From contig JAGXSZ010000005.1 of NCBI GenBank assembly GCA_018333515.1, positions 1-64,000 on the forward strand: DNA of 64,000 nucleotides. The letters are read 5' to 3'. A model generated the notes under the pieces. That model saw nothing but the letters and a program-made list of their open reading frames with translations, did not search any database and was not told where the DNA came from. Source of the stretch: Actinomycetota bacterium (GTDB lineage Bacteria > Actinomycetota > Aquicultoria > Aquicultorales > Aquicultoraceae). This document shows positions 1-64,000 of the stretch, one piece after another (within the stretch, counting starts at the first letter, position 1; each line of letters starts with the position of its first letter). Both the position numbers and the translations under genes were made by a program.

Positions 1-321
1 CATAAGCTCAATAACCAGCCGACCATAATCGAACTGGGAGACATCAAAATCGACCCGGCCAAACACTCGGTCGCCGTCGACGGCAACGAGATCTCGCTTC
101 GCCTTAAAGAGTTCCAACTACTTCACGTGCTCGCCTCAAAGCCCGGTGTCCTGTTCACACGTCACGATTTGGCGGCGCGCGTGTGGGGCCATGAGTTTTA
201 CTCGTCGAGCCGCACCATCGACGTGCACATAAGGCGCATCCGCAACAAAATCGAAGAGCACTCGCGCTTTTCCTTTATACAGACCGTACACGGCCTCGGC
301 TATAAGTTCCAAGCCGAGTAG
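1..321 (+). CDS. OmpR/PhoB-family response regulator, C-terminal part (5' end outside window)
   Basis: The reading frame is open from base 1 and encodes about 106 residues ending at TAG 319-321. It matches the winged-helix DNA-binding effector domain of OmpR/PhoB response regulators: an N-terminal beta sheet, a recognition-helix segment with RTIDVHIRRIRNKIE, and the terminal hairpin with GLGYKF. The phosphoacceptor receiver domain must lie upstream of the window. A cognate histidine kinase is not visible downstream, so the target genes are unknown. The family assignment is secure; the partner and function are not. Confidence 0.9.
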   Translation, partial: HKLNNQPTIIELGDIKIDPAKHSVAVDGNEISLRLKEFQLLHVLASKPGVLFTRHDLAARVWGHEFYSSSRTIDVHIRRIRNKIEEHSRFSFIQTVHGLGYKFQAE

Positions 322-336
322 AAAATTCCATGCGAA

Positions 337-600
337 TTGACCCTGGCCGACCTGCCCATAGGCCGAAATAGCCGGGTTGAGATCATGATTCGACCGGAAA
401 ACCTCGAACTCCATCCAAACAAAAAAGGAAAGGCCATAGTTGTGTCGTGTGAATACTTTGGGCACCATCAGCTAGTCGAACTGCGGCTGGAATCCGGAGC
501 GCTTATTTTAAGCAGGTTGAGGTCAGACCAGATATTGAGACCGGGTTGTCGCGTGGAGACGAGGATAAAAGGCGCCCCGATGGTATATTTACCGGGTTAA
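337..600 (+). pseudogene. TOBE-domain remnant of an ABC transporter ATPase
   Basis: About 87 residues resemble the C-terminal TOBE domain of MalK/PotA-type ABC ATPases (IRPENLEL followed by a small beta barrel). No Walker A, signature or Walker B region precedes it. The only in-frame start is a TTG without a clear ribosome site. The segment is in the same frame as the response regulator and is separated from it only by that gene's TAG, so the ATPase part appears to have been deleted. Its end overlaps the end of the convergent TIM-barrel gene by 12 bp. It could be a small stand-alone TOBE protein, but a decayed fragment is more likely. Confidence 0.5.
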
Positions 601-1452
601 GGCATATGGTGTCGTTCCCACAGGGCCGAGACCACCCGCTAACGGCCTAACTTTTCGCCCGGTAACGGAATCCCGGGCAAGCTCGAAGACGAGTTCCCGG
701 GTGCGGCAGAGTTCCTCCTCTTGAAGCTCTATCACCCACCAGCCGCAGCCGGTGCTCTGTAGCCTCGCCAGTACCGGGCCGATGACCGACAAATCCTCCG
801 GGGCGACGTGTCCTACCTCGTCGAGTTCGTACTCGTAGATATGGGTATTGACGACCCGGTCCGCTATCAGTTCGAGAAACTCCGTTGGCCCGAAACCGTC
901 CGCGGCGGCCAGGCTCGATGTAGCGTGGCCGATATCGAAGGTAACATATGCGCCCGAATACTCTATAAGTTCCGCGAACAAATAGGGGTTTCCGGTAAAA
1001 CCGCGCCTAAGGTTTTCAACGCAGAGGTTGACCTCTTTGTTTTGCGCAAATCTCACGAGGTCCGCCAAATTCTCTTTCGCGTCCTCGAAGCTGAGGTCAT
1101 CGTCGCCGTAGTTGAGGCCTATATGAATCGTCAGGTATGCCCCGCCCCGCCCGGAGATGCCCGTGATGAGGTCTTTATACGCGGCGACGGCGGCCCGCGC
1201 TCTAACCTTATCGAAATGCCCTATATCGAGCTGTGAATAAAGGTGGTAGCGGTCCGGAACGGCGGCGGCGCCGTTCCCCGTATCGGCCAGCGCGGACTTT
1301 AGCTCGGAGATATAGCCGTCAAAGTCCGACATGCTCTCATCGTCCAAGATAACGTCGTATGCTTCGAACCGACGGAACTCCGGGCTTTGCCCGAAACCGG
1401 CTTTTCTAAAGTGCGATAGCCTTATGGGGCGTGCGATTGTGGGTATTATCAT
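589..1452 (-). CDS. Sugar phosphate isomerase/epimerase-like TIM-barrel protein
   Basis: The 287-residue protein has the layout of the xylose-isomerase-like/AP-endonuclease-2 TIM-barrel superfamily. Candidate metal ligands appear in order along the barrel: the Glu of CVEN, the Asp of FDIGH, the His of NTHIYE and the Glu of VIELQ. These would bind a divalent metal for isomerase, epimerase or endonuclease chemistry. The substrate cannot be told from sequence. The gene stands alone on the minus strand between plus-strand genes. It starts at ATG 1450-1452 and ends inside the TOBE remnant. Confidence 0.75.
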   Translation of the reverse strand: MIIPTIARPIRLSHFRKAGFGQSPEFRRFEAYDVILDDESMSDFDGYISELKSALADTGNGAAAVPDRYHLYSQLDIGHFDKVRARAAVAAYKDLITGISGRGGAYLTIHIGLNYGDDDLSFEDAKENLADLVRFAQNKEVNLCVENLRRGFTGNPYLFAELIEYSGAYVTFDIGHATSSLAAADGFGPTEFLELIADRVVNTHIYEYELDEVGHVAPEDLSVIGPVLARLQSTGCGWWVIELQEEELCRTRELVFELARDSVTGRKVRPLAGGLGPVGTTPYALTR

Positions 1453-1602
1453 ACTCTCATCAACCTTCTAGACTTTTGTTAATATATATAATATAGTGAG
1501 TTGCATGATAATGCAAGGATATTTTTGCGATAAGTGATACTTATTTACGGCGATAGCGGCTTTCGTGTGACTACTAGTAAGAGCTAGCGAAACGTTCAGC
1601 AA

Positions 1603-1676
1603 TATCAGGGCTAAAGCCCTGAGCTACGAGAGTGCGGTGCAGCCGGTATCAGGGCTAAAACCCTCAGCTGTGAGAG
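1603..1676. repeat. Two tandem REP-like palindromic units
   Basis: Two copies of a hairpin unit containing TATCAGGGCTAA lie in the same orientation at 1603-1627 and about 1647-1676. The first is a near-perfect palindrome (CAGGGCTAAAGCCCTG); the second has diverged in its right arm. Related units occur at 15101-15123 and, as an inverted pair, at 18291-18359. They sit between the divergently oriented TIM-barrel gene and larE. They look like dispersed REP-type repeats rather than a local terminator. Confidence 0.75.
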
Positions 1677-1717
1677 CCGGGGCGGAAATCGGTACGACCA
1701 TCGACCAGGAGCAAAGT

Positions 1718-2509
1718 ATGTTGGACGACAGCGTAATGGCCAAGTACGAGCATGTTAAAGCGACCATAAAGATGCTTGAAAGCGTCGTCGTAGCGTTTTC
1801 GAGCGGAATAGACAGCACGCTCGTTCTAAAAGCCGCGCTCGAGGTCTTGCCGCGAGACAAGGTCCTCGCGGTCACGGCGGACTCGCCCATCTTCCCCCGA
1901 GAGGAGCTGGAAGCGGCCGCCGTCATCGCTGACGCGCTCGGAGCCGAGCATCTCTTCGTCGAGAGCGGCGAGACCCGGTTGCCGCAATTCGCCGAAAACA
2001 CGTCGGAACGATGCTATCTCTGTAAGCGAAATTTCTACTCGATCTTCGCGTCCACGGCCGTCGAGCGAGGATTCAATGCGGTCGTCGACGGGACCAATCT
2101 CGACGACAAAACGGATGACCGACCATGGCTGAGAATCCTCGATGAACTCGGAATAGTCTCCCCCCTATTCGAAGCGCGACTTAGTAAACGAGAGGTCATC
2201 GAATTGAGCGACACATTCGGCCTGGAGATAAATAAGCCGCTCTATCTCTGTCTCGCCTCCCGCTTCTCGACCGGCATCCCCATCGATATAGATAAGATGG
2301 AGCAGCTATACGAGGTCGAACGATGGCTGCTGCGGCAGGGGGTCTCAGAGACCTTCATCCACCACCACCACGAGGATGTCGCGCGGGTCATCGTCTTTCC
2401 CGAGAACATCGCGCGCGTCGCCGAGCCCGTTGTCCGCGATGAACTGGTCGCCCGCTTGAAGTCATTGGGCTTTAAGCATGTCACACTCGACCTCGAGGGC
2501 AAATTTTAA
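1718..2509 (+). CDS. larE: LarE-family ATP-dependent sulfur transferase (nickel-pincer cofactor synthesis)
   Basis: LarE adenylates and sulfurises the pyridinium carboxylate precursor of the nickel-pincer nucleotide used by lactate racemase and related enzymes. The 263-residue protein has a PP-loop, SSGIDST, at residues 28-34 and the family block RCYLCK. Cys99, Cys102 and Cys178 (in LCLASR) are present. Three cysteines are the pattern reported for [4Fe-4S]-type LarE proteins, unlike the single sacrificial cysteine of the Lactobacillus enzyme. I chose ATG 1718 because AGGAG precedes it; a longer frame opens at 1637. No larA, larB or larC is nearby. Confidence 0.85.
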   Translation: MLDDSVMAKYEHVKATIKMLESVVVAFSSGIDSTLVLKAALEVLPRDKVLAVTADSPIFPREELEAAAVIADALGAEHLFVESGETRLPQFAENTSERCYLCKRNFYSIFASTAVERGFNAVVDGTNLDDKTDDRPWLRILDELGIVSPLFEARLSKREVIELSDTFGLEINKPLYLCLASRFSTGIPIDIDKMEQLYEVERWLLRQGVSETFIHHHHEDVARVIVFPENIARVAEPVVRDELVARLKSLGFKHVTLDLEGKF

Positions 2510-2550
2510 GCGGCACCCCGCGTTAACCCCCTGAAACTCCCCGGCATGCC

Positions 2551-2608
2551 TTGACTTGGACGACCTTCCGTTATAACATGTTCATATGAGCACTCGTTCA
2601 TATATAGG
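2551..2608 (+). promoter_or_regulatory. Promoter and SmtB/CzrA-type operator of the metal-resistance operon
   Basis: TTGACT (2551-2556) and TATAAC (2572-2577) form a promoter-like pair with a short 15-bp spacer. An imperfect inverted repeat, ATATGA...TTCATAT, begins just after it and resembles the 12-2-12 operators of SmtB/CzrA repressors. The operator overlaps the predicted +1 and the first codons of the regulator, so binding would block the operon's own promoter. The predicted transcript starts within a few bases of ATG 2586 and may be leaderless. Confidence 0.5.
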
Positions 2609-3077
2609 TAAGACCGGGGAGTCGACATTAAAAGGGGTGTGCGATTTGGCCGTCGACGAGTTAGGGCACGACATCTGCGGGGTAGTGCGAGCCGATAATG
2701 ATAGAGTAGAGCGCATTCGCGCCGGGTTGGTCTGTGACGAGACGGCCGAGCGCCTTGCGGAGACCTTCAAGGTGCTCAGCGACCCGACTCGCGTCAAAAT
2801 AGTCACCGCCCTGCTCCAGGGCGAGTTATGCGTCTGCGAAATCTCCGAGGTCGTCGGGATGAGCCAGTCCGCCGTCTCCCACCAGCTTCGCAAATTAAAA
2901 GACCTGCGGCTCGTCAAGCGCCGCAAACACTTTAAGATGGTCTACTATTCTCTCGACGACGGCCATATTTTAAGACTGATAACCGAGGGTATCGACCACG
3001 TCCGCGAGGAGTTCCCAGACACGGCCGTCGGCTCGACCATATTCGACATCGCGGGTGGCGCAGATGGCAACGGATAA
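2586..3077 (+). CDS. ArsR/SmtB-family metal-sensing repressor
   Basis: This 163-residue winged-helix repressor is expected to release the operator when it binds metal. It has both classic site patterns of the family. The alpha3N-type motif is ELCVCE (Cys82, Cys84), with N-terminal cysteines 19, 31 and 50 as possible partners. The alpha5-type site is Asp125, His127, His138 and Glu141, with the same spacing as in SmtB. Cd/Pb/Zn sensing is therefore likely. It overlaps the downstream ATPase gene by 14 bp. The start at ATG 2586 lies inside the operator and has no ribosome site, so it is uncertain. Confidence 0.85.
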   Translation: MSTRSYIGKTGESTLKGVCDLAVDELGHDICGVVRADNDRVERIRAGLVCDETAERLAETFKVLSDPTRVKIVTALLQGELCVCEISEVVGMSQSAVSHQLRKLKDLRLVKRRKHFKMVYYSLDDGHILRLITEGIDHVREEFPDTAVGSTIFDIAGGADGNG

Positions 3078-5427
3078 AAAGGGCGGCGTCCATCTCGCCG
3101 AGGAATCGTATCCCCTATCCGGACTCGATTGTCCCGATTGCGCGCTCAAGGTCGAAAAAGCGATTAAAAAGATGCCCGGTGTCGATAGCGTGGTCGTCAA
3201 TTTCTCGGCATCCAACATCCATCTCGAATACGACCCCGCTGTCAGTTCGCGCGATACCATCTTCTCCCAAATCGAGGCCTTCGGCTATAGTGTCGGCACT
3301 AAAGAAGCCCTTAGAACGTCCGCTTTTCGAATACAGGGTTTGGACTGTCCCGACTGCGCGATGAAGCTAGAGCGCAATATATCGGCTCTTAAGGGCGTCA
3401 CATCGGCGAGCCTCGTCTATGAGACCGCTAAACTAACGGTCGGGCACGATGAGAGCCTCGTCTCGTCGTCTACTATCATCAGGGCCGTCAAAGCGGCCGG
3501 CTATGAAGCGACTATCGAGGGCGCCAAAGTCCCTGTCAAGACACGCGGACAGTTCTGGACGACCGACAAAAGGGCCCGCGCGGTCCTTGTGTCGGGGTTT
3601 GCGTTTGCGGCGGGCGGTGCCGTTCAACTAATTTCGGGGCTTACCCCTATCGCCGTCGCACTCTATGCCTCGACGATACTCGTCGCCGGCTACCGCCCGG
3701 CCAGAAGCTCGCTCGCGTCGCTTCGCTCGCTCGTCTTCGATATGAACGTCTTGATGACCTTTGCGGTTGTCGGCGCCGTCATCCTTGGCGAATGGGTCGA
3801 GGGCGCGGCGGTTATGTTTCTCTACGCGATAGGCACGCTTCTCGAAGCCTATACGATGGACAAGACGCGCCACGCCATACACGGACTTCTGGAGTTCGCG
3901 CCAAACCATGCCCTGGTGAAGACGGAAACCGCGACGAAACTCGTTCCCGTCGAGGACTTGAGCGTCGGCGATATAATAATCACCAAGCCCGGCGAGCGCA
4001 TCCCCATAGACGGGCGGGTCGTCTATGGGCGCTCCTCCGTCGACCAGTCGACAATCACGGGTGAATCGGCCCTCGTCTCTAAAGACCCCGGAGACGACGT
4101 ATACGCCGGCACACTCAACCAAGACGGCTATATCGAAATCGAGACCACGCGGCTCGCGGCGGACAGTACCATCGCCCGGATAATACACCTCGTCGAGGAC
4201 GCGCAGTCGAAAAAGGCCCCGTCACAGCAGTTTATCGCGAGATTTTCGGCATACTACACCCCAATCGTTATAGGGGCGGCCTTCGGCGTAGCCGTTATCC
4301 CCCCGCTATTCGGCGGCTCGTTCGTGGAGTGGTTCTACCGGGCGCTCGTCCTGCTCGTCATATCATGCCCGTGCGCCCTGGTAATATCGACGCCGGTATC
4401 GATTGCGGCGGCCATCGGCGCGGCGACGAGAAACGGCGTCCTGATAAAAGGCGGATCGCACCTGGAGAGCATCGGACGGATAAAATCGGTCGTATTCGAC
4501 AAGACCGGAACCCTTACATCGGGCCGTCTCTCGGTCACCGACGTCGTCCCCCTAAACGGATTTAGCGAGGCCGATATCGTGCGCATCACAGCGGCGCTCG
4601 AGGCCAAATCGTCCCATCCGCTCGCCGACGCCGTCGTCGATTTTGTCGACACGCTCGATGTCGAAGTGCCCGAGACCGACGGGTTCGTTTCGTTGCCGGG
4701 ACGCGGCTTGCGAGCCGATATCGACGGCGTCACCTACTATGTCGGCAACCCCCGTCTCTTCGCGGAGATGAAGGTCCTCGATGCGGAGGTCGAGCCGCTG
4801 ACCTTCGCCATGCAGCGCGAGGGCAAGACCGTCTTCATTCTTGGGACCGATGAGAAGCTGCTCGGCCTTGTCGCGGTCGCCGACAGCGTCCGCCAAGGCG
4901 CGAAAGACACGGTCTCGCGCCTCAGAGACCTCGGTATCTCGAATATAATCATGCTCACCGGCGACAACAAGGAAACCGCGAATGAGATATCGCGAAAGAT
5001 CGGCATCGACGAATACCGCGCCGACCTTCTCCCCGAGGACAAGGTCGCCGAAGTAGAGAAACTTATACGGAAATACGGCCGAGTCGCTATGATTGGTGAT
5101 GGGGTCAATGACGCTCCGGCGATATCCAGGGCCGACGTCGGTATCGCGATGGGCGCGGCCGGTTCCGACATTGCGCTCGAGACCTCCGATATCGCGCTTA
5201 TGGGAGACGACTTGCGGAGCATACCGTATACGGTGGACTTGAGCCGCCGCACGCTCAAGATAATCAAACAGAATGTGGCCGTCTCGATTGTCACGAAAAT
5301 CGCTTTTATAGCGCTGGCGGTCGGCGGGGTAGCTACCTTGTGGATGGCGGTCTTCGCCGACACGGGAATATCGATACTGGTCATCCTAAACGGGATGAGA
5401 CTTTTTTCAAGAAATGTGGAGGACTAA
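3064..5427 (+). CDS. zntA: P1B-type Zn/Cd/Pb-exporting ATPase
   Basis: This is a 787-residue membrane pump for soft divalent cations. Two N-terminal heavy-metal-associated domains each carry a GLDCPDC site. They are followed by the transmembrane CPC motif (residues 435-437), the phosphorylated Asp479 in DKTGTLT, the SHPLA locus, TGD near residue 632 and GDGVNDAP near 678. The ADTG segment in the last helices (Asp766) is typical of the Zn/Cd/Pb subgroup. I chose ATG 3064; GTG 3055 is also possible. Translational overlap with the repressor indicates one operon. It could equally be named cadA. Confidence 0.93.
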   Translation: MATDKKGGVHLAEESYPLSGLDCPDCALKVEKAIKKMPGVDSVVVNFSASNIHLEYDPAVSSRDTIFSQIEAFGYSVGTKEALRTSAFRIQGLDCPDCAMKLERNISALKGVTSASLVYETAKLTVGHDESLVSSSTIIRAVKAAGYEATIEGAKVPVKTRGQFWTTDKRARAVLVSGFAFAAGGAVQLISGLTPIAVALYASTILVAGYRPARSSLASLRSLVFDMNVLMTFAVVGAVILGEWVEGAAVMFLYAIGTLLEAYTMDKTRHAIHGLLEFAPNHALVKTETATKLVPVEDLSVGDIIITKPGERIPIDGRVVYGRSSVDQSTITGESALVSKDPGDDVYAGTLNQDGYIEIETTRLAADSTIARIIHLVEDAQSKKAPSQQFIARFSAYYTPIVIGAAFGVAVIPPLFGGSFVEWFYRALVLLVISCPCALVISTPVSIAAAIGAATRNGVLIKGGSHLESIGRIKSVVFDKTGTLTSGRLSVTDVVPLNGFSEADIVRITAALEAKSSHPLADAVVDFVDTLDVEVPETDGFVSLPGRGLRADIDGVTYYVGNPRLFAEMKVLDAEVEPLTFAMQREGKTVFILGTDEKLLGLVAVADSVRQGAKDTVSRLRDLGISNIIMLTGDNKETANEISRKIGIDEYRADLLPEDKVAEVEKLIRKYGRVAMIGDGVNDAPAISRADVGIAMGAAGSDIALETSDIALMGDDLRSIPYTVDLSRRTLKIIKQNVAVSIVTKIAFIALAVGGVATLWMAVFADTGISILVILNGMRLFSRNVED

Positions 5428-5436
5428 CTAAGATTT

Positions 5437-5631
5437 ATGAAGCAGACGATCGTCGACTACGGCAGATGTAAACATTGCGCCAAATGCGTCGCCAGAAACG
5501 CATGTAAGACCAAAGCCTTGTTCCAAATCGACCCCGAAGAACCTCCCGCGGTCGACACCAAACTCTGCTACGGTTGCGGCAAATGCGTCCTCGAATGCCC
5601 GAGCGAAGCCCTGACCGTCAAAGACCTCTAG
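5437..5631 (+). CDS. Small 2x[4Fe-4S]-type ferredoxin-like protein with an atypical first motif
   Basis: The 64-residue protein has two cysteine clusters. The C-terminal one is canonical (CYGCGKC...CP, CX2CX2CX3C-Pro). The N-terminal one is CKHCAKCVARNAC, which is CX2CX2CX5C with no proline. It follows the metal ATPase by 9 bp and is probably in the same transcript, but no electron partner is evident. The end overlaps the convergent glycosyltransferase gene by 4 bp. An electron-carrier or cluster-binding role is inferred from the motifs only. Confidence 0.8.
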   Translation: MKQTIVDYGRCKHCAKCVARNACKTKALFQIDPEEPPAVDTKLCYGCGKCVLECPSEALTVKDL

Positions 5632-6287
5632 CCGGACTTGCCCTTAGTCACGATGTGTTTGGCGATATCGCCGTACATCTTCATACGAGCTTTCAATCCC
5701 CGGCGCATACCGAGCTTTTCTTCTTTTGTGACCTGGGTCGCTTCGGGTATGAGTACCTCCCGCACCTTAAACTTGTTCTGCTTGGCGTGTTGCGTGATGA
5801 CGATTTCAACGCCATAGCCGGTCGCTTTCAAATCGGGCAAACCCTTCAAAAACTCGCGCCTAACGGCGCGCTGACCCGAGATAAACGGCACCATAGCTTG
5901 CGCCAGGTCCGTCGTTATGCGACCGCTCGTAAACCTTCCAACGGTCATATATAGTTCGTCTTCGTGAATGAGCGGCATTATCATGTTTTCGATATGCTCG
6001 CGCGTGATTCCGATAAGGTCGGCGTCGATGAATGCTATGATATCCGCATCGGTAGTCTCGATACCCTCCTGCATCGCCGCGCCCTTGCCTCCGTTGACGG
6101 CTCTTTCTATTACCCGGACGTCGAAGCCGCGCGCGACATCCGCCGTTCTGTCTTTAGAGCCGTCGCTGACGACGATTATCTCGTCGACTACATCGACGCT
6201 CTTTAAAATACTGAGCACATTGCCTATGTGGCGTTCCTCATTGAACGCGGGCACTATAACGGCAACCGATTTCCCATTGGTCGGCAT
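5628..6287 (-). CDS. Family 2 glycosyltransferase
   Basis: The 219-residue GT-A protein begins with the nucleotide-sugar-binding strand (VIVPAFNEE) and has the metal-binding DAD at IDADL and a GGKGAAM segment. No transmembrane helix is seen, and the protein is about the size of dolichol-phosphate-mannosyl or glucosyl-phosphoglycerate synthase-like enzymes. The acceptor is unknown. It starts at ATG 6285-6287 after GGAGG, and is the last gene of the minus-strand block that begins with whiG and rpsB, 16 bp beyond proS. Confidence 0.8.
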   Translation of the reverse strand: MPTNGKSVAVIVPAFNEERHIGNVLSILKSVDVVDEIIVVSDGSKDRTADVARGFDVRVIERAVNGGKGAAMQEGIETTDADIIAFIDADLIGITREHIENMIMPLIHEDELYMTVGRFTSGRITTDLAQAMVPFISGQRAVRREFLKGLPDLKATGYGVEIVITQHAKQNKFKVREVLIPEATQVTKEEKLGMRRGLKARMKMYGDIAKHIVTKGKSG

Positions 6288-6303
6288 CAGTTCCTCCGCG
6301 GTA

Positions 6304-7629
6304 CTAGCCCGCTGTCAATTCCATTACCACATCCGCGATCGATTCAACCGCTTCTTCGAGCGGCACATCGCGCCGCTCTCCGGTCTCCCTGACCTTTACT
6401 TCGACATTTCCGCTCTTAAGAGTTCGCGCGCCGATGACCACTTGTACGGGTATCCCTATCAGGTCGGCATCGGCGAATTTTTTGCCGGCGGACTCCATCC
6501 TGTCATCGAGAAGTACCTCTGCGTTGCGCGCGACGAGGCCGTTATATAAGTTGTCGGCGCGCTCTCGCTGCTCTTCGCGGTCGTAATTGAGGACGACTAT
6601 CTCCACATGATACGGGGCTATCGCCATCGGCCAGATAATCCCGCCGGCATCGTTGTGCTGCTCGATCGCCGCCGCCATCAAACGGCTTACGCCTATCCCG
6701 TAACATCCCATCACATACGGCTTAAGTTCGCCGTTTTCATCTACGTAGGTCGCGCCCATCGCCTCGCTGTACTCAAGGCCGAGCTGAAAGATTTGGCCCA
6801 CCTCGATGCCCTTTGCCGACTTGAGCAACCCGTCGCACTCCGGACAGAGGTCGCCGTCGCCGACAGCGCGCGCGTCTGCGTGTTCGGCATCGACCGCCGG
6901 GGCATCCCCGGTACGCGCCTTTGCCACCTCCAGGTTGGCGGCGTATTCGCAGGTGTCGCAGTAGATAACCGTGTCTTCTCCGGCGTCGGCAAGTACCATG
7001 AACTCCTTGGAGACGCTTCCGCCGATGAGCCCGGTGTCGGCATCGACCGCCCTGAACTCCAGGCCGCACCGCGAAAAAACGCGGTTATACGCGTGGTACA
7101 TGGTTTTGTACGATTTCTCAAGGTCGTCCTGGTCCAGGTTGAAACTGTACGCGTCCTTCATGATAAACTCGCGTCCGCGCAGTAAGCCGAATCTCGGCCT
7201 TATCTCATCCCTGAACTTGACCTGAATCTGGTATAGGGTCAACGGCAGCTGCCGGTACGACCTCGCCTCTTTCATGGCCAGGTCGGTGACGAGTTCTTCA
7301 TGGGTCGGCCCGAGCGCGAAATCCCTGCCATGCCTGTCTTTCAGGCGCATCATCTCCGGCCCGTACCGGTCCCACCGCCCGCTCTTAATCCAAAGGTCGG
7401 AGGGCTGCAACGCCGACATCAATATCTCCTGGGCGCCAACCGCGTCCATCTCCTCGCGGACTATCCTCTCTATCTTCTTCAACGTCCGGTTGCCGAGCGG
7501 TAGAAATGTATATATGCCCGCCGCTACCTTGCGTATCATGGCGGCGCGCAGCAACAGCTTGTGACTTATAACCTCGGCCTCGGCCGGGCTCTCTTTGAGT
7601 GTCGGCGCGAACAGTCTCGAAAATCTCAT
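6304..7629 (-). CDS. proS: Prolyl-tRNA synthetase lacking the INS editing domain
   Basis: ProS charges tRNA-Pro with proline. Class II motifs are clear: FRDEIRPRFGLLRGREF (motif 2) and GCYGIGVSRL (motif 3), followed by a C-terminal anticodon-binding domain. At 441 residues it is about 120-130 shorter than the usual bacterial form. The YbaK-like INS editing domain, normally between YAANLE and the GIEVGQIFQLG block, is replaced by a linker of about 30 residues carrying a CPEC pair. I chose ATG 7629 because AGGAGG precedes it; the frame extends further upstream. Deacylation of Ala-tRNA-Pro would have to be done elsewhere in the cell. Confidence 0.95.
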   Translation of the reverse strand: MRFSRLFAPTLKESPAEAEVISHKLLLRAAMIRKVAAGIYTFLPLGNRTLKKIERIVREEMDAVGAQEILMSALQPSDLWIKSGRWDRYGPEMMRLKDRHGRDFALGPTHEELVTDLAMKEARSYRQLPLTLYQIQVKFRDEIRPRFGLLRGREFIMKDAYSFNLDQDDLEKSYKTMYHAYNRVFSRCGLEFRAVDADTGLIGGSVSKEFMVLADAGEDTVIYCDTCEYAANLEVAKARTGDAPAVDAEHADARAVGDGDLCPECDGLLKSAKGIEVGQIFQLGLEYSEAMGATYVDENGELKPYVMGCYGIGVSRLMAAAIEQHNDAGGIIWPMAIAPYHVEIVVLNYDREEQRERADNLYNGLVARNAEVLLDDRMESAGKKFADADLIGIPVQVVIGARTLKSGNVEVKVRETGERRDVPLEEAVESIADVVMELTAG

Positions 7630-7783
7630 CAAATTCCTCCTGCGCGGGCTTGTCTTCGGTGTGCGATGTTCGATGCGGGCGCGGTTAAACCCTACCGCGG
7701 TCAAACCCTACTATATATTTTACACGATAAGCGGCGATGGATATACAAGCGCGATGATTCTATTTGACGGCTCAAGCCCGCCG

Positions 7784-8842
7784 CTAGCTATGCTTTTGAG
7801 CGATAAGCCCTTCTATCTCGGACATCAGCTCTTCGACCATATCGCCGGCGGCGACCTTGCGTATCGCCTTACCGCCCCTGAAGAGGACGCCCTCGCGCTT
7901 GCCCCCGGCGACCCCGACGTCGGCCTCGCGCGCCTCACCGGGTCCGTTGACCGCGCAACCCATAATCGCGACCTTGAGCGGAGCGCGGACCTTCATCAAC
8001 CGCCTCTCTATCTCCTCGACGACGGGTATGACGTCGATATCACACCGTCCGCAGGTGGGACAGGATATAATCTCCGGCCCGAACGAGCGCAACCCAAGCG
8101 ACCGCAAAATCAGGAAACCGACCCTTATCTCGTGGACAGGGTCGGCCGAGAGTGAGACTCGCAGCGTATCGCCTATCCCCTCGGCGAGAAGGATGCCCAG
8201 CCCCACCGAAGACTTGACCGTGCCCGACAGCAGGCTGCCCGATTCGGTAATGCCCAGATGGAGCGGATAGTCGGTCTCGGCCGCCAGCGCTCGGTACGCC
8301 TTGATGGAATCGAGGACCGAAGACGATTTAACCGCGAGCACCAAGTTGTCGAAGCGCTTCTCTTCGAAAAATCTTACGTACTCCAGCGCGCTTTTGACCA
8401 GCGCGACCGCCCTGTCCTCTTCTTTCCGGTATTTGGGATGGAGCGAGCCCGAGTTGACTCCGATGCGAATCGCCGCGCCCTTTTCCTTCGCTTTTTCGAT
8501 GATGGTCGCGACGTGCTCCGGCTTGCCGATGTTGCCGGGGTTGATGCGAATTTTGTCCGCGCCCGCGTCGAGCGCGCCTATCGCGTACTCCCAGTGGAAA
8601 TGAATATCGGCGACGAGCGGGATATTGATGGCCTTCTTTATCCGCGACAACGCCTCGACGGCTTCGCGGCTCGGTACCGCCACGCGGATAATATCGCAGC
8701 CGACCTCCTCGAGTTCTTTAATTTGTTCGATGGTCTCGGCGATATTTTCGGTCTTGGTGTTCGTCATCGACTGGACGGCTATAGGGTTGCCGCCGCCGAT
8801 TTTAACGTCGCCGACTGTCGCGACCCGGGTTTTATGCGACAC
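7784..8842 (-). CDS. ispG: (E)-4-hydroxy-3-methylbut-2-enyl-diphosphate synthase
   Basis: IspG is the penultimate iron-sulfur enzyme of the MEP isoprenoid pathway and converts ME-cPP to HMBPP. The N-terminal TIM barrel is followed by the [4Fe-4S] ligands in CPTCGRC and the later NGPGEA region. I chose GTG 8842, one base after the rseP stop, with a GGTGG upstream, giving 352 residues. An ATG at 8890 would overlap rseP by 47 bp. It lies in the same row as dxr and uppS, so precursor and undecaprenyl synthesis are co-located. Confidence 0.95.
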   Translation of the reverse strand: MSHKTRVATVGDVKIGGGNPIAVQSMTNTKTENIAETIEQIKELEEVGCDIIRVAVPSREAVEALSRIKKAINIPLVADIHFHWEYAIGALDAGADKIRINPGNIGKPEHVATIIEKAKEKGAAIRIGVNSGSLHPKYRKEEDRAVALVKSALEYVRFFEEKRFDNLVLAVKSSSVLDSIKAYRALAAETDYPLHLGITESGSLLSGTVKSSVGLGILLAEGIGDTLRVSLSADPVHEIRVGFLILRSLGLRSFGPEIISCPTCGRCDIDVIPVVEEIERRLMKVRAPLKVAIMGCAVNGPGEAREADVGVAGGKREGVLFRGGKAIRKVAAGDMVEELMSEIEGLIAQKHS

Positions 8843-8843
8843 G

Positions 8844-9923
8844 CTAGCCACCACCGTTGCCCACGGTTCGTGTGAATATCCTGCCGACATCCATGACGAT
8901 GAGGTAGAACATCAGCGTCAGCAAGAGCGCCATACCCGCCGCGTTGATTCCAAAGACCAGCTTCTTGTTGATCGGCCTCCTTATGATGCCCTCGACCCCC
9001 AATATCGCGAGCCGCCCGCCGTCGAGCGGCGGAATGGGCAACAGGTTTAGAACGCCGAGATTTATGCTGAGAAACGCGAGCACCCCGACAAATTGCCAGA
9101 AATCCTGCTTTGCGATGCGCGCCGTCTCGTCTATGATGCCGACCGGACCCCGGCTCGACTCGGTGAGCTGTCCCGAGTCCTGCGTTATGACGTGGTAGAC
9201 CGTCACCACCAGGAACTTCGTCATGTCGTAAGTGAGCAACGTCCCTTTGTAGAGCGCCAGATGGACGGGCTCGCGCTTGACGATAGGCTCTTCGTCTTCA
9301 GACGGCGAGACCCCGAGAAAACCCCGGCCGTCTTTTACGCCCAGCTTCGGCGTGAGCGTCAGCGTCTCATCCCCGCGCTCGATGGTCAGGCGCACTTGCT
9401 CGCCCGGACTCTCGCGCAGATGGTCCGTCAAATCGGTCCACGTCTCGATATCGTCCCCGTTGGCGGAGACAATCCTGTCACCAATTTTTATTCCGACCTC
9501 TTGCGCCGCGCTGCCTTTTACGACTTCGCCGATTACCGGTTGGAAAAACTGCTGTCCTTGAACGGCCAGGAGCAGCGCCACCAGCAATATCGGGAACAGC
9601 AGGTTCATAGCGGGTCCGGCAACCATTACCAGGGATTTCTTCCACTTCGGCAACGAGTCGTATTTGCGCTCCGGCGGGGTGTTTCGATCCTCTTCGTCTT
9701 CTTCCATCTGCAGCTCCGACTCGGTCCCCGCGAACCGGACATAGCCGCCAAACGGTATGTAGGTCGCCCCGTACTCGGTCTCGCCCCACTTAATCGAAAA
9801 GATACGCGGACCGGGAAGGCCGAACATGAACTCCCTGATTTTCAGTCCCATGAGCTTGCCCGCTACAAAATGGCCCAACTCATGGACGAATATGATGAGA
9901 CCCAGACCTATAAACGCTACCAA
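8844..9923 (-). CDS. rseP: RseP-like site-2 zinc metalloprotease (M50)
   Basis: This is an intramembrane protease of about 359 residues. HELGH in the first transmembrane helix gives two zinc ligands and the catalytic Glu, a single PDZ-like domain occupies roughly residues 140-210, and LLPIPPLDGGR supplies the third ligand. It probably cleaves anti-sigma factors or signal-peptide remnants in the membrane. The start is uncertain: the first conventional codon in frame is TTG 9923, far from the GGAG near 9940, and no ATG or GTG is available in that frame. Confidence 0.93.
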   Translation of the reverse strand: MVAFIGLGLIIFVHELGHFVAGKLMGLKIREFMFGLPGPRIFSIKWGETEYGATYIPFGGYVRFAGTESELQMEEDEEDRNTPPERKYDSLPKWKKSLVMVAGPAMNLLFPILLVALLLAVQGQQFFQPVIGEVVKGSAAQEVGIKIGDRIVSANGDDIETWTDLTDHLRESPGEQVRLTIERGDETLTLTPKLGVKDGRGFLGVSPSEDEEPIVKREPVHLALYKGTLLTYDMTKFLVVTVYHVITQDSGQLTESSRGPVGIIDETARIAKQDFWQFVGVLAFLSINLGVLNLLPIPPLDGGRLAILGVEGIIRRPINKKLVFGINAAGMALLLTLMFYLIVMDVGRIFTRTVGNGGG

Positions 9924-9988
9924 TATAAAAATTACTACTCACTCTCCTTCGATCAACTATATTAAGGATACCCGATAACGCCCGCGAT

Positions 9989-10037
9989 TTCAGCTATTAG
10001 CGATGGCTTGTACTCGAAGCGGGCGCTAATAGCTGAA
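9989..10037. repeat. 14-bp perfect inverted repeat between rseP and dxr
   Basis: TTCAGCTATTAGCG (9989-10002) and its exact reverse complement (10024-10037) enclose a 21-base loop. It lies between dxr and rseP, which are read on the minus strand. There is no T-tract after the stem on that strand, so a classic intrinsic terminator is not supported. It may be a processing or stabilising hairpin, or a palindromic repeat. Confidence 0.6.
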
Positions 10038-10050
10038 TGTGCCTTGCCCT

Positions 10051-11208
10051 CTATCTCGCAAGGCTTTTAACGACCTCGCCCGCCGCGCGCCTCGCCCACT
10101 CCTCGACCTCTAGAATTATACCCAAATCGGCGTCATCGCCGCCTTCGTGACGGTCGAGGACGCCCCTTATAACGCGGGGGATGTCCAGATAGCCGATACG
10201 CTTGTCGAGAAACGCCTCGACGGCCTCTTCGTTTGCGGCGTTGAGCGCCGCCGGATAAGTCCCGCCGGCCTCGGCCGCCTCGAACGCGTACCGCAGGCAC
10301 GGGAAGTTCTCGTAATCGGGCGCCTCGAAAGTGAGAGTCGCCACGTCGGTAAAGCTCAACGGCGGTACCGGTGACGGTAATCGCTCGGGATACGATAGGG
10401 TGTACTGGATGGGGATGCGCATATCGGTCCGCCCCAAGTGCGCCTTTATCGAGCCGTCTTTGAACTCGACCATCGAATGGATGATGCTCTGCGGGTGGAC
10501 GACGACCTCGATTCTTTCATACGGGACACGAAAGAGCCAGTGCGCCTCGATGACCTCGAGCCCCTTGTTCATCAAAGTCGCCGAGTCGATGGTAATCTTC
10601 GGACCCATTACCCAACGCGGATGGGCGAGCGCCTCTTCGACCGTGACTTTGCCGAGCGCTTCGCGCGTTCTCCCGCGAAACGGCCCTCCCGAAGCGGTCA
10701 GCATGAGCTTCTCTATTTCATCTTCGCTCTCCCCGACGATACATTGGAAGAGCGCGTTGTGTTCGCTGTCGACCGGCAGTATGACCGCGTCCGTCTCCTC
10801 GCGGGTCCGGTTTACGATCGCGCCGCCTGCGACCATCGATTCCTTGTTCGCGAGCGCCAAGACTTTCCGGGCTTTGAGCGCCGCTATCGTGGGGCGCAAG
10901 CCGACCGAACCCACCAGCGCGTTAAGGACAATGTCCGCGCCCGGATAAGCGGCCAATTCCTCGAGGCCCGCGATGCCGGCCATGACTTCGATTCCACCCA
11001 GGTCTTTGTCCTTTAGCTTTTTGGCGCTCGCTTCGTCACCGACAACGACTACTTTCGGCTTAAGTTCGGCTATCTGTCGCTCTAAAATGTCGATGTTTCG
11101 ATCGACGCTAAGGCCGACGATGTTGAATCTTTCGGGATAGCGCTTGACGATGTCTATTGTCTGCAGCCCAATCGAGCCGCTCGAACCCAAAATGACTATG
11201 TTTTTCAA
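10051..11208 (-). CDS. dxr: 1-deoxy-D-xylulose-5-phosphate reductoisomerase
   Basis: Dxr makes MEP from DXP using NADPH, the first committed step of the MEP pathway. The 385-residue protein has the Rossmann loop GSSGSIGLQT, the LANKES block, and the metal and substrate site VDSEHNALFQ with SGGPFR, followed by MNKGLEVIEAHWLF. Full length, with ATG 11208 as start. It is 61 bp from cdsA in the isoprenoid/envelope block. Confidence 0.97.
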   Translation of the reverse strand: MKNIVILGSSGSIGLQTIDIVKRYPERFNIVGLSVDRNIDILERQIAELKPKVVVVGDEASAKKLKDKDLGGIEVMAGIAGLEELAAYPGADIVLNALVGSVGLRPTIAALKARKVLALANKESMVAGGAIVNRTREETDAVILPVDSEHNALFQCIVGESEDEIEKLMLTASGGPFRGRTREALGKVTVEEALAHPRWVMGPKITIDSATLMNKGLEVIEAHWLFRVPYERIEVVVHPQSIIHSMVEFKDGSIKAHLGRTDMRIPIQYTLSYPERLPSPVPPLSFTDVATLTFEAPDYENFPCLRYAFEAAEAGGTYPAALNAANEEAVEAFLDKRIGYLDIPRVIRGVLDRHEGGDDADLGIILEVEEWARRAAGEVVKSLAR

Positions 11209-11269
11209 TCAATACCTCTCGGTTTAACGCCGATCGTTTTCGACACGGCGCGTGACTCTTTCCGATTCT

Positions 11270-12076
11270 CTAAACGATGAACAGCCAATAGTAATATGCG
11301 ATGACGCCGGCGACGATGACGCTGTCGAACCTGTCCAGAAAGCCCCCATGGCCCGGTATCGTCGCGCCGCTGTCCTTGACGCGCAACTCCCGTTTGATTC
11401 GCGACTCTATAAGGTCTCCCACCGGCGCCACGACACCGACTATCAAACCGAGACCCAAACCCTTCAAAATCGCGACTACCGCGCCCTGCTCGACGACGAA
11501 GGGCATCCACGGCGTCATGAACGCCAAACCTATGAATACCGTCGGAGCTATTATGCCGGCTATCGTACCTTCGATAGTCTTCTTGGCGCTTATCGTCGGG
11601 GCCAGTTTGCGCTTTCCTATCGCCCCGCCAAAGGCATAGGCCGCGATATCGCTTACCCAAGTCGCAACTAAAACCAGGACGACCCCGATTACACCCCGCG
11701 GGAGACCGTATAGTAATATCAGGTGGCTTAACGGAAGCGTGATATAGACCAGGCCGGTTATGGTCAACCCGGCGTTTACGATACTGCCCTCGGTAAAGGT
11801 CTGCCATACCAAGACGACCATCGTCACGAAGACGAGGGCCAACAACAAGCCGCTGACTCCACCGGCAAGCGTCCCCAGGAATACGGCGATGCTTCCGCCT
11901 ACGCCGGCGACGATATTGGGTTTGAACTCACGTAAAATAAGCATCGAATAGAACTCATCGGTCGCTATCACCGCGATGATGACAATCAATAAGGCGAAGA
12001 CATACTTCCCCAGAAGTAAAGAGGCGATAATAAGCGGGGCCCCGACAAGCGCGCTGATCACTCGTTCTTTTAGCAT
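11270..12076 (-). CDS. cdsA: Phosphatidate cytidylyltransferase
   Basis: CdsA makes CDP-diacylglycerol from phosphatidate and CTP in the membrane. The 268-residue protein has about seven or eight hydrophobic segments and ends with the family signature: SRIKREL, VKDSGATIPGHGG and LDRFDS. It is 22 bp downstream of uppS on the same strand. Together with plsY, plsC and gpsA further along, the window holds most steps from glycerol phosphate to CDP-DAG. Confidence 0.95.
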   Translation of the reverse strand: MLKERVISALVGAPLIIASLLLGKYVFALLIVIIAVIATDEFYSMLILREFKPNIVAGVGGSIAVFLGTLAGGVSGLLLALVFVTMVVLVWQTFTEGSIVNAGLTITGLVYITLPLSHLILLYGLPRGVIGVVLVLVATWVSDIAAYAFGGAIGKRKLAPTISAKKTIEGTIAGIIAPTVFIGLAFMTPWMPFVVEQGAVVAILKGLGLGLIVGVVAPVGDLIESRIKRELRVKDSGATIPGHGGFLDRFDSVIVAGVIAYYYWLFIV

Positions 12077-12098
12077 TCTCGGCTCCTGTTTGCTCCGA

Positions 12099-12881
12099 CT
12101 AGACTTCGACTAACCCACCGAATCTTCTTTTCCGCTGCTTATACTCGGCAACCGCTTGCGAAAAATCGTCTTTAGTAAAATCAGGCCATAATTTCTCGGT
12201 TATCCACAACTCTGAATACGCGATTTGCCAAAGGAGAAAGTTACTCACCCGTAATTCGCCGCTGGTGCGGATTAACAATTCGGGGTCGGGCATACCTGAA
12301 GTATACACGTAACGCGCGAACATTTCCTCAGTTATATCGGGCTTCTCTTTTCCCGTGCGGATTGCCTCGCAGAGGGCGTTTGCGGCATCTACTATCTCCG
12401 CTCTGCCGCTGTAGTTGAGCGCCAGGTTCAGGTTGAGCCGCGAGTTGCCTTTGGTCTTCTCAATCGCATCGGCAAACGCCTTTCTCGTGCTGTCGGGCAA
12501 TTCCGCCATCCGTCCCAGCACCCTGATGCGCACGCCTTGTCGGTCCAACTCATCGGTCTCTTTGGCCATCTGTTCTTCGAACAACGACATCAAACCGGTT
12601 ACTTCATCTTTTGGCCTCTTCCAGTTTTCCGTCGAAAACGTATAGAGCGTCAGGTATTCGACGCCTATCTCCGTCGCTATCTCGATGACGCGCCTGATAG
12701 CATTAGAGCCGGCTTTGTGCCCCGCCAACCTGGGCAGCTTCCGTTTTGACGCCCAGCGCCCGTTACCGTCCATAATCACGGCGACATGGCGCGGGACGTA
12801 ATCTTTTTTAACCTCGTCCGCGGAAAGGTCTCCGCCCGGCGCCGTAGACCCCTTGCGAAGACCCGTTTTATGCCTCTTCAA
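12099..12881 (-). CDS. uppS: Isoprenyl (undecaprenyl) diphosphate synthase, cis-type
   Basis: UppS extends farnesyl diphosphate with IPP to the C55 carrier used for peptidoglycan and polysaccharide export. The 260-residue protein has the catalytic MDGNGRWA block, GHKAG, YTFSTENW, and the C-terminal RTSGELRVSNFLLWQIAYSE signature. It has a basic N-terminal extension of about 28 residues before the conserved core. It lies in the typical frr-uppS-cdsA order. Confidence 0.96.
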   Translation of the reverse strand: MKRHKTGLRKGSTAPGGDLSADEVKKDYVPRHVAVIMDGNGRWASKRKLPRLAGHKAGSNAIRRVIEIATEIGVEYLTLYTFSTENWKRPKDEVTGLMSLFEEQMAKETDELDRQGVRIRVLGRMAELPDSTRKAFADAIEKTKGNSRLNLNLALNYSGRAEIVDAANALCEAIRTGKEKPDITEEMFARYVYTSGMPDPELLIRTSGELRVSNFLLWQIAYSELWITEKLWPDFTKDDFSQAVAEYKQRKRRFGGLVEV

Positions 12882-12960
12882 TCCCGGACTACCCTATCAC
12901 TTTCCAGCACCTCTTGCGCGGGCTTTTCTTAAGCCCGGATTCCATATAATATATGAGAAC

Positions 12961-13518
12961 CTAGACCTCCATTATCTCCTGCTCTTTTCGCTGGAACATG
13001 GCGTCTATCTCCTTGGTGTACTTCTCGGTCAACTCATCGATTTTCTTCTCGGCCCTCTTGCGGTCGTCCTCGGATATCTCCTTCTCTTCTTCGAGCACTT
13101 GCAAGTCGTCTCGACCGCTGTGGCGGACACCGCGAATCGATACTTTGCCCTCTTCGGCGACCTTTTTGGTCAGCTTTACAAAATCTCTCCGTCGCTCTTC
13201 GCTCAGCGGGGGGAAGGGCAAGCGGATGACCGTCCCGTCGTTAGAGGGGGTCACCCCGATATCCGAGGTCATAATCGCTTTTTCAATCGCGGTTATAGCC
13301 GATTTATCCCACGGTTGGATAACAGCCAACTGCGCTTCGGGAGTACTGATGCTCGCAACCTGTTTCAGGGGCGTGCGCGTGCCGTAATAGTCGACGACAA
13401 TTCGGTCGAACAAAGCGGCTGTTACCCGCCCGGTCCTGATTCCCGCCATCTCATTGCGTATCGCTTCAACAGCCTTTTTCATCTTCGATTCCGACTCGTT
13501 TATGACTTCCTGGAACAC
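12961..13518 (-). CDS. frr: Ribosome recycling factor
   Basis: RRF splits post-termination ribosomes with EF-G. The 185-residue protein has the normal full length, with the conserved GRVT segment, the PLKQVA loop and the basic RRRDFVKLTKK helix. It starts one base after the pyrH stop, so the two are translationally linked. The 79-bp gap to uppS carries no obvious signal. Confidence 0.97.
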   Translation of the reverse strand: MFQEVINESESKMKKAVEAIRNEMAGIRTGRVTAALFDRIVVDYYGTRTPLKQVASISTPEAQLAVIQPWDKSAITAIEKAIMTSDIGVTPSNDGTVIRLPFPPLSEERRRDFVKLTKKVAEEGKVSIRGVRHSGRDDLQVLEEEKEISEDDRKRAEKKIDELTEKYTKEIDAMFQRKEQEIMEV

Positions 13519-13519
13519 G

Positions 13520-14263
<744 letters not shown>

Positions 14264-14316
14264 TTATTACGATTCCGTTGCCCGCAATATTCCTTTAGGT
14301 TAAGTGCGGTCTCCGA

Positions 14317-14916
14317 CTAAACGCTCTCGCCCAGCTCGTAGCGGACAAACCTTCTGACTCCGATATTCTCTCCGAGCTTCGCGACGAGGCCGCCGAGATA
14401 ATCCTTCATCGTCATATCCGGATTCTTGACGAATTCCTGCTCCATCAAAACGACCTGCTGATAATACTTTTCGATGCGACCCTGGGCTATCTTGTCGAGT
14501 ACGTTTTCCGGCTTGCCCTCTTCGAGGCCTTGCGCGCGGTATATCTCCATCTCTTTGATGACGATCGATTCCGGCACTTCCTCACGGGTCACATAGGTCG
14601 GATTGCCCGCCGCTATCTGGAGCGCAACGTCGTGCGCGAACTGCTTGAAGTCATCGCTGCGCGCGACAAAATCAGTCTCGCTGTTTACTTCAACAAGGAC
14701 ACCGATTTTTCCTCCACTATGAATATAGGATTCTACGAGTCCCTCGTTCGCCTCGCGTCCCGCCCTTTTGGCCAGCGATGCCAGGCCTTTTTTACGAAGA
14801 ATATCGGTGGCTGCGGCGACATCGCCGCCCGCCTCCGAAAGCGCCTTCTTGCAATCCATCATGCCGGCGCCGCTCAATTTCCGCAGTTCATTTACTGCAG
14901 CTGCCGTGATTTCCAT
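14317..14916 (-). CDS. tsf: Elongation factor Ts, short form
   Basis: EF-Ts exchanges GDP for GTP on EF-Tu. The N-terminal TGAGMMDCKKAL-type helix is present here as SGAGMMDCKKAL, followed by the core with EVNSETDFVARSD. At 199 residues it is the short, single-core type seen in Thermus-like and many Gram-positive-type bacteria, rather than the 280-residue E. coli form. It is encoded between rpsB and pyrH as usual. Confidence 0.96.
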   Translation of the reverse strand: MEITAAAVNELRKLSGAGMMDCKKALSEAGGDVAAATDILRKKGLASLAKRAGREANEGLVESYIHSGGKIGVLVEVNSETDFVARSDDFKQFAHDVALQIAAGNPTYVTREEVPESIVIKEMEIYRAQGLEEGKPENVLDKIAQGRIEKYYQQVVLMEQEFVKNPDMTMKDYLGGLVAKLGENIGVRRFVRYELGESV

Positions 14917-15330
14917 TGGAACCCCCTGTATTTACCCTGTATTTACCCGATATTACCCCTGTATTACCCCTATGTTTATGTCCTTTACTCGTTTCAAGCC
15001 ACGCCCCCGCGCGCTAAGTGCCGCTGCGGGGTCTCGATCGAGGTCGTCGACGTTAGCACGCTTCAAGCCATGGCCGCAACGCGAAGCGCTACACGGATTC
15101 GTAGCTCGGCCCTTTAGGGCTGACCGTCCCCGCCTCCGGCCTCCGTCCACGCGCCTCCGGCCTTACGTCCACGCGCCCCCGGCGCGAAGGGCGCGCGCGT
15201 AGCTGTAGTTAACCGTAGTAGCCGTAACAACGTCCCCTACGTTCAGTTACCCGTTTCCTTAAGTGTGAAAACGGGTAACTGTATTGGTTATAACGGCGTA
15301 TCGCCGCTGTTCTTCCGCATTTAACGCAAA
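14917..15330. other. 414-bp rpsB-tsf spacer with repeats and a hairpin
   Basis: No gene is supported here. The first 60 bp hold short direct repeats of a TGTATTTACCC-like unit (14930-14980). A REP-like unit lies at 15101-15123. GC-rich direct repeats of about 22 bp (CGCCTCCGGCC followed by CCACG) occur at about 15133-15182. A 13-bp perfect hairpin with left arm CAGTTACCCGTTT (15244-15256) and right arm 15269-15281 lies just past the rpsB stop. No T-tract follows the hairpin on the minus strand, so it may tune rpsB versus tsf levels rather than end transcription. Confidence 0.6.
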
Positions 15331-16239
15331 CTACGCTTTCGAAGAAGCTTCCGCGCTTTCAGCTTTCTTCTCAGCAGTCTCTTCAACCGCCTTCACTTCA
15401 ACTTTAGCTTCGACGTCCTCCTTAGCTTCAGCCGCTTTCTCCACGTCCTCAGCTTTGGCTTCTACTTTAACTTCGACCTTCGCTTCGGCTTTAGCTTCGC
15501 CCGCCTTGGCTTCTTCAGCCTTCGGTATTACAACGTCGGGCTTTCCGAGCGACGCCATCCAGGCCTCACGACCTTCGAGTGCCGCGTCGGCGATAACGCG
15601 CGTGATAAGCGTCACCGCGCGAATAGCATCATCGTTGCCGGGTATCACATAATCGATCTCGTCGGGGTCACAGTTCGTATCGACAATCGCTATAATAGGG
15701 ATTTCGAGACGACGCGCCTCCTGCACCGCTATTCTCTCTTTTCTGGGGTCGATGATGAACACAGCCCCCGGAAGTTTCTTCATATCGGTGATTCCGCCGA
15801 GATTCCTCTGCAACTTGGTCTTTTCGGTGTTCAGCTTCAACAGCTCTTTCTTGGTGAGCATGCCCGGGTTCTCGGTATTTACTATCTCGAGATATTCAAG
15901 CCTTTTTACGCGACTGTAAATCGTCTTGAAGTTCGTGAGCATGCCTCCCAGCCAACGATAGTTGACATAAGGCATCTCGCACTTAGCCGATTCCTCTTGA
16001 ATGGCCTCTTGAGCCTGTTTTTTAGTACCCACGAAGAGGATTTGCTCGCCATTTGCCGCGATGTCGCGCGCGAACGCATAAGCTCGTTCGATAAGGCCCA
16101 GGGTTTGCTGAAGGTCGATGATGTAGATACCGTTGCGCTCGGTAAATATGTAGGACTTCATCTTCGGGTTCCACCGGCGCGTCTGATGCCCGAAGTGGAC
16201 TCCGGCCTCTAATAGGTGCTTCATGGAAACAACCGCCAT
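15331..16239 (-). CDS. rpsB: 30S ribosomal protein S2 with a charged C-terminal tail
   Basis: S2 is an essential protein of the small subunit. The first 230 or so residues are canonical ([52 protein letters not shown]). The remaining 65-70 residues are a low-complexity Ala/Lys/Glu/Val tail ([15 protein letters not shown]-like repeats), giving 302 residues in total. The start is fixed at ATG 16239 by a strong AAGGAGGTG; the frame stays open to 16350. Confidence 0.97.
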
Positions 16240-16340
16240 TACCGCACCTCCTTTCTTGGTTTTTTCCTCCGCCGCTTTCAACTCCCGACCGACCTTTTCA
16301 GGCACCCGGCCGAAATCCAACGGCGTGTGTAATGGAGAAT

Positions 16341-16369
16341 ACTCTATCATAAGAGGTGTTATAGGGCAA
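16341..16369 (-). promoter_or_regulatory. Predicted rpsB promoter
   Basis: On the minus strand TTGCCC (16369-16364) and TAGAGT (16346-16341) are 17 bp apart. TG one base before the -10 hexamer makes it an extended -10 promoter. It lies about 100 bp upstream of the rpsB start and would give a leader of roughly 95 bases. Sequence-based prediction only. Confidence 0.5.
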
Positions 16370-16403
16370 GCTTTTTGCGGACCGCGTCTGCCCGGCTTAG
16401 TAT

Positions 16404-16444
16404 CCGCACGGTTGCATGGATAGGCCTCCCATGCAACCGTGCGG
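16404..16444. repeat. 16-bp perfect hairpin between the PepSY gene and rpsB
   Basis: CCGCACGGTTGCATGG (16404-16419) is followed after nine bases by its exact reverse complement (16429-16444). The stem is long and GC-rich, 31 bp past the PepSY gene's stop. Neither strand has a T-run next to it. It could block 3' decay or end transcription with help from a factor, or it could be a palindromic repeat. Confidence 0.6.
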
Positions 16445-16475
16445 CAAGACTCTTTACCCCGATGGTTTTTCCGCG

Positions 16476-17399
16476 CTAGCGCGTCTCGTCACCGCCGAGC
16501 TTCTCTCCCGTTGCGGCATCGATCCAAATCGAGCCGTGGCCTTCTTCGGTCTTCTTAAAATCGATTACCCAGGCAAGCCTCGCCTCGACCGTGTCCAGAA
16601 CAAAGTTCTCTGCTGTCCAGCGATAGTTTGGGTTGACGATCATCAGCACGGCATTCTCCGGCCTTACATCGAAGCCGTTCTTCGCACTGATAGTCGAAGC
16701 GAGTTGTAACGCACGTTCCTTACTCACATTTATGGCAAACGTCGAAGGTTCGACCGATTCGTATCTTTTGTTGCTGCCTATTATCTCACCCTTGTATCCG
16801 TCTGCGATGATTAGGAACCAGTCGTTGTAATATTTATAGCCGCGGCTCTCCCTTGCCCACTTAAACATCCATTGAACTGTGCCCTCCTCCTCGCTGTCTA
16901 TTTGTCTATACGATGTCGCCTCGGTCGGCTTGGAATCCGGAACAGCTATTCCGAAGCTTTTTCCTCGGGCTGTGGCGCGCTTTAGCACTTCTTCTTCGGG
17001 CAGCAGCGGGTGTTTGGCTTGTAAGGATGCCAATGCATTGTCCATAGCGGTCCCGCTTAATAAACCTATCAGCTTGCCGGTGGCTCCGTCTATCTCGACC
17101 TCATCTTTGTCGTAATCTTTCTTCCCAGAGCGCGCCACCCAGATAGGTGCTACGAGCGAACCCTTCTGCGTGAGTTCAATCTCTTCAACAACGGCGCCGG
17201 GGCGCATCTTTTGAAATACCTGCTTTGCGATGTTGGTCGCCGCTTCCTTATCGACTTTCGGCGTCTTCGTCGTCGGCTTGAAAAGAAAGTACGGCTCGTC
17301 GGCCTCTGCGATAAGTACGGATAGCGATACCGACGCTAAAACAAGAACTACCGCTAAAACCAGCAGCCGCTTTTTACCAAAAACTCTCTTAACGTTCAT
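16476..17399 (-). CDS. Membrane-anchored or secreted PepSY-domain protein
   Basis: The 307-residue protein has an N-terminal basic stretch and one hydrophobic segment (about residues 10-31) that serves as a signal peptide or anchor. The rest contains PepSY-like repeats: each ends in a strand-turn signature such as [12 protein letters not shown] (about residues 100-111) and [13 protein letters not shown] near the C-terminus. PepSY domains are known as propeptides or inhibitors of secreted proteases. The gene follows the caspase-like gene by 28 bp on the same strand, so it may restrain that protein. This pairing is inference. Confidence 0.7.
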
Positions 17400-17427
17400 T
17401 TAGCTCTCTTCCTTTCGCTTACGCTTA

Positions 17428-18048
17428 TTAGTAGCGCCAATTGAGGCTGCCGAACCCGCGCGCGTTCGTTACGCCGGATAATCTACTAGCTTCAGACATG
17501 GAGTAGCTTATCGTATTCTTGTTTGCGACCGAACTCCAAAACGTCATGGTGTAATCGCAGTACTGCTGATTATCAGACGAACAACCATTCCATCCCACAT
17601 ACGCATGGATAGAGCCGTCGCCGGTAAATATGCCCCAAGCCCGCGACATTTTGTCGTCATTGCTTGAGAAGCATGCGTCTATGAAGACCAGCTTCTTCCA
17701 ATCACTTGCTCTTGCGGTATTGATATCCGCGGTCGTGATTTCCTTACCATTAGTAACTAACGTACCCGTACCATCAAATATCGACCGCGTGCTAAGGCTA
17801 CCGTGCGCTAGAGCATACACGCCGTTGCCGTATTTCGCGTTGGCCAAGAATGTGCTTTTGGTAAAATTGTCGCCATAATAGCTGGAATACGTAAGTCCCA
17901 GTTTAGCCCACGCGTCATTTGCAGCCTTTAGAGTGTAAGGCGCAATAAAAAACTTAGCAGCGTAATCATACCCATACGATGCAAACGCGGTACTCGGCAA
18001 GAGCATTGATATGATTACAACCATGCAAACAAAAGCCGTTTTTCTCAT
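17428..18048 (-). CDS. Secreted caspase-like (clan CD) cysteine peptidase-type protein
   Basis: The 206-residue protein has a clear signal peptide with a predicted cut after AFA (residue 23). The mature part shows the two hallmarks of clan CD peptidases: a His-Gly after a hydrophobic strand (YALAHGS, His82) and an Asp-Ala-Cys after the next strand (VFIDACFSS, Cys126). AYVGWNG follows, as in gingipain/CHAT-like folds. The protein is little more than the catalytic core. Its start has a good ribosome site (AGGAGG within 18050-18060). It is probably co-transcribed with the PepSY gene. Its substrate is unknown, and it could be a pseudoenzyme. Confidence 0.65.
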   Translation of the reverse strand: MRKTAFVCMVVIISMLLPSTAFASYGYDYAAKFFIAPYTLKAANDAWAKLGLTYSSYYGDNFTKSTFLANAKYGNGVYALAHGSLSTRSIFDGTGTLVTNGKEITTADINTARASDWKKLVFIDACFSSNDDKMSRAWGIFTGDGSIHAYVGWNGCSSDNQQYCDYTMTFWSSVANKNTISYSMSEASRLSGVTNARGFGSLNWRY

Positions 18049-18232
18049 TTTACCTCCTTTTGCGCTCAGTGAAACGATCTGATGTCAAGCAGTTTCTTCG
18101 ACTTTATGCGTATGGTTACACAAGCAGTTGCCGGCACAGCAAAATAGCCGGACACTCCCAAGAATAGCATTCATGCGTAAGGGCGGTTAGGCATAATAGC
18201 ACGCAGGATTTGCGATTTACACGATGAACGAT

Positions 18233-18395
18233 AGCTTCAGGGATTTTGCAACTCAAAATAGCAACCTTGCAACCGGGGATTTTAATTGACGTAGCTCAGC
18301 CCTTTAGGGCTGATAACGGCCATGCATATGCGATTATCAGGGCTAAAGCCCTGAGCTACGGGATATAAAATATGAGTTGCAAAATCTCTGAGCTT
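18233..18395. mobile_element. MITE-like element with nested REP pair and 5-bp target duplication
   Basis: Terminal inverted repeats of 18 bp with one mismatch (CAGGGATTTTGCAACTCA at 18238-18255; complement at 18373-18390) are flanked by AGCTT on both sides (18233-18237 and 18391-18395). Inside, two REP-like units of about 26 bp face each other at 18291-18316 and 18334-18359. No coding sequence is present. The structure fits a non-autonomous transposable element inserted upstream of the caspase-like gene and just after whiG; no matching transposase is in the window. Confidence 0.7.
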
Positions 18396-18426
18396 AATAT
18401 TGTACCATTATGTGCGCGAAGAAATG

Positions 18427-19212
18427 CTAATCCTTCTGGACAATCTGCGCGCTGCGCATCTTGGATTTGAGGCGAATGACCGCTTTGGTGTGGAGCTGCG
18501 AGATGCGCGACTCGGTGACCCCGAGGATCTCGCCTATCTCGCGCAAGGTGAGGTTGTCGTAGTAGTAAAGCGCTATTACGGTCCGTTCCCGGTCGGGAAG
18601 CTTCTTTATGGCGTCCGCTAAAATCGTCTTCATCTCTTCGAACTCGAAGCTGTCCGCCGGGTCTGGGCTGGAGGTATCTTCGATGCTGTCGATGAGGCTG
18701 ACCTTGTCATCTTTTTCGCCGACATTCCAGAGTTCCTCAAGCGCGAGCATCGACGTATAGCTGAGCTGGCTTAGTAATTCGCCGTGCTCCTCTACCGTGA
18801 TGCCCATCGCGTTGGCGACCTCGGCGTCACTTGGCGGCCGGCGAAGCTCGTTTTCAAGCTCATAGTAGACGCGCTCGAGAACACGCGCCCGGTGTCTGAC
18901 CGAACGAGGAACCCAATCGAGCGCTCTGAGTTCGTCGATTATCGCTCCCTTTATCCTGGTTATCGCGTAAGTCTCAAACTTGATCTCACGCGCCATATCG
19001 TACTTTTCAATAGCGTCGATAAGACCGAAGAGGCCATAACTTACCAGGTCGGCCTGGTCGACATTTTGGGGAAGATTCGCGGCTACGCGGCCCGCGATAT
19101 ACTTTACGAGCGGCGCATAGTTGATTATGAGTTTATCGCGACAATCCTGGCATGCTTCGCCCTTGTATGTCTTCCATACCTCGATTATGTCGCCTTGGCT
19201 TCGGGTTTCCAA
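18427..19212 (-). CDS. whiG: FliA/WhiG-family RNA polymerase sigma factor
   Basis: The 261-residue sigma factor has region 2 (DLVSYGLFGLIDAIEKYD, then KFETYAITRIKGAIIDELR), region 3 and a C-terminal region 4 helix-turn-helix (LTLREIGEILGVTESRISQLHTKA). This is the SigD/FliA/WhiG type. Its place upstream of rpsB-tsf matches whiG in actinobacteria, where it controls development; in motile bacteria the same family drives flagellar genes. No flagellar or anti-sigma gene is in the window, so its regulon is unknown. Confidence 0.88.
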   Translation of the reverse strand: METRSQGDIIEVWKTYKGEACQDCRDKLIINYAPLVKYIAGRVAANLPQNVDQADLVSYGLFGLIDAIEKYDMAREIKFETYAITRIKGAIIDELRALDWVPRSVRHRARVLERVYYELENELRRPPSDAEVANAMGITVEEHGELLSQLSYTSMLALEELWNVGEKDDKVSLIDSIEDTSSPDPADSFEFEEMKTILADAIKKLPDRERTVIALYYYDNLTLREIGEILGVTESRISQLHTKAVIRLKSKMRSAQIVQKD

Positions 19213-19245
19213 ATTCGTCTCCGGTTATTGCGTCTAGTTGTAACT

Positions 19246-20157
19246 CTAAGCCCTCGGATGCGCCTTCAAGTATACTTCTTTAAGCCGTGCTTTATCTAAA
19301 TGAGTATAAACCTGTGTCGATGATAAATCAACGTGCCCGAGCAGCTCTTGTATATACCTTAAATCCGCGCCGCGCTCCAAGAGATGCGTCGCGAAAGTAT
19401 GCCTTACGGCATGCGGCGTTATCCCCCCGCTTAGGCCCACTTGCCTTACATACTTGCCGACAATACAGCGGACGCCGTGGGGGGTCAGCCGCGCGCCGCG
19501 AAAGTTCAAAAACAGCGCTGTGGTGGCGCCTTCTTCGGGTCTTCGGCCCTGGGCCAATGTTTTTCTGCCCGACCCTACATATGCTCGGACGGCGTCCGCG
19601 GCGGTTTTATGTATCGGCACAATTCGCTCTTTGCGCCCCTTTCCGACGACGCGCACTTCGAACTTCGCGTAATCTATGCTGTCGAGGTCGAGCGCGGTCA
19701 ACTCGCTCACCCGCACACCGGTCGCATAGAAAAATTCGAGCATCGCTTTGTCGCGTAATCCCAGCGTGGTCGAGATGTCGGGCGCCGCCAGCAATTCTTC
19801 GAGCGCGTGCTCTTTTAAATACTTGGGTAGTTTCTTCTCTAATTTCGGGGCGGATACGATATCGGCGGGGTTCTTCTCGATACCGGCGCGCTCCCGAGCG
19901 AACCGATAGAAGGCGCGTATCGCGGAAAGTTTACGCGCTACGCTCTTTCGGTCATATCCTTTTCGCTGCAATAGCCCCAGGTAGTTCCGCAAGACGCGAA
20001 AATCGACATCTTCCATGTCCAACGCCTCTCGCTCGATAAAAGCGAAAAACTGGAGGATATCGGTATCGTATGCGCTAATGGTGTTGGCCGAGAGATTTCT
20101 TTCCGCCCCCAGGTGGGTTAAGAACCGCTCTCGGACCTCCGCCGCTGTTAGTCCCAT
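19246..20157 (-). CDS. xerC: Tyrosine recombinase XerC/XerD-type
   Basis: The 303-residue recombinase resolves chromosome dimers at dif sites. It has a SAM-like N-terminal core-binding domain and a C-terminal catalytic domain with Arg in TGVRVSEL, Lys in VVGKGRKER, HAVRHTFATHLL (His-x-x-Arg), the GH of ELLGHVDLSST and the nucleophile Tyr in VYTHLD. Its neighbourhood (whiG, rpsB) is the usual housekeeping position, not that of a phage integrase. Confidence 0.9.
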   Translation of the reverse strand: MGLTAAEVRERFLTHLGAERNLSANTISAYDTDILQFFAFIEREALDMEDVDFRVLRNYLGLLQRKGYDRKSVARKLSAIRAFYRFARERAGIEKNPADIVSAPKLEKKLPKYLKEHALEELLAAPDISTTLGLRDKAMLEFFYATGVRVSELTALDLDSIDYAKFEVRVVGKGRKERIVPIHKTAADAVRAYVGSGRKTLAQGRRPEEGATTALFLNFRGARLTPHGVRCIVGKYVRQVGLSGGITPHAVRHTFATHLLERGADLRYIQELLGHVDLSSTQVYTHLDKARLKEVYLKAHPRA

Positions 20158-20191
20158 ACTTGCCGCCTCGATTGCGCTCTCTTGACCCCTG

Positions 20192-20485
20192 CTACTTCGC
20201 CACCGCAGCTTTCCCGGCCTCGTCCTTAGCCGTCCTTGCGCCTATCGCATCCTTGTCGACTTTGACGCGCACGTTCTCGTCTATTTGCAGGATGACGATA
20301 TCTTCGCGGATATCCTTTATCTTTCCGTGAAGCCCGCCAAAGGTTATGACCTCGTCATTGACCTTGAGTTCGCTAAGGAGCACCCTGCGCTCTTTGGCCC
20401 GTTTTTGCTGCGGCCTAATCAAAAACATATAGTAGATCACGAAAAACGCGGCTATGTAGATTATCAGTAATGTCGATCCGTCCAA
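20192..20485 (-). CDS. yajC: Preprotein translocase subunit YajC
   Basis: YajC is a small accessory membrane protein of the SecDF-YajC complex. The 97-residue protein has one N-terminal transmembrane helix followed by FLIRPQQKRAKERR and a small basic/beta domain. It begins with TTG after GAGGAT, next to a run of nine C. It follows tgt at a short distance, as in many bacteria; secD and secF are not within the window. Confidence 0.93.
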   Translation of the reverse strand: MDGSTLLIIYIAAFFVIYYMFLIRPQQKRAKERRVLLSELKVNDEVITFGGLHGKIKDIREDIVILQIDENVRVKVDKDAIGARTAKDEAGKAAVAK

Positions 20486-20581
20486 ATCCTCTACCCCCCC
20501 CCTAAACTGCTTGCCGTCGTTACGCTGTCGCTCGCTATCTAATAATACAGGTCTTTCATAAAATACTATACCCCATTGACC

Positions 20582-22731
<2,150 letters not shown>

Positions 22732-22734
22732 CGC

Positions 22735-23292
22735 TTACTCCCGCGCCTCGCGCTCCGCTTTTGCCAACTTCTTCTCGTATCTCTCAATCTCGCTGTAGAC
22801 GCAACCGCAGTAAGGCTGCCGGTACATCCCGAGCGCACGCGCCGTCCCTTGCCCTTCTCGATAGAGCGCCCGGAAATCCCGGTAAATAAACTCCGCCCCG
22901 TGTTCCTCGCCCGCCTGTTTGCCTATCGCCTCGATAAGGTCGTGCTTCTGGTAGGGGCTGACCGTAAGCGTCGTCGAAAAGGCAACGTAACCGTTTTGCG
23001 CCGCATATCTCGCCGCCTCCGCCAGGCGCAATCGATAACACGCCGCGCATCGCGCCTCCGCCAGGCCCGCGACTTCAATGAGGTGGTGTTGGGGTTCGTA
23101 ATCTCCGACGACGAGCCTGTAACCCGTGTCGCGACAGTAAGCCGCCAACGTCTCCAGGCGCCCGATATACTCGGTGGTCGGATGGATGTTCGGATTATAG
23201 TAATAGCTCGTTACCTCATATTCGGCCTTCAATATCTCACCCGGACCGATAAGGCACGGGCCGCAGCATGTGTGGAGCAACAGTCTCTTCAA
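22735..23292 (-). CDS. queH: Epoxyqueuosine reductase QueH
   Basis: QueH performs the last step of queuosine synthesis and is the non-cobalamin replacement for QueG. The 185-residue protein begins with LLHTCCGPC, has an internal CAACY pair and ends with YCGCVYSE; these cysteines hold a [4Fe-4S] cluster and metal site. The protein is full length. Its presence means the cell can finish Q without QueG if preQ1 is made or imported; no preQ1 genes are in the window. Confidence 0.93.
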   Translation of the reverse strand: MKRLLLHTCCGPCLIGPGEILKAEYEVTSYYYNPNIHPTTEYIGRLETLAAYCRDTGYRLVVGDYEPQHHLIEVAGLAEARCAACYRLRLAEAARYAAQNGYVAFSTTLTVSPYQKHDLIEAIGKQAGEEHGAEFIYRDFRALYREGQGTARALGMYRQPYCGCVYSEIERYEKKLAKAEREARE

Positions 23293-23378
23293 AATCTCAC
23301 CTCGAAGCCTACATACTCTCTCTCAAACCGAACAATGTAGAGTGCTGTAGTAGGCTCTTCGAATCCTCATCCCCGCGC

Positions 23379-24161
23379 CTACTCCGCGAGCCATCTAAGA
23401 AGCGCCGCGACCTCCCCGACGCCGGCCAGCGAAAAATCGGCTTCTTCCGCTACCTCCGCGGCCGCCTCATCCGATGCCACCACTACCGAGACCGCCTTAA
23501 CATTCTCCGTCTCTTCGAGCTTGCGCAGCGCCCTAAAAGCATCGATATCGGTGACATCGTCGCCGATGTAGAGCACGTTCGCCAGCCCTTCTCGCATGCA
23601 TACCGCGATAATGGTGTCGCCTTTGTCGAGCGCGACATCGGGGTTGAGGTCGACTACAAAACGCCCTCGCACCACCTTCATCGGATACTTCACGAGCATC
23701 TTTTCGACGACCGGTTCGATTAACGCGAGGGCCGCGTCCTTGTCAGCGGCCAGCCGATAGTGGAGCGCCGCGCCTAAGTTTTTCTTCTCGACCCGGATAT
23801 CGGTCTTGGCAAAGTAGTCGCTTAACTCATTGTAGAGGCTGGGCGCCATGCCGAAATACTTCTTAACCTGGGGCGCATAGTGACGCCGGCCCCCTTCTAT
23901 CCATTCGAGCCCGTGGCTGCCGATATATAGTAAGTCGTCGAGCCCGACCATGCGCTTGGCGTCGTCCGAGGAGCGCCCGCTGACGATGCCGACGACTTTG
24001 TATTTCTCGTTGAGTATTGTAAGCGTCTCGCGTACATTCGGGGTAATCGACGCGCTCTCCGGCGTCCGGGCGATAGCGCTCAGCGTCCCATCTAGGTCGC
24101 TGAAGATGCCGGTCACGCCGGGGTGTGCTTTAAATTCTACGAGTGCGCTGTGTATATCCAT
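23379..24161 (-). CDS. otsB: Trehalose-6-phosphate phosphatase
   Basis: This HAD-superfamily phosphatase dephosphorylates trehalose 6-phosphate. The 260-residue protein has FSDLDGTLS (nucleophile Asp), SGRSSDD, SHGLEW, and IGDDVTDIDAF (motif 4), with the usual C2B cap. It lies 17 bp downstream of a GT4 gene, on the same strand. No OtsA-type synthase gene is in the window, so the GT4 enzyme may make the substrate or a related phospho-sugar. Confidence 0.92.
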   Translation of the reverse strand: MDIHSALVEFKAHPGVTGIFSDLDGTLSAIARTPESASITPNVRETLTILNEKYKVVGIVSGRSSDDAKRMVGLDDLLYIGSHGLEWIEGGRRHYAPQVKKYFGMAPSLYNELSDYFAKTDIRVEKKNLGAALHYRLAADKDAALALIEPVVEKMLVKYPMKVVRGRFVVDLNPDVALDKGDTIIAVCMREGLANVLYIGDDVTDIDAFRALRKLEETENVKAVSVVVASDEAAAEVAEEADFSLAGVGEVAALLRWLAE

Positions 24162-24178
24162 ACCTATTTCTTCAAGCC

Positions 24179-25195
24179 CTATTCGTTCAAGATAAATCTG
24201 TAGTTCGCCTCATACCCGTCGGTCATCTTTGCCGGGCTGAAATTCTTCTCGACATGCTCGCGGCACGCCCTCGGGTCTATCTCGCCGACGCGTTTGACCG
24301 CGCCGTTCATCTCGGCGACCGTGTCGACAACAAACCCGGTCTTGCCGTCCGCTACCACCTCGGGCGAGGAGCCGTTTCTGATAACGACGACCGGTGTGCC
24401 GCAGGCCATAGCCTCGGCCATGACCAACCCAAACGGCTCCGGCCACTGGAGAGGCAAGACAAAGCACGCGGCTTTCTTTAAGAACTCGCGCTTCTCGGCG
24501 TCGCCGACCTCCCCGGTGAAGATAATCTGCTCACCGTCGACTTCGGGCTCGACCTGCGTGGCGAAATACTCCATATCTATCGGGTCGATTTTGCCGACCA
24601 GAATCAATTTCTTATCCAGCTCTTTGGCGACCTTTATCGCCAGGTGGGTACCCTTGGCAAGGCAGACCCTGCTGACCAGGATAAGATAGTCGTCCTTTTC
24701 TTCGCAATACTCGAATTTCTCGACATCTACCGCGTTATAGACGGTGTTGACATAATTCAAGCCGTCGAGGCAGCTCTTCTGGTACTCACTGATGGCGTTG
24801 TAATAGGCCGCGTCTTTGAAGTGCTCGTAAAATCTCGAAGTATCCGCGGTAAACGGGCCATGGAGGGTGTGGAGCATCGGCGATTTCAGTCTGTGCGAAA
24901 ACGCCACTCCCAGAAAACCGCTGTGGTCATGGACGATATCGAACTCATCCGCTATTTTGTACGCCTCGCTCACCTGCATCGCATCGTAGAGCGTCATGCC
25001 GAGTTTCGAGGTCTGACCCTCGTCAAAAAGGTACTCGAGGTGGGCTTTGGTGTCGGAATCTCCGGTCGCCATAAGCGTCACGTCGTGACCGCGGTCTGTA
25101 AGCTCGTCGGCGAGGAGCCCTACGACCAGCTCGATACCGCCATAGCCGAGAGGTGGAACCCGAATCCATGGCGGTGAGATTTGCAGAATTTTCAT
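24179..25195 (-). CDS. Family 4 glycosyltransferase (GT-B)
   Basis: The 338-residue retaining GT-B enzyme begins with the acceptor domain (QISPPW...PPLGYGGIE) and has the donor-site block in its C-terminal half (LPLQWPEPFGLVMAEAMACGTPVV, with the EPFGLV Glu). The family covers sucrose, trehalose and mannosyl-type syntheses. Proximity to otsB suggests a role in a disaccharide-phosphate route; that is inference. It could equally act in polysaccharide assembly. Start at ATG 25195. Confidence 0.82.
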   Translation of the reverse strand: MKILQISPPWIRVPPLGYGGIELVVGLLADELTDRGHDVTLMATGDSDTKAHLEYLFDEGQTSKLGMTLYDAMQVSEAYKIADEFDIVHDHSGFLGVAFSHRLKSPMLHTLHGPFTADTSRFYEHFKDAAYYNAISEYQKSCLDGLNYVNTVYNAVDVEKFEYCEEKDDYLILVSRVCLAKGTHLAIKVAKELDKKLILVGKIDPIDMEYFATQVEPEVDGEQIIFTGEVGDAEKREFLKKAACFVLPLQWPEPFGLVMAEAMACGTPVVVIRNGSSPEVVADGKTGFVVDTVAEMNGAVKRVGEIDPRACREHVEKNFSPAKMTDGYEANYRFILNE

Positions 25196-25287
25196 CGTTT
25201 TACTCCCTTTTGTTAGATTTTAGCCGCGCTATGAGGCTTGTCCCGCCACGCACGGCATCCTTAAATAGCTGGTGAGCCTTGGGCTCG

Positions 25288-26313
25288 CTAATCCGCTTCC
25301 CATTCGACGCCTTGCATCTCCTCGACCGCTCCGCGCGACATCAACTCGGAGACGCATTCGAGCGCGTTCTTGTCGAGATATAAAACGTTGCGCACGTTCT
25401 CCGTTATGGGCATGTCGATTTGGTATTCCTCGGCGAGCGCGGCCACCGCCGAAGCCGTCCGTATGCCCTCGGCGACCATGTTCATCTCATCGTATATCCG
25501 CGTAAGATTCATGCCCTTGCCGAGCATCTCGCCGACCCGCCTATTCCGGCTGTGTTGACTCATACAGGTAACGACCAGGTCGCCGATGCCCGCCAAGCCC
25601 GCGAAGGTCCGCGCTTCGGCTCCCATCGCGGTGCCGAGGCGTATCATCTCGGCTAGACCGCGCGTCAAGAGCGACGCTTTCGTATTGTCCCCAAAACCCA
25701 GCCCGTCCGAGATGCCGGCGGCAATCGCGATAACGTTCTTGACCGCCCCGCCCATCTCGACGCCGATCAAATCCGGGTTGGTGTATACCCGAAAGTACGG
25801 CGTCATAAAGATATCTTGAAGTTTGATAGCGACGCTCCGGCTGGGGCTGGAGATTACCGTCGCCGACGGAATGCTCCGGCTCACCTCTTCGGCGTGGTTC
25901 GGCCCGGACAGGACAGCAACGCGATTTCTCATCTCCGGACGGAGTGTTTCGCGCATGACTTGCGACATCCGCTTCAGGCTGTGCTCCTCGATTCCCTTGG
26001 CCAGGCTGACTACAGCCGTCTCGCCCCGGATGCCGTCGCTCAATTGTGAGAGCGTCTCTCGCGTCACATGGGACGGGGTCGCCATGACGACGACTTCGGC
26101 TCCAGCCGCCGCGTCCTCTAAATCATAGGTAGCCTTAACCGCCGGGTTTATCGCCACATCGGTGAGGTACTTCGGATGGCGCTTTGTGATATTGATCGCG
26201 TCGGCGACCGAGGCGTCGCGCGTCCAAAGCCTTACCGCGTATCCCTTATTGGCTAGCAAGTTCGCGATAGCCGTTCCCCAGCTACCCGCTCCTATTACCG
26301 CTATCTTTTTCAG
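25288..26313 (-). CDS. gpsA: NAD(P)-dependent glycerol-3-phosphate dehydrogenase, probable CTG start
   Basis: GpsA makes sn-glycerol 3-phosphate for phospholipids. The protein has the Rossmann GAGSWGTAIA, SLAKGIE, SGPNHAEE, and the catalytic Lys region GGAVKNVIAIAAGISDGLGFGDNTKA. An ATG or GTG start is missing. The family's N-terminus (LKKIAVIGAG) begins at CTG 26313, one base after the plsY stop, with GGAGG nine bases upstream. A TTG at 26346 without a ribosome site is the alternative and would add eleven residues and overlap plsY. I favour CTG. Confidence 0.93.
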   Translation of the reverse strand: MKKIAVIGAGSWGTAIANLLANKGYAVRLWTRDASVADAINITKRHPKYLTDVAINPAVKATYDLEDAAAGAEVVVMATPSHVTRETLSQLSDGIRGETAVVSLAKGIEEHSLKRMSQVMRETLRPEMRNRVAVLSGPNHAEEVSRSIPSATVISSPSRSVAIKLQDIFMTPYFRVYTNPDLIGVEMGGAVKNVIAIAAGISDGLGFGDNTKASLLTRGLAEMIRLGTAMGAEARTFAGLAGIGDLVVTCMSQHSRNRRVGEMLGKGMNLTRIYDEMNMVAEGIRTASAVAALAEEYQIDMPITENVRNVLYLDKNALECVSELMSRGAVEEMQGVEWEAD

Positions 26314-26314
26314 T

Positions 26315-26941
26315 TTAACCTTCCTCCGCTTCGGTTTTTGTCCCAAACTTCAGCTCTTGGCCCGCGAGAAGCCTGGCGATGTTCGAGCGGTGCCGAAAGA
26401 TTATTACCACCCCCGCCAAGAGCGCGAATATTATATACTCGGCCTTCGGGTACATCAAATAGACCAAGACCGGCAAGAGCATCGCCACAATTATCGAGCC
26501 GACGGAGACATATCGCGTCACCGCTATGACCACTATCCAAATACCGACCAGAATCGGCGCGACCAGCGGCCATAGAGCCAGTATGAGGCCGCCCGCGGTC
26601 GCCATCCCTTTGCCGCCGCCGAACCTTAGGAATATCGAATAGCTATGGCCGATGATGGCGGCCAAACCGACAGCGACGCCGGCAAGCGGCACCGCGTCCG
26701 GTGTACCCGCCAAGAAATATCTTACCGCGAAGACCGGTATCATCGCTTTAAGGATATCTGCCGTGAGCACGACCACTCCCGCGACCGGGCCGAGCGTTCG
26801 ATACGCATTCGTCGCCCCTATATTCCCGCTCCCATGCTCCCTTATGTCTACATGAAAGAGGAGCTTACTTACGAGCAACCCGAACGGCACCGACCCCAGT
26901 AAGTATGCGAATACGACCAATGCTGCTGTCGGGTATGGCAA
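26315..26941 (-). CDS. plsY: Glycerol-3-phosphate acyltransferase PlsY
   Basis: PlsY uses acyl-phosphate to acylate glycerol 3-phosphate in the membrane. The 208-residue protein has about five hydrophobic segments and the three PlsY motifs: LLGSVPFG, GSGNIGATN and GHSYSIFLRFGGGKGMATAGG. Its immediate neighbour gpsA supplies its substrate, and der lies 72 bp upstream. Confidence 0.96.
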   Translation of the reverse strand: MPYPTAALVVFAYLLGSVPFGLLVSKLLFHVDIREHGSGNIGATNAYRTLGPVAGVVVLTADILKAMIPVFAVRYFLAGTPDAVPLAGVAVGLAAIIGHSYSIFLRFGGGKGMATAGGLILALWPLVAPILVGIWIVVIAVTRYVSVGSIIVAMLLPVLVYLMYPKAEYIIFALLAGVVIIFRHRSNIARLLAGQELKFGTKTEAEEG

Positions 26942-27013
26942 TTAAGGCTCCTATGGCTAGCTCTCCAGGATTGCGGTCTCTTAAGGGTTTCGGCTATAAG
27001 CGACGACCGCACC

Positions 27014-28324
27014 CTACGTATATTTACTTCTAAACCGGATGTTCAAAGGGGTGCCGATAAAGGCGAAGACGTCTCTAATCTGGTTCTCAATATACCGCTT
27101 ATAGGAGTCGGTAACAAGTTCCGGGTGGTTGACGAAGAATACGAATACCGGGGGCTTTATTCGTATCTGCGCGGCATAAGATATCTTGAGCGTCCTCCCG
27201 CCCTTCGCCGGCTGAAAGCCTTCCGCTTTTATCTTCATGACCAGACCGTTTAGCGCCGAGGTCGAAACTCTCTTTTCGTATTCGCCCATTACTATTTTGA
27301 GCTGGTCGAATACATTATGAATTCCCATCCCGGTCTCGGCCGACACTTTGAGGCGCGGCGCGTAATCGAGAAACCGCATCTTGTTTTCGAGAACGTCCTG
27401 AACCTTTGCCGCCCATTCCGGGTCGTCCATCAAATCCCACTTGTTCAGGACAAGAATACTCGCGCACCCCCGCTCTTCGGCCAGGTTCGCTATCTTCTGG
27501 TCCTGGGTCGATGGGCCTTCGACGGCGTCTATGACGATGACCGCGATATCGGCCCTATCGAGCGCCCGCAGCGACCTGACGAAGCTGTAATATTCGACAT
27601 CCTCTTTGGCGCTCGACTGCCGCCTCAACCCCGCCGTGTCGATAAACCGGTAGATGATGCCGTCTTTTTCGAGGACGGTGTCGATAGTGTCACGCGTCGT
27701 GCCCGGGATATCGCTTACTATCGCCCGCTCTTCCCCTAAAATCTTATTTATTATCGAAGACTTGCCGACATTCGGCCTCCCGACTATTGCGACTTTTACC
27801 TCATTGATATCTTCTATCCGCTCGACCGAGGGGATAAGCGCCGCTATTACGTCGAGCAGGTCGCCGACGCCGCGGCCGTGGCTGCTCGAAACGGGATGAG
27901 GGTCGCCCAGGCCGAGGTTGTAGAAATCGTAAATCGCCGCTTCGTGCGCCATATCGTCGATCTTGTTTACCGCCAGCACAATCGGCTTCTTCGACGCCCG
28001 CAAAACTTTGGCGACCATCTCGTCCTCGCGCATTTGGCCGACGATACCATCGACGACGAGCACAATCACATCGGCTTCCTCTATGGCCAGCATCGCCTGG
28101 TCGGTGATGAGCCGGCCCATCGAGATGTCTTCCCCGAAATCTATGCCGCCGGTATCTATTATGGTGAAGGTCTTTCCGTTCCACTCGGCATCGACGTAGT
28201 TGCGGTCGCGGGTGACGCCCGCCGTCTCGTGGACGATGGCGAGCTGCTGTGAGACTATTCTATTTACGAGCGTCGACTTACCGACGTTTGGCCGGCCGAC
28301 AATGGCGACTAATGGATATGTCAT
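27014..28324 (-). CDS. der: Ribosome-assembly GTPase Der (EngA)
   Basis: Der assists 50S maturation. The 436-residue protein holds two GTPase domains (G1 loops GRPNVGKST near residue 10 and GRPNVGKSS near residue 184; NKID and NKWD specificity loops) and a C-terminal KH-like domain. It is full length and of the usual type. It lies between the DUF512 gene and plsY, as in many Clostridia and actinobacteria. Confidence 0.97.
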   Translation of the reverse strand: MTYPLVAIVGRPNVGKSTLVNRIVSQQLAIVHETAGVTRDRNYVDAEWNGKTFTIIDTGGIDFGEDISMGRLITDQAMLAIEEADVIVLVVDGIVGQMREDEMVAKVLRASKKPIVLAVNKIDDMAHEAAIYDFYNLGLGDPHPVSSSHGRGVGDLLDVIAALIPSVERIEDINEVKVAIVGRPNVGKSSIINKILGEERAIVSDIPGTTRDTIDTVLEKDGIIYRFIDTAGLRRQSSAKEDVEYYSFVRSLRALDRADIAVIVIDAVEGPSTQDQKIANLAEERGCASILVLNKWDLMDDPEWAAKVQDVLENKMRFLDYAPRLKVSAETGMGIHNVFDQLKIVMGEYEKRVSTSALNGLVMKIKAEGFQPAKGGRTLKISYAAQIRIKPPVFVFFVNHPELVTDSYKRYIENQIRDVFAFIGTPLNIRFRSKYT

Positions 28325-28457
28325 CTTTCGTGTTCTACCTCCAAGTTCCGCAAAAACAAATCAAGCATTAAAGCAATCGACTATTCGACTCTCTGAAAAA
28401 CAACCGGTTCCTATCGACCGGTCTACTCTCCGGAAAACAACGTGCCTCTGGTTCAGC

Positions 28458-29777
28458 TCAACCAATCGACTGCTCCGCCAGACTGCCGACAAAGCCCGTG
28501 CCTGAGCTTTCAATGACCTTAACGCTCAGGCCGAGTTCTTCGGCGACCGTCTCCGGCGTCGAGTCATCGAGCATGAGGCCGTCGGCATTGAGCAGCACAT
28601 CCGGCAAGTATAACATGTCGGGGCGCTCGTGTTCTTTGAGCCGTGCGCCGACCGCCGCGACTATATCGCTCCCGGCTAAAAGGCCGGTCACGTTGACATA
28701 TCCCCCAAAGAAGAGATTGTCGACCGCTATGACTTCCATATTAAGCTTATGAGTTCGCCTTAACTCCTCGATAACCCTTCTTAAGACCGGCGCGAAGAGC
28801 GTCCCCGTCACGACGGCGAGCGCTTGCGTGGTTAATGTTTGGTCGAGCGCATCCATCGCGGAGCGCGCCTCGTCGATGAACAAACGCGACAAGCCTACGC
28901 CGTTCTCTATTTGCGGGAAATCATCGTAATGCCCGAGCGGCGGCAGGTCATCGCCGGCCGATATATAGAACTCATCCGCGAGATAGACCCAAGCGCGGCC
29001 CTTTTCGGATTCGAATTTACGCTGCCACGCCGATACCTCTTCGATGAGCGCGATAGCGTCTTGCTTAGAAAAGGCGCTCAACTCGTAGAGGCCCTCCCGG
29101 TGCCCCGTCAGCCCCACCGGCACAATCCCGACCGACTCGATGTTATCGTACCCGTAAGCCAGGTCGTCGACGGTCTTGGCGAGCACCTCACCGTCGTTCA
29201 AGCCGGGGCAGAGGACGATTTGGATATGGACCTCGATTCCCGCCTCGGTCATACGTTTGAGGTGCCCGAGCGAGTCATCGCCCTTCTTTCGCCCGAGCAT
29301 ATGCGTCCTGAGCGCGGGCTCCGTCGCATGGAGCGAGACATAGAGCGGGCTGATACGGTCGCCTATGATTCGCTCGACATCCTCGCTTCCCATATTGGTC
29401 AAGGTCACAAAATTACCATAAAGAAAAGAAAGACGATAATCGTCGTCTTTTACATAGACGTCGCGGCGCATACCCGGCGGCAGCTGGTCTATAAAACAGA
29501 AGACACACTTGTTCGCGCAGGTCTTTATGCCGTCGAAAAGCGAGGTATCGAAGAGTATTCCGAGGCTCTCATACGAGGGATTCTCGATTATTATCTTTAA
29601 AATACAGCAGCTCCGCAGCACCATGAGCGTTACCTCGCGCTCGGACGCCGCCATCTCGAAGTCGAGAATATCGCGGAGCGGCTTTCCGTTCATGGAGAGT
29701 ATCGCGTCGCCTGCTCGCAAATCGTGCTTCTCGGCGAGGCTCCCCTTTTTTATCTTATAAATCTCAGGAGGGGCCAT
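28458..29777 (-). CDS. DUF512-family radical-SAM-like PDZ protein
   Basis: The 439-residue protein has an N-terminal PDZ-like segment (IYKIKKGSLAEKHDLRAGD), then a CANKCVFCF motif (CX3CX2C, radical-SAM cluster type) in a TIM-barrel-like region, and the DUF512 C-terminal domain with VTGTLFAPVL. This family is found beside der in many Gram-positive-type bacteria, but its function is not established. It starts at ATG 29777, one base after the ispH stop. A role linked to ribosome assembly or membrane enzymes is speculation. Confidence 0.85.
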   Translation of the reverse strand: MAPPEIYKIKKGSLAEKHDLRAGDAILSMNGKPLRDILDFEMAASEREVTLMVLRSCCILKIIIENPSYESLGILFDTSLFDGIKTCANKCVFCFIDQLPPGMRRDVYVKDDDYRLSFLYGNFVTLTNMGSEDVERIIGDRISPLYVSLHATEPALRTHMLGRKKGDDSLGHLKRMTEAGIEVHIQIVLCPGLNDGEVLAKTVDDLAYGYDNIESVGIVPVGLTGHREGLYELSAFSKQDAIALIEEVSAWQRKFESEKGRAWVYLADEFYISAGDDLPPLGHYDDFPQIENGVGLSRLFIDEARSAMDALDQTLTTQALAVVTGTLFAPVLRRVIEELRRTHKLNMEVIAVDNLFFGGYVNVTGLLAGSDIVAAVGARLKEHERPDMLYLPDVLLNADGLMLDDSTPETVAEELGLSVKVIESSGTGFVGSLAEQSIG

Positions 29778-29778
29778 A

Positions 29779-30612
29779 TTAACCCGATTCCAGGTAGTCG
29801 ATGACTTCTTTCAAAATCCAGTCGGGGGTCGACGCGCCCGCCGTGATGCCTACGTTGCCGACACCCTCCAGCCAGGCGGCCTCTATCTCATCGGCGGTCT
29901 CGATATGGTGCGTCCGCCGGTTCCTTTCTTTACATATAATATTGAGCCTCGTAGTGTTCGCGCTGTTCTTGCCGCCCACCACCAGCATCATATCGACACT
30001 CCCGGCAAGCTCGGCCGCCGCGCTCTGGCGCTGGCTCGTCGCGCTGCATATCGTATTATAGACTATCAGCTCTTTTGTCTTATCAAGCAGGCCGTCGACG
30101 ACGCTTCGCAGGTTTTCAATCGATTGCGTCGTCTGGACTACCACCCCGACCGCTTCCATGTCGCTGAGACCTTCGAGTTCCTCGGCGTTTTCGACGACGA
30201 CCGCCCGGTTCGCCGCGCAAGCCAGCAGGCCCGCCACCTCGGGATGATTTCGCTCACCCACGATTATCACGTCGCGACCGTCGGCTATGAGCTTCGCCGC
30301 TTTGTCCTGCGCCTTGGCCACAAACGGGCAGGTAGCATCGACGACTTCAAGTCCTCGGTCCTTGGCGATGTCCATGATTTTGGGGTCGACGCCGTGCGTC
30401 CGAATGATTATCGTGCCTTCGGTGACTTCGTCGACCGAGCCGACCGCGTTGACGCCTTGTTGTTCGAGCGCTTCGACGACCTGGGGGTTGTGTATAATAG
30501 GCCCGAGTGTATGTATCGGTTTAGACGAGCGCTCGGTAGCCTCGCGCGCCATCTTCAGCGCGCGCTGCACCCCGTAACAATATCCCGCGTGTTTTGCCAT
30601 CGTTATCTTCAA
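29779..30612 (-). CDS. ispH: 4-hydroxy-3-methylbut-2-enyl diphosphate reductase
   Basis: IspH is the last enzyme of the MEP route and makes IPP and DMAPP from HMBPP. The 277-residue protein has its three cluster cysteines in HAGYCYGV, DATCPFV and TICSATSQRQ, plus the catalytic TTQS motif. With dxr and ispG, three MEP steps lie in this window. It sits between plsC and the DUF512 gene. Confidence 0.97.
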   Translation of the reverse strand: MKITMAKHAGYCYGVQRALKMAREATERSSKPIHTLGPIIHNPQVVEALEQQGVNAVGSVDEVTEGTIIIRTHGVDPKIMDIAKDRGLEVVDATCPFVAKAQDKAAKLIADGRDVIIVGERNHPEVAGLLACAANRAVVVENAEELEGLSDMEAVGVVVQTTQSIENLRSVVDGLLDKTKELIVYNTICSATSQRQSAAAELAGSVDMMLVVGGKNSANTTRLNIICKERNRRTHHIETADEIEAAWLEGVGNVGITAGASTPDWILKEVIDYLESG

Positions 30613-30615
30613 AGT

Positions 30616-31227
30616 TTAATCACCAGCGACTAGTCTACCAATTGCCGCCATCATTTTACCAGTCAATTCCGCCTCTTTCGCTTTTCGCTCCGTCGCAACG
30701 AGGCTCTCGACCCGAATCGGCTCCCCGACCCGCGCCTTGAGCGCACGCAAGCGCGGAAACTTCGCGCCAACGGGCAGCACATCTCCGGTCCCTATAATAC
30801 CTAGCGGCACTATCGGCGCACCGGTCTTTACCGCCAGCATCGCCACGCCGGGCAACGCCTCGCCTAGCCGCCCGCCCTTTATCCTTGTCCCCTCGGGATA
30901 CATCACTACCGGTTTGCCTTCGCCTAGAAGCCTTATTGTCGTGACTATCGCCGCCCGGTCTATTATTTCCCGATTTACCGGAAACGAATTCATCATCCGC
31001 AAAAACGTTCCGAATATAGGGAATCTGAAGAGGCTCGCTTTGGCCATAAAGTTTACCTCGCGCGGCGCTGCCGCGAGCGCGCTCAAAGCGGGGTCGAGGT
31101 AGCTCGCATGATTGGAGGCCAGAATGAAAGCTCCCGCTTTTGGGATATTTTCGCCGCCCTCTATCTTATAACGGAAGAGCACTTTGAATAACGGTACGAG
31201 AATTAGGTAAGCGATTCTATAGTACAT
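30616..31227 (-). CDS. plsC: 1-acyl-sn-glycerol-3-phosphate acyltransferase
   Basis: PlsC adds the second acyl chain to make phosphatidate. The 203-residue protein has the catalytic block NHASYLDP (HX4D), FPVNRE, the glycerol-phosphate site YPEGTRIKGG and VPLGIIG. It starts four bases after the cmk stop, so the two genes are probably co-translated. Confidence 0.95.
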   Translation of the reverse strand: MYYRIAYLILVPLFKVLFRYKIEGGENIPKAGAFILASNHASYLDPALSALAAAPREVNFMAKASLFRFPIFGTFLRMMNSFPVNREIIDRAAIVTTIRLLGEGKPVVMYPEGTRIKGGRLGEALPGVAMLAVKTGAPIVPLGIIGTGDVLPVGAKFPRLRALKARVGEPIRVESLVATERKAKEAELTGKMMAAIGRLVAGD

Positions 31228-31231
31228 CGCA

Positions 31232-31897
31232 CTATCGACTCTTTTTGGCGAGGCAGATTATTTCCTGCACTACCTGGCCTATCGTCTTCTCGGTGGTGTC
31301 GACGACGCAAGCGTCGGCCGCTTTTGCCAAGGGTCCGGTCGCTCGCGTGCTGTCGGTCTTGTCCCTCTTGAGGATATCTCGCTCTACGGAGATTACTTCT
31401 ATCTGGTAGCCTTTTTCTTTGAGTTCGCGCTGGCGGCGCTTAGCCCGTTCACCCGGCAAGGCCTGGAGGTAAATCTTGATATCCGCGTCGGGAAAGACCG
31501 CCGTGCCGATGTCGCGCCCCTCGACTACCATGTCGGGAAAGAGACCCGCATAACTCTGCTGTTTCTTAACGAGCGTCGCGCGCACGCCCGGCAGTTTCGC
31601 GACCGACGAGACCGCCGCGCTCACCTTCGGCTCCCTGATGGCCTCGGTGACGTCTTCGCCGTCGATGATGACCGCGTACCGCGTATCCTCGAGTTCGCTA
31701 ATGGTAATCCGCGCATGTCTTGCCAAGGCCGTCAGCGCGTCCTCGCTCGATATGTCGACTTTGTCGCGGAGTGCTTTCCAGGTAACCGCCCTGTACATCG
31801 CTCCCGTATCGATATATTTAAAACCGAGGCGTTTCGCCACTTCCCGCGCTACTGTGCTTTTTCCAGAGGCCGCCGGCCCATCAATCGCTATAATCAT
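31232..31897 (-). CDS. cmk: Cytidylate kinase
   Basis: Cmk phosphorylates CMP and dCMP. The protein starts at IIAIDGPAASGKST (P-loop) and has DTGAMYRAVTW, VVEGRDIGTAVFPDA and RQRELKEKGY, all typical. I chose ATG 31897 because the predicted transcript begins there; an ATG four codons upstream lies inside the -10 box. It is the first gene of the cmk-plsC-ispH-DUF512-der row. Confidence 0.95.
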   Translation of the reverse strand: MIIAIDGPAASGKSTVAREVAKRLGFKYIDTGAMYRAVTWKALRDKVDISSEDALTALARHARITISELEDTRYAVIIDGEDVTEAIREPKVSAAVSSVAKLPGVRATLVKKQQSYAGLFPDMVVEGRDIGTAVFPDADIKIYLQALPGERAKRRQRELKEKGYQIEVISVERDILKRDKTDSTRATGPLAKAADACVVDTTEKTIGQVVQEIICLAKKSR

Positions 31898-31904
31898 GCT
31901 TAAT

Positions 31905-31933
31905 ATCATAGCAAATCGGGATTTCTATGGCTA
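31905..31933 (-). promoter_or_regulatory. Extended -10 promoter of cmk, predicted leaderless
   Basis: TAGCCA (31933-31928) and TATGAT (31910-31905) are 17 bp apart on the minus strand, with TG one base before the -10. The predicted +1 falls on or next to the A of the cmk ATG at 31897. There is no ribosome site before either ATG, which supports a leaderless message. It is prediction only. Confidence 0.5.
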
Positions 31934-31964
31934 TGCGAGATATGGCGAGCGGGGCAAGCCGTTT

Positions 31965-32225
31965 CTAGATTTCTTTCTCATAAACGTCTTTCCTGTGCCC
32001 TATTCGAAGTACGAGGACGTCATCCCCGAGAATAGCATAGATAACTCCGTAGTCACCGACGCGATATTTTCGAAGACCCGCAAATTGGCCTTTGAGAAGC
32101 GGATATGTGTCACCGTCCTCTGAAAGGTCTTCCTCAATCTGATTTAGAATGCGCTGAGCTTCCGCTTTGCTGAGCTTTTTCAAATCACGCCGGACTGACT
32201 TCTTGTAAACGACATTATAAGCCAA
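31965..32225 (-). CDS. relE: RelE/ParE-family toxin
   Basis: The 86-residue basic protein has the RelE fold pattern: VVYKKSVRRDLKKL, a helix pair, GLRKYRVGDYGVIYAI and LRIGHRKDVYEK. It is likely a ribosome-dependent mRNA endonuclease or a ParE-type gyrase inhibitor; sequence alone does not decide. It overlaps its antitoxin by 11 bp and is read after it, the common order for this type. Confidence 0.88.
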   Translation of the reverse strand: MAYNVVYKKSVRRDLKKLSKAEAQRILNQIEEDLSEDGDTYPLLKGQFAGLRKYRVGDYGVIYAILGDDVLVLRIGHRKDVYEKEI

Positions 32226-32433
32226 GGGATTTTCTCAACTCTTTGCCCGAAACAACCGGTTCTGTTTTATCATGGAGTCGGTCCAAGGCTACCTGGAGAT
32301 CCGCGTAGTCTTCTATGTAGGACTCCAGGGCTTTCTGGATGATATAAGAGCGAGGTCTCTCCGTTTCTTTGGCTATGCTGTCCAATTGGTCGGCAAGGGC
32401 CTTGGGAAGCCTGACTGATATTGCTGTACTCAT
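32215..32433 (-). CDS. Ribbon-helix-helix antitoxin of the RelE-type toxin
   Basis: The 72-residue protein begins with a ribbon-helix-helix DNA-binding domain (TAISVRLPKALADQLDSIAKETERPRSYIIQKALESYI) and ends with a toxin-binding tail. It has a strong ribosome site (AGGAGGT) and its own promoter. It should neutralise the RelE-type toxin and repress the pair. Confidence 0.87.
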   Translation of the reverse strand: MSTAISVRLPKALADQLDSIAKETERPRSYIIQKALESYIEDYADLQVALDRLHDKTEPVVSGKELRKSLGL

Positions 32434-32457
32434 AACACACCTCCTGATGCTTGTGTC

Positions 32458-32490
32458 TTACATTGTATGGCGTGTAATACGATTAGTCAA
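32458..32490 (-). promoter_or_regulatory. Promoter and operator of the RelE-type TA pair
   Basis: TTGACT (32490-32485) and TACAAT (32467-32462) are 17 bp apart on the minus strand, a near-consensus promoter. An inverted repeat TTACA...TGTAA (32458-32477) covers the -10 and is a candidate operator for the ribbon-helix-helix antitoxin. Confidence 0.65.
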
Positions 32491-32530
32491 GGGATGCTCA
32501 GGGGCATACTCGGGAGCGGGGCGTCCGCCG

Positions 32531-33754
32531 TTACTTGGCTCGTTTAAGGATAAGGATCGCGACATCATCACTGAGATTGCCGCCCGTAAAGCGAAGCGCT
32601 TCGTCTCGAAGATGTTCCGCTATAGCGCCGGCCTGTGCATCCCGCACCTCTTTAGCCGCCGCGGTAACGCGCGCCTCGCCGAAGAAGTCATGCTCGTTGC
32701 GCGCCTCGGTCAGGCCATCCGTATACATAACGAGAAAGTCATCTGACTTTAGTTCGACCTCGATCGTCCTGTAGGCCGCATCTTTATCTACCGCTAGAGC
32801 CAGGTCGTATGATTCTAACGCCCGGCATATATCGCCACAAAGCAGGGCGGATGGATGTCCGGCGCATACCAGTTCCAACCGGCCGGCTTTGTCATAGATG
32901 CCGGCAATCGCTGTGGCAAACCGATCGGCCGGCAACTCGGCGGCAAGCACGCGGTTGAGCCTCGCGACAGCATCGCCCAAATCGGGATTATCTCGGATAA
33001 ACCCCCTGAACAGAGCGCGGATCATAGTCGCACTCGTAGCCGCCTCTAGGCCGTGTCCTGAAAAGTCCCCGACTATAAACGCAACCCGGTAGCTACTGAG
33101 TTCGAATAGATCGATGAAATCACCCCCAACCTTGGCTCGCTCTCCCGCGGGAAGATATATTTGAGCTACTTCAAGCCCCAGGGCTTTTTTCGGTATATTT
33201 GGAAGCAATCCCTCCTGGACTATACGACCCACCTCAGCCTCTTCCAAAAGTTCTTTACGCTGCGCCTGGAAGTATGACGTGGCAATGGCCGCCAGCGCGG
33301 CATGAAGAAACTCATCCATCCCCAGCAGCCATGCCAGGGTTCTATCCGATGGAGGGTCAAAGAGAAACTCGGTGTAGCTCTCTTCAAGAAAGTGCAGACT
33401 AAATATGAGCGCCTCGTAAGGGAAGTTGCCGCGCGCCAATTCCGCGCCCGCTAATTCGAGGTTGCCGATGCAGCGTTCAAGCTTACTGTCCCTCATGCAT
33501 ACCAGCATATCATGAAAAATCTCGCCAAATACCTTTTTGAGGTTTTCGCGGCTAAAACCGGGCGGCTGCCATACGCTAAACTGGTGATTTATCCAAGCCT
33601 CAACTATCGTGTCCTCATGTGAAACCAGGCGTTCCGCGACTTCCCTTAGGGCTTCTCTGTGGGCATACGAGAATTCTACAAGCCGGTAGCCGACAAAACT
33701 GCCCGCTTCACCTAAATCTTCGTTATTATCTCTCGCTTCGCCCAAGAATGCCAT
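32531..33754 (-). CDS. SpoIIE/RsbU-type PP2C phosphatase with N-terminal helical sensor domain
   Basis: The 407-residue protein has an all-helical N-terminal part (about residues 20-175) like RsbRD/RsbU sensor domains, and a C-terminal PP2C domain of the SpoIIE class: GGDFIDLF, VGDFSGHGLEAA, and MYTDGLTEARN with GNLSDDVAILIL. Such phosphatases reactivate anti-anti-sigma proteins in stress regulation. No STAS or anti-sigma partner is adjacent. I chose ATG 33754; GTG or TTG starts lie just upstream. Confidence 0.88.
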   Translation of the reverse strand: MAFLGEARDNNEDLGEAGSFVGYRLVEFSYAHREALREVAERLVSHEDTIVEAWINHQFSVWQPPGFSRENLKKVFGEIFHDMLVCMRDSKLERCIGNLELAGAELARGNFPYEALIFSLHFLEESYTEFLFDPPSDRTLAWLLGMDEFLHAALAAIATSYFQAQRKELLEEAEVGRIVQEGLLPNIPKKALGLEVAQIYLPAGERAKVGGDFIDLFELSSYRVAFIVGDFSGHGLEAATSATMIRALFRGFIRDNPDLGDAVARLNRVLAAELPADRFATAIAGIYDKAGRLELVCAGHPSALLCGDICRALESYDLALAVDKDAAYRTIEVELKSDDFLVMYTDGLTEARNEHDFFGEARVTAAAKEVRDAQAGAIAEHLRDEALRFTGGNLSDDVAILILKRAK

Positions 33755-34248
33755 CAACACACCCGCATTTACGTAGCCTTAATTTGTATGTCGTGCTTTA
33801 CAGCGTCACTAACGACCCCGCGCGTTTTCGCTAGTTTTTCGAATTCCGCACGCGTGTATGGGAGCGCTTCGAGGAGATAAGCGAGTCCACTGCTCGCTTA
33901 CTCACAAAATACCTCAATCGCTTCGCCTTTAAGACATTATAGCGCTTAAGACATCATGGCACGACCTAAATTATCAACACAGAAGATAGAAGAGCGGTTT
34001 TCACAAGTGCGCACATTTAGTCGTTTCATGTCTTGTGTTTGCAGGCAGCACGAGCGAGCGGTGTCCGGCACCATTTCCAGACTCTATGCGAGGTGAGGCC
34101 GGACGCTAAAATCGGCTAAATCCGATGACCGTCCCCTCATATGGCGTCCCGTTATACGAGAGCAGATGAAAGGCCCGCCGTTCGCCGGATTTAAAACCGT
34201 ACGATAAGCGGGCCTCTCGTTAGTGTTCAAACGCGGAACGCGACGTAC
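33755..34248. other. 494-bp intergenic region
   Basis: No gene is supported. A short 8-bp hairpin (TAAGCGAG/CTCGCTTA) lies at 33878-33900. The segment marks the change from the phosphatase gene to the hemerythrin gene, both on the minus strand. Its right end contains the hairpin listed separately at 34171-34215. Confidence 0.5.
34171..34215 (-). terminator. Probable terminator of the hemerythrin gene
   Basis: AGGCCCGC (34171-34178) pairs with GCGGGCCT (34208-34215), with an inner CGG/CCG-type helix in the loop. On the minus strand the stem is followed by TTTCATCT, a weak T-tract. It starts 34 bp past the hemerythrin stop. Confidence 0.5.
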
Positions 34249-34671
34249 CTATGCGACCTTGTCGCCGGATTCTTCGATTAAGAATGCGGCCATCTCCTTG
34301 TCGACTTTCATGATGTGATTGACAAGCCACTTCACAACCGACTGCTGGAAGTTGATGGCCAGGAACGAGGAGCTGCCGGTCGTGTTATACTCGCTTACCA
34401 GCCCGGTGAAGTCGTTAAGAAATGCTTCATGTTGGCGTACATGGTCGGTGCGCGCGGGATAGCCGTACTTGGCCATCAATTCTTCCTCGCCTTTGAAATG
34501 CTCAATGACATAGCTTGAAAGAAATCCGATGGCTTTTTCAACATACTCACGTCCTTTTCCCTGGGACAGAGCCTCATGGGACTCGTTTATCATCCTTATG
34601 ATCTCTTTGTGCTGCGTGTCCACCGTATTAACGCCGGTTGCCAAACTGTCGTTCCATTGTGCGATTGCCAT
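34249..34671 (-). CDS. Bacteriohemerythrin
   Basis: The 140-residue four-helix protein binds a non-heme diiron centre and O2. All seven ligands are visible: His21, His58, Glu62, His77, His81, His119 and Asp124. It is a stand-alone domain, so O2 storage, delivery or scavenging in an anaerobe or microaerophile is plausible. I chose ATG 34671, since GGAGG precedes it; the frame extends upstream. It is not in an operon. Confidence 0.95.
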   Translation of the reverse strand: MAIAQWNDSLATGVNTVDTQHKEIIRMINESHEALSQGKGREYVEKAIGFLSSYVIEHFKGEEELMAKYGYPARTDHVRQHEAFLNDFTGLVSEYNTTGSSSFLAINFQQSVVKWLVNHIMKVDKEMAAFLIEESGDKVA

Positions 34672-34957
34672 ATCTGTTCCTCCTGTATATCGTGGCCTTA
34701 GCCCTTGACTTCGACTAAACAAGACGAGCAAGGGAGGTTCCTTCGATTTAATATCGGCTAATTCCGGCTTGCCTAAAGATTTTGTCTTTGAAGGCAAATT
34801 GCCCGACATTGTCGAGTGAGCCGGCGCCTCTTGGCAAAATACGCTCAGTGGTTACCCCTATTTCATCTAGCCATCATACCGGGGTACCCGGATTGACGCG
34901 CGTGGCGAAATACTGCTACAATTTAACTCGAAACAATCTGCGAAAAGGGAGAAATAG

Positions 34958-35344
34958 ATGGGGAAAAAAGCGAACAACGGCCAAGCCGGCGGTAAATCGA
35001 GCGGAGGACAAAATCGTAAGTCAAATAGCAGCAGCCCCATGTCCGCCGGAAAGATTGGCGTCATCGTCATCGCCATATTGGCCGTAGTGGCTATCGCCGT
35101 TGGTTTGAGCGAGATTGACACCGAAGGTACAAGAGTGCCCTCGGGCAGTGTCTGCGCGGACAACGTCGCATATCTGCAGGGCGGTGTCGACAGTTACCGA
35201 GAAGCTTTTGGCGAATTCCCAACCACCCTTGAACAGCTGCTGGAAACAAAGGACGGCAAAGGGCCCTTTGTGGAAAGAATCGATCTACGTTGTCCATCCA
35301 CCGGAAAGCCGTATAGAATCCAAGACGGTGTTGTGAGCGACTAG
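34958..35344 (+). CDS. Single-pass membrane protein with a pseudopilin-like C-terminal domain
   Basis: The 128-residue protein has a Lys/Gly/Ser/Asn-rich cytoplasmic N-terminus (about 30 residues), one hydrophobic helix (about 33-51) and an extracytoplasmic part. That part contains a YREAFGEFPTTLEQLLE-type segment and a PSTGKPYRIQDG end, as seen in the major-pseudopilin GspG/ComGC fold. A prepilin cleavage site is absent, so it is not a normal pilin. Two cysteines (in SVCAD and LRCPS) may form a disulfide. The function is unknown. GGGAG gives a good start at 34958. Confidence 0.55.
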   Translation: MGKKANNGQAGGKSSGGQNRKSNSSSPMSAGKIGVIVIAILAVVAIAVGLSEIDTEGTRVPSGSVCADNVAYLQGGVDSYREAFGEFPTTLEQLLETKDGKGPFVERIDLRCPSTGKPYRIQDGVVSD

Positions 35345-35591
35345 TAAGCGCTCACGAAAGCGGCGAATATTGTTCTCAAACGCAATGACTTCGGTATCGA
35401 GTCGTTAAGGGAGAATTTCTTCGATTATCTCCGATTCTTTACATAACGCGTGTTTTGCGACTCGCCCATCTCGATGTGACCACATTAGACGCGGCTACAG
35501 ACCGGACGGGTCAAATCCTATACCGGCGCATAAAGAAGCGCGCCTAGGCGTAGGCTACCATAGCGTTATGGACGATTGGGGGTAGATTCCT

Positions 35592-35993
35592 ATGCGGCAT
35601 AGCGATACGGCCGATTATTTGGCATTGATGGCGCGCGTCATCGAAATCTCCGGTTTGGAGGGGCGTGGCGATGAGTACATCGACCTTGTGAACTTGCTGC
35701 TGTCGAACAGGGCATTCGAGAATGGCGAGACCGAACGGCTCGCCCATGTCGTCGCATTCGCCTGCCTCGGCGAGAACCACCTGTGGCAAGATATGTGCCT
35801 GCAAAGCAGGCTGCAACTATCCGACCTGCTCCATACGCACTTCACACCCCTGGCCCGCAAGAACACCTATGACATGAAATGGAAGAAATTCTTCTATAAA
35901 CAACTCTGCGAACTCGAAGGTCTCAATCTCTGCACAGCGCCGAGCTGCGGTGTCTGCGTCGATTACGGCAACTGCTTCGGACCGGAGGATTAA
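35592..35993 (+). CDS. NifQ-like Fe-S protein
   Basis: The 133-residue protein ends with the NifQ signature: Cys114, Cys119, Cys122 and Cys128 spaced CX4CX2CX5C, then FGPED, preceded by MKWKKFFYKQLCELEG. In diazotrophs NifQ holds a Mo-Fe-S cluster and passes molybdenum to cofactor assembly. Here it is shorter than the usual 170-200 residues, and there is no nif, mod or moa gene in the window. It may deliver Mo to another enzyme. The motif match is strong; the role is inferred. Confidence 0.8.
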   Translation: MRHSDTADYLALMARVIEISGLEGRGDEYIDLVNLLLSNRAFENGETERLAHVVAFACLGENHLWQDMCLQSRLQLSDLLHTHFTPLARKNTYDMKWKKFFYKQLCELEGLNLCTAPSCGVCVDYGNCFGPED

Positions 35994-36313
35994 AGAGAAG
36001 CACGCTCGCAAATATCGAGCGACGCAAATGAAACCACGTATGCTTGCTCGCCTTCCTTGCGCGTCCCAATTAGTAGTGATACTCTTCTATTAAGCTTTGC
36101 GCTCCCGCTTTGAGGTCTGTCCTTTGACTCGGGCGCGAAGCGCGATCTCCCTGTTGTCGGATATTTCTATGCGGTCGCGGTCTTTCTGACATCGCCTGTG
36201 ATTGAACGGACGGCGGCTCGGCTTCATACTTACCGGAAACACTCGACATCACTTAGAACTTGATGCCAACAACCATAATATTTAATCTTACTATTTATGA
36301 AGAGGTGGTATTT

Positions 36314-38851
36314 GTGGAAAAACCCTGGTCTGTCAAGCTATGTGGATTGTTTATGAGACGCGCTGTGGCGATGGCACTGATTGCGCTGCTCGCAAGTTCG
36401 AGCTTGCTTGTCGGCAGCTGCGGGCTCCTTGGCAAAAAGCCGCAAGGCCCGTTTACCACCGAGTTTGAAATTAGCGAGGGCAACATCGACTTTTTCCTCG
36501 CCAACGACACATTAGAGACAGCGATAACCGGCGGGCCGTTCTACAATGGGGCGCAACCGCTACCGTCCCAGAATACGACCGGGTTCGACACGGCGCGCGC
36601 GGCCAAGGTCGAGGAGATAAAAGCCGAAGCGGCGGCGCTCGTCAAAGCGTGCGATGCGGCAAAACCTGCGCTCGCCGCTCTAAGGAGTGAGTACACCACG
36701 TTCTTAGATAGCGTTTACAAAGATGAAGAAGGCCTCGAAGACATCGCTCTTGAGACGCTCAACACCGTCGTACTCCACGGCACCATGGAGGTCATCCTCG
36801 AAGAGGAATTCCACTCGCTCGTCGCCGAAGAGACTACCCAGACCTACGCAATCGCTATTCGAGACTACTTAGCCGTCTCAAAGGCTGTTGAACTCGCCGG
36901 CCTCTATCTTAAGGATGCCGATACGCTGGCAAGCTACTCCGCGCTCATGGTCAACAACCTGTCCGCTTCCAAGAACGATAAGGTCAAGCAGGCAGTTGCC
37001 GCTTACGACGGCAAGATGGAAACTCTCATGGGCGAGGCGATAAAAGCGCTCGAACCGGTGGCGCAGCACGTAGCCAATGTCGACCTCGGGCTCAAGCAGC
37101 TCGCGAGCGCCGACTACTACTTCTCACTAGAGGCCATCGCGTGGATGAAGGCCGAGCAGGCTAAGCTCGACCCCGTGGTCGCCGGCCTAACCCCACGCGA
37201 AGGCCTCACCCAGAAGGACGTCGACGACATCAAAGTATTCTACGGGGCGTTCAAAGAACTCAACTCGTCCATGGAGCAGCATGCCGCCTCTATAGACACC
37301 GGTAAACTAATCGAGGTGGCCGAAGCACCGTTCCCCACGTTAGGCATTGCAACGGCTTACGCGGCGCAAGACTACGAAGCCGGTAAGAACTACGCGGCCG
37401 GAACCCAAGTCATGCAGCGACAAGCTCAGGCCGAGACGCCCAAGCAAGGCTGGTTATCCTCCGGTTGGAGCGCTGTTAAAACCGGCTTTGGTAAGGTTAA
37501 GACCGGGGTCGGCGTCGGCGTGGACGCGCTTGGGCTCGGCGTGCGCAACATCACTTCGGTGGGTGCGGGCATCTACTACGGCAACAGCGGCAAGGATATT
37601 ATCGAAAACATCATGGATAACACCAAAGAGGCCATAGACAACTACAATAAAGGCGTCTCCGGGGCAAGCACCTTCACGACGGCGGATAAGTACATCAAGG
37701 GGGTCGAGACCGGAGCCGGCGACGCGGCGGGCGGCGCGACGGAGTGGACGCTGGCTAAGATATTCGGAAAGGGCAAAATCTCCGGAGGCGCAGGTTGGGC
37801 GGTCAACGGTATCACTAAAATCTCGGTCGGCATGTTCACCGGCATGGCCAAGGGCATCTATAAGGTCGCAAATAAAGAGTCGTCCACCGCGGACGTCGCT
37901 GTCGGCTTCATCGAAATCGGTCTCGGCGCTATCGGCGGCAGCAAGGTGCTCATCAAGGCAAGCCAGCTCCCGGGGCTTCTTAAAGGCGGCACCGAGGGCG
38001 TCAAAGCGTTCTCTAAAATCGTAACCGGGATGGTAGGCAACGCCGCCAACGCTTCGGAGCGCGCCAATATCGCCAAATCCCTCGCCGAGCTGCTCATTAA
38101 GAAAGGGATGACCCCCGACAAAGCAAAACTCCTTATCTCGAACACCATCAAGCTCGAAATCAACCAGGCGGTGGGCCGGCTAATCAAAAACAGCCGCGAA
38201 GCGATGATAAAGAAGATACGGGACCTTATCGCCAAGGGTGGGACCGGATTCCTTACTAATTTCCAGGATACGGCAAAAGGCGCCTTGACCAACCTAGTCA
38301 GCAAGAGTTTCCCGAAAACTTTGCGGGGGCTCTTAGATGCCTTGACCACAAAGATGGGCTCGACCCCGACGAAATATATCGATAATCTGGTCGCCGGCGG
38401 GCTCACGAACAAGTTGCTAAAAGACCTCATCAAGGCGGCACTCGCTATCCCGCCCGACCCAGCCCAGGTCAACGGCACCTGGAAGGGCTCTATCATTATC
38501 GTAAAGGTCGATATCCCCGAAAGCGAGGCGAAGAGGGCCGAAGAAGCGGGCTGCGAACGGCGGTTCAAGGAACTCGAAGGCAAGAAGAACGCCATGACAC
38601 TCGTTCTGAACCTGAACGAGTCGGGATCGGGGACGGCCGAACTCTCCGGCGGAACAGGCGACGGCTCCGGCTCCGCCACATACTCGGACGGAGCGATTTC
38701 TATGAGCATCACCAGCGCGGGCAGCGTCTTCGCGCTCAAAGGCGCCGTTGCCTTCAAAAAAGAGGGCGGCATGACGATGGCCGGCTCGTGGAGAGCGCCG
38801 TTCCGAGGCTCGAAGATAATCATGTCCGGTACCTTCTCGGCGGCTAAGTAG
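36314..38851 (+). CDS. Large lipoprotein of unknown function
   Basis: The product is about 845 residues. A hydrophobic signal region ends in a lipobox, LLVGSC, near residue 36. The mature protein is mainly helical. A Gly/Ala-rich, partly hydrophobic middle follows (about residues 400-600; GVGVGVDALGLG, GAGIYYGNSG, IEIGLGAIGG). The last 125 residues form a beta-rich domain with Gly/Ser-rich turns. I do not recognise the family. GTG 36314 was chosen because AGAGGTGG precedes it; ATG 36353 is another option. The gene for a lipoprotein-modifying enzyme follows after 7 bp. Confidence 0.7.
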   Translation: MEKPWSVKLCGLFMRRAVAMALIALLASSSLLVGSCGLLGKKPQGPFTTEFEISEGNIDFFLANDTLETAITGGPFYNGAQPLPSQNTTGFDTARAAKVEEIKAEAAALVKACDAAKPALAALRSEYTTFLDSVYKDEEGLEDIALETLNTVVLHGTMEVILEEEFHSLVAEETTQTYAIAIRDYLAVSKAVELAGLYLKDADTLASYSALMVNNLSASKNDKVKQAVAAYDGKMETLMGEAIKALEPVAQHVANVDLGLKQLASADYYFSLEAIAWMKAEQAKLDPVVAGLTPREGLTQKDVDDIKVFYGAFKELNSSMEQHAASIDTGKLIEVAEAPFPTLGIATAYAAQDYEAGKNYAAGTQVMQRQAQAETPKQGWLSSGWSAVKTGFGKVKTGVGVGVDALGLGVRNITSVGAGIYYGNSGKDIIENIMDNTKEAIDNYNKGVSGASTFTTADKYIKGVETGAGDAAGGATEWTLAKIFGKGKISGGAGWAVNGITKISVGMFTGMAKGIYKVANKESSTADVAVGFIEIGLGAIGGSKVLIKASQLPGLLKGGTEGVKAFSKIVTGMVGNAANASERANIAKSLAELLIKKGMTPDKAKLLISNTIKLEINQAVGRLIKNSREAMIKKIRDLIAKGGTGFLTNFQDTAKGALTNLVSKSFPKTLRGLLDALTTKMGSTPTKYIDNLVAGGLTNKLLKDLIKAALAIPPDPAQVNGTWKGSIIIVKVDIPESEAKRAEEAGCERRFKELEGKKNAMTLVLNLNESGSGTAELSGGTGDGSGSATYSDGAISMSITSAGSVFALKGAVAFKKEGGMTMAGSWRAPFRGSKIIMSGTFSAAK

Positions 38852-38858
38852 GCGCGGG

Positions 38859-39812
38859 GTGCACCCGATACTCTTTGAGCTATCGCTGCCCGACGGCACC
38901 TCGCTCGAAGTAACGTCATATCGGGTCGCTTATATGAGCGCGGTCTTCGTCGCGCTGGCGATTGCCTGGCTGTTGGCGCGACGAGACGGCTTGCCGGCAC
39001 GGCGCTCGCTTGCCGTATTGCTAGTGAGCGCTGTCACGCTGCCGGTTGGAGCGCGGCTGTGGCACGCGATAACAAACCCCGAGGTTTATGCGAGCGAACC
39101 ATGGCGCCTCTGGACCCTTCAGGCGAGCGGGCACGCGCTCTTTGGCGGAGTGTTCTTGGCCTCTGTGGCGGGGGTGCTCGCGGCGCGGTTGATGCGAGTC
39201 GATCTCTGGCGGCTGGCCGATGCCGCCGCGCCGGCGCTCGGCGCGGGTATAGTCATAATGCGTCTCGGGTGCTTCGCGAACGGCTGCTGTTTCGGCAGGC
39301 TCACCGACGGGCCTACCGGCGTCACCTTCCCTCCCGGCAGCTACGCCCACTTCTGGCAGCTCGCCCACGGATACATCAAGCTCTTCGAGGCACCCCTACC
39401 CGTTCATCCCACGCAGTTATATGAGGCCGCGGGGGCGCTGGCGTGCGTGGCGGTGTGGGCGGTTGTGCGGAGATTTAGTGTGCCACATGACGTAGTTAGT
39501 GACATGCCAAGCTACACATCCAACATCACGCCACTTCGTGTTCCAAGCGGCGTGCCGTTTCTCTCGTTTGTCGCCGCGTTTGCGGTCGTGCGCTCGCTCA
39601 ACTGGACGTTTCGTGTCCCACCGGACACGCTCACCGAACCCGGCATCTATTGGCCGATTTACGCCGCAACCGTGGCAGTGTGCGGGGCGCTGGTGTTTGC
39701 GCGCTTTGTCGTCACGCGCCGCGACCCTCGCTCAGCCCCTTCCGACTCAACCTCTGCCAACGTTGAACCTTTGGAACCGCGGTCACGTAAATCCGCCAAA
39801 TTTGCGGAATAA
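38859..39812 (+). CDS. lgt: Prolipoprotein diacylglyceryl transferase (Lgt) homologue
   Basis: Lgt moves diacylglyceryl from phosphatidylglycerol to the lipobox cysteine. This 317-residue membrane protein has the HALFGGVFL region, the signature RLGCFANGCCFGR and the PTQLYEA motif. It begins with GTG 38859, just after the large lipoprotein gene, and has a hydrophilic tail of about 40 residues. Whether it is the cell's only Lgt or one dedicated to its neighbour cannot be told here. Confidence 0.88.
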   Translation: MHPILFELSLPDGTSLEVTSYRVAYMSAVFVALAIAWLLARRDGLPARRSLAVLLVSAVTLPVGARLWHAITNPEVYASEPWRLWTLQASGHALFGGVFLASVAGVLAARLMRVDLWRLADAAAPALGAGIVIMRLGCFANGCCFGRLTDGPTGVTFPPGSYAHFWQLAHGYIKLFEAPLPVHPTQLYEAAGALACVAVWAVVRRFSVPHDVVSDMPSYTSNITPLRVPSGVPFLSFVAAFAVVRSLNWTFRVPPDTLTEPGIYWPIYAATVAVCGALVFARFVVTRRDPRSAPSDSTSANVEPLEPRSRKSAKFAE

Positions 39813-39951
39813 TCACCGTTTGTTTTTTCCCCGCTCATAAGAACAGTATGCGATGTCCCCGTCTCTTCAGGCCCGTTCCATCGGGTCTGCTCGATCGCTA
39901 TAGGGGCTTAATCTGTCGTTCGGCCATCATGTAAATGGGTACAAAATAGAC

Positions 39952-40695
39952 ATGGACACGTCTACTCACGACATGCGCAAACTTAATAGCGGTCGGGTGG
40001 TCTTAATAACCGGCTCGACGCGCGGCATTGGCCTCGCCTCCGCAGCAGCGTTCTTGCGAAACGACGACAAAGTGGCTATCTTCTGCCGCCATCTGAATCA
40101 TGTCGATGAGGCGGTGAATAAGCTCGCAGCCGACCAAGGCGCAGACTATCTTGTCGAACGCATCCTGGGGCTTGTCGGGGATGTTCGCGAGCCCGATTCG
40201 GTTGAGAACATCGTCGCAACCGTGCTGGAGAAGTTCGGGAGCATCGATGTAATGATTAACAACGCCGGGATTGCGGCTTGGAAGCCGATTGAAGAAACCA
40301 AGGAGGAAGAGTGGGACGAGGTCATAGAGACGAATCTCAAAGGAAGCTTTCTCTTCATGCGCGCCGTTGTCCCTATAATGAGGCGACAAGGCCACGGCGT
40401 GATCATAAACATCTCCTCCGGTCTTGGCGTGCAAGGTCAGGCCAACTACTCGGCGTACAGCGCGTCAAAATTCGGCCTGGTCGGTCTGGTGCAAGTCGTA
40501 GCGGATGAGACGAGCGGGACCGGAATCAAGGTCTACGCCATCCTCCCCGGCGGCGTGTCCACGAAACTCCACCTCGATATCCACCCCTGGGAAGACCCGT
40601 CGAAGATGATGACGCCCGAGCACGTCGCAAAAACAATCTTTGAGGTCGCCGAGGGAGTTGGGCATTCGGGGTCGTCGGTTGAGGTTTATTTTTAG
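39952..40695 (+). CDS. Short-chain dehydrogenase/reductase, FabG-like
   Basis: The 247-residue SDR has the cofactor loop TGSTRGIG, NNAG, the catalytic Ser in INISSG, and YSASK (Tyr/Lys). CRH after the second strand, in place of an acidic residue, suggests NADPH. It is a single gene without pathway neighbours, so the substrate is unknown. Start ATG 39952; MRKLNSGRVV could also be the start. Confidence 0.88.
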   Translation: MDTSTHDMRKLNSGRVVLITGSTRGIGLASAAAFLRNDDKVAIFCRHLNHVDEAVNKLAADQGADYLVERILGLVGDVREPDSVENIVATVLEKFGSIDVMINNAGIAAWKPIEETKEEEWDEVIETNLKGSFLFMRAVVPIMRRQGHGVIINISSGLGVQGQANYSAYSASKFGLVGLVQVVADETSGTGIKVYAILPGGVSTKLHLDIHPWEDPSKMMTPEHVAKTIFEVAEGVGHSGSSVEVYF

Positions 40696-40715
40696 AGGTG
40701 GTGGATGCAGGGAGT

Positions 40716-41282
40716 CTAGGTATCCTGATTGCGCTTGCCGCACCTGGCGATGAGAACAATGCCAAACCACTCCATCATGCTGTCGTAGTCAACATGTTTC
40801 ACATCTATAATAACCTCTAACAATTCCGCATAGCCGCCCACCCCGCCGCAGTCTTCGGGAGGACCCGCTCTCTCCCCACCGGTACAAACCGGATATTCGA
40901 CACCTTTCTCTCTCGGTAAAATCCGCTCCAGCACCACCTCGTGCTCCCAGCCATCGCCAAAGTCATAAAGATAGCGCGCCTCGTTGTTTTGCGGCGAGAA
41001 CCAATCGGCGATTTTACACTCGTTCTCGGAAAGTACTTCCCTGTCGTCTAGCAATTCTATATCGTCATCAAGCATCCCGATTCTTGTTTTCTTGCCGCTG
41101 AGGGGGTCATTTAGCTCAAACTCATGTAGATGGTAGTCCCACCAGCCTAGCGCATCCTCAATCGCCACATGCAAGTCCCAGAAACCGTATGTTCCTGGAA
41201 CGTGGATACGACGCCAGATAGGCGGCGCTATCTCTTTGAGTGTTATTTTGAATTGGAAAACGCTATCGAATTCGCTTTTCAT
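40716..41282 (-). CDS. Plasmid pRiA4b ORF-3-family protein, C-terminus altered
   Basis: This protein (188 residues from ATG 41282) has the family's core: FKITLKEIAPPIWRRI, WDLHVAIEDALGWWDYHLHEF, LYDFGDGWEHEVVLE and CTGGERAGPPEDCGG. The family occurs on mobile elements and plasmids, and its function is unknown. After the MMEWFG block it leaves the family pattern (FDPE-x-FN) and ends in an unrelated IVLIARCGKRNQDT. A remnant with the correct tail lies at 42636-42770, so this copy looks damaged at its 3' end. Confidence 0.8.
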   Translation of the reverse strand: MKSEFDSVFQFKITLKEIAPPIWRRIHVPGTYGFWDLHVAIEDALGWWDYHLHEFELNDPLSGKKTRIGMLDDDIELLDDREVLSENECKIADWFSPQNNEARYLYDFGDGWEHEVVLERILPREKGVEYPVCTGGERAGPPEDCGGVGGYAELLEVIIDVKHVDYDSMMEWFGIVLIARCGKRNQDT

Positions 41283-41369
41283 GGGCCTACCTTCTACAGG
41301 TTCATGCGTGATCATCAGATGTTGCCTGCGATTATCTGAGGCTCTGGGATAGATTTTGAATAAGCGAGG

Positions 41370-41639
41370 CTAACTGGTCTTTAGTATACCTTTAATGTGC
41401 TCTATATCCTTGCGGCTTTGCTCTACCTTTGTCTCAATCTTCTCAACCTCTCCCTCAACTCTTTTTACGTACTCAAATGTAAATAAGCGTTCCTGGTCAA
41501 ACCGCATTACCATCGTAATGATTTTATCGAGGCGCGAGAGCACCTCGCTATGAGACTGTCTAAATTCATCCCTTAGCACTATCCCTAATTCCTCTAAATC
41601 ATGCTTCGTCGCAATGTATTTCAGGATATCTTCGTTCAC
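41370..41639 (-). CDS. Small coiled-coil protein
   Basis: The 89-residue protein is almost wholly helical, with heptad-type spacing over most of its length and a charged C-terminal helix (VEGEVEKIETKVEQSRKDIEHI). No enzymatic or DNA-binding motif is visible. I do not recognise a defined family beyond generic coiled coils common in accessory DNA. Confidence 0.55.
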   Translation of the reverse strand: MNEDILKYIATKHDLEELGIVLRDEFRQSHSEVLSRLDKIITMVMRFDQERLFTFEYVKRVEGEVEKIETKVEQSRKDIEHIKGILKTS

Positions 41640-41918
41640 GGGTTTCTCCTATGGTTGTTGCCAAAAACAATATACCCGATTCGGCGACACGATAATAGAT
41701 GGCAACTCAGCACAATAATAACTAAGTTAGCAGTTGAGTATGGGGCTGTCAACTGCTTGTGCTATAGCACATTTGCATCATTCCATAGAAGAGTAACCTT
41801 TCCTGCATGCGGCATGCCAATGATGATGAGGGGTGGTGCTATATGTGATATAGATTCGCCACACTCCCTGGTTGTTTAAGTGCTTTTTGCGAGGATTTAT
41901 AGAATTGCCAGCTAAGTC

Positions 41919-42094
41919 CTACTGGCCCTCATGGAGAATGACGTGGACAACCTCTTTCTCCATAATGATGTCCTTACTATTTCGCGGCATCGGCGTCTCG
42001 CCGACCCCCCACCGCTGTAGCCATCGTTCGCCGATGCTTGAAGCGGCATCATGAATAGAAGCAGGGCAATCGCTGTGATAAGATTTCGCTTCAT
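41919..42094 (-). pseudogene. Truncated, frameshifted secreted protein, DUF4424-like
   Basis: A signal peptide (MKRNLITAIALLLFMMPLQASA) is followed by NDGYSGGG. A frame change at a run of six G (about 41998-42003) is then needed to reach GETPMPRNSKDIIMEKEVVHVIL and a stop. Joined, this resembles the start of DUF4424-type secreted proteins (Asn-Asp after the signal cut, then I-MEKE-V). The rest of the gene is missing. A ribosome-like site precedes ATG 42094. The family link is weak; the broken state is clear. Confidence 0.45.
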
Positions 42095-42228
42095 GTCCTC
42101 GTCCTTTGGTCCTCTAAACAGCAAGGTATTTAGCGAAGGAATGTGGTTCTGGTACCGGCAAATCATTTTCTTTTAGCCTTGTGCATAAAGCTTGATGGCA
42201 ACGTGCGTTACTGAGCAATTTTGGCCCT

Positions 42229-42282
42229 CTAGGAATCGTTGGATCGAGCGTGGACTCCTGCATCAAGCAAGAATTTATTCAT
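42229..42282 (-). pseudogene. N-terminal remnant of a PIN-like (DUF5615) toxin
   Basis: Seventeen codons, MNKFLLDAGVHARSNDS, overlap the end of the DUF433 gene by four bases (ATGA). They match the start of DUF5615 toxins (KFLLDAN-x-P). The reading frame then stops and nothing similar follows, so the toxin is lost. Confidence 0.5.
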
Positions 42283-42503
42283 GACGTTTTCTTTAGGGGT
42301 ATTACTTTTTCATCTGCCGCAAGCTCGGCCGCATAGCGCAATGCGGCCCGGATATCTTCGTCGGTAACGTCGTATTCCTTTTTAATCTCATCAAACGTCA
42401 TCCCGCCGGCGAGCGCACCCAGGATAACAGCTACCGGAATTCTTGTGCCTTCTATAACCGGCTGACCATGCTGTATGTTTTGATCAATAATCACGTTTTT
42501 CAT
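42279..42503 (-). CDS. DUF433-family antitoxin
   Basis: The 74-residue protein has the DUF433 pattern: GQPVIEGTRIPVAVILGALAGGMTFDEIKKEYDVTDEDIRAALRYA. This family is a small winged-helix antitoxin usually paired with a DUF5615 PIN-like toxin. Here only the first 17 codons of such a toxin remain downstream, so it is an orphan antitoxin. Confidence 0.85.
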   Translation of the reverse strand: MKNVIIDQNIQHGQPVIEGTRIPVAVILGALAGGMTFDEIKKEYDVTDEDIRAALRYAAELAADEKVIPLKKTS

Positions 42504-42635
42504 GAAGATACCTCTTGAATGCAGAATATCATACTAACCCCTAAAGTTTGAAGTTAGCGCCTTAATCTATAATGATTGGGGGCAGGGTCGTTCTAGCACT
42601 CATTCCGCAAAAACCTTACCCTCCAAACAGCTCGC

Positions 42636-42770
42636 TCAACGTTCATTGGGATCGTCAAACGCTACCTCAGCCGGATTGAAGCGCTCAGGGTCAAATTTGC
42701 CGCCAAGCCACTCCATCAGCCGGTCGTGTTCTTCATGTTTCACATTGCGAATAGCCTCTGATAATTCCAT
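42636..42770 (-). pseudogene. C-terminal fragment of a pRiA4b ORF-3-family gene
   Basis: A 44-codon frame encodes MELSEAIRNVKHEEHDRLM, then EWLGGKFDPERFNPAEVAFDD. It lines up with ELLEVIIDVKHVDYDSMMEWFG of the gene at 40716-41282 and continues with the FDP-FN ending that gene lacks. It is a fragment of a second copy, or of the original 3' end, of this family. Confidence 0.7.
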
Positions 42771-42800
42771 ATTACTATGGCGGTGTCTGGCACTTGCCCA

Positions 42801-43544
42801 TTATCCAAACCAATGGATTTTCTTCTCACGAAGGGCTTTATTGAGGCGTGGATAGCGAATAAGGTTCGCCACCATATCAACTTGCTCCTTGTCCAAATGT
42901 GTGCGACGCAAACGCTTTAAGTATTTGACAAGTTCTGCAGGCTTGGCGCACACGTGCATCGAGCAATCGGTCGTTTTGACCCATGGTGACTGGGTAAAAA
43001 CGATGACTGGGATTATCCACTCGCTAGTCGGACTTGGCATTCTATTTAGCCCTGTATCGCTAAGCCACTTGATGATGAGTTCGGTGTGATATGCGTTCTG
43101 CTTCGTCGGGTTGTTATCACATTTGACCCAATCTTTGCCTTGTTGCCTCTTCCACTTGTCCTTGTAACCCGAACATGGCGCTTTCCATGCTTTTGTCTCG
43201 ATAACGAAGAGCCCGGGCGGACCAATCGCAATGTGGTCGATTTGTGTGAGCATGTCGGGCTTTGGCTCTATAATCACATCGTTGAACAGCACCCATGAAT
43301 CCGCTAAGTCCCGCTCAAGCAATCCCGCGACCTCAGTCTCGCCTTGTGCGCCTTTATCTACGCAAGCTTGCTGCGTTTTGTCACATTGATATACAGCGAA
43401 ATCTCCAGCAAGTTTCGGATATAGAAATGCCATATCCGCATCGACAGAAGCCCTGGCTTCGTCCCGTGCTCTCTGTTTCTTTCGCTCAAGCCATTCTTCA
43501 AACTGCTCGCGCAAAGCATTGTCCTGCGTTAAAACCCGCGCCAT
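42801..43544 (-). CDS. NERD (nuclease-related) domain protein
   Basis: The 247-residue protein carries a NERD domain: GAQGETEVAGLL, then FNDVIIEP...QIDHIAIGPPGLFVIETKAWK, the D-ExK core of a restriction-endonuclease-like fold. The N-terminal 60 residues are helical and charged. Such proteins occur in defence islands and on plasmids, and their targets are unknown. It is followed by pRiA4b-family remnants and lies next to the AT-rich nuclease-like pair. Confidence 0.85.
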   Translation of the reverse strand: MARVLTQDNALREQFEEWLERKKQRARDEARASVDADMAFLYPKLAGDFAVYQCDKTQQACVDKGAQGETEVAGLLERDLADSWVLFNDVIIEPKPDMLTQIDHIAIGPPGLFVIETKAWKAPCSGYKDKWKRQQGKDWVKCDNNPTKQNAYHTELIIKWLSDTGLNRMPSPTSEWIIPVIVFTQSPWVKTTDCSMHVCAKPAELVKYLKRLRRTHLDKEQVDMVANLIRYPRLNKALREKKIHWFG

Positions 43545-44228
43545 GGTTCACCCTTTCGCCTGCTGTTGACATACCAAATAATCGTGGGGTTTGGTGTGTT
43601 GATTATCGGTATTCTTATTGTCATACGTTAGGCAATATTCGAAGAGTGATTCATCTGAGGTTGGCGACATCGATGCTTAGTGGATTCTGGCGAGTATTTT
43701 GTAAAAACCTCTATTTCTGTGTTGTCCTGAAAACGGGGCACGGTCAAGGTGGATAAAAGACACCCGCCGTAAACACGAAGCTTATGGTGTATAGTCGCAA
43801 GGGTCAAGGCGTCTGTCGGTGCATTCAACAACCACGCCGACTGTGGGTTTATGCAGAACCATAATGCGCAAGGCTGTCGCCAGGCAGTTCCCTCTCCTGG
43901 CCTTCAGAACAGTTTGACTTTACGTCATGTAATGTACGGATGCTCGAGGCCTCCCGCACCAAGCACCGGATGTCATAGCTCTACGGTTTACGCCATCCTT
44001 TCTAAACCCCCTTTAGCTTGCCACTAAAAGGGTATGCCTTGATCGGGGTGCCGCCAATCTTTTTTCCAGCTAACCGCTAGAATTATTAAGTTCCGTTTGC
44101 ACTATTTTTATTGTTCCAAAAACACTCAAGCGTGCAATACACGTTCATCGCATTCAGCCGATTTTCGTTTTCCAACTCATAACTTAAATTCGAAATCTCT
44201 GATGCACTTCCCCCCTCAGTCCTAAAGA
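43545..44228. other. Intergenic region without a supported gene
   Basis: About 680 bp between the divergent NERD gene and the nuclease-like gene. I see no coding signal. Its right half is AT-rich compared with the rest of the window, which continues into the next two genes and supports recent acquisition. Confidence 0.5.
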
Positions 44229-44257
44229 TTGTTGCCATTCATCGACTCGTCTATACT
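44229..44257 (+). promoter_or_regulatory. Promoter of the nuclease-like pair, predicted leaderless
   Basis: TTGTTG (44229-44234) and TATACT (44252-44257) have a 17-bp spacer. The ATG of the next gene starts six bases after the -10 box and there is no ribosome site, so the message would begin on or near the ATG. Confidence 0.55.
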
Positions 44258-44263
44258 TAAAGC

Positions 44264-45001
44264 ATGAACCAGCGCGAAGCAGTTATAAAGACAATGGAAA
44301 CGAACGGTGGTTTTGCAACCCTTGGATATCTCAACCAGAATGTGCTTAAGGTTGAAGATTGTAAGTGGATGACAAAAACTCCTTTTGCCAGCATTCGCCG
44401 AATTGTTCAGAACGACAAATACTTTTTCAAGATCAAGCCTGGTCTTTGGGCTCTCAAATCTTACAGAGATAAGCTTCCACGAGAAATTCTCGAGAGCTTA
44501 GAGTCGCCACAGGACCAGATACTGCAGCAGGAATTCAATCATAGCTACTATCAGGGATTACTCGTTGAGGTGGGTAATTTAAAGAAATATGAAACATTCA
44601 TACCGAGCCAAGACAAGAACAAATCATTTCTTAATGGAAAATTAGGCGACATAGCAGCAATTGACACCATTTATAGATTTAGCTTTGACGAAACTATCAA
44701 CAGGGCTCGAACGATAGACGTTATATGGTTCAACATACGAAAAATGCCGGCCAAACTATTCGAAGTCGAACATTCAACCGATATCTATAATTCTCTCTTG
44801 AAATTCGTCGAGCTTCAAGATTTCTATTCGGACTACTATATAGTCGCCGATATACACAGGCATCAGGAATACAATAAGAAACTAACCCTGGATGCTTTCC
44901 GCCCTATAGAAAAGAGGGTTAAATTCTTAAGCTATGATGATTTATCAGCGCTGCACACGAAAACTTTTGAAGCAATCGCTATTGAAGAGAGGGTTTTCTA
45001 A
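44264..45001 (+). CDS. Winged-helix plus restriction-endonuclease-like protein, candidate defence gene
   Basis: The 245-residue protein has an N-terminal winged-helix-like segment (about residues 1-70: AVIKTMETNGGFATLGYLNQ...SIRRIVQNDKYFFKIKPGLWAL), as in HARE-HTH domains. The C-terminal half has a possible PD-(D/E)XK core: IDVIWFN, then AKLFEVEHSTDIYNSLLKF. Its codon use and base composition are more AT-rich than the neighbours. It is followed after three bases by a small partner gene. The function is not established; modification-dependent restriction or a related defence role is inference. Confidence 0.6.
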   Translation: MNQREAVIKTMETNGGFATLGYLNQNVLKVEDCKWMTKTPFASIRRIVQNDKYFFKIKPGLWALKSYRDKLPREILESLESPQDQILQQEFNHSYYQGLLVEVGNLKKYETFIPSQDKNKSFLNGKLGDIAAIDTIYRFSFDETINRARTIDVIWFNIRKMPAKLFEVEHSTDIYNSLLKFVELQDFYSDYYIVADIHRHQEYNKKLTLDAFRPIEKRVKFLSYDDLSALHTKTFEAIAIEERVF

Positions 45002-45004
45002 AAT

Positions 45005-45250
45005 ATGAGGCAGTTTATTTTTATGACTCTTGAAGGACACACATATCAACCCAATAGCGAAAGTATCGAGCCAGATATCGAAAACTTACAGATTGTCGCT
45101 TTTGGCCAAGGTCGCACCGCTCAGGAAGCACTGGAAAACACGCTTAAGGAGCGTCCTTATTTACTAAGTACGAGTTTTAATGAACTCATAGCTGCCGAGG
45201 TAGCAGATAGCAATCGCGAATACTTCTGCCTTGATGAATTTAGACAGTAG
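45005..45250 (+). CDS. Small protein coupled to the nuclease-like gene
   Basis: The 81-residue acidic protein follows the nuclease-like gene after three bases, so it is almost surely co-translated. It contains a beta-strand start (RQFIFMTLEGHTYQP) and a helix with GRTAQEALENTLKERP. That alternation recalls HicB-like small folds, but I do not recognise the family. It may be an inhibitor or specificity partner of the upstream protein. Confidence 0.6.
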   Translation: MRQFIFMTLEGHTYQPNSESIEPDIENLQIVAFGQGRTAQEALENTLKERPYLLSTSFNELIAAEVADSNREYFCLDEFRQ

Positions 45251-45648
45251 CCAACCCTTACTTTGTTACTCAACCCTTCGTCTTGCTAACCATCATATTG
45301 AGCGAGCTGCTTAACTTGCTGTACCGTTGCGAGTATTCACCCTCTTCAGCTTCACGTATTGTAATCGTATACATCACGAGGCTATCTCGCCGGTAATTCT
45401 AGAAACTGACCATCTGTAAAGCCTGCTTTCTTTATCACTACCCTGCACATCCCGTCTTTAGCGTCTTCAATCTGGCATGGCAATGAACGGCCCGTTTAAT
45501 GTTCGTGTGATCACTTTTCACCGTCGTTGCGTCCCGCCTGCTCGCACAAATGCCGCACTTGCATGGTACCTTTTACGTTTCTTAGTTCAGGCATTGGTTT
45601 AAACAGATAAGATGTCTAAGCGATCGTTCCTTATATGTTATATTAAGC
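45251..45648. other. Intergenic region with two very short minus-strand frames
   Basis: No confirmed gene. A 34-codon minus-strand frame (45270-45374, MYTITIREAEEGEYSQRYSK...) and, just upstream of it, a frame encoding QIEDAKDGMCRVVIKKAGF look protein-like in composition. Neither has a clear ribosome site or a recognised family. They may be remnants. Confidence 0.35.
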
Positions 45649-45781
45649 AAGTAACGTCTGATGCGAATTAAAACACCAGGTCACTCTAACTGGGCATTTT
45701 CGAGAGAGAAAATGTGCGCCTTGAAGATGCTCACAACTTTGACCTATATATTCGAAAACTAATTCGCATCAGACGTAAGTA
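45649..45781. mobile_element. MITE with perfect 17-bp terminal repeats and 5-bp target duplication
   Basis: ACGTCTGATGCGAATTA (45654-45670) and its exact reverse complement (45760-45776) bound a 123-bp element. AAGTA flanks it on both sides (45649-45653 and 45777-45781), as expected of a target-site duplication. The 89-bp interior has no gene. It lies 30 bp before addB, so it may affect that gene's promoter. No transposase with such ends is in the window. Confidence 0.75.
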
Positions 45782-45811
45782 GGGTTTTCTAGTGCTAAAC
45801 CGGGAGAGACG

Positions 45812-48805
45812 ATGTCGCTAAACGTCATAATCGGCCCCGCGCAGAGCGGCAAGAAAGAGGCGCTGCTCGGGCTATTCATCGATAATATCGGGCGCAACCC
45901 GCTGCTGGTCGTGCCGAGCACCCCCGAGGCCCACTATATCCGGCGCGAGTTACTCCGGCTTTCGGGTGCGATTATCGGCGCGGAGGTCGTGACTTATTCA
46001 AGGTTCATAGATGACCTGGCTGCGCGCGCTGCCTTAACACAGAGGCGCATCGATAGCACCCAGCAGAAATACATCGTCCAGCGCGTGACGGCCGCGACAG
46101 AGCTGACGGCGCTGGCTAAATCCTCCCGGTATCCGGGCTTCTATGAAACGATGGCGGGCTTCTTCAATGAGCTGACCGAGGGCATGAATAGCCCCGAAGC
46201 CACGACTAGGGCTTTTGCCGAGTGGGGTAAAACGCGCTCACGAGGCGCGCATTATCTCGATGATATCGGCAACCTCTACCGCGCGTATATGGACAAGCTA
46301 GAGCAGCTCGATCTCCTGACCGAGCAGCTTCTTAGGTGGGAGATTGCGCGCGCCCTGGAAAGCGGCGAGATATCGGAAACACACCCCATCTTTATGTATG
46401 GTTTCGACGATTTTACGACAAGCCAGCGGAGAATTATAGAGCTTCTAAGCGTCGACACAGATATCACCTTCACCTTGACCTACGAGGATACGGCGGCGTT
46501 CGAGTCGCGCAAGGACGCGGTCGAGACACTCCTTGAGAGCGCGAGTTCGGTTATGGACGCGCAATCATCGAGTGCAAACAATATGCAACAGCCTGAGCAA
46601 CCCCCAAGACCCACGCAACCGGTATCCCGGCAAGAGATAACATATCTCGCGGCGGCGGGAGAGCGCGGCGAGGTCGAGCTGGCCGGTGTTAAAATACTCG
46701 AACTTCTGGAAAGCGGCCGGTACAGGCCCGATGAGATAGTGGTCATCTTGCGCGACCCCGTCTTCTACTCAAGGGCGCTCGTCCGGGTATTCGAGAATTT
46801 CGATATCCCCTACTCCTTGAACGAGCCGATCCCGTTGAGATATAGCGCGCTCGGGCGCGCCGTCCACGCCTTGGTGCGATTCGCCTACGAGGACGGGGCC
46901 GACGCGGATTTGGTCACCTACCTTCGCATCCGCTATCCCGATATGCGGGAGGCCGTCGACGACTTCGAGCGCTCCATTCGTCTGGTAAAAACCGCCGACC
47001 CACAGGCAATGCTTGCCGAATGGTCGAGAATATCGAATACCCCGGATAGTAAGGTCGAAGCGCTACTCTCGGCGACCGGTTTGTCCGCGGCAATACCGCT
47101 CATTCTCGATATCTCAACCGAAGCGCTGAGCGTCATACTAGAGCGGGGGGCGCAACTCGGCCTTAGTCGTGGCGAGAGACGCGGCAACCTTTTCACCTTC
47201 GAAGAACGCGCTTCGATCGAGGCGCTCACAATAATCAAACGCCTGCTGACCAGCCTCAAGCAGCTTAAAGACATAGACGGTTCCTTCGAACCGCAACTGC
47301 CGGAGTTACCGCTTAAGCTCGCGCAAACAAATATTCGTTTAGGCCGCGAAGCCGAAGCCGGAAAGGTACACGTCTTTAGGGTTCACCGTTCGCGGGGTCG
47401 CCTCTATAAGGCGGCGTTTGTGCTCGGCCTCAACGAAGGCAGATTCCCCAGAGCGGTGCGCGAAGACCCCTTCTTCAACCGCGAAGAGCGCCGGGGGCTT
47501 GCCGCTCTTGGGTTAGAGATTATGACGCGCGACGACAACGTGGCCGAAGAGCGCTACCTCTTCTATGTGGCGACGACGCGCGCCACAGAGAAGCTCTACC
47601 TCAGCTACCAGCGGGTCGACAACGACGGCAATAAGCTCCTCAAGTCATCGTTTATCGGCGATTTTGAAGCGGCCCTTAGCGATACGGGCCGCGCGGGCGT
47701 AACCGTCAAGCGTTCTCTCTCAAGCATACTCTTCGACGGGGTATCTCTGCCGATACCCAACGCTAAAGAGGCGTTGAGATATGCCGCCAGTCAATACCGC
47801 GCCCGGCCCGAGTTCGCCCGAGAGATATCGAATAGCGTCGAACGACGCGCCGACCTGGAGGACGCCGCATCGCGCGCGCCGACTCGCGCGGCGGCGTTTC
47901 ACGGCTCTGAGGCTCTGGATGAGCTGGCGGGCAAAGATACTTTTAGCGCCTCAGAGCTGGAATCGTTCTTGCGCTGCCCTTTCAAATGGTTTGTGGAGAA
48001 AAAACTCAAACCCCAGGACTTCGAAGCGGAACTCGACGCGCTCAACAAAGGCTCGATGTACCATGAGACCCTGGAGCGATTCTACCGCGCGCTGCCCGCG
48101 AAATTCGGTGAGAGCAAGCCGGTTAAAGCGAAGCTCCCGGAGATGGAGGCGTCCATAGTCGGGCTTTTCGAAGATATTTTTACCGCCGAATCACCCGACA
48201 CGACGAGCGTCAACGCGCGTTTCGCCAAACATGAAATGTCCGAGAACCTCAAGCGGTTGATACGGGCGGAAGCCGCGCGGCCCTCCCCGTTCACGCCCCG
48301 CTATTTCGAGGCGAAGTTCGGCACACCAAATGAGACCGGCAACCCCGGTCACCGCGAAGACCGGCTCTCGCTCGGCGACGGCGTCTACATGCGAGGCGTC
48401 ATCGACCGCATCGACACCGACGACCGCGACCGGGCGGCCGTCATCGATTATAAAAGCAACACCATATCGGGCGCGAACGACATGGCCAAGTGTAAGAGCC
48501 TGCAGTTGCAGGTCTACGCGATGGCCGCGAGCGAGCTTTTCGGGTTGACACCGGTAATGTGCGCCTTCGTCTCCATCGCGAAAACAAGGATGGACGGCAT
48601 CTACAACAGCGACATTCTCGAGCGGGCGCCGCTACCGAAAAAAGCGGCCCGCAATAGTGAAGATTTCGAGACGATTCTCGGCGACGCCCGCGAAACACTC
48701 ATCGCGCTCGCCGCCGAGCTGAAGAAGGGTGAGTTCGAGCCGAACAAAGACGCCGACTGCCGCAACTGCCCCCTCCCCCATATCTGCGGAAAGGGGCGTG
48801 TGTAA
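45812..48805 (+). CDS. addB: AddB-like helicase/nuclease subunit with iron-staple cysteines
   Basis: AddB works with AddA to resect double-strand breaks for RecA. The 997-residue protein has a modified P-loop (GPAQSGKK, residues 8-15), an inactivated-helicase-like body, and a C-terminal RecB-family nuclease domain with VIDYKSN near residue 877. Cys722, Cys983, Cys986 and Cys992 have the spacing of the [4Fe-4S] staple. The addA start follows after one base. A MITE lies 30 bp upstream. Confidence 0.88.
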   Translation: MSLNVIIGPAQSGKKEALLGLFIDNIGRNPLLVVPSTPEAHYIRRELLRLSGAIIGAEVVTYSRFIDDLAARAALTQRRIDSTQQKYIVQRVTAATELTALAKSSRYPGFYETMAGFFNELTEGMNSPEATTRAFAEWGKTRSRGAHYLDDIGNLYRAYMDKLEQLDLLTEQLLRWEIARALESGEISETHPIFMYGFDDFTTSQRRIIELLSVDTDITFTLTYEDTAAFESRKDAVETLLESASSVMDAQSSSANNMQQPEQPPRPTQPVSRQEITYLAAAGERGEVELAGVKILELLESGRYRPDEIVVILRDPVFYSRALVRVFENFDIPYSLNEPIPLRYSALGRAVHALVRFAYEDGADADLVTYLRIRYPDMREAVDDFERSIRLVKTADPQAMLAEWSRISNTPDSKVEALLSATGLSAAIPLILDISTEALSVILERGAQLGLSRGERRGNLFTFEERASIEALTIIKRLLTSLKQLKDIDGSFEPQLPELPLKLAQTNIRLGREAEAGKVHVFRVHRSRGRLYKAAFVLGLNEGRFPRAVREDPFFNREERRGLAALGLEIMTRDDNVAEERYLFYVATTRATEKLYLSYQRVDNDGNKLLKSSFIGDFEAALSDTGRAGVTVKRSLSSILFDGVSLPIPNAKEALRYAASQYRARPEFAREISNSVERRADLEDAASRAPTRAAAFHGSEALDELAGKDTFSASELESFLRCPFKWFVEKKLKPQDFEAELDALNKGSMYHETLERFYRALPAKFGESKPVKAKLPEMEASIVGLFEDIFTAESPDTTSVNARFAKHEMSENLKRLIRAEAARPSPFTPRYFEAKFGTPNETGNPGHREDRLSLGDGVYMRGVIDRIDTDDRDRAAVIDYKSNTISGANDMAKCKSLQLQVYAMAASELFGLTPVMCAFVSIAKTRMDGIYNSDILERAPLPKKAARNSEDFETILGDARETLIALAAELKKGEFEPNKDADCRNCPLPHICGKGRV

Positions 48806-48806
48806 A

Positions 48807-51800
48807 ATGACCGAGAAAGCCACGTTCAAGCCGACAAACGAGCAAGCGCGGGCCATTGCGATGCGAAAAGGCAATATCTTCGTGAGCGCCGCGGCCGGCA
48901 GCGGGAAGACCAGGGCGATGACCGAGCGTTTCGCGGAGGCGATTATAAAGGATCACACCCCGATAGACCGCATCTTAACGATAACCTTTACCAACGAGGC
49001 GGCGTCGCAACTCCAGCAGAAGATACGAAACCGCCTCGCCGAAGCAGGCATGGTCGAAGAGAGCCGCATGGTGCCCGACGCCTACATAAGCACGATTCAC
49101 AGTTTCTGCGCGCGGATTCTGCGGGCCTATCCCTTCGCGGCCGGACTCGACCCCCGCTTCACCGTTTTGGAAGAAGTGGCGGCAAAGACCTTGGGGCGGG
49201 AAGCGATTGACGAGGCTATTGATGAGTTCGCCAACGCCGACGAGGAGCGCCTGGGGTTTGTCTATCAAGCCGGTAAAACCGCCCTTGCCGAGCAGGTGAT
49301 TAAGCTTCACGAAACGCTCCGCTCCGCCGGATACTTAAACCCGGCGGAGGGAATGCCCGCCAACACCACCCACCCCCATGGCAAGACGGGTATAAATGCC
49401 CTTATAGACGAGTTCAAGGGTGAAATCGCGCATATACTCGCGAACGCGAGCAGGGATTCGAATCTGACGACCTATCCGGCCAACTTCGATATTGTCGAGG
49501 ATTTGCTCGACTACCTCGATGTACACGGATATGACCCGCGGCCGGGTCTCGGGGTGAGTTTCAAGCTAAACCTCAGAGCGGGCATCTCGAAAAAGGTCTT
49601 CGGGTCCATTAAACAGCTTATCGACACAATCGACGAGCAACTCGCCGAAGACCTCGCCTACCATTACCAGCTCTACTACACCGAACTCCTAAGCCTCTAC
49701 GCCCAAGGGTTCAAAGATAAGAAGGAGCGGCTATCCGGGCTCGATTTCGAAGACCTCCAACTCCACGTCAAGAACCTCTTCGAGCGCCACCCCGATATCA
49801 AGGAGAACTACCGGTCGAGATTCGACCTGATTATGGTCGACGAGTTCCAAGACACCAACCGCCTGCAATGCGCGATAGTCGACCTTATCGCAAATGACAA
49901 CCGTTTTACCGTCGGCGACGAATTCCAATCTATCTACCTCTTCAGAAACGCCGATGTCTCGGTATTTCGCGGCCTCCGCGATAACACGATTGGTGAAAAC
50001 GCCGAAGTAATCAGCTTCCCTACCAATTTTCGAAGCCGCGAGAACATATTGCGCTTCATCAATCGCATAGGAACGAGCGAGCGCTTTTTCGGCCCAGACC
50101 ATCTGGCGCTCAAGCCGGGCAGGGAGACCGCAAGCTTCAACCGCGACCAGGAGAATATAGTCGAACTCGCGATAGTCGACGAGACCTGGAAGAATGATGG
50201 AGCGAAAAACGCGATTTCGCCCGCACAAGCCGAAGCCCGTTTCATAGCCCGGCGCATCGAGGAGATTTTAGCGGAGGGTGTGTACAAGCACAACGATATC
50301 GCCATCCTTATCCTTAAGCGCACGAACCTGCGGCATATCGAGGACGCGCTCAAGCTCTATGGAGTCGATTACTACACCGTCGGCGGCGTCGGCTATTACG
50401 AGGCCGACGAGACCTCCGAAATCAAAGATATCCTCTCGGTCTTAGTCAACCCATACGGCGATCTCTCCCTCATCGGCGCGTTGCGCGGGCCGTGCGTGCG
50501 GCTCAGTGACGACGCGCTCTACGTACTGCGCAAAGCGGCGGGCCAAATCAACGGCTGCGACGCACCCTTGTGGCACGGAGTCAGGAACGGCGTTGCGTTG
50601 CCGGCGCCCGATATGACGAAGCTCGATGCTTTCAGGGAGACCTTGCGCGAACTTCGCCGGCGCGCCACACACATGAGGCTCTCCTCCCTGATTGAGCTGA
50701 CCGTGGAATCACTCGGCTATGACCTCTGCGCGCTCATGCGCGACCACAATGCCGGTCGCCGGTATTCGAACATCAGAAAATTCATGCGCCTCGCCGATTC
50801 TTACGAGGATGTCCACGGCCCCGACCTGGCCGGCTTCGTCGATTACCTGAAGCTTCAAAAAACGCTTTCAGGCAAAGAGGGCGAAGCCGCTTTCGCCGAT
50901 GAGGATATCGGCGCGGTCCGCATAATGACGGTGCACGCCGCCAAAGGCCTCCAATTCCCGGTGGTCTTTCTCGCCTTATCCAAAAGCGGAACGTCGAGCG
51001 CCGGCGGATCGATTCTCTTTCAGGGCGAAAGAGGTTCGCACGGTTATTCCGGGGCAAGCGCAAGCGCTATCGCGTTCAAGGTGGCGGGTATATCCGAGGA
51101 CTTTCTTGGACCGGGATATGACGGATTGAAAGAGCTGAAAAAGCATGATTCGGACGAAGAGAGCCGGCGCCTGCTCCATGTCGGGATGACGAGGGCCGAA
51201 GAAATGCTGGTAATCACAGGCATCTGCCATATTGATAAAAAGAGGTCCGAGACGAGTTCAAACAGCTTGTATATCGAATGGCTTATGAATGTGCTCGGCC
51301 ATGAGCACGTAGCGCTTAAGACCGCTAGGGACCGGGGTGAGTACGCTCTCGCTGACGAAAGCGGCTTGTTTCAATGTAGAATCGTTACCCCTAACGCAAA
51401 CCCAGAGCTGAGAGATGATGTCACACCTAAAGATTTCGCTGAGCGCAAGCAGGCTGCCGCGGACGCCGGGGGAATTCGTTTCATCAATATGGACGCGCTC
51501 GGCACAGCCATGCATAGAAATGTGGACAGCCTGAGCTATAGCGCCATAAAAAATTTCATCGAATGCCCTTATCGCTTCTACCTTCAGCGCATCGTCGGAG
51601 TCGAGCGCGATGAACGAACCGATGACGCGACCTTTGGGGCAATCGCGGCAACCGAATTCGGAACCCTCGTTCACAAGGCACTCGAAACGCTCGATTTTAA
51701 GGGATTGTCAGAGAATACGTCGGCTACAATCGAGCAGGCCCTCGAGGCATGCGCGCTGCGATACCCAAGCCTATCGCCGGAGGATACCGCGCGCGTCAAG

Positions 51801-52265
51801 GCCATCCTCAACGCGTACGCCGCTTCGCCCATCGCGCAACGATTGGCAAATGCTCAAGTTCTCCAGCGAGAAGCGCCGTTTTCGTTCCTTTTAGGCGATA
51901 CCGTCATCTCCGGAAAACTCGATGTACTTGCTGAGGTTAACGGCCGGGCTCTTATCGTCGACTACAAGACCGGCGGCAAGGGGATGAGCGGCGCTGAACT
52001 CGCCGGCAAATACGGCCTACAGATGGAGCTGTACGCGTTAGCGCTCTTAAGAAGCGGTGCGCCTGAGGTCGAAGTCATCGTAGCCGCGCTCGAAAATGAC
52101 GGCGTGGCGGGGACTAAAACATACGCGACACAAGATATAGCGACCCTTGAGGACAAGCTGCTGGAGATAATTACAGCCCTAAACGACCCCGCTCAGACAT
52201 GGCCTAAGACCGATGTCGAGAAAGACTGCGACTTCTGTGATGTTAGTGGATTTTGCGGTAACTGA
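48807..52265 (+). CDS. addA: AddA-like UvrD/Rep helicase-nuclease
   Basis: This 1152-residue subunit supplies the helicase motor and a second nuclease. Helicase motifs run in order: AAAGSGKT (28-35), TFTNEAA, VDEFQDTN, VGDEFQSIYLFR, TVHAAKGLQFP and HVGMTRAEE. The C-terminal nuclease has IVDYKTG. It also has four cysteines (920, 1141, 1144 and 1150) in an iron-staple pattern, not usual for AddA of Bacillus. I chose ATG 48807, one base after the addB stop, instead of the longer frame into addB. Confidence 0.92.
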   Translation: MTEKATFKPTNEQARAIAMRKGNIFVSAAAGSGKTRAMTERFAEAIIKDHTPIDRILTITFTNEAASQLQQKIRNRLAEAGMVEESRMVPDAYISTIHSFCARILRAYPFAAGLDPRFTVLEEVAAKTLGREAIDEAIDEFANADEERLGFVYQAGKTALAEQVIKLHETLRSAGYLNPAEGMPANTTHPHGKTGINALIDEFKGEIAHILANASRDSNLTTYPANFDIVEDLLDYLDVHGYDPRPGLGVSFKLNLRAGISKKVFGSIKQLIDTIDEQLAEDLAYHYQLYYTELLSLYAQGFKDKKERLSGLDFEDLQLHVKNLFERHPDIKENYRSRFDLIMVDEFQDTNRLQCAIVDLIANDNRFTVGDEFQSIYLFRNADVSVFRGLRDNTIGENAEVISFPTNFRSRENILRFINRIGTSERFFGPDHLALKPGRETASFNRDQENIVELAIVDETWKNDGAKNAISPAQAEARFIARRIEEILAEGVYKHNDIAILILKRTNLRHIEDALKLYGVDYYTVGGVGYYEADETSEIKDILSVLVNPYGDLSLIGALRGPCVRLSDDALYVLRKAAGQINGCDAPLWHGVRNGVALPAPDMTKLDAFRETLRELRRRATHMRLSSLIELTVESLGYDLCALMRDHNAGRRYSNIRKFMRLADSYEDVHGPDLAGFVDYLKLQKTLSGKEGEAAFADEDIGAVRIMTVHAAKGLQFPVVFLALSKSGTSSAGGSILFQGERGSHGYSGASASAIAFKVAGISEDFLGPGYDGLKELKKHDSDEESRRLLHVGMTRAEEMLVITGICHIDKKRSETSSNSLYIEWLMNVLGHEHVALKTARDRGEYALADESGLFQCRIVTPNANPELRDDVTPKDFAERKQAAADAGGIRFINMDALGTAMHRNVDSLSYSAIKNFIECPYRFYLQRIVGVERDERTDDATFGAIAATEFGTLVHKALETLDFKGLSENTSATIEQALEACALRYPSLSPEDTARVKAILNAYAASPIAQRLANAQVLQREAPFSFLLGDTVISGKLDVLAEVNGRALIVDYKTGGKGMSGAELAGKYGLQMELYALALLRSGAPEVEVIVAALENDGVAGTKTYATQDIATLEDKLLEIITALNDPAQTWPKTDVEKDCDFCDVSGFCGN

Positions 52266-52451
52266 TAAGCTTGCGCTCTGCGGATGGGGTGGTTGGGGAT
52301 ATTCATCCGGGTCAGCCGATTTTACTTTTTCAGCTCATAACTCGAGTCCCAGATATCCTGTGAGCGTCCACCAAGTCTTCCACATCAACCAAGAATTTGA
52401 GCCACCTCAAGTGTATGCTAAAATATTGCTAATTGAAAGCGGGGTAAAACC

Positions 52452-52652
52452 ATGAAATTTAAGGTAATCATCGAGAAAACCGAGGGTGAAGGCTACTCCG
52501 TCTATTGCCCTACGCTAAAGGGCTGCTGGTCCCAGGGTAAGACAGAAGCAGAAGCGCTTGAAAACATCAAAGACGCAATCAAAACATACTTAGAAACGCT
52601 TGAAGAAGTGACCAAGACAAAGCATACTCACGACGTCGAAGTAGCTGTTTAG
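52452..52652 (+). CDS. hicB: HicB-family antitoxin
   Basis: The 66-residue protein has the compact HicB fold: KFKVIIEKTEGEGYSVYCPTLKGCWSQGKTEAEALENIKDAI. It lacks a separate DNA-binding tail. It comes before its toxin, the reverse of the more common hicAB order, and its stop overlaps the toxin's GTG (TAGTG). Confidence 0.92.
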   Translation: MKFKVIIEKTEGEGYSVYCPTLKGCWSQGKTEAEALENIKDAIKTYLETLEEVTKTKHTHDVEVAV

Positions 52653-52864
52653 TGGGCATAATTCCGCAAATATCGCACAAGCGTGCGATTCGGGCTTTTG
52701 AAAAGCTCGGCTTTAAGGTCATCCGTCAAGGCAAGCATGTTTCGATGTATGACGGGCGAAACATTATCATCATTCCCCGCGCCAATCCAATTAATACTTA
52801 TACCCTTAAAGGAATTATCGATGATGCGGGTGTTGGGCTCGAAGATTTCTTAAGCGCCCTTTGA
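52652..52864 (+). CDS. hicA: HicA-family mRNA interferase toxin
   Basis: The 70-residue basic protein has the double-stranded-RNA-binding-like HicA fold: AIRAFEKLGFKVIRQGKHVSMYDG, with the catalytic His in GKHV, then IIIPRANPINTYTLKGIIDDAG. It should cleave mRNA and be neutralised by the HicB upstream. The GTG start overlaps the hicB stop by one base. Confidence 0.92.
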   Translation: MGIIPQISHKRAIRAFEKLGFKVIRQGKHVSMYDGRNIIIIPRANPINTYTLKGIIDDAGVGLEDFLSAL

Positions 52865-52891
52865 GTAATTGCAGGCACCAGAATGACATTA

Positions 52892-54181
52892 TTACCCTTC
52901 CACCAGCTCGCTCAGCGTCCGCTCAAACCCCGGATAAGAAATCGCAATCGCCTCGCTATCCTCGACTATCGTCTCGCCGTCGGCTACCAGGCCGGCTACC
53001 GCGAGAGACATGGCTATGCGGTGGTCGCCGTGGCTGTTGACTCGGGCTCCCTTGAGTGGGGTGGGGCCGTTTATTACCATGCCGTCTTCGTATTCTTCGA
53101 TATCGGCGCCCATCTTGCGCAGCTCCTGCGTTAAGGCCGCTATCCGGTCGCTCTCTTTGACGCGCAGCTCACCCGCATCCCTGATGGTGGTCGTGCCGTG
53201 TGCTTGGGTCGCGGCGACGGCGATGATCGGTATCTCGTCGATGAGGCGCGGGATGAGGTCGCCTTCGATGGTGGTGGCCTTAAGTTGCCGTCCAGAGACT
53301 AGCAAGTTTCCTCGGGGTTCGTTGCTCAGGTTCGACCCGTTGGCAAGCTCTATCCCGGCACCCATGGCGTTGAGCGCGTCCAATATCCCGGTGCGCGTCT
53401 CGTTTACGCCAACGTTCTCTATCGTTACCGTCGAATCGCCCGCAATCAACGCCGCAACGATGAAAAACGCCGCGCTCGATATATCGCCGGGTATGTCAAC
53501 CGTAGCCGCCTTAAGCTGCTGGCCTCCGGTTATTGTGTAGCGGTTTCCATCTATAGACAAGCGCGCGCCGAAGAGTTCGAGCATACGCTCGGTGTGGTCT
53601 CTCGATTTGGACGGCTCGGTCAGGATCGTCTCGCCGTCCGCGAGCAAACCCGCCATCAGCAAACAGGTCTTGACCTGGGCGCTCGCGACCGGCACATCGT
53701 ATGCGATGCCCTTGAGTGCGGCGCCGTTTATGGCGAGCGGCACGTAGGTGCCTCCGCCCCTGCCCCAAATCTCGGCGCCCATGAGGCGAAGCGGCTCCAC
53801 GACCCGCGCCATGGGGCGCTTGCGTATCGAGGCGTCTCCGGTCATGACCGCGAACAAATTCTGGCCCGCGAGAATCCCGGTCAGGATTCGGGCCGTCGTC
53901 CCGGAGTTGCCAGTATCTAGTATAACGCTCGGCTCCGTCAATCCCTTCAGACCTACGCCGTGTATCTTAAGCTCCGTCTCGGAGAGCCGCTCTATCTCGA
54001 CTCCGAGCGCCTCAAAGCAGTCCATGGTGCTTATGCAATCATCGGCCGCGAGGAACCCGGTCACGTGCGTTACGCCCTCGGCGAGCGCGCCGAACATTAT
54101 CGACCGGTGCGATATCGATTTATCACCCGGCACCCGGATGGTGCCTTTTAAGTTGTTCGCCGCTCTTACTTTGAGTTCCAT
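52892..54181 (-). CDS. aroA: 3-phosphoshikimate 1-carboxyvinyltransferase (EPSP synthase)
   Basis: AroA joins shikimate 3-phosphate and PEP. The 429-residue protein has GDKSISHRSIMFGALA, LDTGNSGTTARILTG and ESDRIAALTQELRKMGA, all typical. Class cannot be told with confidence. I chose ATG 54181, one base after the tyrA stop. It is the last gene of the hisC-aroF-tyrA-aroA row; in related gene orders cmk would follow here, but 21 kb of other DNA intervenes. Confidence 0.96.
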   Translation of the reverse strand: MELKVRAANNLKGTIRVPGDKSISHRSIMFGALAEGVTHVTGFLAADDCISTMDCFEALGVEIERLSETELKIHGVGLKGLTEPSVILDTGNSGTTARILTGILAGQNLFAVMTGDASIRKRPMARVVEPLRLMGAEIWGRGGGTYVPLAINGAALKGIAYDVPVASAQVKTCLLMAGLLADGETILTEPSKSRDHTERMLELFGARLSIDGNRYTITGGQQLKAATVDIPGDISSAAFFIVAALIAGDSTVTIENVGVNETRTGILDALNAMGAGIELANGSNLSNEPRGNLLVSGRQLKATTIEGDLIPRLIDEIPIIAVAATQAHGTTTIRDAGELRVKESDRIAALTQELRKMGADIEEYEDGMVINGPTPLKGARVNSHGDHRIAMSLAVAGLVADGETIVEDSEAIAISYPGFERTLSELVEG

Positions 54182-54182
54182 C

Positions 54183-55289
54183 TTAGCCGCCTGTCGTGCG
54201 CATATCGACCTCATAGCCGCGTTCGATTAAGGCTTTCGCTACTTTATCGGCGTTATCCTTCTCGGGAATCATCAATCTAAGCGTGCCGGAGTGCTCGGTC
54301 GCGTGGAGGATTTCGATATCTTCGATGTTGACGCCGAGTTCGCCTACGGTGAGCGTAATATCGCTGATGACGCCGGGTTTGTCGCTGACGGGTATGTATA
54401 TCTCATAAAGTTGCCCGATTTCTTTTCCGAGCGCCGCCGGCAGGTTCAACCTGCCCTTTTGCGCCCGCTCCAGCATGTCCGCTATAGCGTCCCGGTCGGC
54501 CGAGTCTATCTCGCTTCTCAAAGTACTGAGCATCTCGCCCATCTTGTCTATCGAATATAGAATGGCGTCGCGGTTGTCGAGGCAGATATCTATCCACATC
54601 CGGGGGCTGCCCGCCGCGATTCTCGTCGTATCCTTAAACCCGCCCGCGGCCAACATCAACACGTTCTCCGTGTTGTTCGTCTCGCTGCTCGCGAGGTTCA
54701 TAAGGACTGCGGCGAGCATGTGCGGGAGATGGCTGATAATGGCTACCGCCCGGTCGTGCTTTTGCGGCTCTATCGCCAGAACATTGGCGCCAATCGACGT
54801 CAACATGGAGTGCAATTTTTTATAGGCCACCATGTCGGTCTTGAGCGTGGGCGTCAGAAGGTAGTGGGCGTTTTTGAAGAGCGCCGGGTTCGAGGCCGCG
54901 ACGCCCGTCTTCTCCGAACCGGCCATCGGGTGCCCGCCTATAAAGTGGACTCCGTCCGGCACCCGCGGCTCGACCTCGGCCACGATAGTAGTCTTGGTGC
55001 TCCCGACATCGGTGATTATCGTCCCCGGTTTCGCTGCTTTCGCCGCGCGAATCGAAAACTCCGGTATATAGCCGACCGGCACACAGATGAATACCACGTC
55101 GGCGTCGGCGGCCGCTTCTTCTATACTTGCGGCGGCCGTATCGATTATCCCTCGCGCTATGCCTTCGGCGACCGCGCCGGGGTTGTGATTGTACCCGATT
55201 ACCTCATAGTCATCGGATTGCCGCTTGAATGCCGCCGCCAGCGACCCTCCCAGCAAGCCGACACCGACTATCGCAATCGTCGTCTTCAT
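54183..55289 (-). CDS. tyrA: Prephenate dehydrogenase with C-terminal ACT domain
   Basis: TyrA oxidises prephenate to 4-hydroxyphenylpyruvate. The 368-residue protein has the Rossmann loop GVGLLGGSLA, a DVGSTK segment, the catalytic-site block HFIGGHPMAGSEKTG and SHLPH. The last 75 residues form an ACT-type domain (EIYIPVSDKPGVISDITLTVGELGVNI) that may mediate feedback by tyrosine. Its ATG overlaps the aroF stop by one base. Confidence 0.94.
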   Translation of the reverse strand: MKTTIAIVGVGLLGGSLAAAFKRQSDDYEVIGYNHNPGAVAEGIARGIIDTAAASIEEAAADADVVFICVPVGYIPEFSIRAAKAAKPGTIITDVGSTKTTIVAEVEPRVPDGVHFIGGHPMAGSEKTGVAASNPALFKNAHYLLTPTLKTDMVAYKKLHSMLTSIGANVLAIEPQKHDRAVAIISHLPHMLAAVLMNLASSETNNTENVLMLAAGGFKDTTRIAAGSPRMWIDICLDNRDAILYSIDKMGEMLSTLRSEIDSADRDAIADMLERAQKGRLNLPAALGKEIGQLYEIYIPVSDKPGVISDITLTVGELGVNIEDIEILHATEHSGTLRLMIPEKDNADKVAKALIERGYEVDMRTTGG

Positions 55290-56314
55290 TAGCCGACCCG
55301 ACCCATCTTTTTATCAAACGCCGACGTGGCCTTGGTCACTTTGCCCATCAACGACGCAAAATGCTCGAAGGTGAGCGATTGCGGCCCGTCGCACATCGCG
55401 TTCTCGGGGTCGGGGTGGACCTCGACGATGGCGCCGTCGGCACCGGCCGCCAGCCCGGCCAGAGTAAGCGGCTCGACGAGGCTTCGCTTGCCCGCGGCAT
55501 GGCTCGGGTCGAGGATGACCGGAAGGTGGCTAAGTTGCTTTATCAGCGGTATCGCGCTGATGTCGAGCGTATTTCGCGTGTAGGTCTCAAAGGTCCTGAT
55601 ACCTCGCTCGCAGATGATTATCTGGGTGTTCCCGCCTTTTACAATATACTCGGCGGCCATGAGCGTCTCTTCGATGGTGTTCCCAAGACCCCTCTTTAAG
55701 AGGACCGGCTTGTCTATCATGCCGACCTCTTTTAAAAGGTGAAAATTCTGCGCGTTTCGGGCGCCTATCTGGACTATGTCCGCGTACTCGACGACTACAT
55801 CCAGGTCGCGCACGTCCATAAGCTCGGTGATGATGGGCAACCCGTATTCTTTGCGCGCTTCGGCGAGTATCCGCAAGCCCTCGACACCCATCCCCTGAAA
55901 GCTGTATGGCGAGGTCCTCGGCTTAAAGGCTCCGCCGCGCAGGACGGTCCCGCCCGCGGCTTTGACCGCTTTGGCCGTCGCCATCATCTGCTCGGCCGAT
56001 TCCACCGAGCACGGCCCGGCCATCACGTTGAAGAAGCCTTCGCCGATAGTAACGCCCCCGACCTTTATCATCGTCGGCTCATGGCGGAACTCTTTGCTGA
56101 CGAACTTGTACGGCTTGAGGATGCGGATGACATCTTCGACGCCGTCGAATGCCCCGAGTTGGAGTTCGGCAATTTCTTCTTCATCACCGATAATCCCTAC
56201 GACCGTGCGATATTGGCCCCTCGAGACATGGACATCCGACCCGGCCTCTTCTATCCGCTTTATAACATGTTCTATCTGCGCATCGGTCGCGCCTTCACGC
56301 ATTACGACCATCAT
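55289..56314 (-). CDS. aroF: DAHP synthase, type with N-terminal ferredoxin-like regulatory domain
   Basis: This enzyme makes DAHP from PEP and erythrose 4-phosphate, opening the shikimate pathway. The 341-residue protein has an N-terminal ferredoxin-like domain of about 70 residues, then the AroF/KdsA barrel with MAGPCSVES, RGGAFKPRTSPYSFQG, ARNAQNF and DPSHAAGKR. It is of the Thermotoga type, where the N-terminal domain gives feedback control. It is in one operon with tyrA and aroA. Confidence 0.94.
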   Translation of the reverse strand: MMVVMREGATDAQIEHVIKRIEEAGSDVHVSRGQYRTVVGIIGDEEEIAELQLGAFDGVEDVIRILKPYKFVSKEFRHEPTMIKVGGVTIGEGFFNVMAGPCSVESAEQMMATAKAVKAAGGTVLRGGAFKPRTSPYSFQGMGVEGLRILAEARKEYGLPIITELMDVRDLDVVVEYADIVQIGARNAQNFHLLKEVGMIDKPVLLKRGLGNTIEETLMAAEYIVKGGNTQIIICERGIRTFETYTRNTLDISAIPLIKQLSHLPVILDPSHAAGKRSLVEPLTLAGLAAGADGAIVEVHPDPENAMCDGPQSLTFEHFASLMGKVTKATSAFDKKMGRVG

Positions 56315-56329
56315 AATAACATCACTCCT

Positions 56330-57415
56330 CTATAGGACATTCTCCAGCTCGCTGATGAACCTGGCGTTCTCGCCGGGTGTGCCGACGCTGACGCGTATAT
56401 GCCGCGGGTAGCCAAAAATCTCTCCCGACCTTATTATTACGCCCCTCTTCATAAGTTCGTTCGAGAGCGCGCGCCCGTCAACACCGACATCCACAAGGAC
56501 GAAATTGGCGTGCGACGAAACATAGCCGAGGCTTAGCCTTTCGAATTCTTTATAGAGATAACGGAGTCCTTCATCGTTCAGGAGGCTGCGCTCCTCGACC
56601 TCGGCGGCGCAATCGAGGCTCACAAATGCCCCGACCTGAGCGATGGTGCCGACATTAAAAGGCTCGCGCACCTTGTTTATCGCCTGGATTATGAATTCGG
56701 GGGCGATACCGTACCCGACCCGGCAACCGGCCAAGCCGTAGACCTTCGAAAACGTGCGAAATACGACCACCGGACGCTCGCCCGCTATATAATCCATGCC
56801 GTTCGGATAATCATTATCCCGGACCAGCTCGAAGTATGCCTCATCGAGGACGACTACGACATCCGTCGGTATCTTTTCCATGAACGCTTCGACTTCGCCC
56901 CGCGTCATCATCGTGCCGGTCGGGTTGTTCGGATTGCAGATAAAAACCATCTTAGTGCGCTCGTTTATCGCGTCCGCCATCGCATCCAGGTCGTGGTGGT
57001 AACCCTTGAGCGGAACTTCGACCGCCTTTGCGTTCATCAACTTGACGACGGTCGGGTAGACGATAAACGACGGGTTGGCCATGACCGCTTCGTCTTCGGG
57101 GTTGAGCAGCACGTTCGCGAGCAACCTGAGCAATTCGTTCGAACCGTTGCCGACCATTATCATCGACGGGGTGACGCCCAGCCTCTCGGCCAGCTTCTCT
57201 CTGAGAAAGGTGCAGCCGCCATCGGGGTACCTGTTGACATCGAAGACCGCTTGCCGCATCGCCTCTATGACCTTGGGAAACGGTCGATATGGGCTTTCGT
57301 TCGAGGCGAGTTTGATGGCTTCCTCGATACCCAGCTCCCTCTCGACCACACCGATAGGCCGGCCCGGCTCATACGGTATCAGACCTTCAAGCCCTCTGCG
57401 CAATAAATCCTTCAC
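56330..57415 (-). CDS. hisC: HisC-type histidinol-phosphate/aromatic aminotransferase
   Basis: This PLP-dependent class I/II aminotransferase is about 361 residues from GTG 57415, which GGAGG precedes. It has NESPYRPFP, NPNNPTG, DEAYFEL, and the Schiff-base Lys in RTFSKVYGLAGCRVGY. Next to aroF-tyrA-aroA it may act in tyrosine or phenylalanine synthesis as well as histidine. Substrate use cannot be read from sequence. Confidence 0.9.
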   Translation of the reverse strand: MKDLLRRGLEGLIPYEPGRPIGVVERELGIEEAIKLASNESPYRPFPKVIEAMRQAVFDVNRYPDGGCTFLREKLAERLGVTPSMIMVGNGSNELLRLLANVLLNPEDEAVMANPSFIVYPTVVKLMNAKAVEVPLKGYHHDLDAMADAINERTKMVFICNPNNPTGTMMTRGEVEAFMEKIPTDVVVVLDEAYFELVRDNDYPNGMDYIAGERPVVVFRTFSKVYGLAGCRVGYGIAPEFIIQAINKVREPFNVGTIAQVGAFVSLDCAAEVEERSLLNDEGLRYLYKEFERLSLGYVSSHANFVLVDVGVDGRALSNELMKRGVIIRSGEIFGYPRHIRVSVGTPGENARFISELENVL

Positions 57416-57579
57416 TCGCCCCTCCACTAACACAATTAACTAACACAATTAAATTTACTTCATCGATTACCAAACGATAATCCTGGATTTAAGGGATTTT
57501 ACCATAGTTTAGCAGGTGTTCTCAACTGCGCGGAGATTGTGCGCCGATTCTGTAGTCCGCGGTTAACGCCCTTCATGGC

Positions 57580-58173
57580 TTACTTTATACCGCTCAACTC
57601 GATTACATTAACCGTTTTGTCGTCGATTTCGACTATGTTCACGCCGCCCGGCTGCGGCCAGAACGATTTGAAAAAGTCGGGGTCGTCGCCGTGAAACCTC
57701 GTCATGAGGAGCTTGATAGGGCCGCCGTGCGTAACCAGCGCTATCGCACCGCCGTCTTCATTCTCGATGATATCGTCGAAAGCCGCGTCGATGCGTGCGG
57801 CAAAATCGCGCCAGCTCTCGCCTCCCGGAATATCGACGCCGGTCGGGTTTTCAATCCATGAGTCGAGCGTCTCTTTGTCGCGCTCCATTATCTCGTTATA
57901 GGAGAGGCCTTCCCAATCCCCGAAGTCTATCTCGCGCAGGCTTGCGTTGGCGATGACATCGACGCCGGAGTCGCCCGCTATAATGGACGCCGTCTGCGTC
58001 GCCCGCAACAGGTCGGACGCGTATATCGCCGATATATCCTCGTCCGCTAGACGCTCCGCCAAGGCGCGCGCCTGCGATTCTCCCTGCTCAGAGAGGGCGG
58101 GGTCGGTCCGTCCAATAAACCGAAACTCTTTGTTTAGTTTAGTCTCGCCATGGCGAATCAAATACAATCTCAT
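57580..58173 (-). CDS. cobC: Histidine-phosphatase family protein, alpha-ribazole phosphatase
   Basis: The 197-residue phosphatase has the RHGET motif with the catalytic His at the N-terminus, GRTDPALSEQGESQA, and THGGP later. In this place, after cobS and cobT, it most likely dephosphorylates alpha-ribazole 5'-phosphate for cobalamin assembly. The gap to cobS is 90 bp. By sequence alone it could be another phosphoglycerate-mutase-like phosphatase. Confidence 0.82.
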   Translation of the reverse strand: MRLYLIRHGETKLNKEFRFIGRTDPALSEQGESQARALAERLADEDISAIYASDLLRATQTASIIAGDSGVDVIANASLREIDFGDWEGLSYNEIMERDKETLDSWIENPTGVDIPGGESWRDFAARIDAAFDDIIENEDGGAIALVTHGGPIKLLMTRFHGDDPDFFKSFWPQPGGVNIVEIDDKTVNVIELSGIK

Positions 58174-58262
58174 TCGTTGAAATCCCTTATAACTTAATCC
58201 CTTTTATCTTAATCCCCTACATTTTTACGTCAACGCACGCGTTTCGCTACAGTATCGCGTCG

Positions 58263-58985
58263 CTACAGTACCGCGTATGCGAATAATACCGTGACCTCGG
58301 TAAGCTCGATAAGCGCGCCGACCGTGTCCCCGGTCATCCCGCCTATCTTGCGCTTGACGAAGACTATATACATCATTGCAAATGCGAGCGCCGCAAGCAA
58401 GGCTATGACGCCTACTAACCCCGCGACGGCCACCGCAATCGCGATTGTGATGATAGATGCCCATACCAATTCGGTCTTGCCGGCCCCTGCGGCAAAGAGC
58501 GCGCCCAGGCCGTCTTGTCTCGCCCTCGGCTGCGTCGTCATCGCGATACTCGCCGCGAACCTGCCGATTACGGGGAAGAGCAGCAGCGCCGCGAGCTTTT
58601 CCGTACCAGGGATTGCCGCTAGCAGCAGAGTTTTCAGACCAAGCACCGCTATGAGGGAGACGACGCCGAAACTACCGACCCGCGAATCTTTCATGATCGC
58701 TAAGCTGTGCTCCTTGTCGCGCCCTCCGAGCAAGCCGTCGAAGGTGTCGGCGACCGCGTCGAGATGGAGCGCCCTCGTCAGCGCCGCGAGCGCGACGATG
58801 ACGATGAGGTCGGCCGCGGTTCCCGTTATGCGCAACGAGACCAGCGCATAGACAGCGGCCAATATAAGGCCGATGACCAATCCGACGAGCGGGAAATATT
58901 TTGTGGAGCGGCCGAACGCCGTCGAATCGAGTTCCTCCCCGGTTCCGGTCGGGATGATAGTCAGAAACGACAGCGCCAGCCTCAA
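58263..58985 (-). CDS. cobS: Adenosylcobinamide-GDP ribazoletransferase
   Basis: CobS joins adenosylcobinamide-GDP and alpha-ribazole in the membrane. The protein has several hydrophobic helices, the LTIIPTG start block, the DAVADTFDGLLGG metal motif and RDKEHSLAIMKDSRVGSFG. The start is uncertain: TTG 58985 is the first conventional codon, but the ribosome-like GGTTAAGGA is about 15 bases upstream, so an unusual start may be used. It follows cobT by 20 bp. Confidence 0.92.
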   Translation of the reverse strand: MRLALSFLTIIPTGTGEELDSTAFGRSTKYFPLVGLVIGLILAAVYALVSLRITGTAADLIVIVALAALTRALHLDAVADTFDGLLGGRDKEHSLAIMKDSRVGSFGVVSLIAVLGLKTLLLAAIPGTEKLAALLLFPVIGRFAASIAMTTQPRARQDGLGALFAAGAGKTELVWASIITIAIAVAVAGLVGVIALLAALAFAMMYIVFVKRKIGGMTGDTVGALIELTEVTVLFAYAVL

Positions 58986-59005
58986 TGTCTTGGTGTTGAT
59001 TGTCC

Positions 59006-60061
59006 TTAACCCTCTTTCTCGGATACGCCGGCCTCGGCGAAGGTCGCCATCTCTTTGATGACTTTCGTCGCGGCCTCCACCATACCCATCGCGAGAACCG
59101 CGCCGGTCCCCTCACCGAGGCGCATGTCCATATAGAGCATGGGCTTCAAGCCCAGCTCATCGAGGATCGCCCGGTGCCCCGGCTCGACCGAGACATGCGA
59201 GGCTATCATGTAGCCTTTGCTCAACGGGCTTAGACAACCCGCGATGAGCGCGCCCGCTCCCGAGATAAAGCCGTCGATGACGACCGGCACGCGCCTTGCC
59301 GCCGCGCCCAGCACGAGGCCGCCGAGCGCCGCTATCTCAAGGCCGCCGACTTTGGCGACGACATCGATGGGGTCGTTCCGGTCGGGGTTGTGGAGGCTTA
59401 TGGCGTCGGCGATGACCTTTCGCTTGCGGTCGAGGTCGCCGTTGCCGATGCCCGTGCCGCGCCCGACCAAACCGTCGACCGGCCTGCCGGTGAGCGCCAG
59501 CAGAATCGCGCTGCTCGATGTGGTGTTGCCGATTCCCATATCGCCCGTGGCCAACAAGTTTGCGCCGCCGTCGATGAGTTCGTTTGCGATCTCGATACCC
59601 ACCTCTATCGCTTTGACGGCTTCCTCGCGCGTCATGGCCTGCTCTTTCGCGAAATTCGCGGTGCCGCTCTTGACCTTGCGCGAAACCACGCTCGCATCGT
59701 CTATCGGCACCGCCACGCCGACATCGACGACGATTACGTCAGCCCCGACATGGCGCGAGAGCACGTTTATCGCCGCGCCGCCGTGGATGAAGTTCGCAAC
59801 CATCTGCGGTGTGACCTCGCGCGGAAACGCGGAGACGCCTTCATCGACGACACCATGGTCGCCCGCCATGACGACTACAGCTTTTTTGTCGACATCGCTT
59901 ATGACCTTGCCGGTGATGCCGGCGAGCGCGATCGATATCTCTTCGAGCACCCCGAGGCTCCCGGCCGGTTTGGTCAACTGGTCCTGTCGCTCTTTGGCCT
60001 TCGCCATCGCCGCATCATCGAGCGGCTTTATCTCGTTTAACGTCTTATTTAGTAAATCCAT
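59006..60061 (-). CDS. cobT: Nicotinate-nucleotide-dimethylbenzimidazole phosphoribosyltransferase
   Basis: CobT makes alpha-ribazole phosphate from the lower-ligand base. The 351-residue protein has LTKPAGSLG, VVMAGDHGVVDEGVSAFPREVT, GDMGIGNTTSS and GGLEIAALGG; the catalytic Glu is in the last part (MRLGEGTGA). It has a good ribosome site (AGGGGG). It is the first gene after a cobalamin riboswitch, followed by cobS and cobC; cobU is absent from this stretch. Confidence 0.96.
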   Translation of the reverse strand: MDLLNKTLNEIKPLDDAAMAKAKERQDQLTKPAGSLGVLEEISIALAGITGKVISDVDKKAVVVMAGDHGVVDEGVSAFPREVTPQMVANFIHGGAAINVLSRHVGADVIVVDVGVAVPIDDASVVSRKVKSGTANFAKEQAMTREEAVKAIEVGIEIANELIDGGANLLATGDMGIGNTTSSSAILLALTGRPVDGLVGRGTGIGNGDLDRKRKVIADAISLHNPDRNDPIDVVAKVGGLEIAALGGLVLGAAARRVPVVIDGFISGAGALIAGCLSPLSKGYMIASHVSVEPGHRAILDELGLKPMLYMDMRLGEGTGAVLAMGMVEAATKVIKEMATFAEAGVSEKEG

Positions 60062-60085
60062 CTTATCCCCCTATTAAAAGTTGTC

Positions 60086-60108
60086 GAAAAACAAAAAGCC
60101 CCCGGCTT
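60086..60108 (-). terminator. Intrinsic terminator of the cobalamin riboswitch
   Basis: On the minus strand AAGCC-GGG-GGCTT, helped by adjoining G/C bases, is followed by TTTGTTTTT. It lies between the riboswitch and cobT. This position fits an expression platform that ends transcription when cobalamin binds. Confidence 0.7.
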
Positions 60109-60167
60109 CCCAAGGGTAACAAAATAAACTATTTGGCAGCACTCCTTCCTCGTAGAGCGTATATTTT

Positions 60168-60332
60168 CATTCAGGCAGGTCTCCTGACTCGAGGATCATC
60201 GCCGATTCCGCGCCTTCCCGAGCTTCTGCCCGGTGGCTTTTGCGGGTGGCTCCCCTCTTACAGTGGCGGGCCCGTGCCGGATTCTCACCGGCTTCCCTAT
60301 TCTCCGCTACAAGCGGCACCTGAATATTTATT
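60168..60332 (-). promoter_or_regulatory. Cobalamin riboswitch upstream of cobT
   Basis: Read on the minus strand, the region has the conserved cobalamin aptamer parts: the GAGAATAGGGAAGCCGGTG start, CGCCACTG (B12 box) and the closing CCTGCC near 60175. It directly precedes the terminator and cobT, so the operon should be shut off when cobalamin is plentiful. Confidence 0.93.
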
Positions 60333-60463
60333 CACTTTCCATGTATAAATTTATATGGGTGGGGTGGTTATGTCAAATGGGGTTGGGTTTTGGTGCGCAG
60401 CAATGGTCATGTGGTGTTCGCCATTTTGATTAGTGGTTAAACGAATATGGCTTCGGCTACTTT

Positions 60464-60543
60464 GGCGTGTGAATGACAACGCTCGAACCGATGACCTCCT
60501 GCGTGCAAGGCAGGCGCTCTACCGAACGTTCTCAAACCACGCC
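60464..60543 (-). pseudogene. tRNA-Ala(UGC)-like remnant
   Basis: On the minus strand an anticodon arm is intact (CCTGC-CTTGCAC-GCAGG, anticodon TGC) and GGTTCGAG marks the T loop. The outer bases GGCGTGG and ACACGCC could pair as an acceptor stem (six of seven). The D stem and T stem no longer pair, and four bases are extra before the 3' strand. It is a decayed tRNA or an att-site scar, not a working gene. A related remnant lies at 63301-63380. Confidence 0.5.
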
Positions 60544-60546
60544 CCT

Positions 60547-60822
60547 TTAAGATGCGGCCTTCTTCTCTTCGTTGATTTTTTCAGCCAGCCATTGCTGAAT
60601 TAGGCTTTGATACGGCATGTGCTTCTTAGCGGCGATTTGTTTGATCTCAACGAGAAGATACGGATAAATTCGAAGCGAAATCATAGTTTTTGTCTGCTTG
60701 GATATGCTGATTTTTATATCCTTGGCCTCTTCGAGATCGTTCGCATAGTCGGCCATATCATGTTCTTCAACGAATTTGGCAAATTCTTCTTCGGTTTTGA
60801 ATTTAGGCATTTTCTTACTCAT
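60547..60822 (-). CDS. CopG/BrnA-like antitoxin
   Basis: The 91-residue protein has an acidic N-terminal part and a ribbon-helix-helix-like C-terminus (TKTMISLRIYPYLLVEIKQIAAKKHMPYQSLIQQWLAEKI). The layout matches CopG-type antitoxins that pair with BrnT-like toxins. It follows its toxin gene directly, in the brnT-brnA order. Confidence 0.82.
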   Translation of the reverse strand: MSKKMPKFKTEEEFAKFVEEHDMADYANDLEEAKDIKISISKQTKTMISLRIYPYLLVEIKQIAAKKHMPYQSLIQQWLAEKINEEKKAAS

Positions 60823-60824
60823 TC

Positions 60825-61103
60825 TTACCTCTCTTTATAAAGCTTTCGCTCACGCTCTGTCATATCCCTCGTTGTCAGAATGTGAGCGATTTTTCCTTTC
60901 GGCACGAAGGGTATCGCTAAATACCGGCCTGCTTCAGTTCTCCCAAAAGCAATATATGTGCCTGAGCCCCTCGGGCTTCTGAATATCCGCACAGCATCCT
61001 CTTCGTTCCAGAATGCTTCGTAGACCTCATAGCCTTCGATATTATGCTTCCTTGCAAGCTTTTCTGCAATAGCCTTGGTTATCAAGAGGTCAACGATTTC
61101 CAT
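60825..61103 (-). CDS. BrnT-like toxin
   Basis: The 92-residue protein has the pattern of BrnT/DUF4258-type RNases: AEKLARKHNIEGYEVYEAFW, then GRTEAGRYLAIPFVPKG and TTRDMTERERKLYKE. Arg, His and Lys residues that would form the active site are present. The antitoxin gene follows two bases after its stop. Family placement is likely but not certain. Confidence 0.75.
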   Translation of the reverse strand: MEIVDLLITKAIAEKLARKHNIEGYEVYEAFWNEEDAVRIFRSPRGSGTYIAFGRTEAGRYLAIPFVPKGKIAHILTTRDMTERERKLYKER

Positions 61104-61265
61104 GCTCTAATTATCGAACATGTATATACAATAGTCAATACGTTTGCATATACAATAGCATGGCACTGGGTTGCCTCCTCGGAGCCTGCTGGACGAATCT
61201 GTTAATAAATTAAAAAGCCCCGGTATTTCTACCAGAGCTTCTCTTTTCGATGGTGGATTATTGAC

Positions 61266-61504
61266 TTAGCGTGCAGCTAGCTCTTGTTCATTCTGGATGG
61301 TTATTTTGGGGTTTGGGTTTTTTGCGGGAACCGGTAATCCCATTTCATTCAACATGCTGACGTGATCTATAATGCCCCATCTTGCTTTATAAATACAATC
61401 CTCGACAGAGTGACCGATGCCGGAAAAACCCTCTAAATCAGGAGACTAAAATAGTCAGGCTCTTTCGTCGCTTCAATTACTAATGAATAATCAATATTTA
61501 TCAT
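61266..61504 (-). pseudogene. Frameshifted HicB-family antitoxin
   Basis: A start MINIDYSLVIEATKEPDYFS, read from ATG 61504, runs into a TAG. A shift of frame near 61435-61445 restores PDLEGFSGIGHSVEDCIYKA and RWGIIDHVSMLNEMGLPVP to the stop at 61266. The joined sequence is a typical HicB antitoxin. No hicA lies beside it. Its start overlaps the end of the TPR gene by 14 bp. Confidence 0.7.
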
Positions 61505-62156
61505 TAATGTCCACCATTAACATCAAGCCTTGTGCATCATTCGTTTTCTTGCTCTCATTTTCAACAAGCAAGTTGCAACGACGAAGATTCTCGCGGGCGA
61601 GTTCATCTTGTGGGTCCATTTCGACGGCTCGCTCCAGGGTTTCCTTAGCCTCAATCAAGTCTCCTGCTTGTAGAAGGCTCCATCCAAGGTCATTTACGAA
61701 TTGCTGGCCCTGGGGCTCCAATTCGACGGCGCGACGCGATGCTTGAACCGCTTTCTCATGCAAACCCTCGTGCCCCGCGCAGCATCCCAAACCCTGATAA
61801 AATACAGCCACCTCGCCAAGGCAAGCGAGGGCTTTCCTGTATAACTCGAGCCCATCAGTGTATTCGCCTGTTTGGATGAGGAACGTTCCGGCTTCGTCCA
61901 CAATCTCGCAAAGGTCTTCTGTGTCGTTAGGGAGTGTGAGTAATTTAAGAAAGAGCTTTCTGCCCTCGGACCTCCTGCCCCTCTGATACTCAACGGAGCC
62001 CATGCTTAGTATCGCGGGAGCATAGGTGGGCATCAAGTCAATGGCTTGCTGCAAACATTCGATAGACCCTTCAAAATCACCGAGCGCCGACCGGAATATG
62101 CTGTCCGCGTATGCTGCTTCTGCATTGAACTCGATCCATTTCTCGTCGCTTGTCAT
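61491..62156 (-). CDS. TPR-repeat protein
   Basis: The 221-residue protein is built of about five tetratricopeptide repeats (for example LGDFEGSIECLQQAIDLMP, HEKAVQASRRAVELEP and DLIEAKETLERAVEMDP) over nearly its whole length. It has no signal peptide or catalytic domain. It probably mediates protein contacts. I chose ATG 62156; the frame continues upstream. Confidence 0.75.
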   Translation of the reverse strand: MTSDEKWIEFNAEAAYADSIFRSALGDFEGSIECLQQAIDLMPTYAPAILSMGSVEYQRGRRSEGRKLFLKLLTLPNDTEDLCEIVDEAGTFLIQTGEYTDGLELYRKALACLGEVAVFYQGLGCCAGHEGLHEKAVQASRRAVELEPQGQQFVNDLGWSLLQAGDLIEAKETLERAVEMDPQDELARENLRRCNLLVENESKKTNDAQGLMLMVDINDKY

Positions 62157-62305
62157 CTCTCTTCTTTTCTTTTTGCTTATGATGGATAGCCTCCTTTGAG
62201 CATCCCGAGATCTCAGGCGCATAGCGGTTGGGTTGGACGGCGGCGTTTACGCGCTCCGCTGCAGTGAACTCTTCGGATGATCAATGGTTTTGGTTAGCCC
62301 TGACA

Positions 62306-62572
62306 CTATTTGACGATAAGCTTGTCGCCCTCCTGCTCAATTTGTAATAGTGGAAGAAATATCTCACGCCAATCCTCAATCGAACCGTTCACACCATTTA
62401 TTTCAAGTCCCTCGTCGTCATAGTATATTTCTAACTTCTGGTCGCAACAACCACATTTTAAAAGGTATCGCGGCACTTTCTTCCCTGAACCCTTTTTGTG
62501 GTAGATCCTGATTTGAGGGTAACCGTCTGGTCTTGTGTAATAAAGGCGATTGACTCTTTTCAGTATTTTCAT
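62306..62572 (-). CDS. Small conserved-type protein with a CGCC motif
   Basis: The 88-residue protein starts at ATG 62572 after GGGAGG. It is basic at the N-terminus, has a KCGCCD motif in the middle (possible metal or redox site) and an acidic C-terminus with EDWREIFLPLLQIE. I do not recognise a named family. It lies alone among TA genes. Confidence 0.6.
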   Translation of the reverse strand: MKILKRVNRLYYTRPDGYPQIRIYHKKGSGKKVPRYLLKCGCCDQKLEIYYDDEGLEINGVNGSIEDWREIFLPLLQIEQEGDKLIVK

Positions 62573-62650
62573 TTGCGCCTCCCATAAGAATACTAAACAG
62601 GTAACACACGACGACGGCAATAATAAACGGAAACTAATACTGGACGCTCT

Positions 62651-62980
62651 CTAAAACATATCTAATTGTATTTTGATAGCCTCACCAATCCTGAGCATAT
62701 CTTCTTTTGATAAGAGACCGGCGCGCTTAAATAATCTCAACTTACTTACTGTAACGAATTGATCGGCCATTGCCTTGCTTTCTTTTCCATCTAAAGTGAC
62801 TAGCGCCTCGCTAGGGTACAGACAATCCGCTTTGCCGGCCAGAGGAACAACCTGGACTCGATTGAGGTATTTGTTCGATACATCATTGCTAACAATCACG
62901 GCCGGACGCTTTTTTTTGATCTCTTCGCCAATCGCAGGGTCAAAATTGACCCACCAAACCTCACCTCTTGTCATCGGCAA
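62651..62980 (-). CDS. mazF: MazF/PemK-family mRNA interferase
   Basis: The 109-residue toxin has the MazF fold: RGEVWWVNFDPAIGEEIKKKRPAVIVSND, QVVPLAGKAD and ADQFVTVSKLRL. Catalytic Arg and Thr positions are in place. It should cleave RNA at short motifs. It overlaps its antitoxin by 20 bp. Confidence 0.93.
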   Translation of the reverse strand: MPMTRGEVWWVNFDPAIGEEIKKKRPAVIVSNDVSNKYLNRVQVVPLAGKADCLYPSEALVTLDGKESKAMADQFVTVSKLRLFKRAGLLSKEDMLRIGEAIKIQLDMF

Positions 62981-63191
62981 TATCCCTGAACGTTGTATCC
63001 GCCCAATCCAGGGCTTCTTCTTCTCGCTTTTTGTCTTTTGCCATTTGAGAGTATGCCGGCTCCAGGTTTGAACGAACTACATGCGGACGCACCAACGCCT
63101 CAACAAACTTGCTGATTTTTCGAGCGCCGATGGTTTTATGAAGACCTTCGTATACTTCTTCATCTATGGTTATGGTCAACTTCTTTTGCAT
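62961..63191 (-). CDS. mazE: MazE-type ribbon-helix-helix antitoxin
   Basis: The 76-residue protein begins with a ribbon-helix-helix domain (KKLTITIDEEVYEGLHKTIGARKISKFVEALVRPHV) and ends with an acidic toxin-binding tail (ALDWADTTFRDIADD). It has a strong ribosome site and comes first in the pair. Confidence 0.88.
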   Translation of the reverse strand: MQKKLTITIDEEVYEGLHKTIGARKISKFVEALVRPHVVRSNLEPAYSQMAKDKKREEEALDWADTTFRDIADDKR

Positions 63192-63207
63192 TAAAATCCC
63201 CCCTTGC

Positions 63208-63245
63208 TAATACGTATAGTACACGTATTATTCTATTTAAGTCAA
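63208..63245 (-). promoter_or_regulatory. Promoter and operator of mazEF
   Basis: TTGACT (63245-63240) and TACTAT (63221-63216) are 18 bp apart on the minus strand. An almost perfect 23-bp palindrome (63208-63230; half-sites TAATACGTATA and TACACGTATTA) covers the -10. It should be the binding site of the antitoxin dimer, for autoregulation. Confidence 0.7.
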
Positions 63246-63300
63246 TCGCAGAATTTCTACCAAAACCTGAAAAAGCATACCGCTTTTCGGCGGGCTGGGT

Positions 63301-63380
63301 TGCGCATGACGGGCTCGAACCAGTGACTACCTGCGTGCGAGGCAAGCGCTCTAGCGGCGGTCCGCTAAACACGTCCCGGC
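63301..63380 (-). pseudogene. tRNA-Ala(CGC)-like remnant
   Basis: On the minus strand the run CTAGAGCGCTTGCCTCGCAC, then GCAGGTAGTC, ACTGGTTCGAG, is closely similar to the remnant at 60464-60543 and has the same orientation. The anticodon loop would read CGC. Acceptor and D stems do not form. It is a remnant, not a working tRNA. Confidence 0.45.
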
Positions 63381-63551
63381 AAATAGCTATAAAGCTACTG
63401 CTTGAACATCCGCTATCTACCTGTCAATTGCGCGCGTGAACCGAAATCAATAGCCATCGCGAGTGCGTTAAGAGTTCAAACGGCGTCAGTTGGTGCTATT
63501 ATTGACACCAATTCTAGATATCTATATGATGTGCGTTAAGAGGTGCTTAAT

Positions 63552-63755
63552 ATGAGACTCACAGTTTCAATTGATCCGAATTTGGTTGAACAGGCTAAGC
63601 GTATAAGCGGAGCCAAAACAAAAAAAGAGACTATTGAGTTGGCCTTAAAAGAGTTAGTGCGTAAGCACCGATTAAGAGAAGCCGCTTCTCACGCCGGCAA
63701 AATCGATATTGCCATAACTTTAGAGGATCTGGAAAAATCAAGGGCAGAGGAATAA
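63552..63755 (+). CDS. vapB: VapB-type antitoxin
   Basis: The 67-residue protein has the ribbon-helix-helix start of VapB antitoxins (MRLTVSIDPNLVEQAKRISG, then KTKKETIELALKELVRKHR). I chose ATG 63552, since AGAGG precedes it; GTG 63543 is in frame. The PIN toxin gene starts at the base after its stop. Confidence 0.9.
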   Translation: MRLTVSIDPNLVEQAKRISGAKTKKETIELALKELVRKHRLREAASHAGKIDIAITLEDLEKSRAEE

Positions 63756-64000
63756 ATGGAGCGCGTGCTTATTGATAGCTCTGTCTGGATAGACTTCTAC
63801 CGTCCCGAAAGAGCCCAAGACCTAAAATCTTCGGTAACAGAAGCGATCGAACTAGACATCGTTTCCGTTAATGGCACCATTGCCATGGAGGTACTCCAGG
63901 GTACAGCCAACGAATTTGGTTTTAAGAAAATTTTAGCCGATATGTGCGCTTTTAATAACCTACCGATAGATTGGGTTATTTACATGAAATCCGCGCGCCT
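63756..64000 (+). CDS. vapC: VapC-type PIN-domain ribonuclease (3' end outside window)
   Basis: The first 81 residues are seen: VLIDSSVWIDFYR (first acidic residue of the PIN site) and later MEVLQG (second). These are typical of VapC toxins, which cleave tRNA or rRNA. ATG 63756 directly follows the vapB stop. The rest of the domain lies beyond the window. Confidence 0.9.
   Translation, partial: MERVLIDSSVWIDFYRPERAQDLKSSVTEAIELDIVSVNGTIAMEVLQGTANEFGFKKILADMCAFNNLPIDWVIYMKSAR

Follow-up and report, generated by a model that had tools for sequence, protein, structure and literature searches.

An exported protein and an anchored PepSY protein encoded side by side

The 64-kb stretch of DNA analysed here (hereafter, the window) carries, between whiG and rpsB, two small genes on the minus strand, which we call A and B; the start of B lies 28 bp past the stop of A (Table 1). 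Gene A opens with a predicted signal peptide (MRKTAFVCMVVIISMLLPSTAFA/S, with the slash at the predicted cleavage site) and is preceded by a strong Shine-Dalgarno sequence (AAAAGGAGG). Removal of the signal would leave a mature protein of ~183 aa that has no propeptide of its own. The gene is present as a single copy in the source genome (2.33-Mb assembly).

The original prediction had described A as a signal-peptide protein with His82 within the motif AHGS and Cys126 within FIDACFSS, followed after 28 bp by the gene for an exported or anchored PepSY protein. Both descriptions were borne out: the open reading frame of A is present with these residues in these contexts, and the product of B has a hydrophobic N-terminus and matches the PepSY family PF03413 at 27.9 bits, against a Pfam cut-off of 24.

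Table 1 Features of the A–B locus and of gene C. Positions refer to the window unless another locus is named.
Feature	Position	Strand	Basis or conservation
Extra ~2.0 kb between whiG and rpsB, absent at that site in six related genomes	16388..18425	.	whiG-rpsB interval compared by tblastn and blastn
Gene A, exported, likely clan-CD-like (caspase/legumain/CHAT-type) protein, 206 aa	17428..18048	(-)	ORF; family alignments
A, Sec signal peptide (predicted), residues 1-23, cleaved at AFA/S	17980..18048	(-)	Read from the sequence; AxA-type motif kept in L010, L011 and L038
A, His82, putative catalytic His (AHGS)	17803..17805	(-)	Kept in L010, L012 and L038; Lys in L011
A, Cys126, putative catalytic Cys (FIDAC)	17671..17673	(-)	Kept in 6/6 sequences, L037 fragment included
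Gene B, 307 aa, anchored in the membrane, three PepSY repeats	16476..17399	(-)	PF03413; AF2 pLDDT 67; best PDB fold match YpeB 5boi
B, hydrophobic N-terminal anchor or signal, ~residues 11-33	17301..17369	(-)	Sequence; model helix 4-30
B, PepSY repeat 1, residues 48-112	17064..17258	(-)	Pfam; modelled as one helix plus four strands
B, PepSY repeat 2, residues 135-215	16755..16997	(-)	Modelled with the same elements as repeat 1
B, PepSY repeat 3, residues 227-305	16485..16721	(-)	Model; alignment; PF03413 in the L038 homologue (residues 208-284)
Gene C	L010 3018-3497; L037 145-639; L016 about 1854-2252		Conserved after B

Conserved motifs of A point to clan CD

Like the clan CD peptidases (C13 legumain, C14 caspase/metacaspase and CHAT), A possesses an HG motif and a hydrophobic-DAC motif in that order; unlike them, it falls below every family cut-off, is small and exported, and is paired with a PepSY protein. 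In an alignment of the A family, every one of the six sequences has the Cys; five reach the position of the His, and four of them keep it, the exception being L011, whose ORF is otherwise intact. The most distant full-length member, that of L038, retains the canonical SGHG/DSC.

Searches of Pfam and NCBIfam returned no curated family match for gene A of the window, and the clan CD families of NCBIfam did not match the A family. Two relatives each produced a single Pfam match, both sub-threshold: A of L012 aligned to Peptidase_C13 (legumain; residues 65-110, from THG to NACYSG) at 13.6 bits against a cut-off of 22.8, and A of L038 to Peptidase_C14 (caspase; residues 85-135, from SGHG to DSCES) at 11.9 bits against 21.4. 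The A family profile additionally matched a CHAT-domain protein, itself recognised by PF12770 above cut-off (E 2.7e-9), at 19.7 bits and with His and Cys both in register; the highest score among 2000 shuffles was 7.5 bits. Since fragments of ribonucleotide reductase scored as high against the same profile (19-20 bits, with the motifs not covered), the CHAT match is by itself not decisive. Yet the matches to three distinct clan CD families all fall on one and the same His-Cys pair, with the HG and hydrophobic-x-(A/S)-C motifs in clan CD order, which makes chance unlikely although each match is weak alone.

Of the minimal clan CD core that had been proposed for A, the order and register of the motifs thus stood, and the Pfam search placed C13 and C14 on the expected His and Cys; all matches stayed sub-threshold, none reaching a curated clan CD cut-off, and the L011 sequence departs from the dyad. 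On these sequence grounds, we consider a clan CD-type core in A likely.

An AF2 model of A, computed from four sequences, attained a pLDDT of 41.8 and hence no usable confidence, and Foldseek found no significant match to it in the PDB. Legumain appeared in the Foldseek list (TM 0.31), which we discounted as noise. Separately, ~residues 134-190 of A, after the Cys, resemble residues 461-511 of class Ib ribonucleotide reductase (NrdE; E 4e-4 to 6e-3, PDB). As only this post-Cys stretch is covered, we rejected a kinship with ribonucleotide reductase; the resemblance probably reflects chance or convergence.

Gene B is YpeB-like in fold and layout

Structure prediction, likewise suggested at the outset, was more informative for B than for A (pLDDT of 67 as opposed to 42). 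The B model, of moderate confidence, consists of an N-terminal helix and three successive repeats, each made up of a helix and four strands, and it supports a PepSY/YpeB-like protein. Its best Foldseek match was the C-terminal domain of YpeB (5boi; E 2.7e-8, probability 1.00), with vibriolysin propeptide complexes in second place and YpmB thereafter. PF03413 was also found in B of L010, L012, L037 and L038, and the most conserved motifs in the B alignment—NPNYRWT, RLAW and WIDAxTGExLGGDET—all fall within repeat 3.

While YpeB-like in fold and layout, B is no YpeB orthologue, given that the long pre-PepSY region of YpeB (residues 21-202, PMC6660665) is absent, the PepSY portion of B following closely on the anchor from residue 48, and that sleB is no neighbour: in the window, B is flanked by A, rpsB and whiG. 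Relatives of B also match DUF4901 below cut-off (E 2e-4 and 3e-5), a likeness to YcdB/YcdC-type proteins (DUF4901, PepSY). The latter, however, are far larger than B, and no A-like gene occurred in the loci scanned.

The two genes recur together in two phyla

Among 60 relatives and the window's own genome, three carry A, and these three are also the ones that carry B (the chance of both genes picking the same three genomes among 60 relatives being ~3e-5), with adjacency seen in G003 (L012) and G006 (L010). The named relatives carrying the pair are MAGs labelled Actinomycetota; judging by their names, the 'Yes' bins among the relatives appear to derive from a study of the Yessentuki mineral-water aquifer (which has a bin Yes75-02; PMC11708057). 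With each species represented by a single genome, a scan returned an extra pair in a Thermoanaerobacteraceae MAG (L011), from whose name its phylum label, Bacillota, is taken, and in which B runs off the contig end. L010, L011 and L012 are small, low-coverage MAG contigs.

When 399 Bacillota genomes were searched with the A profile (E values of 6e-98 in G397, 1.5e-27 in G528 and 4.5e-11 in G782), G528 (L037) and G782 (L038) came to light, and in both of these B adjoins A. The reciprocal search of the same genomes with the B profile yielded strong matches (E at most 1e-40) in G397, G528 and G782, exactly the A-holders; three identical picks of three from 399 genomes carry a chance of ~1e-7. The remaining B-profile matches, at E 7e-12 and above, were weak; most were located in proteins of ~700-820 aa, and no A-like gene adjoined them in the loci scanned. 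Within the phylum of the window, a profile search of 397 genomes detected no further case. Phages, plasmids and viral contigs searched for the pair gave no match, nor did Rfam, nor PADLOC models run against six of the proteins.

Altogether, every one of the six A-holding genomes (the window, G003/L012, G006/L010, L011, L037 and L038) has B next to A, the check proposed for co-occurrence having returned five further genomes and two phyla. In L038, the order is reversed, B preceding A with 18 bp between them, implying that the pair does not descend from one inherited arrangement. On the strength of this reversal and the reciprocal test, we rejected the idea that the two are accidental neighbours. 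We found no match to a described system, in agreement with the original prediction, and, judging by titles and abstracts, the open-access papers searched included none linking PepSY to a prokaryotic caspase-like protein. The co-occurrence of A and B in distant bacteria suggests an undescribed exported enzyme with a dedicated controller.

The pair is mobile, and some copies have decayed

In six related genomes (G001, G002, G003, G004, G007 and G009), whiG and rpsB are direct neighbours, leaving the site of the pair empty. The pair of G003 lies at a different place, on a contig that also bears genes read as thiamine synthesis. WhiG of this genome is 96% identical to that of the window, as opposed to 36% for A and 25% for B, and A of L011, from the other phylum, is 43% identical to A of the window. 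From the empty sites and these identities, it follows that the pair has been horizontally exchanged or replaced, not simply inherited. No transposase or integrase was seen beside it in the window.

Three loci hold damaged copies. A is frameshifted near its start in L012 and lacks its 5' half in L037, with B whole in both. In a seventh genome, G469, an ORF of 134 aa (L016) fuses the A signal peptide and the first mature residues (SYAYNYG) to the last 57 residues of B, and its B part scores 73 bits against the B profile. This ORF is a deletion relic of an A–B locus that has lost most of both genes; we rejected its reading as a mere signal-peptide match. The survival of B upon decay of A fits schemes in which A without B would be harmful, although the cases are few and in L016 most of both genes is gone.

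A third gene, C, follows B in L010, L037 and L016 and encodes a small exported protein of 132-164 aa, lipoprotein-like in L037. Its copies share 25-34% identity by BLASTP (E 4e-9 to 8e-20), and C overlaps the end of B in L010 and L037. It is absent from the window and from beside B in L012, and Pfam and NCBIfam gave no useful family match for it.

B may tether and restrain A, as proposed for YpeB and SleB

Discussion of caspase relatives in prokaryotes has mostly centred on stress or death factors inside the cell, and PepSY partners have three known roles: inhibitor, folding aid, and anchor or stabiliser. The layout of A and B parallels that of SleB-YpeB in spore-forming Bacillota, where tandem genes likewise encode a Sec-exported enzyme followed by an anchored protein with C-terminal PepSY repeats; A, however, is caspase-like, whereas SleB is a peptidoglycan lytic enzyme. 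SleB and YpeB are encoded in a conserved operon and need each other for stability, and the anchored YpeB, situated mostly outside the membrane, is proposed to keep SleB inactive until YpeB is degraded (PMC13393411, PMC6660665). Anchored PepSY partners of exported enzymes are already known, and what is new here is a clan-CD-like protein in the enzyme's place.

Because the layout is the same, the most likely arrangement in our view is that B restrains and stabilises A. By analogy with SleB-YpeB, we moderately favour a dedicated, exchanged pair in which the anchored B would tether, stabilise and restrain the exported A. In such a scheme, A would be exported by Sec and fold as a minimal clan CD cysteine-peptidase domain, and B, with its N-terminus in the membrane, would display its three PepSY repeats outside and bind A there, keeping it stable and in check until B is removed or displaced and A is freed. 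A cell-envelope protein would be the likeliest substrate. The export signals, the motifs, the PepSY/YpeB-like fold of B, the co-occurrence and adjacency across two phyla and the mobility of the pair are observed here, whereas the fold of A, its proteolytic activity, its contact with B and its restraint by B are inferences.

The strict adjacency and co-occurrence of A and B are also what would be expected of a toxin-immunity pair, in which the exported protease A would harm neighbour cells or its own envelope and the anchored B would confer immunity. Such a role is possible but, in our view, unlikely. The pair is mobile, patchy and fast-diverging, as the congener with its near-identical WhiG and dissimilar A and B illustrates; relatives have empty whiG-rpsB sites, and B stays open where A is frameshifted (L012) or 5' truncated (L037). 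Against this, A bears a plain Sec signal and no dedicated delivery domain, PADLOC did not match, both genes are cut in L016, and the pseudogenes are few and might be MAG errors. With the same low probability, the pair could be a compact mobile effector module, comprising a caspase-like protease directed against competitors or the cell's own envelope, a PepSY inhibitor that serves as immunity protein and, sometimes, a third exported protein.

That B acts in trans as a folding aid, in effect a detached propeptide, with A an ordinary exported protease working on the envelope or on peptides, we regard as rather doubtful. The M4 proteases have PepSY as their propeptide domain, a vibriolysin propeptide was the second fold match of B, and A lacks a propeptide; as in the M4 enzymes, a PepSY domain is linked with a putative exported protease. 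The M4 propeptides, though, lie in cis with a zinc protease, whereas B is encoded apart from the cysteine-type A, is anchored, has three repeats and is more YpeB-like than propeptide-like. Assistance in folding and restraint by B are, moreover, not mutually exclusive. Least probable, indeed improbable, is that A uses a clan CD fold for binding as a pseudo-enzyme, the pair forming a surface sensor or adhesion complex devoid of proteolysis: L011 has its Lys in an otherwise intact ORF, and pseudo-orthocaspases exist (PMC6426788), but Cys is kept in 6/6 and His in 4/5 sequences, including the distant L038 with SGHG/DSC.

If B does restrain A, YpeB-type control, in which an anchored PepSY protein holds an exported enzyme, would serve beyond spore-cortex lysis, and a small exported caspase-like protein that moves between phyla with its PepSY partner would extend clan CD to the cell surface. 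With only two genes, the pair lends itself to direct tests of whether B acts as an inhibitor, a folding aid or an anchor.

Further features around the pair and in related loci

Upstream of A, at 18237-18391, the window contains a palindromic repeat (CGTAGCTCAGnnCTTTA) that recurs at 1612-1628 and 15100-15116. With four matches in 64 kb, compared to 0.08 expected, it is a REP-like element, and part of it is also found within the rpsB-tsf interval of relatives. Short 11-nt tandem repeats occupy positions 14923-14978 of the window, between rpsB and tsf. In G003, the contig that bears the pair (C103) also encodes, at ~6944-7595 of L055, a small exported protein with the zinc-protease motif HEMGHWGVLDH. 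Finally, L051 (877-1935 and 2151-3326) encodes a CHAT-domain protein with a coiled-coil-like N-terminus, flanked by the end of a helicase-like gene on one side and by a large gene on the other; this locus is possibly a defence island.
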